This document shows, piece after piece, positions 1 to 38,127 of a DNA stretch of 38,127 nt (position 1 is its first letter; each line of letters starts with the position of its first letter). The translations under genes and the position numbers were made by a program. Source of the DNA: Dethiobacter alkaliphilus. GTDB lineage: Bacteria > Bacillota > Dethiobacteria > DTU022 > UBA8154. The DNA is taken from contig JAENYV010000008.1 of NCBI GenBank assembly GCA_016841605.1, forward strand, positions 1 through 38,127. Reading direction: 5' to 3'. The notes beneath the pieces were generated by a model. It did not search any database, had not been told where the DNA came from, and saw only the letters and a program-made list of their open reading frames with translations.

Positions 1-62
1 TCTTACCATAAATTAACTGCTGAATTTTTGTGTAGTAGGGTGTTGAATGCACGATAAAGCAA

Positions 63-105
63 CACAAAGGGCCGCCGGAAGGGATAATTCCGGCGGCCCT
101 TTGTG
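63..105. terminator. Perfect 18-bp inverted repeat, terminator-like
   Basis: Positions 63-80 and 88-105 are perfect reverse complements around a 7-base loop, and the stem is very GC-rich (GGGCCGCCGG core). No clear U-tract follows on either strand, so it is not a textbook intrinsic terminator. No gene lies to its left in the window, so it may end a gene located outside it. A second small hairpin follows at 124-141. Confidence 0.55.
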
Positions 106-123
106 CGACGGGCAGTCGCATCC

Positions 124-141
124 GCTGTGTATCAACACAGC
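124..141. repeat. Small 7-bp hairpin
   Basis: GCTGTGT (124-130) pairs perfectly with ACACAGC (135-141) across a 4-base loop, directly after the larger hairpin at 63-105. No function can be assigned. It may be part of the same 3' end structure. Confidence 0.4.
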
Positions 142-230
142 AAAGGGGCATAAGCTTCAATTCTATTTTTAATAATAATGTCGATTATTTTTACTTTGCA
201 AATATTTTGATGAATTTTTTACTATTAATA

Positions 231-260
231 GTTTACAATTATATAATTATTTGATAAACT
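231..260 (+). promoter_or_regulatory. Sigma-A promoter of the TRAP operon
   Basis: TTTACA (232-237) is followed after 17 bases by TAAACT (255-260). This pair is chosen because it aligns exactly with the stronger promoter of the facing redox operon (TTTACA-N17-TATAAT at 9288-9260). An alternative in the same place is TTTACT (218-223)-N18-TATAAT (242-247). Either start leaves a leader of roughly 300 bases before the first ATG at 566. Confidence 0.5.
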
Positions 261-270
261 TAAAACATAG

Positions 271-291
271 CTTGTCTGATAGGTCGACAAC
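271..291 (+). promoter_or_regulatory. Putative operator shared with the redox operon
   Basis: An imperfect dyad TTGTC-N9-GACAA (272-290) begins 11 bases after the proposed -10. The same element sits at the same distance from the -10 of the minus-strand redox operon (9249-9229), and 16 of 21 bases agree. Its position over the expected transcription start fits a repressor site. The FadR-type GntR regulator encoded at 3939-4658 is the obvious candidate binder, but that is inference. Confidence 0.55.
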
Positions 292-565
292 TGCAATCAT
301 TTATGGCGTTTCTTATCGTCGGTCTCTAAAGCGTTCTTTTAATCTAATCAATTTAAACTTTTTAATGTTTAAATAAAATTATAAAGGGGGGAGAGGCTTA
401 TTAAAAAAAACTTAAACGAGCAGTTACCGTGTAGGATAGGATGTGTATTTAGAAGTGAAGTGGTATACGTACTTTTGGAGGCATTTTAAACGGGTCCAAA
501 AAATATTTTACCATAAAAAAATATTATAATCTTTGTTAACTAAATTAGAAAGAAGGTATATTTAA
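292..565 (+). other. Long AT-rich 5' leader of the TRAP operon
   Basis: About 270 bases separate the putative operator from the first start codon. I see no recognisable riboswitch and no convincing small gene. A TGGTATAC element lies at 461-468 and is repeated in front of the GntR gene (3880-3887). A purine-rich run (GGGGGGAGAGG) near 385-396 resembles a ribosome-binding site but has no usable start codon after it. Confidence 0.4.
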
Positions 566-1666
566 ATGATTCGTAAATTTTATATTAGTTCAAAGATATT
601 CTCTTACATAATATTTACTTTATTAATTACGACTTTATTTGTTTGTGGAGGGTGTAGTTCCGAACAAGCAACTACTCCCGAAGATATTGAAAATGAACAG
701 GCAAAAGAAGTTATTGAACTTAAGTTAGCCCATTTCTGGTCCAGTACACACTTTATAGAAACACAACTGGTGCAAGAATGGTCGAAAGCGATACAAGAGG
801 CTACTAATGGACAGATTAAAATTACTAGTTATCCATCCCAAACCCTGCTGACGTCAACAGAAACTTATGATGGAGTCATTCAAGGTATAGCAGATATTGG
901 TATGTCCTGTTATGCCTATAACAGAGGGCGCTTTCCAATAATGGAAGCATTTATGACTCCAGGAATAAATTTTAACAATTCCAAGGCTGCCAGCATGGCG
1001 GCGACCGAAGGGATAACACAGCTCGATCCCAAGGAACTTCAAGATACTAAGCAATTGATGACGTGGGGTGCAGGTCCAGGGCACCTACTTATGAAGAATC
1101 CTATCAAGAATAAGGCAGATCTACAAGGTGTTGAAATAGGAGTTACCGGAGGAGAAAGGGCTGAAGCGATTAAATTGCTGGGAGCAACACCGGTAGTAAT
1201 GGCCATGTCTGAGTGCTATGATGCACAGTCAAAAGGAGTAATCAAAGGAACTCTTTCAACACTTTCTACGATGAAAGGATTTAGGTTGGGGGAGGTTACC
1301 AATAGCGTAACACTAACACCTTTTATATACAATCAGTTATTTTACATGGTCATGAATAAAGAAAAATGGGATTCTTTATCACCGGAAATACAAGATATAA
1401 TAATGGATGTTACCGAAAAATTCCATAAGGAAAAGGTAATTGGACTGTTGGATATAGATAATGAAGAAAGCTTGAAATATTACCAGGATACAAAGCAATT
1501 AGATGTATATGAGCTATCTAAAGATGAAACTAAGGAGTGGATTGAATTAATTAAACCGGTAATTAATAATCAAATAAATATGTTAAACGAAAAAGGCTTT
1601 CCAGGAGAACAGATTATTAAAACTGTCCAAGAATTAGCAGAAAAATATAATGAAGAATATAAATAA
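566..1666 (+). CDS. TRAP transporter solute-binding lipoprotein, DctP family
   Basis: This is a 366-residue extracytoplasmic substrate-binding protein of a tripartite ATP-independent periplasmic (TRAP) transporter. It delivers a solute to the membrane pair encoded just downstream. The N-terminus has a hydrophobic segment (about 11-26) ending in C-G-G-C, so lipidation at Cys30 (or Cys27) is likely, as expected in a monoderm cell. The DctP fold covers about residues 52-350, and the block around 200-230 (KLLGATPVVMAMSECYDA) is typical of the family. In most DctP proteins the preceding block reads G-x-K-I-R, and its arginine binds the substrate carboxylate. Here it reads G-V-E-I-G (Gly192), so binding may differ. 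A good ribosome-binding site (AAGAAGG) precedes the ATG. The substrate cannot be read from sequence; an organic acid is the family norm. Confidence 0.93.
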   Translation: MIRKFYISSKIFSYIIFTLLITTLFVCGGCSSEQATTPEDIENEQAKEVIELKLAHFWSSTHFIETQLVQEWSKAIQEATNGQIKITSYPSQTLLTSTETYDGVIQGIADIGMSCYAYNRGRFPIMEAFMTPGINFNNSKAASMAATEGITQLDPKELQDTKQLMTWGAGPGHLLMKNPIKNKADLQGVEIGVTGGERAEAIKLLGATPVVMAMSECYDAQSKGVIKGTLSTLSTMKGFRLGEVTNSVTLTPFIYNQLFYMVMNKEKWDSLSPEIQDIIMDVTEKFHKEKVIGLLDIDNEESLKYYQDTKQLDVYELSKDETKEWIELIKPVINNQINMLNEKGFPGEQIIKTVQELAEKYNEEYK

Positions 1667-1693
1667 AGAATATTATTAACAGTAAAAAAAAAG

Positions 1694-1750
1694 GGGAAAA
1701 CCGCATGCTTTAATGCTACAAAAATGTATTATAAAGCATGCGGTTTTCCC
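1694..1750. terminator. 19-bp stem hairpin between dctP and dctQ genes
   Basis: Positions 1694-1712 and 1732-1750 are perfect reverse complements with a 19-base loop. An A-run (1684-1692) precedes it, so a U-tract exists only for the minus strand, and no T-run follows on the plus strand. Within the operon it most likely protects or terminates the binding-protein mRNA, allowing more binding protein than permease. It also contains the ATG at 1738, which argues against that codon as the dctQ start. Confidence 0.6.
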
Positions 1751-1770
1751 TAAACGAAAGGGTTTATGTT

Positions 1771-2256
1771 ATGAAATTTTTTATTAATTATTCCTTAAGA
1801 ATCGTTCAGATAATTAATTGGTTAGCGGGACGGGCCGTAGCCCTTACTATGGGCTTGGTAGTTATTAATATCGTTCTTCGTGTTTTTGGCATGCCAATAG
1901 GGGGAACTTATGAATGGGTCGGCTTTCTTACAGCCTTAGCTATTGGCTTATCCTTAGCTCATTGCGAATCGCAAGATGGACATGTTGCGGTTACCATCTT
2001 CATGGAAAAATTACCACCTAAGTTTCAACACATAACAGATATTTTTACAAAAATTATAGTTTTAGTGTTTCTAATTATCACTTTCCGGGAAACTATATCC
2101 TATGCCAACAGTACAATAGTTGCAGGAGAAATAGCTCAAACTACTAAGGTACCTATTTATCCTTTCATTTACATACTAGCTTTTGGTTTTATAGCTTTTG
2201 CCCTAATTATCATAACTAAAATGCTAGAAACCATTAGAAAGGCGGTAGGAAATTGA
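1771..2256 (+). CDS. TRAP transporter small permease, DctQ family
   Basis: This small membrane subunit (about 161 residues) pairs with the large DctM permease in TRAP transporters. The translation shows four hydrophobic segments and the family-typical stretch around IGGTYEWVGFLTALAIGLSLAHCE, followed by a charged loop with GHVAV. I place the start at ATG 1771 (MKFFINYSLRIVQ), preceded by AAAGGG eight bases upstream. The earlier in-frame ATG at 1738 lies inside a hairpin stem and has no ribosome-binding site. The end overlaps the TTG start of the dctM gene, so the two are probably translationally coupled. Confidence 0.88.
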   Translation: MKFFINYSLRIVQIINWLAGRAVALTMGLVVINIVLRVFGMPIGGTYEWVGFLTALAIGLSLAHCESQDGHVAVTIFMEKLPPKFQHITDIFTKIIVLVFLIITFRETISYANSTIVAGEIAQTTKVPIYPFIYILAFGFIAFALIIITKMLETIRKAVGN

Positions 2257-3560
2257 GTCCATTATTTGCTGGTATCATTGGCGTAATAGGTTTTTTAATA
2301 CTTATGGTTATCAGAATGCCTATTGCTTTTTCCATGGCAGTGGTAGGCTTTTTAGGTTTTAGTTACCTTGTCTCTACAGAAGCGGCTTTGAGGGTAGTTG
2401 CCAAGGACTTTTACGGCATGTTTTCTTCTTACTCTCTCAGTGTTATCCCTATGTTTGTCTGGATGGGTTTTCTTGCTTTTCATACAGGTGTCGGATCAAA
2501 ACTTTTTTCTATAGCTTATAAAATTTTAGGTCGTCTCCCTGGCGGTCTTGCCATAGCAACACAGGCAGCCTGCTCGGTTTTTGGTGCAGTTTCCGGATCA
2601 AGCCCTGCAACTGCAGCTACCATAGGTGCCATTTCACTACCCGAAATGAAAAAATATCAGTATAGCTCTGCCTTAGCTACAGCCAGCGTTGCCTCAGGCG
2701 GTGCAATAGGAATTATGATTCCACCAAGCGTAATATTTGTACTTTATGGAATAGCTACTGAACAATCCATAGGCAGGTTGTTTCTGGCAGGTATTTTGCC
2801 CGGTATTTTGTTAACAATTTCATACATAACAGCCATCCTTATTGTTACTACTCGCAATCCTAAACTCGGACCCGCAGCATCTATAGAAAACTTAAAGAAT
2901 ATTCCGTTTTCTTTAATGGGATTAGTGGATATTTTCGTTATCTTTGTAATTTCTTTAGGTGGTCTTTTTGCCGGCATTTTTACTCCTACCGAGGCAGGCG
3001 CAGTAGGAGTTGCCTCTGTATTTATTGTAAGTTTTTATAGAAAACAACTAACATCAGAAGCTATTAACCGTTCTTTAATGGATACAACTAAAACAACGGC
3101 AATGATAATGTTTCTTATCGCAGGTGCTACTATATTCGGACGATTTATCGCTGTTAGCCGAATCCCATTCGAACTGGCTAGTTGGTCAAGTAATCTCCCT
3201 TTTCCCCCATTCGTGATATTTATAATAATACTATTAATCTATTTTGTTTTGGGTTGCTTTATTGATTCAATGGCATTAATACTCCTTACGATTCCAATTT
3301 TCTATCCTGTTGTGGTAGAAACACTTAATTATGATCCTATATGGTTTGGCGTTATGATTGTCATGGTCACTACTATAGGAGTTATTACCCCGCCGGTGGG
3401 TATGAATGTTTATGTAATAAAAGGAGTTGCTAAAGACGTTCCCTTGGAAGTTATTTTTAGTGGCATATGGCCATTTTTCATCGCTGCTTCAATCAGCAGT
3501 CTTATTCTACTTATTTTCCCGCAAATTGCAACGTTTTTACCTAATTACTTAATGCCCTAA
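2253..3560 (+). CDS. TRAP transporter large permease, DctM family
   Basis: This is the 435-residue main transport subunit of the TRAP system, a sodium- or proton-driven secondary transporter of the ion transporter superfamily. It has about a dozen hydrophobic helices and the family hallmark GAVSGSSPATAATIGAISLPEM near residues 110-130, with a related inverted motif (TPTEAGAVGV) in the second half. The start is TTG 2253, with GGCGGTAGGA as ribosome-binding site, overlapping the end of the dctQ gene by four bases. Length and motifs indicate a complete protein. It works with the binding protein at 566 and the small permease at 1771. Confidence 0.93.
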   Translation: MSPLFAGIIGVIGFLILMVIRMPIAFSMAVVGFLGFSYLVSTEAALRVVAKDFYGMFSSYSLSVIPMFVWMGFLAFHTGVGSKLFSIAYKILGRLPGGLAIATQAACSVFGAVSGSSPATAATIGAISLPEMKKYQYSSALATASVASGGAIGIMIPPSVIFVLYGIATEQSIGRLFLAGILPGILLTISYITAILIVTTRNPKLGPAASIENLKNIPFSLMGLVDIFVIFVISLGGLFAGIFTPTEAGAVGVASVFIVSFYRKQLTSEAINRSLMDTTKTTAMIMFLIAGATIFGRFIAVSRIPFELASWSSNLPFPPFVIFIIILLIYFVLGCFIDSMALILLTIPIFYPVVVETLNYDPIWFGVMIVMVTTIGVITPPVGMNVYVIKGVAKDVPLEVIFSGIWPFFIAASISSLILLIFPQIATFLPNYLMP

Positions 3561-3865
3561 TGCCGATGCTAATGCAAACCGGTAACAATAGTTCTTTTCC
3601 CAAGCTCCAAGCTTGGTTAGATGGCATTTATAAGTGCCGCCAACTTTTTTATAAGGCCGTTAATATTTATTCTCCTCTTTTAATAGCAGCAGGGCCTGTG
3701 CGGGTATGTGGGCAACGCCGCTTTTATTGTTGTCCAAGTGGGCGTGGAACTCGCGGGGTAGCACTGTCTCTGGAGGTTATCCGCAAATCCACGCCCGCGG
3801 TATATCCATGTATAAGGACATAAGGCCGGCCTAAATTATCGGCGATGACTGCAGATTAGCATTGC
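3561..3865. other. Non-coding gap with GC-rich inverted repeat
   Basis: No credible gene lies here. The open frame directly after the dctM gene has no similarity I recognise and no ribosome-binding site. A GC-rich patch (about 3690-3835) differs from its AT-rich surroundings and carries a perfect 9-bp inverted repeat (3740-3748 with 3788-3796, TGGGCGTGG / CCACGCCC type) plus the palindrome GGCCGGCC near 3822. It may be a decayed gene fragment or the 3' structure of the TRAP transcript. Confidence 0.35.
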
Positions 3866-3899
3866 TTGACTATCGAATATGGTATACAATTTTGGTATG
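3863..3899 (+). promoter_or_regulatory. Promoter/operator of the GntR regulator
   Basis: TTGCTT (3863-3868) is 16 bases from TACAAT (3885-3890), giving a weak sigma-A promoter. TGGTATAC (3880-3887) overlaps the -10, and a second TGGTAT starts 13 bases later (3893). Related FadR-subfamily regulators such as UxuR and NanR bind TGGTATACCA- or GGTATA-type sites, so autoregulation is plausible. The same TGGTATAC octamer is in the TRAP leader at 461-468. Confidence 0.4.
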
Positions 3900-3938
3900 A
3901 AAATAACTGGAGTTAAAAAATGGAGGTTAAAGAACTTT

Positions 3939-4658
3939 ATGTTCGTTAAAGCCAGAGAGAAAAAACTTTATGAAGAAGTTGTCAAACAAATAAAATATTT
4001 GATTAATACAAAACAGCTCAAAGATGGCGACATGCTCCCTTCCGAAGATGAATTGTCAAAAAGTATAGGTGTAAGCAGGGCAACAGTCAGGGAAGGCTTA
4101 AGAATTTTGGAACTGTTGGGCCTAGTGGAAACAAAAAGAGGAAAAGGTACTTTTGTCAGAATAAATAACCTGGAGTCTTTTAAAAACAAGTTGGGTCATA
4201 GCCTTGACTCTATTGGTATGGATTCCTATTATGTACATGAAATTGATAGGCTACTGGAACCTAGTGTGGCAAGACTTGTAGCACAAAAAGGTAAAGACGA
4301 GGAGATACAAAAAATTAAGCTTGCCCTTGAAAAAATGGAAGAATCAATTAATAAGGGCGAATCAGGTGAAGATGAGTCTCTTTACTTCCACAAAGTTATT
4401 ATTGACGCACTTAACAATCCCATATTGAATTCAATATTTGAGTTGACCAGGGAGATACATGAACGGGGTCGCAAAATTGTGCTGAATCTACCAAACCGGG
4501 CTCAGGAAACTTTAAAAGAACATTATAAAATATATGAAGCTATTCGAGATAGAAACGCTAACAAAGCCTATCAATATATGGAAAGACATCTAACAAGAGT
4601 AAGCGATACATATGATAAAATTTTTATTCTTAAAAACTTCAAAGAAATCGATAAGTAA
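3939..4658 (+). CDS. GntR-family transcriptional regulator, FadR subfamily
   Basis: This is a DNA-binding regulator with a winged helix-turn-helix at its N-terminus and an all-helical FCD effector domain. The N-terminal block LPSEDELSKSIGVSRATVREGLRILELLGLV is the GntR signature, followed by the wing KRGKGTFV. The rest (about 85-235) has the acidic and His residues (HEIDRLLEP, SLYFHKVII) common in FCD domains that bind carboxylates or a metal. I favour ATG 3939 with GGAGG at 3922-3926; an earlier in-frame start at 3879 lies inside the promoter. Placed between the TRAP operon and the facing redox operon, it probably controls both. The ligand is unknown but likely the transported acid. Confidence 0.9.
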   Translation: MFVKAREKKLYEEVVKQIKYLINTKQLKDGDMLPSEDELSKSIGVSRATVREGLRILELLGLVETKRGKGTFVRINNLESFKNKLGHSLDSIGMDSYYVHEIDRLLEPSVARLVAQKGKDEEIQKIKLALEKMEESINKGESGEDESLYFHKVIIDALNNPILNSIFELTREIHERGRKIVLNLPNRAQETLKEHYKIYEAIRDRNANKAYQYMERHLTRVSDTYDKIFILKNFKEIDK

Positions 4659-4706
4659 AACTAATAACCTCGGAATCTTCCAAGCTTATACTACCTATTC
4701 CGTTCT

Positions 4707-4733
4707 CCCACGCATAGCGTGGGGCTTAATTTT
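4707..4733 (+). terminator. Intrinsic terminator after the GntR gene
   Basis: CCCACGC (4707-4713) pairs with GCGTGGG (4717-4723) across a 3-base loop, followed by GCTTAATTTT. An AT-rich palindrome (4724-4740) follows. This is a modest terminator for the + strand transcript, placed between two convergent genes. Confidence 0.6.
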
Positions 4734-4744
4734 AAATTAAGTAT

Positions 4745-5212
4745 TTAATAAAACCAAGCTGAAGGTCCCTTTCCCAAATGAGAAGGATTAAGAAGCAACA
4801 TTGATACCTGCGACTCAGGTTCCAGAGGAGGGTGCCCCGCTGGGAGTTCCACTAATGCGTTGCAACCGATAAGGGAGCACAGCATACTATTTTTCTGACC
4901 CGGCTGTAATCTTACGCTCCATCCATCTTGATAGCAGGTGGCAAATCCCCGGAGAAAGCGGCGAGGTCCCCCTTGCTTCGGAAAAGGGTCAATACACAAA
5001 GCAGAAAAACGATATAGATAAGGGTTAAGGGCCTGCATGGCACGTATGATAGGAGCTGCTAGAAGTTGATAACCCACCGCACAGGCCCCCGGGTTTCCGG
5101 AAAGGGATATAATAGGCTTAGATTCCCTAATGGCCGCCGGTGTGACCGCCCGGCTTGATTCTAACACCCCAGAATAGTATATCTGCTCAATTTTCTTAGC
5201 TCTGATGGAGCA
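4745..5212 (-). pseudogene. moeA C-terminal remnant (molybdopterin molybdenumtransferase)
   Basis: The reading frame encodes only the last ~155 residues of a MoeA-type protein, which normally has about 400 residues and inserts molybdenum into molybdopterin. Visible blocks are the active-site segment KPIISLSGNPGACAVGYQLL and the C-terminal domain IV (GWSVRLQPGQKNSMLCSL, then NALVELPAG). The frame is open from 5212, where a TGA precedes it, and the ferredoxin gene ends only 45 bases upstream. The N-terminal two thirds are therefore missing, not frameshifted. A GTG at 5167 could start a 140-aa product, but it lies mid-domain and I see no ribosome-binding site. It lies last in the molybdoenzyme operon, which suggests the operon once carried its own cofactor gene. 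Confidence 0.75.
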
Positions 5213-5256
5213 TCAACATTTTGCATTAAGAAACTCGTTCTAGCCAATTTTTTACT

Positions 5257-5781
5257 TTATCTCCGGTTCGTTACTTTGTGAACACCGCTCACAATATTGC
5301 CGACAAATTTAAATTCTTTTTCGCCCAGCACTTTGTTAATAGATTTGAACTGCAAGGCTCCGGTAGGACATACCCGCACACAGGCGGGCTGGAGTCCCGC
5401 CTCAACTCTTTCCGAACACAGATCGCATTTCTGCATCTTTTCCTCTAAATCGTAACGGGGTACTCCAAAAGGGCAGGCCAGGGCACAACTGTGGCACCCG
5501 ATACACAGGTCGCCGTTTACTATTACCGCTTTAGTCTGCCGATCTTTCGTTATTGCCCCCGTTGGACAGCCCATTATACAAGGACTGTCCGCACAGTGCA
5601 AGCAGGCTGCGGATACATACAGGAAGCTGGTATTAGGAAATTGCCCCTCTTCCATTGTGTAAATTCTTCTATAAGCAGGTTGGCCTTTTTCAGGAAAAAT
5701 ATCGTTCTGATCCATACAAGCCACCACACAGGCACCACATCCGCAACAAAGGTTTATATCCAGATATATTGCTTTTACCAT
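5257..5781 (-). CDS. Four-cluster 4Fe-4S electron-transfer subunit of a molybdoenzyme
   Basis: This 174-residue ferredoxin-like protein is of the DmsB/PhsB/HycB type. It carries electrons between the molybdopterin subunit encoded just upstream and the FAD/NAD subunit. Four cysteine groups are visible in order: CCGCGACVVAC near the N-terminus, CLHCADSPCIMGC, CIGCHSCALAC and CDLCSERVEAGLQPACVRVC. These give sixteen cluster cysteines and four [4Fe-4S] clusters. There is no signal peptide, so it acts in the cytoplasm. The ATG at 5781 follows AAAGGTGAT and lies 11 bases after the molybdoenzyme stop, indicating one operon. Confidence 0.9.
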   Translation of the reverse strand: MVKAIYLDINLCCGCGACVVACMDQNDIFPEKGQPAYRRIYTMEEGQFPNTSFLYVSAACLHCADSPCIMGCPTGAITKDRQTKAVIVNGDLCIGCHSCALACPFGVPRYDLEEKMQKCDLCSERVEAGLQPACVRVCPTGALQFKSINKVLGEKEFKFVGNIVSGVHKVTNRR

Positions 5782-5792
5782 CAGTAATCACA

Positions 5793-7949
5793 TCACCTTT
5801 CTGAAACCTTTTCAACCTTGCATAAAGCAGCCTTAAATCCTGGGTAACCGGAAAGCGGATCAAAATAATCGCCTTCAAATAGTAAATTGACGTCAGCATT
5901 CGGATGTCCGTGGTACATGTGGATAATACCCGGCTGGATCATCTGAGTCAGATTTGCTTTAACCTCAATAGCATCCTTAGGTGTTGATATACGGATCACG
6001 TCGTCCTGTTTAATCCCCAGGCGAAGAGCATCTTCCGAGTTTATGTCCACAGAAGGAAAGTTCGGTCTGAGACTGCTCGTCCATGTGAGCCGGTAAGTCC
6101 GCGTGTGGATAAACATCGGCAGTCTTGAACCTGTATTAAGTATAAACGGATATTCTTTCGCCAACTCCGGAGCCGCCTCTTTGCTGAACTTGGGAGGTTT
6201 ATAAACCGGCAGGGCTTCGAAACCCGGTCTCCCCTCATATTTTTCAATAATTTTAGATTTGAATTCCATCTTTCCGGATGGTGTTTTAAAACCTGTTTTG
6301 AGGTATTTCTTTTCCGGCAACTGCTGGGGTTTTGGCGTAAACATACCGCTTGGGTGTTTTTTAAGTTCCGTCAAGGTAATGCCGCTAGGCTCAAGGATCC
6401 AGTCGATGCCGGCTTCATAACCGGCTTTAAAAAGTGAATCATCTAGCCCGAGTTTGTTTGCCAATCCATAAATAATGTCCGCGGCGGGGCGGGAATCGTA
6501 GAGGGGTGGAATAGCCGGCTGTGTATAGATAATGTATCCTAAATCATAGCAACGAAGCTCGCTAAGTTCCACAGAGGTACATGTCGGCAACACAATATCC
6601 GCATATTTGCAGGTCTCAGTCATGAATATATCTACGTTAACAAAGAAATCCAGCTTGTTTAAGCTGTCCAACATACCCTTGGAATCCGGCCACATCCGGT
6701 AATTAAGGCCAAAACCGATTACTGCTTTTATTGGGTAAGGTTCCCCGGAACGAATATGGTATGGTAGCTGCATGGCCTGACCCTCTTCATCAATTACATC
6801 AACCCAGACAGGGAACCTATCTGCGCCAATTCTCGGCGGCATATCGTCCCAGGACTTGGGCTGGACAAATTCATGTTCCCGGGTCCGGATAAATGCAGCC
6901 CTGTGGAGAAAGCTGGGAGTTTTAACGTAGTTGCCGCCAATGATATCGTAATTTCCGGTAAGACCAACCAAGGAAAAGATGGCTCGGTAGTTTTGTACAC
7001 CATTGGTATGGTGCACCACTGATGAAGCGCTCGGCAAAATGGCAGCCGGCTTAAAAGAGGCATACATCCGTGCAGCGGCTCTAATCTTATCAGCTGGAGC
7101 ACCTGTCAATTCTTCACCTTTTTCAGGTGTAAACAACTGAACATATTCCTTGTATTCTTCAAAACCATAAGTATGGTTAGATGTAAAATCCTGATCGTAC
7201 AGCTTTTCATTTATGATTACATAGGCCATCGACAAGGCCAGGGCACCGTCGGTACCCGGTCTTACCTGTAGATGAATATCAGCATGTGCTGTCGTTGGGG
7301 TCTCCCTGGGATCCACAACGATAAGCTTCATACCCCTTTCCTTTCCTTTTAGAATCGCTCTAGCATCACCCGGGTTGGTATAAAACGGGTTAGAGCTCCA
7401 AACCAGGAGACAGTTGGTATTGGCCAAATCCGGTCCACCCGGACGACCAAAGACAAGCTTTTGAGACAATGCTGTTGCTTGGTAGCAAACGCTGGATTCT
7501 GATATATAGTTGGGTGAGCCGAAAGAATGGGCCAGACGCTTAAGATAGGGCCTGAAGTATTTAGCATAACCGGAATAGAAAGCCACGCTTTCCGGCCCGC
7601 ATTCATTCTTGATATCATTAAATCCGGCAGCAATGGTTTCCAGGGCTTCATTCCAAGATATTTGTTCGAATTTCCCGGCTCCTCTGGGTCCGGTCCTTTT
7701 TAATGGCGTTTTAAGACGGTCTTCATTATAAACATACTGGCGGGTAGCTGCGCCCTTGGAACACAAAGTACCTTTGCTGTACGGGTTTTCTTCACTACCT
7801 TCAACCTTGATAATTTTTCCGTCTTTAATATAAAGATCTAGACCACATTGGGTTCGAGGATCGCAGATTGTACAAATTGATTTCCGGATTTCAATACCTG
7901 TCTCAGGGGTAGGAATCTTCTTTTTCAACAGCCGTTGGACATCCTTCAC
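5793..7949 (-). CDS. Molybdopterin oxidoreductase, DMSO reductase superfamily
   Basis: This 718-residue catalytic subunit binds bis-MGD molybdenum (or tungsten) and one [4Fe-4S] cluster. The N-terminal cluster motif is C26-x2-C29-x5-C35 with the fourth cysteine at C63 (GTLCSKGA). Cys155 in SESSVCYQA is in the position of the metal ligand seen in formate dehydrogenase and nitrate reductase types. The middle carries the usual MGD-binding blocks (WSSNPFYTNPG, VVDPRETPTTAHAD, VRPGTDGALALSM) and the C-terminus the molydop_binding domain (about 590-715). There is no twin-arginine signal, so it is cytoplasmic. It sits between an FAD/NAD oxidoreductase and a ferredoxin subunit, forming a likely NAD(P)-linked complex. 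The subgroup resembles uncharacterised MopB proteins; I cannot name the substrate. Confidence 0.9.
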   Translation of the reverse strand: MKDVQRLLKKKIPTPETGIEIRKSICTICDPRTQCGLDLYIKDGKIIKVEGSEENPYSKGTLCSKGAATRQYVYNEDRLKTPLKRTGPRGAGKFEQISWNEALETIAAGFNDIKNECGPESVAFYSGYAKYFRPYLKRLAHSFGSPNYISESSVCYQATALSQKLVFGRPGGPDLANTNCLLVWSSNPFYTNPGDARAILKGKERGMKLIVVDPRETPTTAHADIHLQVRPGTDGALALSMAYVIINEKLYDQDFTSNHTYGFEEYKEYVQLFTPEKGEELTGAPADKIRAAARMYASFKPAAILPSASSVVHHTNGVQNYRAIFSLVGLTGNYDIIGGNYVKTPSFLHRAAFIRTREHEFVQPKSWDDMPPRIGADRFPVWVDVIDEEGQAMQLPYHIRSGEPYPIKAVIGFGLNYRMWPDSKGMLDSLNKLDFFVNVDIFMTETCKYADIVLPTCTSVELSELRCYDLGYIIYTQPAIPPLYDSRPAADIIYGLANKLGLDDSLFKAGYEAGIDWILEPSGITLTELKKHPSGMFTPKPQQLPEKKYLKTGFKTPSGKMEFKSKIIEKYEGRPGFEALPVYKPPKFSKEAAPELAKEYPFILNTGSRLPMFIHTRTYRLTWTSSLRPNFPSVDINSEDALRLGIKQDDVIRISTPKDAIEVKANLTQMIQPGIIHMYHGHPNADVNLLFEGDYFDPLSGYPGFKAALCKVEKVSER

Positions 7950-7950
7950 A

Positions 7951-9204
7951 CTATTTCACCTCCGTTAGGATTTTTTTTATTAACATATTCTGAACTATAG
8001 GTAGAGAGTGGGAATAAACAGGGTTGTTATTGATTAAACTGTTAATCAGTGCGTTTTTTATAACACCAGCTTCTGTGTAAGTATCTATGAAGTTTGTACC
8101 GATTAAAAAACCATTTTTCCAGAAAAACTGTATAAACATCTTACCGTCAAATTTTTTCTCCATTTTGTCATAGTTGTTAACGTCTCCTATGCCCACAAAA
8201 TCCATACCCATAAAATGAGTTATGTTATGGGGAATGTTACCAGGAAATGTCTCATCAACTCCGGCCATATTTCTTCCTGCGGTACGTCCTTGGTAACGGG
8301 CATTAGCCCATAAACCGATTATCTGCCGTTCTCCCGAAAGCGTGTTTTTACCTTGAGCCACATCCCCAGCGGCGTAAAGTCCTGGTACATTTGTTCTCAT
8401 TTGTTCGTCTATCAGAATTCCCTGTTTAACCTCAACTTGCTTTTGATCGATAAAATCGGTATTGGCCCGAACACCGATACATATAACCAAAAGATCGGCT
8501 TCTTCACTTTCATTGCTATTTTTAAAAGATGCTTTTACACCCCGAGCAGTCTCCTCCACTTTCTCTAATGCAGCACCAAATCTTAATTTTATTCCCTTTT
8601 TAATTAAACGATTTTCTATTACCTGGGCACATTCGGGATGAGCAGCAAGGGGAAAGATATGCCCGGCTAAATCGGCCAGGCATACTTCCATTCCTTGCTG
8701 ATAAAAAAGCTCCACCATTTTGATTCCGATCATTGAAGCACCGATTACCAGAGCTTTCTCAGGTTTCTCCAGCAATGCTTCTCTAAGTCGAAAGGCATCA
8801 TCTACTTTCCTCATGGTATATACCCTGTTGGACTCTATACCTTCAATGGGGGGTAAAAAAGGAGAACCTCCCGAAGCTATCAGGCACTGGTTGTATTTAA
8901 GCTCAAGACCGTCCTCGTTGACTACTATTTTCTCTTCATGATCCAGGGTAACCACAGGTGAAGCGGGATGGACATGCGCTCTGTATTTTTTGTAAAGCAG
9001 GTCTTTACCATAGGGAAAAAGCTGGTCAAAGGTGATTTTTCCCGCTACATAATAGGTAGTGAGCATGGGGTTATATATGGGCCACTTACTATCCGTAAAG
9101 ATGTGGATTTCACCACTATAACCGCTCTCCCGAAGAGCCTTTAAACATTCCGCACTTGCACATCCATTGCCTATTATGGCAATTTTTTTTCTGCCTGTAA
9201 GCAA
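7951..9204 (-). CDS. FAD-dependent NAD(P)H oxidoreductase subunit
   Basis: This 417-residue pyridine nucleotide-disulfide-type flavoprotein resembles the FAD domain of NirB and NADH:rubredoxin reductases. It shows an N-terminal FAD Rossmann motif (IIGNGCASAECLKAL), an NAD motif in the middle (ALVIGASMIGIKMVELF) and the second FAD contact GLYAAGDVAQG around 290. It has no CxxxxC redox pair. The start is TTG 9204 after an AGGGATGA ribosome-binding site; the nearby ATG at 9211 is out of frame. It is the first gene of the minus-strand operon, one base from the molybdoenzyme start, and probably links that enzyme to NAD(P)(H). It is paralogous in type to the protein at 15618-16985. Confidence 0.88.
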   Translation of the reverse strand: MLTGRKKIAIIGNGCASAECLKALRESGYSGEIHIFTDSKWPIYNPMLTTYYVAGKITFDQLFPYGKDLLYKKYRAHVHPASPVVTLDHEEKIVVNEDGLELKYNQCLIASGGSPFLPPIEGIESNRVYTMRKVDDAFRLREALLEKPEKALVIGASMIGIKMVELFYQQGMEVCLADLAGHIFPLAAHPECAQVIENRLIKKGIKLRFGAALEKVEETARGVKASFKNSNESEEADLLVICIGVRANTDFIDQKQVEVKQGILIDEQMRTNVPGLYAAGDVAQGKNTLSGERQIIGLWANARYQGRTAGRNMAGVDETFPGNIPHNITHFMGMDFVGIGDVNNYDKMEKKFDGKMFIQFFWKNGFLIGTNFIDTYTEAGVIKNALINSLINNNPVYSHSLPIVQNMLIKKILTEVK

Positions 9205-9228
9205 TAATCATCCCTACTTTTAAATGTA

Positions 9229-9249
9229 GTTGTCTACTTGTCTGACATG
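9229..9249 (-). promoter_or_regulatory. Putative operator of the redox operon
   Basis: Read on the minus strand, this element matches 16 of 21 bases of the one at 271-291 and starts 11 bases after the -10, exactly as in the TRAP promoter. It also contains the palindrome TGACATGTCA (9242-9251) on its upstream side. A repressor bound here would cover the early transcribed region. Confidence 0.55.
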
Positions 9250-9259
9250 TCATATTTTG

Positions 9260-9288
9260 ATTATATCATATATTTGTTAAATTGTAAA
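9260..9288 (-). promoter_or_regulatory. Sigma-A promoter of the redox operon
   Basis: On the minus strand TTTACA (9288-9283) is followed by a 17-base spacer and a perfect TATAAT (9265-9260). Transcription should start near 9253, giving a leader of about 50 bases before the TTG at 9204. Confidence 0.7.
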
Positions 9289-9392
9289 CTAAAATAACAA
9301 CATGAATATTTGTTTTTATCTCTCCTTTTGAAGCTCTATACGGTATTTAGACACATTGACCTAGCTTAGTCCGCTGGGCTAGAAGAAAGTAC

Positions 9393-9422
9393 AAAAAAGC
9401 TCACCAGACATAAGCGGTGAGC
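9393..9422 (-). terminator. Intrinsic terminator of the minus-strand gene at 9458
   Basis: GCTCACC (9399-9405) pairs with GGTGAGC (9416-9422). On the minus strand the stem is followed by a run of six U (complement of 9393-9398). This is a standard terminator placed about 35 bases after the stop codon. Confidence 0.75.
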
Positions 9423-9457
9423 AATTAATTCCCCTAATTTCTATTAATCTGCTTTGG

Positions 9458-10201
9458 TCAAAGTTTGAACGAACCTAAATATTGTTTTTTCATTTCCGAT
9501 TTTTTCTTACTGTATTCCTTTTTAATATCTGAGATTACGCTGGTCGAGAGCTGGTGCTTTTTTAGCTCTTGTTCCATTTCGGCAAGTATTTCGTAAAATT
9601 TAGCATCTACATTATTTTCCAGCCTGACAGCGGCCTGTAAGTATTTACGTGCCAGCTCGGTTTGATTTACTTTTCCTTCTTTTTTTTGTGTAATATATTC
9701 TTCTGCTGCGGTTGTATAAAGAGTGTTCAGTTTATTCAAGGCGCTATTTTCCAGTGATCTGATTTTTGGTTCGTATAGGTTAACGATGTCATCTGTGGTA
9801 ACCTTGGCTATTCCTTCCTCTTCGAAACCGGTACCTTCTTCTTCATTAGCGCTGTAGCTTTCAGATTGATAGTCGTTGTCAGTATTATTATTTTCACCGT
9901 TTTTTACAGATGTTTCCTTATTTTCTCCGGGTTCCTCCAAAGGATCTGTCTCTATCTCCACCGATAAGTTGTTTTCTGTATTTTTTAATGCTTGTTCATC
10001 TCCCAGCTCAAAATTATCAAAAAAATCAGTGCCGAAGGACTCATCCAGCTGCCTGTCAATAGACGAAGTCGGAGCCAGGAAATAGTAGTATGCTCCTATT
10101 CCAATTCCGCCTGCAATAACAATAAGAAATAACATGGGTACAAGGATTTTTTTAATCCCTTTATTTCTATTGTGAAAAAAGAGTAACCATTGCTTTTTCA
10201 T
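9458..10201 (-). CDS. Membrane-anchored acidic/helical protein, unknown function
   Basis: I do not recognise this 247-residue protein. It has a short basic N-terminus, one transmembrane helix (about 19-42) and then a long acidic, Asn/Glu-rich low-complexity segment (about 50-130). It ends in a charged helical region (about 135-245) with coiled-coil character and a basic tail. The topology suggests the C-terminus is outside the membrane. A perfect TATAAT lies at 10213-10208, only six bases before the ATG, with no ribosome-binding site between them, so the message may be leaderless. The protein at 12870-13418 has the same overall plan. It has its own terminator at 9393-9422. Confidence 0.7.
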   Translation of the reverse strand: MKKQWLLFFHNRNKGIKKILVPMLFLIVIAGGIGIGAYYYFLAPTSSIDRQLDESFGTDFFDNFELGDEQALKNTENNLSVEIETDPLEEPGENKETSVKNGENNNTDNDYQSESYSANEEEGTGFEEEGIAKVTTDDIVNLYEPKIRSLENSALNKLNTLYTTAAEEYITQKKEGKVNQTELARKYLQAAVRLENNVDAKFYEILAEMEQELKKHQLSTSVISDIKKEYSKKKSEMKKQYLGSFKL

Positions 10202-10466
10202 AAAAACATTATATCAGATTATGGGATTGTAAGGAAGAAGAAAAAGGTATTTTTGACAAGATGGAGAATTATTAACTGATTAAGAAAATGTTAACTTGAG
10301 GCGGATTTATAATATCCCGAAAAGTAGCCAACAGAATAACATCCCTGGTAATGGGCAAATGTTTTAAAAATGCCGAATTGTTACCGTGCTCACTGAAGCT
10401 TAATTATGTTCAGGTTATTATGTTGATAAATATATTTTATAAATTTGCTTCTAAGGAGTATGATAG
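10202..10466. other. Divergent intergenic region
   Basis: This 265-base gap separates divergent genes. It holds the TATAAT box of the minus-strand gene (10208-10213) and, for the + strand, a TATAAT at about 10306-10311 without a convincing -35. AAGGAG before 10467 is the ribosome-binding site of the next gene. No structured RNA was recognised. Confidence 0.4.
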
Positions 10467-12359
10467 ATGTTTTCTTCACCGTTAAAAAGACGTATTTTGT
10501 TGATGATCATGGATAGCTGTGTTATTATTCTTTCTTTTTATCTTGCACTGGTGCTGCGATTCGAACAAATTGTTCCTGAAATCTATTGGCAAAATTTAGA
10601 GATGATTCTACCTACGACGATTATCGTTTTTCTTTTTACTTTTACTCTTATGGGACTGTACCGCACAACCTGGCGTTATGCCAGTATTGATGAGATTATA
10701 AAGATTACTGCGGCAGTTACCTTAGGGCTTGCGGGTATATATCTGTACAGCTGGAGCAGAGGGACGGCTTTTCCCCGTTCCATCTACGTTATTCTCTGGC
10801 TCTTTTTATTGTTTCTTGTGGGAGGATCACGCCTTGGAGTCCGTCTGGTCCGTGACTTTAAGCATAAGTTCGGCAGATTTAATCACCAACAGGTAGCTTT
10901 AAAGCAGGAAAAAGGCTGCAATGCCGAAAATTCCCCGACCAGGATTCTTATTTTCGGGGCAGGGGATGCGGGAGTTCTCGTCGCCAGGGAGCTCAAAAAA
11001 CATGCCAATAATCACAGGTTAGTGGGTTTCATTGATGACGACCATTCCAAGCAGGAGCAGATCGTTCAGGGGTTGCCTGTTCTGGGAACAAGAAATGAGC
11101 TGCAGCAGATCGTTAAGGAAAAAAATGTTAACGAAGTGGTTATCGCTATCCCTTCCGCTTCCTATAGTGTAATCAAAAAAGTAGTTAATCTTTGTTTGGA
11201 AGCGGGCGTCAAGGTGAAAACAGTACCGGGGATCTATGAAATCCTGGAAGGAAGGGCCCATTTCACGATGCTGAAAGAAGTCCAGATCGAAGATCTGCTC
11301 AAACGACCTGCGGTAAAAATGCATATCGACCGTATCGCGGGCTACCTGACCGGGGAAACGGTCCTGGTAACAGGATGCGGCGGTTCTATCGGTTCTGAAT
11401 TATGCCGGCAAATCCTGGGTCTGAACCCGGCCTGTCTGGTTCTTTTTGAACGGGATGAGAATAATCTTTTTCATATTCATCGTGAACTGCAGATGCTTAA
11501 TGGTAAACACAATGGTAAAGTAGAACTGTTGCCTGTGGTGGGGGATGTTCAGGATTATCATCTCTTGGATGAGGTTTTCAGTTCCCTTCGGCCGGGGGTA
11601 GTTTTTCACGCGGCAGCATATAAGCACGTCCCCTTGATGGAAATAAGTGTAAACGAAGCCATCAAAAACAATATTTACGGTACGAAAAACGTTGCCGATG
11701 CTGCTCATTACCATGGTGCGGAGCGTTTTGTACTGGTTTCGACAGATAAGGCTGTAAATCCTTCCAGTGTTATGGGAGCAACGAAACGAGTAGCGGAACT
11801 TTATCTTCAACTGCTGAGTAAAAACAGCAACACACTTTTTTCAGCAGTCCGTTTCGGAAATGTCCTTGGCAGCCGTGGAAGCGTTGTCCCTATTTTCAAG
11901 GAACAGATTGAAAGGGGAGGGCCGGTTACGGTGACCCACCCGGAGATGGTACGTTATTTTATGACCATTCCGGAGGCTGTCCAGCTGATTATTCAATCCG
12001 GAGCTTTAACGGGAAAAGGCGCTATCTTTGTCCTGGATATGGGCGACCCGGTCAAAATATATGATCTTGCTGTTGATATGATCATGCTCTCCGGTTTGAA
12101 GCTAAACAAGGATATTGAAATCGAATTCACCGGTGTTCGCCCTGGAGAAAAACTTTATGAAGAGCTTTTTACCGAAAAAGAAACCTTTAGTAAAACAGAA
12201 AATGAGCGTATCTTTATTGCGAAGGAAAGCATTTTGCATGAGGAAGATCTATGGGAAGAGATGGGACGGTTACGGAATATTTTAGGGACCGATTTTTTCT
12301 TCCTGTTGGACACGCTGAAAAAAAGAAAAAGTTATTACGTATCTATCTCTGAAAATTAA
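10467..12359 (+). CDS. Membrane-bound nucleotide-sugar 4,6-dehydratase/epimerase, CapD/WbpM type
   Basis: This is a 630-residue polysaccharide-biosynthesis enzyme of the FlaA1/WbpM/PglF group, which converts UDP-GlcNAc-type sugars by 4,6-dehydration (some members epimerise). The N-terminus has four hydrophobic helices (about 10-125), followed by a first Rossmann domain (GAGDAG, 164-169). The catalytic SDR domain starts with TGCGGSIG (302-309) and carries STDK (425-428) and MGATKR (436-441), the altered active-site pair typical of this group in place of a plain YxxxK. It acts on the cytoplasmic membrane face and supplies a sugar for capsule, exopolysaccharide or protein glycosylation. AAGGAG precedes the ATG. 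It is full length compared with the family. Confidence 0.92.
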   Translation: MFSSPLKRRILLMIMDSCVIILSFYLALVLRFEQIVPEIYWQNLEMILPTTIIVFLFTFTLMGLYRTTWRYASIDEIIKITAAVTLGLAGIYLYSWSRGTAFPRSIYVILWLFLLFLVGGSRLGVRLVRDFKHKFGRFNHQQVALKQEKGCNAENSPTRILIFGAGDAGVLVARELKKHANNHRLVGFIDDDHSKQEQIVQGLPVLGTRNELQQIVKEKNVNEVVIAIPSASYSVIKKVVNLCLEAGVKVKTVPGIYEILEGRAHFTMLKEVQIEDLLKRPAVKMHIDRIAGYLTGETVLVTGCGGSIGSELCRQILGLNPACLVLFERDENNLFHIHRELQMLNGKHNGKVELLPVVGDVQDYHLLDEVFSSLRPGVVFHAAAYKHVPLMEISVNEAIKNNIYGTKNVADAAHYHGAERFVLVSTDKAVNPSSVMGATKRVAELYLQLLSKNSNTLFSAVRFGNVLGSRGSVVPIFKEQIERGGPVTVTHPEMVRYFMTIPEAVQLIIQSGALTGKGAIFVLDMGDPVKIYDLAVDMIMLSGLKLNKDIEIEFTGVRPGEKLYEELFTEKETFSKTENERIFIAKESILHEEDLWEEMGRLRNILGTDFFFLLDTLKKRKSYYVSISEN

Positions 12360-12398
12360 TATTTCAAAGTGTAAAAAAAAATTGAGAGAAACATATTA

Positions 12399-12842
12399 AT
12401 GCCAATATCTAAAATACTTTCGTGGACAGCCGTTATCCTCTGGATGTTTCTTATTTTTCATTTGTCGTCTCAGGTTGCAGAGGAGTCCAACCAGCTAAGT
12501 ACGGGAATAACCAGGATTATTGTGGAGACGGTAGAACGTATTGTCCCTCAGGAAAATATTAATATTGAAGAATTAAATCACATTGTGAGGAAAAATTCTC
12601 ATTTTTTTGCCTATTTAGTCCTGGGAGTACTGATGCTAAACTCCTTAAGGAGAAGTGGAATCTCCGGATATGGCAGTATTGTTTTAGCCTTGTTGTTTTG
12701 TGTCATTTACGCGATAACGGATGAAGTCCATCAGCTTTTTGTTCCGGGCAGAGGGGGACAGGTTAAGGATGTAATTATTGATAGCTCCGGTGTAATTGTT
12801 GGAATTGGAATCTATTTATTCATTCGTAAGATAGTACGGTGA
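12399..12842 (+). CDS. VanZ-family membrane protein
   Basis: This 147-residue integral membrane protein is of the VanZ-like family. It has four hydrophobic segments and the family residues in NSHFFAYLVLG, then ITDEVHQLFVPGRGGQVKDVIIDSSGVIVG. VanZ proteins are linked to low-level teicoplanin resistance in enterococci and are otherwise poorly understood; many occur beside polysaccharide genes, as here. It starts 40 bases after the nucleotide-sugar enzyme and is probably co-transcribed. The ribosome-binding site (GAGAG) is weak. Confidence 0.88.
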   Translation: MPISKILSWTAVILWMFLIFHLSSQVAEESNQLSTGITRIIVETVERIVPQENINIEELNHIVRKNSHFFAYLVLGVLMLNSLRRSGISGYGSIVLALLFCVIYAITDEVHQLFVPGRGGQVKDVIIDSSGVIVGIGIYLFIRKIVR

Positions 12843-12869
12843 CCTCAGTACCTCCTCCAGCGGGATCAA

Positions 12870-13418
12870 TTATAAAAGATCTTTGTTTTTTTGAAATATT
12901 TCTTTTATGCGTTGTAGCTCTTCCTCGGTAAATTTTTGTTCCATTATTATAAGCAGTTCCTCTTTTGATTTTCCTCCGGCAGAATAAAGATGATACATCT
13001 CCTGGAGTTCATCAACGGAAAATTTACGTAACAACTGTACAAGAAAGAGCTGGTCTTTTAGATCAATATTTTGAAAAACAGGGGTATACTTGTCTTCCAG
13101 TTCTTGAAGTTCTCTATTTTTTTCTGCTGGTGTGGTTGTTTTTTCTTTTGTCGGGTCTTCGGCTGTCGGATCGTTTTCATTGTCCACGGAAAAGGAATCC
13201 GAGTTTTGACCGGATTCAGTGCCATTGCTGTCGTTCTCTTTTCCTATGTTCTGCTCTTGCGGAGATTCCTCTGCCTGCATTTCGGTGAGAAAGATGTCCA
13301 TTAGTTTGTCCATATCCTTGGCATAACGGTTCAGCGTATAATAGTAACCGCCGACTACCACAACTGCCAGAATGAGAATTGAAAAACCTGCGTAATAAAA
13401 TAATTTGCCAAACTTCAA
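12870..13418 (-). CDS. Membrane-anchored acidic/helical protein, unknown function
   Basis: This protein of about 182 residues is not recognised. One transmembrane helix (about 6-29) is followed by an acidic, Ser/Asn/Thr-rich stretch and a C-terminal helical domain rich in Leu/Glu (ELQEMYHLYSAGGKSKEELLIIMEQKFTEEELQRI). The start is placed at TTG 13418 because AGGGTGA lies just upstream. The longer frame from TTG 13457 would begin inside the -10 box. It converges on the VanZ gene with a gap of only 27 bases. Its plan (short N-terminus, one helix, acidic linker, helical C-terminus) resembles the gene at 9458, though no clear sequence match is visible. Confidence 0.68.
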   Translation of the reverse strand: MKFGKLFYYAGFSILILAVVVVGGYYYTLNRYAKDMDKLMDIFLTEMQAEESPQEQNIGKENDSNGTESGQNSDSFSVDNENDPTAEDPTKEKTTTPAEKNRELQELEDKYTPVFQNIDLKDQLFLVQLLRKFSVDELQEMYHLYSAGGKSKEELLIIMEQKFTEEELQRIKEIFQKNKDLL

Positions 13419-13456
13419 AAAATCACCCTGCCTTCTCCATTCTGTTTCTTCCGCCA

Positions 13457-13485
13457 ATTATAGCACGGCTCTTTTTTATTCGCAA
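13457..13485 (-). promoter_or_regulatory. Sigma-A promoter of the gene at 12870-13418
   Basis: On the minus strand TTGCGA (13485-13480) is followed after 17 bases by a perfect TATAAT (13462-13457). The start point near 13450 supports translation from 13418 rather than 13457. Confidence 0.6.
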
Positions 13486-13584
13486 TTAATTTAGTTGGCA
13501 GGTACTTATTGCTCAGGGGACGCTAAATTGCCGCCCTGGTTTCCTTTCCTTTTTTTTTCAGCTCCTTTCTTACTATTATAATCT

Positions 13585-13612
13585 TTGCCAAAACTTATAT
13601 TTATGGTAAAAT
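13585..13612 (+). promoter_or_regulatory. Sigma-A promoter of the sigma-54 activator gene
   Basis: TTGCCA (13585-13590), a 16-base spacer and TAAAAT (13607-13612) each match five of six consensus bases. A second TATAAT at 13577-13582 has only a weak -35. The leader to the TTG start at 13663 would be about 45 bases. Confidence 0.45.
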
Positions 13613-13662
13613 TAAAGTCAAAGGTCTTGTCCCTGTGTCGCATTTAAAGGGGGTTAATTTCC

Positions 13663-15048
13663 TTGACAAGAGATAGCATTGCAGATATGAAGACCCTGTT
13701 GGATTATTCCAGTTATGCATTGCTGATTTCAGATTCCGAGGGCAAAATCCTTTATGTTACCCCGTCCATAGAGAAAATTTCCGGACTGAATGTGAAAACC
13801 CACTTAGGGAGAAATATTCGCGATCTGGTTAAAGAGAGGCTTTTAAATAAGTCTGCCACCCTTGAAGCCTTAAAGAAGAAGGAAATTAGTACTTGTAAAG
13901 TAAAGACCATTGCCGGAATACAGCAGTTAAATACCGCTTTACCTGTTCTTGATTCTTCCGGAAAGCTAAAACGTGTTGTTTGTAATATTCGCAATCTTAA
14001 GCTTTATCAGCACCAGGATGAAATAGCTCTCGATTTGCATGATACTCCTTCACCTGAGCAAAATTACCCCTATCGGGTAATTAAGGCCGGGGACTATGAT
14101 ATTGTCGTAGAAAGTAAAAAGATGACTTCTGTTGTTGAGATGGCCATGCAGGTTGCACAGGTGGATTCGACTGTTCTTGTTTGCGGTGAAACCGGTGTTG
14201 GTAAGGAATTGATTGCACGCTTAATTCATAGTTGCAGTTATCGAGCAAAAACAGGTTCCTTTATTAAAGTTAACTGTGCCTCATTTATTCCAAGTTTGAT
14301 AGAGTCGGAATTATTCGGTTATGAACCGGGAGCTTTTACAGGCGCTTTGAGAAGCGGTAAAACAGGTTATTTTGAATTAGCAGATAAGGGAACACTTTTT
14401 TTGGACGAGATTGGTGAATTATCTTTGGAAGCGCAGGCCAAGCTGCTTGGTGTTTTGCAAGATAAAGAATTATACAGGGTAGGAGGCACCAGGCCAAAAA
14501 CCGTAGATATTCGTATTATTGCCGCTACTAATAAAAACTTGGATAACATGGTAAAAGAAGGAAAATTCAGGGAGGATCTCTTTTATCGCTTAAATGTTGT
14601 TCCAATTGAGGTTCCTCCTCTCAGGGAACGAAGAAAGGATATTTCTGCTTTAATATTGTACTTCAGTCGTAAGCTGCAGGAACAATTATTTATCATGAAA
14701 GAGATAAGTCCGGATCTTATTGATTATCTTACCCGTTATTCCTGGCCGGGTAATGTTCGGGAACTTTATAACCTCGTAGAGAGACTTTTAGTTACTGTTC
14801 CTCAGAAAGTTATTACCACTGCCCATCTTTCAGGTCCTTATTTAGCGGTTTCTTCCAACTCTTCCTTTTATATTAAGAAAAATAGCGGTAATTTAAAAGA
14901 AATGGTTAATGAATTCGAACTGGCTGTCGTAAAAAAGACCCTTGATAATTGCAGTACCCAGGATGAAGCCGCCGAGATCCTCGGAATAAGTCTTTCCAGC
15001 CTTACAAGAAGATTAAGAAAGCTTAACAGCGATAAAAAGCCGGAATAG
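13663..15048 (+). CDS. Sigma-54-dependent activator with PAS sensor domain
   Basis: This 461-residue bacterial enhancer-binding protein couples ATP hydrolysis to open-complex formation by RNA polymerase with sigma-54. An N-terminal PAS domain (about 8-115) is the likely sensor. The AAA+ domain has Walker A GETGVGKE (175-182), the sigma-54 contact loop GAFTGA (223-228) and Walker B LFLDE (245-249). A Fis-type helix-turn-helix closes the protein (TQDEAAEILGISLSSLTRRLRKL). There is no receiver domain, so control is probably by a small molecule. The start is TTG 13663 after AAAGGGGG. A -24/-12 promoter stands 230 bases downstream of its stop, so the AOR operon is the clear target. Confidence 0.93.
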   Translation: MTRDSIADMKTLLDYSSYALLISDSEGKILYVTPSIEKISGLNVKTHLGRNIRDLVKERLLNKSATLEALKKKEISTCKVKTIAGIQQLNTALPVLDSSGKLKRVVCNIRNLKLYQHQDEIALDLHDTPSPEQNYPYRVIKAGDYDIVVESKKMTSVVEMAMQVAQVDSTVLVCGETGVGKELIARLIHSCSYRAKTGSFIKVNCASFIPSLIESELFGYEPGAFTGALRSGKTGYFELADKGTLFLDEIGELSLEAQAKLLGVLQDKELYRVGGTRPKTVDIRIIAATNKNLDNMVKEGKFREDLFYRLNVVPIEVPPLRERRKDISALILYFSRKLQEQLFIMKEISPDLIDYLTRYSWPGNVRELYNLVERLLVTVPQKVITTAHLSGPYLAVSSNSSFYIKKNSGNLKEMVNEFELAVVKKTLDNCSTQDEAAEILGISLSSLTRRLRKLNSDKKPE

Positions 15049-15081
15049 TTAAAAAGTTTTCGCCGTATTCCTCGCATTCCT

Positions 15082-15097
15082 ACTGATATCTATCAGT
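15082..15097. repeat. Perfect 7-bp inverted repeat
   Basis: ACTGATA (15082-15088) and TATCAGT (15091-15097) form a 16-base palindrome with a two-base centre. It lies about 30 bases after the activator gene and about 190 bases before the sigma-54 promoter, so it could be an activator site or a small 3' hairpin. Confidence 0.45.
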
Positions 15098-15161
15098 CGA
15101 AAAGGCGGAACGCTATCTTTTTGCTCTTTTGATCTTAGTTAGCAAATACTAAGCAAAATAA

Positions 15162-15214
15162 TCGTCACTATTGACTAACTTCAAAGAAAATGTCAATAGC
15201 GACGAAGTCAATAG
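15162..15214. promoter_or_regulatory. Putative enhancer (UAS) for the sigma-54 activator
   Basis: Arms 15162-15175 and 15192-15205 are inverted repeats matching at 13 of 14 positions, and the core GTCAATAG recurs a third time at 15207-15214. The array lies 65-120 bases upstream of the -24 element, the usual range for enhancer-binding proteins. Binding by the protein at 13663-15048 is inference. Confidence 0.55.
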
Positions 15215-15279
15215 ATAAAAAAGCAATCTATAATTCGCGGTTTTTCGCCTATTCTTCGAAAGAGCATTTCATTTAAAAT

Positions 15280-15295
15280 TGGTATCATAATTGCA
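15280..15295 (+). promoter_or_regulatory. Sigma-54 (-24/-12) promoter of the AOR operon
   Basis: TGGTATC-N4-TTGCA carries the invariant GG (15281-15282) and GC (15293-15294) exactly ten bases apart. Four of seven bases of the -24 block and all five of the -12 block agree with consensus. It lies between a sigma-54 activator gene and the operon start at 15365, with transcription expected near 15306. Confidence 0.72.
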
Positions 15296-15364
15296 ATATA
15301 TTTTTTTAAGTAAAATAAAATTTTTAAAAAATTTCTATATTATAGGAAAGGAGGGGAGAAATTA

Positions 15365-15556
15365 ATGAGCGCACAGATGGATATTACCGTAGATTTGAAG
15401 GAAATGGACAAGATTATTCAGGATGTTAAGCAAAAGATTGAGCATTTGGTGGAGATTTCCGGCGGTATGCAGTGTGTGGATAGGAACTGTGATAGAATTC
15501 TTGCCAGCATTAAAATGTTAGAGTTGAACATTTCCGACGTTGTGGAGTTTCTATAG
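15365..15556 (+). CDS. Small 63-aa helical protein with CxxxxC, unknown function
   Basis: I do not recognise a family. The product is predicted almost wholly helical (VDLKEMDKIIQDVKQKIEHL, then ILASIKMLELNISDVVEFL), with a Gly-Gly turn and the pair CVDRNC in the middle. A very strong ribosome-binding site (AAAGGAGGGGAG) precedes the ATG, so it is probably well expressed. It is the first gene behind the sigma-54 promoter and is followed 61 bases later by the FAD subunit of the AOR complex. A role as a small subunit, assembly factor or redox/metal accessory of the tungsten enzyme is possible but not shown. Confidence 0.75.
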   Translation: MSAQMDITVDLKEMDKIIQDVKQKIEHLVEISGGMQCVDRNCDRILASIKMLELNISDVVEFL

Positions 15557-15617
15557 TTTAGAATTGTCTTGAATTAATGGAGCATTAGATAGAGCAGGGG
15601 CAAAGGAGGAAGAAGAT

Positions 15618-16985
15618 TTGAATTACGTAATAGTAGGCAATAGTGCTGCTGCTGTTGGAGCGATAGAATCTATCCGCAAAGTGGATAAAGAAGGTTCTAT
15701 TACTGTAGTCAGCAATGAAAAAGAGCACGTCTACTCCAGGCCGTTAATTGCGCATTATCTCGCGGGCGAAGTAAGTGATGATCGCATGTCTTATCGTCCC
15801 GGGGATTTTTACGAGAAAAATGGAGTAGTGAAGCGTTTTGGAGTAACCGCCACAGGTATTGATACCGTAGCCAAACAACTGAACACCGACGCAGGAGTCA
15901 TCCCTTACGATAAGCTTTTGCTTACCACCGGTTCTAAAGCTACGGTTCCGCCCATCAAGGGCAAAGATTTTGAAGGTGTCAGCGCCTTCCAGACATTCGA
16001 GCAGGCCAAAGCCGTTAAAAGCAGGATCGCTCCCGGAGTCAAAGCCGTAGTCATCGGTGCCGGACTTATCGGCATGCGAGCCGCCTACGGACTTGAAGAA
16101 GCCGGAGTAAAAGTCACCATTGTCGAACTGCTTCCCCGAATTCTTAGCCGTGTCCTGGATGAAAAAGGTTCGGCCATGGTGCAAAGCATCCTGGAAAAAG
16201 GCGGCATGAAAGTCTATACCAGCCGCAAAGTGGAAGAGATAACCGGAGAAAACGGTCAAGTAACCGGAGTAATCCTGGACGGCGGCGAAAAATTGGAGAC
16301 TACCATCGTCATCATTGCTACCGGCGTTGCCCCGGATCTGGAGATTGTCAAAGGCACAATGATCAGGACCAACCAGGGCATTCTGGTCAATTCCTACTTC
16401 CAGACCAATGATTCGGATGTCTTTGCTGCCGGGGATGTTGCCGAAACCTATGATATTCCCCGGGATAAGCCTATGGTCAATGCCAACTGGCCCAATGCCC
16501 ACGAACAAGGTCGCTTTGCCGGATTAAATATGGCCGGCAACATGACCGCATATCCGGGTTCCCTTGGCATGAACTCCGTCAGCTTTTTCGGGATCCCTGT
16601 AGTTTCATTAGGCCTTTGTGATCCGGAAACAGAAAAAGCCGAAGGAATTGAAATTAAAGAAAAGCTTGTACCGGAGAACGATATATACCAGAAACTGGTA
16701 TTTAAGCAAAACAAGCTTAAAGGTGCTATCTTCATCGGTGATCTGGCTTATTGCGGTGCTATCAAAGACCTTATCAAAGAACAAATGCTCGTCGGCATCA
16801 TCAAAGACACCATTCTGGAAGAAAAATATCAGCTTTACAGCTTCCTACGTAAAAAGAGAATAGAAAAAGTGGAAGGCAAGAATATCCAGTGGCCTGAGCA
16901 TTATACATCACAACAAAAATTCGTTAAGCACTTCGACGAAAAAAGCTGGACGGAAAGAGAAAAAGATAAAAGAGCATGGAAATAG
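15618..16985 (+). CDS. FAD/NAD oxidoreductase subunit of AOR complex (AorC-like)
   Basis: This 455-residue flavoprotein has the pyridine nucleotide-disulfide oxidoreductase fold. The N-terminal FAD motif is VIVGNSAAAVGAIESI, the NAD motif AVVIGAGLIGMRAAYGLEEAG lies near residue 140, and the second FAD contact is DVFAAGDVAE near 270. In three-subunit AORs (AorABC, known from Aromatoleum) such a subunit lets the tungsten enzyme reduce NAD+. A charged C-terminal tail of about 60 residues extends beyond the usual core. The start is TTG 15618 after AAAGGAGGA. The end overlaps or abuts the AOR gene, showing tight coupling. Confidence 0.88.
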   Translation: MNYVIVGNSAAAVGAIESIRKVDKEGSITVVSNEKEHVYSRPLIAHYLAGEVSDDRMSYRPGDFYEKNGVVKRFGVTATGIDTVAKQLNTDAGVIPYDKLLLTTGSKATVPPIKGKDFEGVSAFQTFEQAKAVKSRIAPGVKAVVIGAGLIGMRAAYGLEEAGVKVTIVELLPRILSRVLDEKGSAMVQSILEKGGMKVYTSRKVEEITGENGQVTGVILDGGEKLETTIVIIATGVAPDLEIVKGTMIRTNQGILVNSYFQTNDSDVFAAGDVAETYDIPRDKPMVNANWPNAHEQGRFAGLNMAGNMTAYPGSLGMNSVSFFGIPVVSLGLCDPETEKAEGIEIKEKLVPENDIYQKLVFKQNKLKGAIFIGDLAYCGAIKDLIKEQMLVGIIKDTILEEKYQLYSFLRKKRIEKVEGKNIQWPEHYTSQQKFVKHFDEKSWTEREKDKRAWK

Positions 16986-16996
16986 AGGTGAAGAAA

Positions 16997-18847
16997 TTGA
17001 AAGAGAGACCACTATGCAACAATGCCGTAGTCAATTTGACCGACCGCACCGTGGACTTCGTCGAACCCCCCGAAGAAGTCTTGAGAAGCTTTATTGGCGG
17101 GCGCGGGCTCAATATGCACTACCTGTACAAATATTTAAAGCCTCAGTGCGACCCGTTGTCCCCTGATAACGTTCTTATCCTGGGCAACGGCATTCTGACC
17201 GGTACCATGTCACCCAACAGCGGGCGCCATAACGTCACCTGCAAATCTCCCGAAAGCGGTATTATCGGCGATGCAAACATCGGCGGCTTTTTGGGCCCGG
17301 AGATGCGCTTCGCCGGTGTTGACCGTCTTATCATCCTGGGTAAAGCTGATCGTCCCGTCTATCTCTACGTCAATGACGGCAAAGTAGAGATCCGCGATGC
17401 CTCAAAATATTGGGGCCTCACCTGCAGTGAAACCGAAGCCCGCTTAAGATATGACCTGGGCTCGGATGTGGAAGTAGAAATGATCGGCCCGGCCGGAGAA
17501 AACCTTGTGCGTTATGCCTGTACCCGCTATGGCCCTAAGAATGCAGCCGGCCGCTGTGGCAGCGGTGCTGTCTGGGGCTCCAAAAATCTTAAGGCAGTAG
17601 TTGCCAGAGGGAACCAGGGACTGCCCCTGGCTAACCCCGAAGGCATGCTGAATAAATTTAACGAATTAAAAGACTATCTAAAATCGTCTAAAGTTACCCA
17701 GGTCCTCGGCCGCGTAGGCACGCCCCTGCTCTATGACGTCAGCAATTACCTGGGAGCCATTCGCACTCATAACAGCCAGCAGACCGTCTTCTTTGACACC
17801 ATGAACGCCGAAGAAGTCCACAAATATGTCAACAAAATGGTCGGCTGCTACGGCTGTGTCGTTCACTGTCGACATCGGAACAGTGTCGGAGGCGAAGGGC
17901 CGGAATATACCACTGAAGTATTACTCGGCTCCAACATTGGGGTAGCCGATACCCGTGACATGATCGAATTGAACAATATTTCCAATGAACTGGGTCTGGA
18001 TGTCTCCTCCCTGGGGACTTATCTTGCCTGGGCTGTTGAGCTTTACGAAAAAGGCTACATCACCGACAAAGATACCGGCGGACCTCTGCGTTTCGGCGAC
18101 TTCGAGACCATGAAGAAACTTATTTACGATATTACCTACCGTAAAGGCTTTGGTGATACCCTGGCAGAAGGCAGTCTGCTCGTTGATAAATACGGCAAAG
18201 AAACAGCGGACTTCCTGATCGCCATTAAAGGCTTGCCTCAGTCGGATCCCCATGACGTACGTTACATCAAAGCTTTTGCCCTGGGGATCGCTACCTCTTC
18301 CAGAGGTGCCGACCACTTAAGAAGCAGGCCTACACTGGAAATCCTGGATCTGCCCGCTGAACTTACCCGTAAAGTATTCGGCCAGCCCATTGATCCCAAC
18401 CCGACATCCTATAACACCAAGGCCGTAGTTGTAACCGTTACCGAGACAATCCTTGCCGTGGCGGACTGCATGGGCATCTGCAAATTTATTACCCATTGCT
18501 GGAACAGCCCGCGCAACCTGAACTACGACCACTTTAGCCAGCTGACCGAACTGGCTACCGGCCTTAAATTCAGTAAAGAAGATTTAATAGGTGTCGGCAG
18601 AAGAGTCACAGATCAGGAAAGACTCATCAACTATCAGGAAAAAGGCATAGATCGCAAAGACGATACCTTGCCGGCTCGTTACTTTGACGAACCTATGCCC
18701 AGTGCCAGAGCCAAGGGAAGCCATATAGACCGGGAGAAATTTGCAGGGATGCTCGATGAGTACTATGAACTGCATGGCTGGGACAAAAACGGCATGTTGC
18801 CGCAACAAAGAATAGACGAACTCAACCGTCTTAAAAACTTAAGCTGA
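16997..18847 (+). CDS. Aldehyde:ferredoxin oxidoreductase, tungsten catalytic subunit (AorB-like)
   Basis: This is the catalytic subunit, about 616 residues, of the AOR family, which oxidises aldehydes to acids (or the reverse) at a tungsten bis-pterin centre. The N-domain shows FIGGRGLNMHYLYK and a pterin-binding block AGRCGSGAVWGSKNLKA. Counting from the alternative ATG 16976, the [4Fe-4S] ligands are C291-x2-C294-x3-C298 (VGCYGCVVHC) and C502 (DCMGICKF). The active-site region GEGPEYTTEVLLGSNIG is present. TTG 16997 is preferred because GAGGTGA precedes it; the ATG at 16976 overlaps the previous gene and has no clear site. Neighbours supply an FAD/NAD subunit and a polyferredoxin, so NAD and ferredoxin are both plausible acceptors. 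An aryl or arylacetaldehyde substrate is suggested by the downstream ligase. Confidence 0.92.
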   Translation: MKERPLCNNAVVNLTDRTVDFVEPPEEVLRSFIGGRGLNMHYLYKYLKPQCDPLSPDNVLILGNGILTGTMSPNSGRHNVTCKSPESGIIGDANIGGFLGPEMRFAGVDRLIILGKADRPVYLYVNDGKVEIRDASKYWGLTCSETEARLRYDLGSDVEVEMIGPAGENLVRYACTRYGPKNAAGRCGSGAVWGSKNLKAVVARGNQGLPLANPEGMLNKFNELKDYLKSSKVTQVLGRVGTPLLYDVSNYLGAIRTHNSQQTVFFDTMNAEEVHKYVNKMVGCYGCVVHCRHRNSVGGEGPEYTTEVLLGSNIGVADTRDMIELNNISNELGLDVSSLGTYLAWAVELYEKGYITDKDTGGPLRFGDFETMKKLIYDITYRKGFGDTLAEGSLLVDKYGKETADFLIAIKGLPQSDPHDVRYIKAFALGIATSSRGADHLRSRPTLEILDLPAELTRKVFGQPIDPNPTSYNTKAVVVTVTETILAVADCMGICKFITHCWNSPRNLNYDHFSQLTELATGLKFSKEDLIGVGRRVTDQERLINYQEKGIDRKDDTLPARYFDEPMPSARAKGSHIDREKFAGMLDEYYELHGWDKNGMLPQQRIDELNRLKNLS

Positions 18848-18866
18848 CACAGGAGGCGAATGAAAA

Positions 18867-19337
18867 ATGATCGTTAAACAAAAACAAGTATACTGTCGTC
18901 CGGCCCTGTGCATCGGCTGCCGCATTTGTGCCAATGCCTGCGCAGTAGCACATGGTGGTACAACCAACCCCAGGCTGGGACGGATCAACGTCAGAGTTAA
19001 TGCTTTCCAGCGTTATGAATTCCAGGAGTTGTGCCGCCATTGTGAAGATGCTCCCTGCGTGGATGCCTGTATGGTCGGATGTCTTGAAAAGAATGAAGAA
19101 ACCGGAGTCGTCACTAATGATGACCGTTGTGTCGGATGCTGGATGTGTGTCATGGTCTGTCCTTTTGGCGGTATGAAAAGGGATGTGCTCAATAACATGG
19201 CCATTAAGTGCGACCAGTGTAAGGATATAGAAGGAGGCCCCGTCTGCGTTCAGGCCTGTCCTACCGGCGCTTTGGTCTTTGAAGAAAGAGAAGATAGTGT
19301 TGAGGAGCCTTTCTTCACCGGGCCAACAGTTGCATAA
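18867..19337 (+). CDS. Four-cluster 4Fe-4S subunit of AOR complex (AorA-like)
   Basis: This 156-residue polyferredoxin carries electrons from the tungsten subunit to the FAD subunit. Four cysteine groups are visible: CIGCRICANAC, CRHCEDAPCVDAC, CVGCWMCVMVC and CDQCKDIEGGPVCVQAC. That is sixteen ligands for four [4Fe-4S] clusters, plus two extra cysteines (Cys10 and one in MVGC). There is no signal peptide. The ribosome-binding site ACAGGAGGCG precedes the ATG 18867, 19 bases after the AOR stop. In Aromatoleum-type AOR the equivalent subunit can form multimers along the complex; whether that holds here is unknown. Confidence 0.9.
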   Translation: MIVKQKQVYCRPALCIGCRICANACAVAHGGTTNPRLGRINVRVNAFQRYEFQELCRHCEDAPCVDACMVGCLEKNEETGVVTNDDRCVGCWMCVMVCPFGGMKRDVLNNMAIKCDQCKDIEGGPVCVQACPTGALVFEEREDSVEEPFFTGPTVA

Positions 19338-19370
19338 ATAATTTTATTTAAGGAGAAGGGAGTGCTAATA

Positions 19371-20702
19371 ATGGATGTAAATACGTACTGGAATCCTGTA
19401 TTGGAAACTCTGCCCCAAGAAAAATTAAGACAATTACAGTTTAAAAAATTTAAACGTGTTGTAGAATGGGGCTATAATAATTCTAAGTTATATCGCCGCC
19501 TTTATGATGAAGCCGGTTTTAAGCCGGAAGATCTGAAAACCTGGGATGATATCTCCAAGGTGCCCCTGCTGGAAAAGGAAAGCTATAGAACAGCTCAGGC
19601 AAAAGAGCCCTGGCCTTACGGCGACAGCCTTTGTGTTCCGCTGGAAAAGGTAACGGAATACAGGCAGACAAGCGGTACCACCGGTCAGCCTGTTTTCCAG
19701 CCCGATACCTGGCAGGACTGGGAATGGCAGAGCGAAATGTGGGCTTATATTCTCTGGGCCCAGGGTTTCAGAAATACTGACCGTGTCTTTATTCCCTTTG
19801 GATATAACATTTTTACCGCTTACTGGAACGGCCATTATGCGGCGGAAAAACTCGGGTGTGAAGTTGTTCCCGGCGGTATTCTCAATACGGAAGAAAGATT
19901 GCTGAAAATAAGGGACCTTCGGGCGACGGCCATGATGGCTACTCCTACCTATGTTTTGGGGATGGCGGAGACTGCCCGTAAAAAGCTTGGTTTGGATCCT
20001 ACAGAGATGACTATCAATAAAGTTCTCTGCGCCGGGGAACCCGGAGCAAGTGTTCCCTCCACCAAGAAGCGCCTGGAAGATGCCTGGAATGCGAATGTAT
20101 ATGACCATGCAGGGGCAACGGAGATCGGAGGCTGGTCCTTCGAGTGTACATCCAAGCCGGGCGGCATACACGTTAATGAGGCATTTTTCCTGGTACAGCT
20201 TTTGGATCCCGAGACCGGCGAGATCATTGAAGAGCCGAATAGACAGGGGAAAATTGTTATCACCTCTTTTGACCGCGTTGCCCAGCCCTGTATCAGATTT
20301 GACGCCAAAGATGTGGCCATGTGGAGCGATGAACCCTGCGCCTGCGGCCGGACCTATCGGGTTTTAAAAGGCGGTATTCTGGGACGTGTCGACCATATTA
20401 CCAAGGTCAAAGGCGTGCTCTTTAGCCCCGTGGCAGTGGAAGAAGTAGTGCGCAGTATGGAAGAACTGGGAGATGAGTATGAGCTGATTGTCTCTAAAAA
20501 AGGCGATATCGATGTTATCACCCTTAAAGTGGAGATGCTTCCCGAAGCTAAGGCCACCGAGGATGAGGTTCTCAAAAAACTGGTACCTGAACTGCGCATC
20601 AAGACCAACCTGGCTTACAAAATCGAGTTCCATCCCTTCGGCAGCCTGCCGAGGTATCAGGTGAAAGCCAAACGGTTCCAGGATTTAAGAAAAGATCATT
20701 AA
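19371..20702 (+). CDS. Phenylacetate-CoA ligase family AMP-forming enzyme
   Basis: This adenylate-forming enzyme of about 443 residues activates an aryl acid (typically phenylacetate) with ATP and CoA. The P-loop TSGTTGQP (103-110 when counted from GTG 19362), the A5 motif YDHAGATEIGGW and the A8 region GRVDHITKVKGVLFSP are all present, as is the C-terminal AMP-binding_C_2-type domain. The length matches PaaK proteins. ATG 19371 is chosen over GTG 19362 by spacing to AAGGAGAAGGGA. As the last gene of the AOR operon, it would activate the acid produced by the aldehyde oxidoreductase, as in phenylalanine degradation via phenylacetaldehyde. The exact acid is not determined by sequence. Confidence 0.88.
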   Translation: MDVNTYWNPVLETLPQEKLRQLQFKKFKRVVEWGYNNSKLYRRLYDEAGFKPEDLKTWDDISKVPLLEKESYRTAQAKEPWPYGDSLCVPLEKVTEYRQTSGTTGQPVFQPDTWQDWEWQSEMWAYILWAQGFRNTDRVFIPFGYNIFTAYWNGHYAAEKLGCEVVPGGILNTEERLLKIRDLRATAMMATPTYVLGMAETARKKLGLDPTEMTINKVLCAGEPGASVPSTKKRLEDAWNANVYDHAGATEIGGWSFECTSKPGGIHVNEAFFLVQLLDPETGEIIEEPNRQGKIVITSFDRVAQPCIRFDAKDVAMWSDEPCACGRTYRVLKGGILGRVDHITKVKGVLFSPVAVEEVVRSMEELGDEYELIVSKKGDIDVITLKVEMLPEAKATEDEVLKKLVPELRIKTNLAYKIEFHPFGSLPRYQVKAKRFQDLRKDH

Positions 20703-20778
20703 TAATAGCACATTAATAATTAACACATTAATAATGACAGTACTTGATCAAAGCAATAATAATAGTAATTGATTCGGA

Positions 20779-20829
20779 ACAATAAAGGGAAAAGGACGCA
20801 TCGTTGGTGCGTCCTTTTCCCTTTATTGT
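20779..20829 (+). terminator. Strong intrinsic terminator of the AOR operon
   Basis: A perfect 22-bp stem (20779-20800 with 20808-20829) and a 7-base loop are followed by a T-rich run. The stem begins ACAATAAAGGGAAAAGGACG. Because A-runs occur on the other side, it could also work on the minus strand. Confidence 0.88.
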
Positions 20830-20845
20830 GTTTCTATCTTTTTCC

Positions 20846-20875
20846 TTGACAAGGTCTTGGGGGGAGATATATAAT
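20846..20875 (+). promoter_or_regulatory. Sigma-A promoter of the RND efflux operon
   Basis: Perfect TTGACA (20846-20851) and perfect TATAAT (20870-20875) are separated by 18 bases. A GC-rich run with repeated GGTTGG/GGTCGG units follows at about 20886-20909, over the expected start point. It is a candidate operator for the TetR regulator encoded at 25282, though it is not a clean palindrome. Confidence 0.72.
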
Positions 20876-20945
20876 TTATTTTGTACGGCCGGTTGGCTGG
20901 TCGGTCGGAATTTTATAGGATGGAACAACAGGGAGGGGAGTAAAG

Positions 20946-22046
20946 TTGGGAGTGAAGAGGATGTGGGCAATCCTGCCGGCTTTGGCGCTTTCAGCCATAC
21001 TGGTGCTCAGCGGATGCAGCTCAGGGAGTAAAACTGTTGAGGAAACTGAAGAGGCGGCTGTGCCGGTGACGGTTGCGGAGGCATACCGTGGCAGTGTGGA
21101 GGTAACCGGCAGTTTTACGGGAGTAGTAGAACCTGAAACGGTGGTAGATGTGGTACATAAGACAGGCGGAAAAGTAAGCGAAGTAAGGGTAAAGGACGGC
21201 GATAAAGTGCAGGCAGGAGATCTGCTGATCAGGCTGGATTCGGCAGAACTTTCCGCGCAGGTTGCCCAGGCAGAGGCAACTCTCCGGGTTATTCAGGTCC
21301 AGTTGGAATCCGCGGCAGACTCTCTGGGAGATACTCGCATACTTTATGAGGAGGATATTGTTTCCCTTCAACAGTTTGAACAGGCGGAAACGCAGTATAA
21401 AGTTCTGGAGGCACAGGCCGCTCAGGCCGAAGCCACTCTGCAACTGGTCCGCACGCAGCTCGATGATACGCAGATTACCGCCCCAATCGGCGGGACGGTG
21501 AGCGGAGTAACAATAAATTCCGGTGAGATGCTCAGCCCGGGTATCCCGGTGGTAACGATCAACAAGCTGGATACAATGGAAGTGCTCGTCAAGTTGACGG
21601 AAAAAGATGTCGGGCGTGTTGCTGTCGGCCAAAAAGTACATGTCCTGGTTTCCGCAGTCTGCTCTGATCCCCTGGAGGGAGAAATTGTTATGGTCAGTCC
21701 GGTTGCGGACTTCCAGACAAAAACTTATCGGATGAAAACGGCTCTGTCCAACGAAGACGGACGTTTGAAAGCAGGGATGACCGCTGCCATAGAGATAGAC
21801 GTTGCTGAGGAAAAAGATACGGTTGTTCTCCCGGTTGAAGCTGTGATCACCCAACAGGGCGAGCATGTGGTCTATGTTGCGGAAGAAGGTCTGGCCTACT
21901 GCCGCCCGGTAACTCTGGGTCTGGAAAACGGGACGACAGTCAGCGTGCTTGAAGGGATTGAGCCCGGTGAGCAGGTGGTGGTGAGCGGGCAGCACTATCT
22001 CCAGGAAGGAAGTAAGGTCAAGGTCGTGGGAGGAGAGGGTGACTGA
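20946..22046 (+). CDS. RND efflux adaptor lipoprotein, HlyD/AcrA family
   Basis: This 366-residue membrane-fusion protein works with the RND pump encoded next. A signal peptide ends in the lipobox LSGC (near residue 22), so it is lipid-anchored. The order lipoyl-like half (VVDVVHKTGGKVSEVRVKDGDKV), coiled-coil hairpin (about 95-160), second lipoyl half (ITAPIGGTVSGVTINSGEML) and beta-barrel domain is standard. The start is TTG 20946 after GGGAGGGGAG; GTG 20952 or ATG 20961 are alternatives. No outer-membrane channel gene is nearby, in keeping with a Gram-positive envelope. The stop codon overlaps the pump start (TGATG). Confidence 0.9.
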   Translation: MGVKRMWAILPALALSAILVLSGCSSGSKTVEETEEAAVPVTVAEAYRGSVEVTGSFTGVVEPETVVDVVHKTGGKVSEVRVKDGDKVQAGDLLIRLDSAELSAQVAQAEATLRVIQVQLESAADSLGDTRILYEEDIVSLQQFEQAETQYKVLEAQAAQAEATLQLVRTQLDDTQITAPIGGTVSGVTINSGEMLSPGIPVVTINKLDTMEVLVKLTEKDVGRVAVGQKVHVLVSAVCSDPLEGEIVMVSPVADFQTKTYRMKTALSNEDGRLKAGMTAAIEIDVAEEKDTVVLPVEAVITQQGEHVVYVAEEGLAYCRPVTLGLENGTTVSVLEGIEPGEQVVVSGQHYLQEGSKVKVVGGEGD

Positions 22047-25000
22047 TGAAACCGGCAGATTTTTCCGTCAACCGTCCTGTGACGATAATTATGGCAGTTC
22101 TGGTGGTTCTGATGATCGGTGCTGTCTCCTTGAGCGGTTTGAACGTGGATATGTTCCCGGAGATGAGTTTTCCCGTTGCTGTTGTAATAACAAGTTACCA
22201 GGGATCTGCTCCACAGGAAGTGGAAAATATGATCAGCAGGCCTCTGGAAGAAGTGCTGGGCACGGTCGGCAATATTAAGAACATCAGTTCTATGTCATCC
22301 ATGGGCAATTCCATCGTTATTACGGAATTTGAAACAGGCACAAATATGGATTTTGCCTCCCTGGAGATGCGGGAAAAGATCGATATGGTCCGGGGTGCTC
22401 TGCCTGAAGGGGCAAGCGACCCCATGCTTTTAAAAATGGATTTGAATATGATGCCGGTCTTGATGCTGGCTGTGAGCGGTGATCGTCCGGTCGATGAATT
22501 AAACGGCATCGCGGAGGATGTTATTAAACCTCTTATAGAGCGGCAGGACGGGGTTGCATCAGTTGAAGTGACGGGTGGGCTGACAAGAGAGATTCAGGTA
22601 ATTGTGGAACCGGAAAAGCTCGCTGCTCATGGTCTCAGTATTACGGATGTGGTGCAGGCTCTGCAGATGCAAAATATGAACCTTTCCGCGGGCCTTGCTG
22701 CCAGGGGCGGTCAGGAGATGGCGTTGCGGGTGATCGGGGAATATTCCGAGATAGCCGAGATAGCCGCAAGCAGCCTGACGACTTCTTCGGGAGCACAACT
22801 TCGCCTGGATGATGTGGCCCGCATTGAGGACGGATTTGAGGATTCAACCGGCTTCAGCAGAAGTGGAGAGCAACCAAGTGTTTTACTGTCTATCCAAAAG
22901 CAGTCCGGCTCCAATACGGTTTCCGTTGTGCGCGATGCCCGGAGTGTTTTGGAGGAGCTTGAGTCCCAGTTGCCTGAGGATGTTGTCGTTCTTACTGTGA
23001 TGGATCAGGCGGAATATATTGAGCTTTCCATCCAAAACATCTATCGCAACCTGCTTCTGGGAGCTTTGCTGGCTATGGTTGTGCTCTTTATTTTTCTGAG
23101 AAACCTGCGCAGTACTCTGATTATAGCACTGGCCATGCCCATTTCGGTTGTGACAACGTTTATTCTTATTTATTTCGGCGGACTAACCCTTAATATGATG
23201 ACCCTGGGAGGCCTGGCTCTCGGCATAGGTATGATGGTGGACAGTTCCATCGTTGTTCTGGAAAATATTTTTAGATTCAGGGAAAAAGGTTCTGAACGGA
23301 TGGAAGCAGCGAAGAGCGGTTCAGGGGAAGTGGCCAATGCCATTACTGCTTCCGTTTTAACGACTATTGCCGTTTTTTTCCCCATTGTTTACGTGGAAGG
23401 GATCGCATCGGAGCTTTTTTCCGAGCTGGCTTTGACAGTTTCTTTTGCCCTGATTTCATCCCTTTTGATCGCCTTAACGCTCATTCCCATGCTGTCTTCA
23501 CGGCTTCTGAAAATCGACAGGATTGATAACAATAATAACCATATGGGGTCAGAGAGTGCAGAGATAAAACCCAAAGGATGGGCTTACCGGCTGCTTCGTC
23601 GCACTGAAAAGTGGTTTAAAGCTCTTGATGTCTTTTACAGGGTCATGCTGGGCTGGTGCCTCTCCCACCGGATAGTGACGGTGGTAATTATCGCCGTACT
23701 GTTTGTGGGGAGCCTGCTTCTGGTGCCGACTATTGGAGCGGAGTTTATCCCCTCCATGGATCAGGGTATGATTAGTGTTGATATTGAATTACCACGCGGT
23801 TCCGGTCTGGAAGAGACCGATAAAATAGTTGCGCAGGTGGAGCGGGCTTTTGAGCGGTATGAAAACGATATTGAACTGATCTTTTCCAGTATCGGCAGCA
23901 GCGGGATGGACGGTATGGGGGGAATGGGCGGAGGAAGCTCGAACCGCGGCACCATTTACGTGGACATGGCGCCGCTGGAAGAAAGAACGAACAGTACTGA
24001 GGAAGTTATTGAAGGCGTGCGCAGTCAGGTCATTGCCATCCCTGGAGCGGAGATTACGGTTAGTGCCGCTGAAATGGGATTCAGCACAGGAACTTCCGCA
24101 CCGGTAGAGATTACCCTGAAGGGCGATGATCTTGAAGAACTCAATATTTTATCTGCCCGGATAGCCGAACTGGTGCGAGGTATCTCCGGCACCAGGGAAG
24201 TAACCACCAGTCTAGAGGAAGGGCAGTCGGAGATTCAGCTGGTGGTGGACAGGGAGAAAGCGATCGTGTATGGCCTGAGTGCCTCACAGATTGCTTCCAC
24301 GGTCAGGACGGCTGTTGAAGGGCAGGTTGCTACTCGCTACCGGACCGGGAGCGAAGAGATCGATGTGCGGGTACGCCTGAGCGAAGAGGGCAAAAAAGAA
24401 GTAACGGAAATAGAGAACCTGCTGGTAGCGTCCCCCGTAGGCTTAATGGTGCCCCTCGGGGAAGTTGCAGAGATCCGTGAGCTGCAGGCTCCCAGCACTA
24501 TTCAGCGTAGCAATCAGGTGCGGGTGGTCTCCATTACCGCGCAGCTGGAAGCCGGTCGGGATCTGGCCGCGGTAATGGCAGAGCTGGAGAAGAGCATTGA
24601 GCAAAATTTTATTTTACCGCCCGGATACACGTTGGATTACGGAGGGGAATTCGAACTCATGAGCGATGCCTTCGGCGACCTGCTTATTGCCCTGGTAATG
24701 GCCGTAGCTTTGGTCTACATGATATTGGCGGCTCAATTTGAATCGCTGCTACACCCCTTTGTGATTATGTTTTCCCTACCGGTAACGGTTATCGGCGTTG
24801 TTCTGGCCCTTTTTATCACTGGAAGCACCTTTAGTGTGGTTACCTTTATCGGCGTAATTATGCTGGCGGGTATTGTGGTCAACAATGCCATCGTTCTGGT
24901 GGATTATATAAACCAGCTGCGGCAGCAGGGCCTGGAACGGGACGAGGCTATTTTAACGGCGGGCCCGATCAGGTTAAGGCCCATCCTTATGACCGCGTTG

Positions 25001-25207
25001 ACAACTATCCTGGCTATGGTTCCGCTGGCTTTCGATACAGGGGAGGGCGCGGAGATGCAGGCCTCCATGGCCATCGCAGTCATCGGCGGCCTGACGGTTT
25101 CTACTTTTTTGACCCTGCTTTTTGTGCCGGTTATTTATTCACTTTTTGACAGCCTGCGCAGGATTGGACGCCGGAAAAAGAAGGCACCGGTTGATGCTGC
25201 CGGTTAA
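22046..25207 (+). CDS. RND efflux pump, AcrB/SwrC family
   Basis: This 1053-residue proton-driven exporter of the resistance-nodulation-division family has twelve predicted transmembrane helices in two halves. Each half is preceded by large extracytoplasmic loops. The TM4 region GGLALGIGMMVDSSIVVLENI carries the aspartate of the proton relay, and the matching block IVVNNAIVLVDYINQLRQQG lies in the second half. The extracytoplasmic domain contains a Met/Gly-rich stretch (GMDGMGGMGGG, about 23905-23935) seen in some Firmicute homologues. Its relatives in monoderms, such as SwrC of Bacillus, export surfactant-like or amphipathic compounds. It forms an operon with the adaptor before it and the TetR regulator after it. 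Confidence 0.93.
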   Translation: MKPADFSVNRPVTIIMAVLVVLMIGAVSLSGLNVDMFPEMSFPVAVVITSYQGSAPQEVENMISRPLEEVLGTVGNIKNISSMSSMGNSIVITEFETGTNMDFASLEMREKIDMVRGALPEGASDPMLLKMDLNMMPVLMLAVSGDRPVDELNGIAEDVIKPLIERQDGVASVEVTGGLTREIQVIVEPEKLAAHGLSITDVVQALQMQNMNLSAGLAARGGQEMALRVIGEYSEIAEIAASSLTTSSGAQLRLDDVARIEDGFEDSTGFSRSGEQPSVLLSIQKQSGSNTVSVVRDARSVLEELESQLPEDVVVLTVMDQAEYIELSIQNIYRNLLLGALLAMVVLFIFLRNLRSTLIIALAMPISVVTTFILIYFGGLTLNMMTLGGLALGIGMMVDSSIVVLENIFRFREKGSERMEAAKSGSGEVANAITASVLTTIAVFFPIVYVEGIASELFSELALTVSFALISSLLIALTLIPMLSSRLLKIDRIDNNNNHMGSESAEIKPKGWAYRLLRRTEKWFKALDVFYRVMLGWCLSHRIVTVVIIAVLFVGSLLLVPTIGAEFIPSMDQGMISVDIELPRGSGLEETDKIVAQVERAFERYENDIELIFSSIGSSGMDGMGGMGGGSSNRGTIYVDMAPLEERTNSTEEVIEGVRSQVIAIPGAEITVSAAEMGFSTGTSAPVEITLKGDDLEELNILSARIAELVRGISGTREVTTSLEEGQSEIQLVVDREKAIVYGLSASQIASTVRTAVEGQVATRYRTGSEEIDVRVRLSEEGKKEVTEIENLLVASPVGLMVPLGEVAEIRELQAPSTIQRSNQVRVVSITAQLEAGRDLAAVMAELEKSIEQNFILPPGYTLDYGGEFELMSDAFGDLLIALVMAVALVYMILAAQFESLLHPFVIMFSLPVTVIGVVLALFITGSTFSVVTFIGVIMLAGIVVNNAIVLVDYINQLRQQGLERDEAILTAGPIRLRPILMTALTTILAMVPLAFDTGEGAEMQASMAIAVIGGLTVSTFLTLLFVPVIYSLFDSLRRIGRRKKKAPVDAAG

Positions 25208-25281
25208 TGTTTGCTGCCGATGTATTTTGAGGCCGGTATTTTTAGTTAAACAAGGATATACTTACAAGGTGATGTGAAAAA

Positions 25282-25896
25282 ATGTCTGATATTAATAAAA
25301 TTTCCGGGGATAAACGCTTGCGCATCATCAAAGCCGCGACCAAAATTTTTTCCCGCAAAGGCTTTCACAAGGCCAAGGTGGAAGAAATTGCCGAAGAGGC
25401 TGTAGTGGGCAAGGGCACTGTCTATGAATATTTTGCCAGCAAGAAGGAGCTGTTCCTGGAGATGATTCTGTATGCGCATCAGCAATACCAGGACAGCTTG
25501 GAGCAGGAGCTTTCCCGGGCCGAAACATTCCGTGACGGATTGCAGAAACTGTTTCAGGTTACCATGAACTTTATGAAGGAGCATAAAGAGATGGCCTTGA
25601 TTTTGCTGGCCGATCACCCCCTGTTGGGAGAAGATATTCACAAAGTTTTGTGTCAGAAAGAGCAGCAGCAACTGGAGTCTATGTCCAAAATGCTGCAAGA
25701 TGTGACCCGGCGGGGAGAGATTCGGCCTGTCAGTACCCACGCTGCTTCTCTGGTAATTTTTGGTGCCCTGTACCTGATTTGCGGTCAGGTTGTCTTTCAT
25801 GAAGACAATCAAGAGACAGATTTCCAGCAACTTTCCCAAGAGGCCATCAATATTATTTTAAGGGGACTGGCACCGCCTGTGAAAGAGATGCTTTGA
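25282..25896 (+). CDS. TetR/AcrR-family transcriptional regulator
   Basis: This 204-residue repressor has an N-terminal helix-turn-helix (RIIKAATKIFSRKGFHKAKVEEIAEEAVVGKGTVYEYFASKKELF, about 14-58) and an all-helical ligand domain. The start is ATG 25282 with AAGGTGATG upstream. It lies 75 bases after the RND pump gene, so it is probably transcribed with the efflux genes and represses them from the promoter at 20846-20910. The inducer is unknown. Confidence 0.9.
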   Translation: MSDINKISGDKRLRIIKAATKIFSRKGFHKAKVEEIAEEAVVGKGTVYEYFASKKELFLEMILYAHQQYQDSLEQELSRAETFRDGLQKLFQVTMNFMKEHKEMALILLADHPLLGEDIHKVLCQKEQQQLESMSKMLQDVTRRGEIRPVSTHAASLVIFGALYLICGQVVFHEDNQETDFQQLSQEAINIILRGLAPPVKEML

Positions 25897-25903
25897 GAGC
25901 AGC

Positions 25904-25947
25904 AAAAAGAAAAAACACAGTCTTAGAACTGTGTTTTTTCTTTTTTT
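25904..25947 (+). terminator. Intrinsic terminator of the RND-TetR operon
   Basis: An 18-bp perfect stem (25904-25921 with 25928-25945) with a 6-base loop ends in a long T-run. The stem core is AACACAGT / ACTGTGTT. The A-run on the left arm means it may also act on the minus strand. Confidence 0.88.
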
Positions 25948-26068
25948 AGCCGCAGGAAAAAAAAAATAAAAAAAGAATTTATGATTAGCAAGAATTTTGG
26001 AAGGAACTCTTTATCTCCACCTATCTTCACCGGGAGCAGAGAATCTAAATGGAAAGGAACAGATATAT

Positions 26069-28426
26069 ATGACGGTAAGGAAAATTTTTATCCGGAATTT
26101 GGTGTTACTTATTGCCCTTTTTATTCTTTCTCTTACTTTAACTTTCAATCCTGCCGCGGCGCAGGAGGATGTTTCAGGGAGACGACAAAATGGGTGGAAA
26201 CAATTGGTTGCAACTGATTATGTTTATGATATCGCTGTCAGCGGAGGTCATCTCTGGCAAGGGATTAACGGCGGGGCCATTTTACGCAGCCTTTCCGCTT
26301 CGCAGGTTTACAGGCATTATCACAAGCTAAACAGCGGCCTGAGGGGCAGCCATGTCTATGTCACTGCTCCCGATAAAAAGGGTGGAGTCTGGCTGGGGAC
26401 GGAAAAAGGAATTGTCTACTATAACGCCCAGGGGGACTGGAGCTGTTACAATACGGAGAATAGCCCCCTGACGGTTAATGATGTGCAGGCTATCCATCTT
26501 GATGACAAGGGCGGAGTCTGGTTCGGCACCTGGCGGGGTGGAGCCTATTATCTGGGGGCAGATAAAAAGTGGCAAACGTACAATACGGAAAACAGTTCCC
26601 TTCCCGGCAACCGTATTTATGCCGTAACCACTGACAGGGAAGGGGGTACCTGGTTTGGGGTCGACAGTTGCGGAGCCGCATACTTGAGCGCCGAAGGGGA
26701 GTGGAGCGTTGTCAATGCATCCAACAGTGACTTGCCGGTGAACGATGTGCCGGATATAGTTGTGGATAGCGAGGGTTCCGTATGGTTTGCCACCTATAAC
26801 GGCCTGGCCTGTTTGGAGAGCAGTGGCGAGTGGAAGATCTACTCGACAGAGAATTCTATCCTTCCTACGGATCTTATCTCCGCCCTGACTCTGTCGGAAG
26901 AAGGAAGCCTCTGGGCAGGGGCGGGAGGCGGAGTGGCCCGCATTGCGGGGGGAGAGGTTAAGACGGTCTATACAAAAGAAAACAGCAAGCTTCCCGGGGA
27001 TGTGGTTAAAAGCCTGTCTCTAGACGAGTCAGGCCGGGTTTGGGCCGGTACCTGGGGAGGCGGAGTGGCCTGTTTGACCCCCTCTGAAGACACCTGGACG
27101 GTCTATAATTACATAACAACGCAGATGCCGGGGAAACTTGCCCTTCCTTCCAATACCATTAATACTGTTCTGCCTTTGCACCTGGAGGGGGATGATACGG
27201 TCTGGTTCGGGACTGATAAAGGAGCAGCGAGTTTTGACCTCCAGGGCGTTACTTGGAATAATTTCCCTCTAGGAGAGCAAAGCGGAGGGGAGCCTGCCCA
27301 TGTGCGGCGGATCAGCCGTGGCCCGGACGGCAGTTTGGCTTTTGCCCTTGACGGTGGTGGACTGGCCGTCTTGAATACGGCGGGTTCCTGGAAACGCTAC
27401 CGGGAGAGTAACAGCGCTCTTCCTTCAGATGCTGTGATTGATGCGGTCTTTGATGATACAGGCGGCATATGGATAGCAACAATGGGGGACGGAGCTGCAT
27501 ATTTTTCTGCCTCCGGCCAATGGACCCTTTACAATACTGAAAATAGTGCCATACCTTCCGATTACCTCAATTGTGTTCTTCCGGCCGGAGGGAAAGTCTG
27601 GTTCGGCACCTGGGGAGACGGGGCTTCGGTCTACGATTCCCGGGAAGAAAGCTGGCAGGTATACAATACAGCTAACAGCAAACTGCCCCTGGACGATATT
27701 CGCTGCCTCTTAACGGATTTTGACGGGGGAATCTGGTTCGGGACCTGGGGCGGAGGCCCGGCTAGATTGGATGCGCTGGGAAACTGGAGCCTTTCGAATG
27801 AAAACAGCGGTTTGCCTGCTGATATTATCCGCTCTCTGGCTATAGATCCCGCAGGAAGAATCTGGGCGGCTACTCCGGCAGGTGCGGCATACTGCAATAA
27901 TGGAGTTTGGAAGGCGCTCGACTCCGGTGAAACGGGTCTTCAGAGCGATAATTTGTGGCAGGTAGCCTGTGACCAAGCGGGCAATGTCTGGTTTTCCACC
28001 TATGAAAGCGGCGTTGCCGTTTATAACCCGCAGGGTTTGACTTCAGCGGTACAGGGGATTAATGATTTGGCACAAAAACCGGAGGAGATCATTTTGTACG
28101 TGAACAAGAAAATTTTGCGGCCTGATGTGCCGCCCCTTATGCAGGAGGCGCGGGTCCTGGTTCCTTTACGCATAATTTCCGAAAGCCTGGGGGCGCAGGT
28201 AAACTGGGAAAGCGGAACAGGAAAGATTGAAGTGGAACTGGATGAAAAGAAACTCGAACTAGCTGTAGGCAGTAAAGTAGTGATGGTGGACGGGGTGCAA
28301 AAGGAGCTGGATGTTCTCCCGCTCCTGGTCGACGGCCGCATCCTTGTTCCCCTGCGCTTTATCGGCGAAAATCTGGGTCTTACCGTTCAATGGGACGGCG
28401 CAGTCCGTGCCGTCGTTGCCAACTAA
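26069..28426 (+). CDS. Secreted 14-repeat beta-propeller protein with copper-amine-oxidase-N domain
   Basis: This exported protein has about 785 residues. The start is placed at ATG 26069 (MTVRKIFIRNLVLLIALF), with AAAGGAAC upstream and a signal peptide ending near PAAAQ. The body is made of two-component-regulator propeller repeats: I count fourteen W-x-G/A-T blocks (such as VWFGTWRGG, IWFGTWGGG), each preceded by YNTENSxLP-type linkers. This fits two seven-bladed propellers. The C-terminus (last ~110 residues) is a copper amine oxidase N-terminal-like domain (VLVPLRIISESLGAQVNWE, later ILVPLRFIGENLGLTV), common in Firmicute surface proteins. No kinase domain is present, so it is a binding or sensing surface protein rather than a sensor kinase. 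Ligand unknown. Confidence 0.85.
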   Translation: MTVRKIFIRNLVLLIALFILSLTLTFNPAAAQEDVSGRRQNGWKQLVATDYVYDIAVSGGHLWQGINGGAILRSLSASQVYRHYHKLNSGLRGSHVYVTAPDKKGGVWLGTEKGIVYYNAQGDWSCYNTENSPLTVNDVQAIHLDDKGGVWFGTWRGGAYYLGADKKWQTYNTENSSLPGNRIYAVTTDREGGTWFGVDSCGAAYLSAEGEWSVVNASNSDLPVNDVPDIVVDSEGSVWFATYNGLACLESSGEWKIYSTENSILPTDLISALTLSEEGSLWAGAGGGVARIAGGEVKTVYTKENSKLPGDVVKSLSLDESGRVWAGTWGGGVACLTPSEDTWTVYNYITTQMPGKLALPSNTINTVLPLHLEGDDTVWFGTDKGAASFDLQGVTWNNFPLGEQSGGEPAHVRRISRGPDGSLAFALDGGGLAVLNTAGSWKRYRESNSALPSDAVIDAVFDDTGGIWIATMGDGAAYFSASGQWTLYNTENSAIPSDYLNCVLPAGGKVWFGTWGDGASVYDSREESWQVYNTANSKLPLDDIRCLLTDFDGGIWFGTWGGGPARLDALGNWSLSNENSGLPADIIRSLAIDPAGRIWAATPAGAAYCNNGVWKALDSGETGLQSDNLWQVACDQAGNVWFSTYESGVAVYNPQGLTSAVQGINDLAQKPEEIILYVNKKILRPDVPPLMQEARVLVPLRIISESLGAQVNWESGTGKIEVELDEKKLELAVGSKVVMVDGVQKELDVLPLLVDGRILVPLRFIGENLGLTVQWDGAVRAVVAN

Positions 28427-28429
28427 TGC

Positions 28430-28456
28430 GAAGCAAGGGGACGGTTCTCTTGCTTC
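28430..28456. repeat. Left 27-bp REP-like inverted repeat
   Basis: It starts four bases after the propeller-gene stop codon. The ends GAAGCAA and TTGCTTC pair around a 13-base loop containing GGGGACGGTTCTC. It is an imperfect reverse complement of 29309-29335. Confidence 0.75.
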
Positions 28457-28516
28457 TATTCTTTTCCTGCTATATCCTATCTGCAAAGGTAATCGGGTAT
28501 CAGGGGGATAGTTGTC

Positions 28517-29299
28517 ATGCCACGAAGTGCAAGGCAAAAAAGCGAAAGCGGGATTTACCATATTATCCTACGGGGTACAAACCGGCAGTTAATATTTCAT
28601 GAAGACAGTGATCGTATCCGCTATCTTGAAACCCTGAAAAGGTACAAAATTGAGCGTGCTTTTATGGTACTTGGCTGGTGTTTAATGGGAAATCATATCC
28701 ATCTTCTTCTACAAGAAGGAAAAGCTGAAATAGCAGACATAATGAAACGAATTGGGGTAAGTTTTGTATGGTATTACAATAGTAAATATAATACCACCGG
28801 GCATTTATTTCAAGACAGATATAACAGTGAAGCTGTTGAATCTGATGCATATTTGTTGACAGTTATTCGCTATATTCATCAAAATCCTGTTAAAGCGGGG
28901 ATCGTGAAATGGCCTTCTGAATGGCAGTGGAGTAGTTGCTTAGGGTACTACGGGAAAGATGTTTACCCACCGAATTTACTAGATAGTAATTTTATTCTAA
29001 ATATGTTTTCAAAAGGTAGGGAAACGGCAATAAAATGTTTTAAAGAATATAACGATGCGGAAAACAAAGATGTTTGCTTGGATGATACCGGTAAAATACG
29101 ATTAACTGATGAAAATGCAAGAGAAGAAATTAAAAAAGTAATCTCACCTCTGGATATTGTTGAGGTTAGAGGTCTGCAGAAAAACCGGCGAGATGAACTA
29201 TTGATAAGAGTTAAAAAGATTGAAGGAATTACCCAAAGGCAAGCGGCTAGAATTTTGGGGATTCCATCAAGTCTGATATTTAAAGCAAAACAAGAATAA
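28517..29299 (+). CDS. REP-associated Y1 transposase (RAYT, IS200-like)
   Basis: This 260-residue single-strand DNA transposase is of the Y1_Tnp / TnpA-REP family. The N-terminal block YHIILRGTNRQLIF, the metal-binding HUH motif GNHIHLLL and the block HLFQDRYNSEAV (with nearby Tyr residues) are typical. RYIHQNPVKAGIV is a strong family signature. A C-terminal helical extension (about 180-260) ends in a DNA-binding-like segment (RQAARILGIPSSLIF). The start is ATG 28517 after AGGGGGATAG. RAYTs move or maintain REP-type hairpins and are often single-copy domesticated genes. The flanking repeats support a functional or recent element. Confidence 0.9.
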   Translation: MPRSARQKSESGIYHIILRGTNRQLIFHEDSDRIRYLETLKRYKIERAFMVLGWCLMGNHIHLLLQEGKAEIADIMKRIGVSFVWYYNSKYNTTGHLFQDRYNSEAVESDAYLLTVIRYIHQNPVKAGIVKWPSEWQWSSCLGYYGKDVYPPNLLDSNFILNMFSKGRETAIKCFKEYNDAENKDVCLDDTGKIRLTDENAREEIKKVISPLDIVEVRGLQKNRRDELLIRVKKIEGITQRQAARILGIPSSLIFKAKQE

Positions 29300-29308
29300 A
29301 CCTCTTGG

Positions 29309-29335
29309 GAAGCAAAAGAACCGTCCCCCTGCTTC
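29309..29335. repeat. Right 27-bp REP-like inverted repeat
   Basis: It lies ten bases after the transposase stop codon and just before the end of the convergent HD-GYP gene. Inner core GAACCGTCCCC; ends GAAGCA and TGCTTC. It pairs with 28430-28456 at 25 of 27 positions. Confidence 0.75.
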
Positions 29336-29339
29336 TTCC

Positions 29340-31118
29340 TTATAGTTTTTCCCAAATTTTTTGCCGGATAAAGAGGTCCATGATGTTTTTATCTATTTTT
29401 CCCTCTTTGACCATAAAACCCATTATTTTAAGAGCATTCTCCACCGGCATACCTTTTTTATAAGGGCGGTCACTGGCGGTGAGAGCGTCATAGATATCCG
29501 CAATAGCCAGAATACGTGCTTCAATAGGAATCTGTTCCCCTTTTAGCCCAAGGGGGTATCCTTTTCCATCAAGATGTTCGTGGTGCATACAGGCCAGTTC
29601 CGGTGCCCGGGCGAGCTTCTTGGTAAAAGGCATTTTGGCAAGCATTTTTCCGGTAATGACCACGTGGTCCTCCATAATTTTGCGTTCTTCTTCCGTAAGA
29701 GTTCCTTTTGCCACGGTGAGAGAAGCCAGTTCTTTGGAGGTCAGGAGCGGATAAATATGGCCGTCTTCTCCGGTAAAAGTTAAATTGCCCAGCGCTTCAA
29801 GCTTTTCCTTTAGACCGTTATCAATGAATGTAGCGGGATTATCGGCCCGGATGATTAATTCCCGGGCTGACTGAAGTATCTTTATTTTCTTTTCTCCATG
29901 CGGTTCTTTTTCTCCAAAAGCTCTATTAACATTTTTTGTGTTCTTTATTCTGTCCGTATTGTTATCTTCTTGTGTTATGGAAGTATTTCTTTTGTTGTTT
30001 ATTTCTTGTCGGCTTTTTCCTGTATATTTTTGGAGATCTCTCCATAGGAGGGCATTTTTTTCTTTTTGCAGGGCGTATTCTATACGTCCCACTACCAAAG
30101 GGAGTTGGTCGTCGAGGCGGGTGGCCTTGTTCATTACTTTGAGAGGTGTGGCCACCTTACCTATATCATGAAGCCAGCCGGCCATAACGAGAACTTTCAG
30201 CCGGTCATCGTCAAAGTATTCCGAGGCCAGTGGTCCGCTTCCGGTCCGGTTAATCTCCAGGGCTATCAGGTGGGAAAGCCGGCTGACTTTTTGGGTGTGG
30301 GTGGCGTTATAGGGGGTCTGGGCATCGATGGCAGTGACCATGACCTGGACGAATGATTCAAACAGATTTTCAATCTCCCGGATTAATTGCATGTTGCTCA
30401 GCGCTATGGCGGCCAGGGAAGAAAGAGATTGTATAATAGCCTGATAACCGGGATCGAAAGGTATAACCTCGCCTGTTTTTTCATCCTGGGCGTTTAGAAG
30501 CTGAAGAACTCCGATAACCTCCTCCAGGTGATTTTTCAGGGGAATTACCAACATGGAGCAAGTGCGGTAGCCAGTTATGCTATCATATTCGCGAGGGCCG
30601 GAAAAATCGAATCCTTCAGCTTCGTACACATCGGAGATATTTATTGCCTCAGCGGTAGCCGCGACATAGCCGGAGACATATTCCCGGGCGATGGGAACCG
30701 GAGGGAGGGTAATTTCTTCGCCTTTCCCCCCGAGGAAGGTGTTCATCGTTTTATTATGTAAAATTTTCATCTTCAATTGTTCGCCTTCAACCAGGTAGAG
30801 TGTGCCGGCATCGGCATTGGTGATCCGGCGAGCCTCCAGCATGATCATCTCCAGGAGCTTATTGCTGTCCTTTTCAGCGGAGAGGGCTATGCCGATAGAA
30901 ACAAAATTTTCTAATTGTTTAATAGTTTCGTCAATGGGGGCGGACGAGTTAATATTTACCACCTTCTTCCAGATAAATTTGATCATTTTAAGTATAACAG
31001 AATTTCCTTTTAAGTAAACAGTTTGGCAATTACTCGGATTAACATCATATAAAGAAAAAAAAATTTTTATAAGAAAAAAAAGGTAAATGATGAAAAATAA
31101 CGAATAAAACTGATACAA
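29340..31118 (-). CDS. GAF / HD-GYP domain signalling protein
   Basis: This 592-residue protein is probably a cyclic-di-GMP (or related) phosphodiesterase. A hydrophobic N-terminal helix (about 7-23) is followed by a GAF sensor domain (about 70-245) and an HD-GYP domain. Visible HD-GYP residues are H274, H317-D318 (GWLHDIGK), H485, HHE 512-514 and GYP 520-522. A long insertion (about 335-470) separates the HD motif from the second half, as in one known branch of the family. TTG 31118 is supported by GAGGAG upstream. An internal ATG at 30986 would remove the membrane segment but has a poor ribosome-binding site. It converges on the transposase gene and appears monocistronic. Confidence 0.87.
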   Translation of the reverse strand: MYQFYSLFFIIYLFFLIKIFFSLYDVNPSNCQTVYLKGNSVILKMIKFIWKKVVNINSSAPIDETIKQLENFVSIGIALSAEKDSNKLLEMIMLEARRITNADAGTLYLVEGEQLKMKILHNKTMNTFLGGKGEEITLPPVPIAREYVSGYVAATAEAINISDVYEAEGFDFSGPREYDSITGYRTCSMLVIPLKNHLEEVIGVLQLLNAQDEKTGEVIPFDPGYQAIIQSLSSLAAIALSNMQLIREIENLFESFVQVMVTAIDAQTPYNATHTQKVSRLSHLIALEINRTGSGPLASEYFDDDRLKVLVMAGWLHDIGKVATPLKVMNKATRLDDQLPLVVGRIEYALQKEKNALLWRDLQKYTGKSRQEINNKRNTSITQEDNNTDRIKNTKNVNRAFGEKEPHGEKKIKILQSARELIIRADNPATFIDNGLKEKLEALGNLTFTGEDGHIYPLLTSKELASLTVAKGTLTEEERKIMEDHVVITGKMLAKMPFTKKLARAPELACMHHEHLDGKGYPLGLKGEQIPIEARILAIADIYDALTASDRPYKKGMPVENALKIMGFMVKEGKIDKNIMDLFIRQKIWEKL

Positions 31119-31426
31119 ATGTATAGTTCTCCTCTATCTTTTCAATTTAGTCTACATAAGCAAAACTTAAATTACATTGGTTTAAAAATAGGTCGAATTT
31201 CTGCAATTGATTTAACTGTAAAAAAATGTGAAAAAGTTTATTTAATTGGCTAAGCTTGTGTTCGACTATTACCGTTAGAGGAAGGCGGTGATTGCTTTTT
31301 GTGTTTTTAAAAAAAGAATAATCTATATTGAAAAACCGGTTAATTCAGTTGTCTATCATTAATTAAAGGTGAGGCTTTAACTGTTTTAACAGATTAAGTT
31401 TTATTATTTTATAAGGGGGATATCAA
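31119..31426. other. AT-rich divergent intergenic region
   Basis: This 308-base gap separates the HD-GYP gene from the large surface-protein gene. I see the GAGGAG ribosome-binding site of the former and AAGGGGG (about 31411) of the latter. I find no convincing promoter pair, riboswitch or small gene. No c-di-GMP riboswitch consensus was recognised, despite the neighbouring signalling gene. Confidence 0.35.
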
Positions 31427-34400
31427 GTGACGACCGGTATTTACAAAAAAATTGGTTTGTTTACAGCTTTATTATTTATGGCATTCCTTCTTTTCGGGCA
31501 ATGTTTCTATCCTCTTAACAGGGCTGAGGGAACTGAAGCAACAGGTCCGGCAACTTTAACTCTTACTGGTGATTTACCGATATCTTTTTATACGGGGGAT
31601 AATTTTGATCTTAATCAACTTAAGCTTACCGGGCAAGATGGGGATGGGCTTTCTTATGACCTGACCGATCACACTATTCTCTGGGAGAGCAGTACCCCGG
31701 TTGTAGCCTTTGTGTACGGGGATGTATTAACCGCAGTGGAGCCGGGTCAAACCCAGGTAACCGCTTCTGTAGAGGGTGTAAGAAGTAATCCTTTGAATTT
31801 TACAGTCGCTTCCGATCCGGCAGTAGCAGAGGTAGCGGTAAGTAGTATTGAAATTTCAGGTCCGGCAAATATTCTTGTGCCCATAAGCGGGACAGATACT
31901 GCTTCTTATACAGCAATTGTCAGGGATCAAGACGGTAATGAAATGACTGAAGAGAGCGTCGTTTGGTCCGTGCAGGATCCGGTTTCCGGAGGTGCTGTGC
32001 CGGGTTTGTCTGTAGATCCGCTCTCCGGGGTAGTGGAAGTTGACAGTACCGTTCAAGCGACTGAATTCAATTTAAAAGCTACTTCAAATACGGACAATTC
32101 AGTCTATCTAATAATGAAAATAGATTTAAATATTTATCTAACCGGTAAAGTGATAAACTTTCTGACCGGTTCGGAGGTGCCCGGAGCCCGGATTCAGATG
32201 GGGTCAGAGCAAGCAATAGCCGATGCTGCCGGTAATTATATTTTTACAGAAATAAGTATTGGTAATTCATATAGTCTCACAGTTTCCGCAGACGGTTTCC
32301 GTTCGCGGACTGTTGGCCCAATTTACATCAGCGAGAGTTGTAGTATCAGGCAAAATATCGGAGTTACTCCCCAAAATGTGGATGTGGGAAATATACAAGG
32401 TTATATTTCTTATGTAGCCACCGGTTCTAATCTTGCCAACGTCGAGGTAAAGTTAGATGACCTGATCTATGTACGTTCGGACAGCTCCGGTTTTTATCGG
32501 ATATCCGATGTTCCAGTAGGTAAAACAAGTACTTTAAGTGTAAGCTGTATCAACTATCTGCCTCGAGTAGTTAACGGAATTCGGGCAGGAGAGGAGATGG
32601 ATTTTGCTCTGGCCCGGGTTGATGATCCGGTGGGCTATATCAGCGGAAAAGTGACAAACCTAACAAATGGATCCGGTATCCCCCGGGCCAGAGTTAGTGC
32701 CGGCTTTGGGTTGGTAGCCATTACAGATGAAGAAGGTAATTATACCCTTGATAACCTGCCGGAAGGTTCTTACTGCTTGCAGGCCTACAGCGACAACTAT
32801 GAATCAGCAACCGCGGCGGCAGCGGTAACCAGCGGTGATACGGGAGTTTATAATCTGGAACTAAAGCCGAATGCGGGTGCCGGCTGGATAAGCGGACAGG
32901 TCTGGAATATTGAAGATACCGGTCAAAGGCTAAACGGAGCACTGGTTACTATTGGCGATAAAACGGTGATGACCCAGCGTAGACCGGGTCAATATAATTC
33001 TTATTATGAGATGGGCTACTATTTTATAAAAGGTATAGCTCCCGGTAATTACGAGATAGCAGTGAGTCTGGACGGCTACCACAGCCGCCAAACTAGTGCG
33101 GTGACGATCGAACAGGGTGCCGGGACGAACTTTAACATAGCTCTTACGCCGGCTACTGTCGGTATAACTTTAACGGGGATAGTGAAAAGTTCTCTTGACG
33201 GGACGCCGCTGGCGGGAGCTAAGGTTTGGGTTAGCGATGGGACCTATGTCTTGAGTGACAGTGAAGGAAGATACACAATTACTGACTTGCCGACCGGTAG
33301 TTACGATATCTCGGCCTCTCGTTCAGGCTACCGGGAACGAAGGCTAAATGCGGTACCAATATATGGGAATGACGGATCGACATTTGAAAGGAATATTGCT
33401 CTCACCCCGCAAAATATTGATGTCGAAGATATTCAAGGTTATGTGAGCTATAGTGCTACCGGGGCTAATCTTGCGGGTGTTCTTATGGAGTTGGATGACG
33501 GTATGCTGGTGCATACAGACAGCTCCGGTTTTTATCGGATATCCGATGTTCCGGTAGGACGGTCTTTTACCCTTATGGCCAGTAGTATTAATTATGTATC
33601 CAGAGCAGTTAGCGGAATTCGGGCAGGAGATGATATGGATTTTGCTCTGGCCCGGGTTGATGATCCGGTGGGCCATATCAGCGGAAAAGTCACCAACTTA
33701 ACAAATGGAGCCGGTATCCCCCGGGCCAGAGTTAGTGTCGGCTTTGGGTTGGTAGCCATTACAGATGAAGAGGGTAATTATAATCTGGATAACCTGCCGG
33801 AGGGATCTTATTGCTTGCAGGCCTACAGCGGCAACTATGAATCAGTAACAGCGGCGGCAGCAGTAGCCAGCGGCGATACGGCAGTTTATAATCTGGAATT
33901 AAAGCCGAATGCGGGTGCCGGCTGGATAAGCGGACAGGTCTGGAATATTGAAGATACCGGTCAAAGGCTAAACGGAGCACTGGTTACTATTGGCGATAAA
34001 ACGGTGATGACCCAGCGTAGACCGGGTCAATATAATTCTTATTATGAGATGGGCTACTATTTTATAAAAGGTATAGCTCCCGGTAATTACGAGATAGCAG
34101 TGAGTCTGGACGGCTACCACAGCCGCCAAACTAGTGCGGTGACGATCGAACAGGGTGCCGGGACGAACTTTAACATAGCTCTTACGCCGGCTACTGTCGG
34201 TATAACTTTAACGGGGATAGTGAAAAGTTCTCTTGACGGGACGCCGCTGGCGGGAGCTAAGGTTTGGGTTAGCGATGGGACCTATGTCTTGAGTGACAGT
34301 GAAGGAAGATACACAATTACTGACTTACCAACCGATAGTTACGATATCACGGCTTCTCGTTCAGGCTACCGGGAACGAAAATTAAATGATGTATGGATAA

Positions 34401-36241
34401 CTTCTGATGCTGGGGCTGCCTTTGAACAGAATATTGCCCTCACTCCGCAAAATATTGATGTTAAAAATATTCAGGGTTATGTAAGTTATATTACTACCGG
34501 GGTTAATCTTGCAGGGGTTCGTGTAGAGTTGGCTGACGGTATGCTGGCGCATACAGACAGCTCCGGTTTTTATCGGATATCCGATATTCCGGTAGGTCAG
34601 TCGTTTAGCCTTACGGCCAGTAACGTAAATTATCTAACGCGGCAGGTAAACGGAATTCGGGCCGGAGAAGAAATGGACTTTGCTCTGGCCAGGCTGGATG
34701 ACCCGGTAGGGAGTATCAGCGGAAAGGTAACCAACGCCACTAGCGGGGTCTCTACCGCCGGCATTCGGGTAAGTGCCGGGTTTGGCCTGGTAGCTATTAC
34801 CGATGGGGAAGGCAATTATCTCCTTGAAAGTCTGCCGGAAGACACCTACTATTTACAAGCTTTTCGCAATGGCTTTGAATCATCTACCGCGGTTGTTAAT
34901 GTATTAAGCGGCAATACGGTTAGTCGGGATTTAAATTTATTGCCTTATCCCAGTGTCGGGAAGATCAATGGTTATGTGTTTAATGCTCAAGATAATAGCA
35001 GGCTGAATGGAGCCTTAATCAGTATCGGTAGTAAAACTGTCATGACCCAGCGTAAGCCGGGGCAGTATAACTCTTCTTACGAATACGGTTATTATTTTAT
35101 TAACGGTTTAATACCCGGTACTTACCAGGTAACTGCTGTTCTTCCCGGTTTTCAGACTTTTACCGGCCAGATAACTATCCCGGCTTTGGGAACTGCTTCC
35201 TATAATGTTACTCTGCAACCGCGATCACCCGATGCTTCGCTTGAAATCATAAACACATCACCGGGCAGTAATACAACCCGGGTGCCGGCAGATACGGAAA
35301 TAGTTCTTGAATTTACAGAGTTATTACAGACTGTCGATCCGTACGGGATCAGCATCGAGGCTAATAACGAGGAAATTACTTATTCATGGGAAATTAAGGA
35401 GAATAAGCTTATACTTAAGCCGCAAAGCGATCTTCCTGACGGCATTGATTGCGAAGTTAGTATTGCGGCTCATTCGGTGGAAGATGTTCGGGGGGTAGCA
35501 TTGCAAGAGGCATACAGCTTTAGTTTCCGCACCATCGATGCTCATCGCCCCAAGGTTAGTTTTTCTCCGAATTTTATTACAGCGTTAATGGCTGAAGGCC
35601 AGGAATTTAAGGTGGATGTAATCCTTTCCGGTTTATTGGAAGGGCAAACTATCCTGGGTATGTATGATTTAATTAGCTTCGATCCTAATGCTTTGGATAT
35701 ACTAGGTATTGAGGTACCGGAAGATGCCATATTACAGCCACTGCTGAATTCTTCCGGATCTGAATTGATTTCCTACGATAATGTTACCGGTCTGATTGAA
35801 GTTAATTTAGCTCGAGCAAATGTAGATTACCCGGGAAATAGCGGAGTGGTTTGTCAGATAACTATGAAAGCAAAGAATGAGAGTGCCCTGACTACCTTAA
35901 ATCACCAGGAGATTAAGCTTAGAGACGGAAGGGGTGCATTTATTGATGTAGTAACAGAACCTGCTACAGTTACTACTTACGGCTTAATTGGTGATTTTAA
36001 TAAAGATGAAAAGATCGATTTTGAAGATTTGATGATTCTAATGTTATCCTGGAAACATGAGGCAGGGCATGCCGGCTGGGATGAGGTATTAACTGAGGTT
36101 CCCGGTTCTCCTTTTAATCGGGTGGATATCGGACCGATGAGTGGAGCTTATCCTAGCTTTACCTTGAATCCGGACGGTAAAGTTGACTTTGAGGATCTCA
36201 TGGTCTTTGCTATGATGTGGAATTGGGTCAGAGGTCAGTAA
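31427..36241 (+). CDS. Giant secreted surface protein: Ig-like, CarboxypepD-reg repeats, cohesin, dockerin
   Basis: This is a 1604-residue exported protein. The start is GTG 31427 with AAGGGGG upstream, and the signal peptide ends near residue 31. Order: two Ig-like regions (about 40-230, Big_2 type); about twelve carboxypeptidase-regulatory-like beta-sandwich domains (about 235-1264), mostly within three copies of a 346-residue unit; a Big_5/SbsA-like domain (about 1273-1370); a cohesin-like domain (about 1375-1515); and a dockerin-like end (about 1522-1604). The dockerin shows DFNKDEKIDFED and LNPDGKVDFED calcium loops, the second lacking the first acidic ligand, with a DIGPMSG linker between. 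Likely a long stalk or adhesin able to join other cohesin/dockerin partners; two cohesin genes follow directly. Confidence 0.88.
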   Translation: MTTGIYKKIGLFTALLFMAFLLFGQCFYPLNRAEGTEATGPATLTLTGDLPISFYTGDNFDLNQLKLTGQDGDGLSYDLTDHTILWESSTPVVAFVYGDVLTAVEPGQTQVTASVEGVRSNPLNFTVASDPAVAEVAVSSIEISGPANILVPISGTDTASYTAIVRDQDGNEMTEESVVWSVQDPVSGGAVPGLSVDPLSGVVEVDSTVQATEFNLKATSNTDNSVYLIMKIDLNIYLTGKVINFLTGSEVPGARIQMGSEQAIADAAGNYIFTEISIGNSYSLTVSADGFRSRTVGPIYISESCSIRQNIGVTPQNVDVGNIQGYISYVATGSNLANVEVKLDDLIYVRSDSSGFYRISDVPVGKTSTLSVSCINYLPRVVNGIRAGEEMDFALARVDDPVGYISGKVTNLTNGSGIPRARVSAGFGLVAITDEEGNYTLDNLPEGSYCLQAYSDNYESATAAAAVTSGDTGVYNLELKPNAGAGWISGQVWNIEDTGQRLNGALVTIGDKTVMTQRRPGQYNSYYEMGYYFIKGIAPGNYEIAVSLDGYHSRQTSAVTIEQGAGTNFNIALTPATVGITLTGIVKSSLDGTPLAGAKVWVSDGTYVLSDSEGRYTITDLPTGSYDISASRSGYRERRLNAVPIYGNDGSTFERNIALTPQNIDVEDIQGYVSYSATGANLAGVLMELDDGMLVHTDSSGFYRISDVPVGRSFTLMASSINYVSRAVSGIRAGDDMDFALARVDDPVGHISGKVTNLTNGAGIPRARVSVGFGLVAITDEEGNYNLDNLPEGSYCLQAYSGNYESVTAAAAVASGDTAVYNLELKPNAGAGWISGQVWNIEDTGQRLNGALVTIGDKTVMTQRRPGQYNSYYEMGYYFIKGIAPGNYEIAVSLDGYHSRQTSAVTIEQGAGTNFNIALTPATVGITLTGIVKSSLDGTPLAGAKVWVSDGTYVLSDSEGRYTITDLPTDSYDITASRSGYRERKLNDVWITSDAGAAFEQNIALTPQNIDVKNIQGYVSYITTGVNLAGVRVELADGMLAHTDSSGFYRISDIPVGQSFSLTASNVNYLTRQVNGIRAGEEMDFALARLDDPVGSISGKVTNATSGVSTAGIRVSAGFGLVAITDGEGNYLLESLPEDTYYLQAFRNGFESSTAVVNVLSGNTVSRDLNLLPYPSVGKINGYVFNAQDNSRLNGALISIGSKTVMTQRKPGQYNSSYEYGYYFINGLIPGTYQVTAVLPGFQTFTGQITIPALGTASYNVTLQPRSPDASLEIINTSPGSNTTRVPADTEIVLEFTELLQTVDPYGISIEANNEEITYSWEIKENKLILKPQSDLPDGIDCEVSIAAHSVEDVRGVALQEAYSFSFRTIDAHRPKVSFSPNFITALMAEGQEFKVDVILSGLLEGQTILGMYDLISFDPNALDILGIEVPEDAILQPLLNSSGSELISYDNVTGLIEVNLARANVDYPGNSGVVCQITMKAKNESALTTLNHQEIKLRDGRGAFIDVVTEPATVTTYGLIGDFNKDEKIDFEDLMILMLSWKHEAGHAGWDEVLTEVPGSPFNRVDIGPMSGAYPSFTLNPDGKVDFEDLMVFAMMWNWVRGQ
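32372..33409 (+). repeat. Tandem repeat unit copy 1 (1038 bp)
   Basis: This is the first full copy of a 1038-bp, 346-codon unit that encodes four CarboxypepD-reg-like domains. It begins at CAAAATGTGGATGTG. The stretch 32862-33288 is identical base for base to 33900-34326 in copy 2. Confidence 0.88.
33410..34447 (+). repeat. Tandem repeat unit copy 2 (1038 bp)
   Basis: Second full copy, exactly 1038 bases after copy 1, starting CAAAATATTGATGTC. It differs from copy 1 by scattered substitutions outside the identical 427-bp stretch. Confidence 0.88.
34448..35220 (+). repeat. Tandem repeat unit copy 3 (partial, diverged)
   Basis: The third copy starts exactly 1038 bases after copy 2 but holds only about three of the four domains. 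It is clearly more diverged, for example in SISGKVTNATSGVSTAGIRVSAGFGLVAIT. Confidence 0.82.
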
Positions 36242-36295
36242 TGTCGCTAATATCTTTCTTTGCCTAAATGATCAGTGGAGAGGCGGTAAGTAAGA

Positions 36296-37390
36296 ATGAG
36301 AAAGCCGAGATTGAATAGACTTAGTAAACTGACCGGGTTGCTTATGCTATTCCTATTAATGAGTATTTATGGGGTTGAAGCGATTGCCGCTTCAACCCCA
36401 GCTCTTTCCTTTCAAGCCTCAACCCTTGCGGTCACAGAGGGCGAATATTTTTCCATTACTCTTCGCCTGGAAAATTTATCCCAAAATTTGATGGGTTTTA
36501 GCGGAGTTATTGAATACGATCCGGCTCTAGCTCGTTTGGAAGGTGTAGCAGAACCGGTGGGCGGCTCACTTCTTAGCCCTTTTCTTTTCAATCTTCCTGA
36601 AATAAATCAGGAAGAGGGTAGGGTAAACATCGATGCGGTAAGAGAAGGATCCTTATTACAAGAAGAGTCGGGGGACCTTTTCACCTTGAACTTTCTAGCC
36701 TTGAAAGAGGGCAGTTTCCGACCCGAATACTTGCAAGTACAGTTAAGGGATACTTTCAATGCCCCGATTGATTATATGATACAAGCATGCCCCAATGTAA
36801 AAGTGATGCCTCTTGCCACGGGGGATTTGTCGGGAAATACGAATCAATCAGAGGAAACAGTTGATACCGGAGGAAGCGGCTTTTCAACCGGGGAGGCGGT
36901 AGCTCACTCCAGTTCGGCAGTTAATTCGGAGAGTAAAGGCGCATCTCAGCAGGAGGCTGCTTTGCCGGACCAGGATAAAAAACCGGATTCAGACATCGCA
37001 CAGTCAACCAGGATCGAGCTGGTTATTGGAAGCCGGATTGCCACAATTAATCGGCAAGACGTATCTCTGGATGCGGCTCCTTATCTATTTAAGGCTCGGA
37101 CTTATGGGCCGTTGCGTTTTATTGCTGAGAGTCTGGGTGCAACTGTAAATTGGGATCCTGTGCTGCGTAAAATTAAAATTTCCCAGGGAGAAACCTGCCT
37201 AGAAATGTTTGTCGACAGTAAACTTTATTATAAAAATAAGAAACAACACTCTATGGATGTGGCACCGGTGATTACACCTGCAGGTAAAACTATGGTTCCC
37301 TTTCGTTTTGTTGCCGAAGCATTAGATGTGAAGGTGGACTGGGATGATAAAAATAAAAAAGTTACGATTGACTTAAATTCAGAACAATAA
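36296..37390 (+). CDS. Secreted cohesin protein with copper-amine-oxidase-N domain
   Basis: This 364-residue exported protein has a signal peptide ending near EAIAAS, followed by a cohesin-like domain (about 34-170; SFQASTLAVTEGEYFSITLRLEN, LMGFSGVIEYDPALARLEG). After a Ser/Gly/Glu-rich linker (about 180-235) comes a C-terminal copper amine oxidase N-like domain (about 240-362; TYGPLRFIAESLGATVNWD, MVPFRFVAEALDVKVDWD). Catalytic amine oxidase residues are not expected in this small domain, which acts as a surface or stalk module. It follows the dockerin protein by 54 bases and is probably co-transcribed with it, so it is a natural partner for that dockerin. A perfect 12-bp hairpin lies inside its signal-peptide codons. 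Confidence 0.85.
   Translation: MRKPRLNRLSKLTGLLMLFLLMSIYGVEAIAASTPALSFQASTLAVTEGEYFSITLRLENLSQNLMGFSGVIEYDPALARLEGVAEPVGGSLLSPFLFNLPEINQEEGRVNIDAVREGSLLQEESGDLFTLNFLALKEGSFRPEYLQVQLRDTFNAPIDYMIQACPNVKVMPLATGDLSGNTNQSEETVDTGGSGFSTGEAVAHSSSAVNSESKGASQQEAALPDQDKKPDSDIAQSTRIELVIGSRIATINRQDVSLDAAPYLFKARTYGPLRFIAESLGATVNWDPVLRKIKISQGETCLEMFVDSKLYYKNKKQHSMDVAPVITPAGKTMVPFRFVAEALDVKVDWDDKNKKVTIDLNSEQ
36371..36399. repeat. 12-bp perfect hairpin inside signal-peptide codons
   Basis: GGGGTTGAAGCG (36371-36382) pairs perfectly with CGCTTCAACCCC (36388-36399) around a 5-base loop. It falls within the codons for the signal-peptide end of the cohesin gene and is followed by a T-rich stretch (CTCTTTCCTTTC). 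Confidence 0.6.
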
Positions 37391-37488
37391 TGCAGGTTAT
37401 CTATTTGTAGCACATGTTTGAAAGAATGTTGACTTATCTCAGCTTTCTGTGTTTTAACAATAGGAAATCAATCAGGAGTGAGATTAAA

Positions 37489-38127
37489 GTGAAGAATGAT
37501 AAACTTACTTTTTCAGTAAGGATGTTAGCTATTTCTCTATGGATTATTTTAATGACTTTAATTTTAATAACAATTGTGCCAGGGATGGTGACTGCCCAGG
37601 AAATAGTAACGGTGGTTAAAATAGAGCCTGGTCCCATTATTGATAATCAAATAACTGCAGATATAAAAATTGAAAATTTACCATCGGAACAGAAGGTAAT
37701 GGGATTTCATTTGAAACTGGGCTTTGATCCGTCTGTATTGCAGTACAAATTTTTCAGCAAAGGCAGTTATTTTTCTCAAACTCAGTTTTGGCCAGACCCG
37801 GATGTAAATCAGGATGATGGATATATTGTTACTGACCTTGGTAGGGATCCCAATACTTTACTTGATCCATCAGGAACAATTTTAAGCATTACCTTCGATG
37901 TTATCAGTGAAAGGGTCAGCTTCCTTACTCTTCCTGAAGTTTATCTGCGCGATGAGGCTAATAATGATATTGATTTGCTGAAAGAGCCGGCACAAATAGG
38001 TACCGGCAGTCTTGAATGTAGATCGGTAAGCCCCCTAGAGGATATTGAAGTAGCGAAAGGGACAGAGAAAGCAGCTATAGGACTACCATCGACAGTAGAA
38101 GTAACCCTGGAAGATGACTCAACAATG
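37489..38127 (+). CDS. Secreted cohesin protein, 3' end outside window
   Basis: This gene is partial: 213 codons are visible, open to the window edge. The start is GTG 37489 after AGGAGTGAG. A signal peptide or anchor (SVRMLAISLWIILMTLILITIVPGMVTAQ) precedes a cohesin-like domain (about 45-180; ITADIKIENLPSEQKVMGFHLKLGFDPSVLQY, later ILSITFDVISERVSFLTLPEVYLRD). The last visible stretch (SPLEDIEVAKGTEKAAIGLPSTVEVTLED) matches the start of a Big_4-type Ig-like domain. It follows the previous cohesin gene by 98 bases on the same strand, so it likely belongs to the same surface cluster. Confidence 0.82.
   Translation, partial: MKNDKLTFSVRMLAISLWIILMTLILITIVPGMVTAQEIVTVVKIEPGPIIDNQITADIKIENLPSEQKVMGFHLKLGFDPSVLQYKFFSKGSYFSQTQFWPDPDVNQDDGYIVTDLGRDPNTLLDPSGTILSITFDVISERVSFLTLPEVYLRDEANNDIDLLKEPAQIGTGSLECRSVSPLEDIEVAKGTEKAAIGLPSTVEVTLEDDSTM

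Follow-up and report, generated by a model that had tools for sequence, protein, structure and literature searches.

A probable 65-base promoter/operator module in two inverted copies ahead of a TRAP transporter operon and a convergent molybdoenzyme operon of Dethiobacter alkaliphilus

SiaR, which governs sialic-acid uptake and catabolism in Haemophilus influenzae, is an RpiR-family protein that acts with CRP on the intergenic region shared by divergent operons, and the transport operon under its control encodes a TRAP system. In the FadR subfamily of GntR regulators, the common box is TKGT-N2/3-ACMA, and a palindrome with an extra half-site 7–12 nt from its centre is common for GntR-family sites (PMC4494728). 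The locus described here resembles the local FadR-subfamily regulons of LldR, GlcC and DgoR (Suvorova et al. 2015, PMC4494728) in that the regulator gene lies among its probable targets, operator-like palindromes of GTC/GAC half-sites lie at the promoters, the site is common to several operons and extra half-sites nearby are common.

Gene content and operon layout

The window (the whole stretch of DNA analysed, 38,127 nucleotides) is the first 38 kb of a 229.5-kb contig (C22) from a genome of 4.07 Mb. From left to right, it carries dctP, dctQ, dctM and gntR on the + strand, followed on the − strand by the genes of an FeS subunit, a molybdoenzyme and an FAD oxidoreductase. The TRAP operon and the FAD-Mo-FeS operon are convergent, with gntR between them. 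The features are as follows:

566 to 1666, + strand: dctP, TRAP solute-binding protein (PF03480, E 1.2e-42; nearest solved structures 4pgn, 4nap and 4n6d)
1738 to 2256, + strand: dctQ, TRAP small permease subunit (PF04290, E 8.5e-23)
2253 to 3560, + strand: dctM, TRAP large permease subunit (PF06808, E 1.1e-93)
3622 to 3645, + strand: terminator-like hairpin in the interval between dctM and gntR
3939 to 4658, + strand: gntR, regulator of the FadR subfamily with GntR HTH and FCD domains (PF00392, 66.7 bits; PF07729, 81 bits)
5257 to 5781, − strand: DmsB-like 4Fe-4S electron-transfer subunit (PF13247; best NCBIfam model dmsB, below cut-off)
5793 to 7949, − strand: catalytic subunit of a DMSO-reductase-family molybdoenzyme (PF00384/PF01568/PF04879)
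7951 to 9204, − strand: FAD/NAD(P)-dependent oxidoreductase subunit (PF07992, E 2e-54)
9399 to 9422, − strand: terminator-like hairpin and T run ending the gene upstream of the FAD-Mo-FeS operon

The DctP, DctQ and DctM proteins of a TRAP transporter are all encoded within one operon. The molybdoenzyme has the molybdopterin, dinucleotide-binding and Fe4S4 domains, which places it in the DMSO-reductase family, and it scores below all the listed NCBIfam equivalog cut-offs (formate dehydrogenase, PhsA, DmsA, etc.), the best being TIGR01591 with 320 of 666 bits. As the hairpin and T run at 9399–9422 end the upstream gene, the FAD-Mo-FeS operon would start its own transcript; likewise, the hairpin at 3622–3645 suggests that gntR may have a transcript of its own. 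The ATG at 3939, which is preceded by GGAGG, is a likelier gntR start than 3879. Directly behind the FeS gene, an ORF (4745–5167, − strand) matches only the MoeA C-terminal domain (PF03454, 28.6 bits) and is probably what remains of a truncated moeA of the FAD-Mo-FeS operon.

Two copies of one probable promoter/operator module

The regions ahead of the two operons contain the following elements:

231 to 295, + strand: module copy 1, ahead of the TRAP operon, 48/65 identical to copy 2
232 to 260, + strand: sigma-70-like promoter TTTACA-17-TAAACT with extended −10 TG (9/12 hexamer match)
272 to 292, + strand: operator-like block TTGTCTGATAGGTCGACAACT, counterpart at 9248–9228
9225 to 9289, − strand: module copy 2, ahead of the FAD-Mo-FeS operon
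9260 to 9288, − strand: sigma-70-like promoter TTTACA-17-TATAAT with extended −10 TG (11/12 hexamer match)
9228 to 9248, − strand: operator-like block ATGTCAGACAAGTAGACAACT, counterpart at 272–292

Both copies have sigma-70-like hexamers 17 nt apart, although shuffled sequences give at least as many such matches as the region does, and their extended −10 elements read TG-A-TAAACT (TRAP) and TG-A-TATAAT (FAD). The −10 of the TRAP copy (TAAACT) is weak, and a slightly better promoter-like match, at 218–247, overlaps this promoter. In both copies the block begins 11 nt past the −10, a few bases past the expected transcription start; a candidate site placed over the early transcribed region would fit repression. 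The sequence-only reading had put all these elements in register, which holds for TTTACA, the 17-base spacing, the −10 and the position of the dyad, whereas the dyad is exact in copy 1 only (TTGTC...GACAA): copy 2 has ATGTC...GACAA, and its inner TGTCAGACA is a better palindrome. From the block to the dctP start codon it is about 270 nt, and an unusually long leader (about 300 nt, 267–565) separates the module from dctP. An Rfam search of the window gave no match, and hence none in this leader.

Aligned without gaps, positions 231–295 (+) and 9289–9225 (−) are identical at 48 of 65 bases, the longest exact run being 10 bases; counted per 20 bases, the agreement is 16, 13 and 15 inside the module and 8 and 10 just outside it, and then falls to background. 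After dinucleotide shuffling of the two upstream regions (500 pairs), the best match was 39/65 and the mean 33.5. In a second control, 123 promoter-like sites with 17-nt spacing, drawn from the window and further parts of the genome, were aligned on their hexamers (7,479 pairs): the mean identity was 21.7/65 and the next best pair after the module pair reached 35/65. Realignment and these controls confirm the match and its fading on both sides, as first reported from the sequence.

The bare dyad TTGTC-N9-GACAA was rejected as evidence, as it is no commoner than chance (5 in the genome, fewer than the 13 of its reversed control, the four outside the module all lying within reading frames), and the case rests on the longer block. 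A dyad no commoner than chance would favour a convergence of two AT-rich sigma-70 promoters with chance-similar half-sites and no shared regulation, as would the fact that AT-rich promoter pairs of the same genome are somewhat alike (mean 23/65). Such a convergence is nevertheless scarcely credible given the gap between 48 and the next best 35 and given the operator columns, 16 of 21 of which are identical between the copies, versus a mean of 6. The columns outside the −35, TG, −10 and dyad are conserved too: 22 of 32 are identical, versus 11.0 ± 2.4 with shuffled letters (P about 1e-4) and 9.4 ± 2.7 in AT-rich promoter pairs. Because these non-core bases are also conserved, common descent is indicated instead of convergence, and the two 65-base segments are almost certainly copies of one module.

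The module is also specific to these two promoters. The 21-mer WTGTCWGAYARGTMGACAACT, with at most 3 mismatches, has exactly two sites in the 4.07-Mb genome, both in the module promoters (272–292 and 9248–9228); as the pattern was built from both sites, these matches are trivial and the information lies in the absence of a third site. The reversed control of the 21-mer occurs once. This genome-wide search had been proposed earlier as a check, and its outcome is decidedly non-random. Likewise, blastn of positions 215–310 against the whole genome found the second copy with an E value of 7.8e-6; the next match (C19, E 0.0075) was rejected as a module copy, since it covers the AT-rich promoter part alone, without the operator. 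None of the 97 other class genomes contains the 20-base core of the element with 2 mismatches or fewer, and the three matches among 398 genomes of the phylum at 1 mismatch are all in reading frames, none being outside coding DNA. The claim of a copied control module common to the two operons is therefore well supported: the similarity is far above chance, unique in the genome and extends to non-core bases.

The copies could also be viewed as terminal inverted repeats bounding a mobile or composite element of 9 kb, their promoter look being secondary. They are indeed inverted and flank a convergent gene island, the similarity ends sharply on both outer sides, and the island as a unit is absent from the relatives examined. 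However, the outer flanks (TACTATTAATA and TAAAATAACAA) show no direct repeat that would correspond to a target-site duplication, no recognisable transposase or integrase is encoded by the island ORFs, the in-register promoter elements at both ends point into genes, and the Mo operon stands alone in another genome of the genus (G052). A transposon with terminal inverted repeats was rejected, as neither target-site duplication nor transposase was found, and the mobile-element origin is very unlikely.

The candidate regulator

The protein encoded between the operons combines a GntR winged HTH with an FCD effector domain, as do members of the FadR subfamily, and scores best with the NanR and LldR models, below cut-off. 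At positions 28 and 59 of its HTH, in the numbering that we take from the FadR alignment, it presumably carries Asp and Gly. These residues correlate with G/C at the second base of TKGT (PMC4494728), where the module has T, which speaks against GntR as its binder. Copy 2 has the form of a palindrome with an extra half-site, its inner palindrome being followed by GACAA. In the 3-nt register, ATGTCAGACAA of copy 2 is 1 base off TKGT-N2/3-ACMA and TTGTCTGATAG of copy 1 is 2 off, GACAA following both; in the 2-nt register, AGGTCGACAA is 1 off and AAGTAGACAA 2 off. The module element was not found upstream of gntR (best 12/21 in 3561–3960), so that autoregulation via this element is not seen. The best GntR identities were 35% in 71 genomes of the order, 39% in 398 genomes of the phylum and about 33% in plasmids; because no orthologue exceeds 39%, phylogenetic footprinting yielded nothing. 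A scan of the loci of GntR homologues (L036–L042 and L072–L083) for TTGTC-N-GACAA gave nothing consistent. Ahead of the likely gntR start, positions 3880–3905 (TGGTATACAATTTTGGTATG) contain one TKGT-N2-ACMA box without mismatch together with a second GGTAT, and could be an autoregulatory site of gntR.

A functional module might instead be bound by another transcription factor encoded elsewhere, GntR controlling something else, perhaps itself via TGGTATACAA (3880–3889). That gntR has no upstream module copy, that TGGTATACAA matches TKGT-N2-ACMA perfectly, as the module does not, and that several other GntR-type genes are present in this genome would all agree with such a factor. Yet TKGT-N2-ACMA boxes are also common in the coding DNA of the island, which makes TGGTATACAA weak evidence for an operator of gntR. 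Moreover, more than two sites would be expected of a global regulator, and a 21-mer found only twice fits a local one. Rex, the usual redox candidate, binds an 18-bp site (TTGT-N10-ACAA), one base shorter than that of the module. Control by a factor encoded elsewhere is thus rather unlikely, and GntR, judged by its location and family, is probably the regulator of the module. The earlier implication of GntR holds as far as the location and family of gntR are concerned; the partial fit of the element to the FadR-subfamily box and its absence before gntR weigh on it.

The following model can be proposed. One promoter-operator module would have been duplicated in inverted orientation, so that a single regulator would govern dctPQM as well as the convergent FAD-Mo-FeS operon and the two would be co-expressed. 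Sigma-70 RNA polymerase would start just ahead of the 21-base block, and a protein bound there would prevent initiation or escape. That protein would most likely be the FadR-subfamily (FCD) GntR encoded between the operons, keeping both promoters repressed in the absence of the imported organic acid or its product; once this ligand is bound by the FCD domain, GntR would leave the DNA, and uptake would be induced along with the NAD(P)H-linked molybdoenzyme step. The module copies, their uniqueness, the promoter-like elements and the gene families are direct observations. Shared control of the two operons is very likely, and the joint statement of a copied module, shared control and GntR as regulator is favoured, if moderately. 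The locus is best read as a private regulon of two promoters that arose by promoter duplication.

Uptake, redox conversion and comparison with known systems

Orthologues of the molybdoenzyme are found in G052 (81% identity), L055 (75%) and L056 (59%), then at about 45% in L057–L060. On the same strand as the FAD gene and just ahead of it, L055 carries a TAXI-type TRAP transporter (gap of 100 nt) and L056 a CitMHS/DASS carrier (gap of about 80 nt); in G052 (L033) a YeiH-like carrier lies 400 nt upstream of the FAD gene. That unrelated transporter families occupy the same place argues for uptake plus redox conversion without recourse to the operator, and makes this a recurrent pairing around related FAD-Mo-FeS operons. 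The earlier claim of one substrate-specific pathway is indirectly supported by these orthologous operons lying directly behind other transporters. Alignment of the promoters across genomes, also proposed as a check, went against conservation in the one close orthologous locus: the element is absent ahead of the FAD gene of G052, where a different promoter-like sequence is found. This genome also has no close GntR (best 27%) and no close DctP (best 43%), and the joint absence of element, regulator and transporter agrees weakly with the model.

Several neighbouring observations concern substrates. In DctP (566–1666), the ligand site has EIG (EIGVTGGE) where Ile-Arg is usual (EIR in the aligned paralogues of L129 and L130); this subgroup, with EIG-T-G instead of EIR, is found in several genomes, and the change hints at an unusual ligand. 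A paralogous DctPQM of the same genome, with a DctP of the same Arg-less subgroup, lies behind a molybdenum-hydroxylase operon (L132). L129 (G000:C13:128000-147000) carries a second TRAP operon with an indolepyruvate-oxidoreductase-like pair, two AMP-forming ligases, a 2-hydroxyacid dehydrogenase and an FCD-type GntR, and likely encodes an aryl keto acid pathway. The 45%-identical molybdoenzymes of L057 and L059 have nearby genes for a URO-D-like methyltransferase and RACo (in L057 by ORF similarity), as in corrinoid O-demethylation systems.

No paper on this gene set came up in a literature search. Tentatively, the FAD-Mo-FeS unit may be a soluble molybdoenzyme, NAD(P)H-linked and as yet uncharacterised, that acts on an organic acid or heterocycle; unrelated families (TRAP, TAXI-TRAP, DASS, YeiH-like) would repeatedly have replaced its transporter, the separate operons being recoupled here by copying of the whole promoter-operator. 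The locus defines a small testable regulon: should a single protein bind the two sites, its inducer would name the substrate of the molybdoenzyme and of the TRAP transporter. It is also a clear candidate for regulatory coupling via promoter duplication; in relatives, a transporter gene immediately precedes the enzyme genes.

The kind of system is ordinary. Compared with the LldR, GlcC and DgoR regulons, the box deviates here from TKGT-N2/3-ACMA and is missing before gntR, and the operons are convergent and not divergent (PMC4494728). Two separate promoter copies lie 9 kb apart here, in place of the one shared intergenic region on which SiaR acts; what the two systems would have in common is a catabolic regulator in control of both the transport and the catabolic operon, as published for SiaR (PMC2946308). 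The molybdoenzyme shares its catalytic domains, Fe4S4 domain and DmsB-like partner with enzymes of the DMSO-reductase family (thiosulfate reductase 2vpw, formate dehydrogenases, acetylene hydratase 2e7z), has about 37% identity or less to the other homologues of the order, the G052 orthologue excepted, and, unlike those enzymes, is paired with an FAD/NAD(P) subunit from the same operon.
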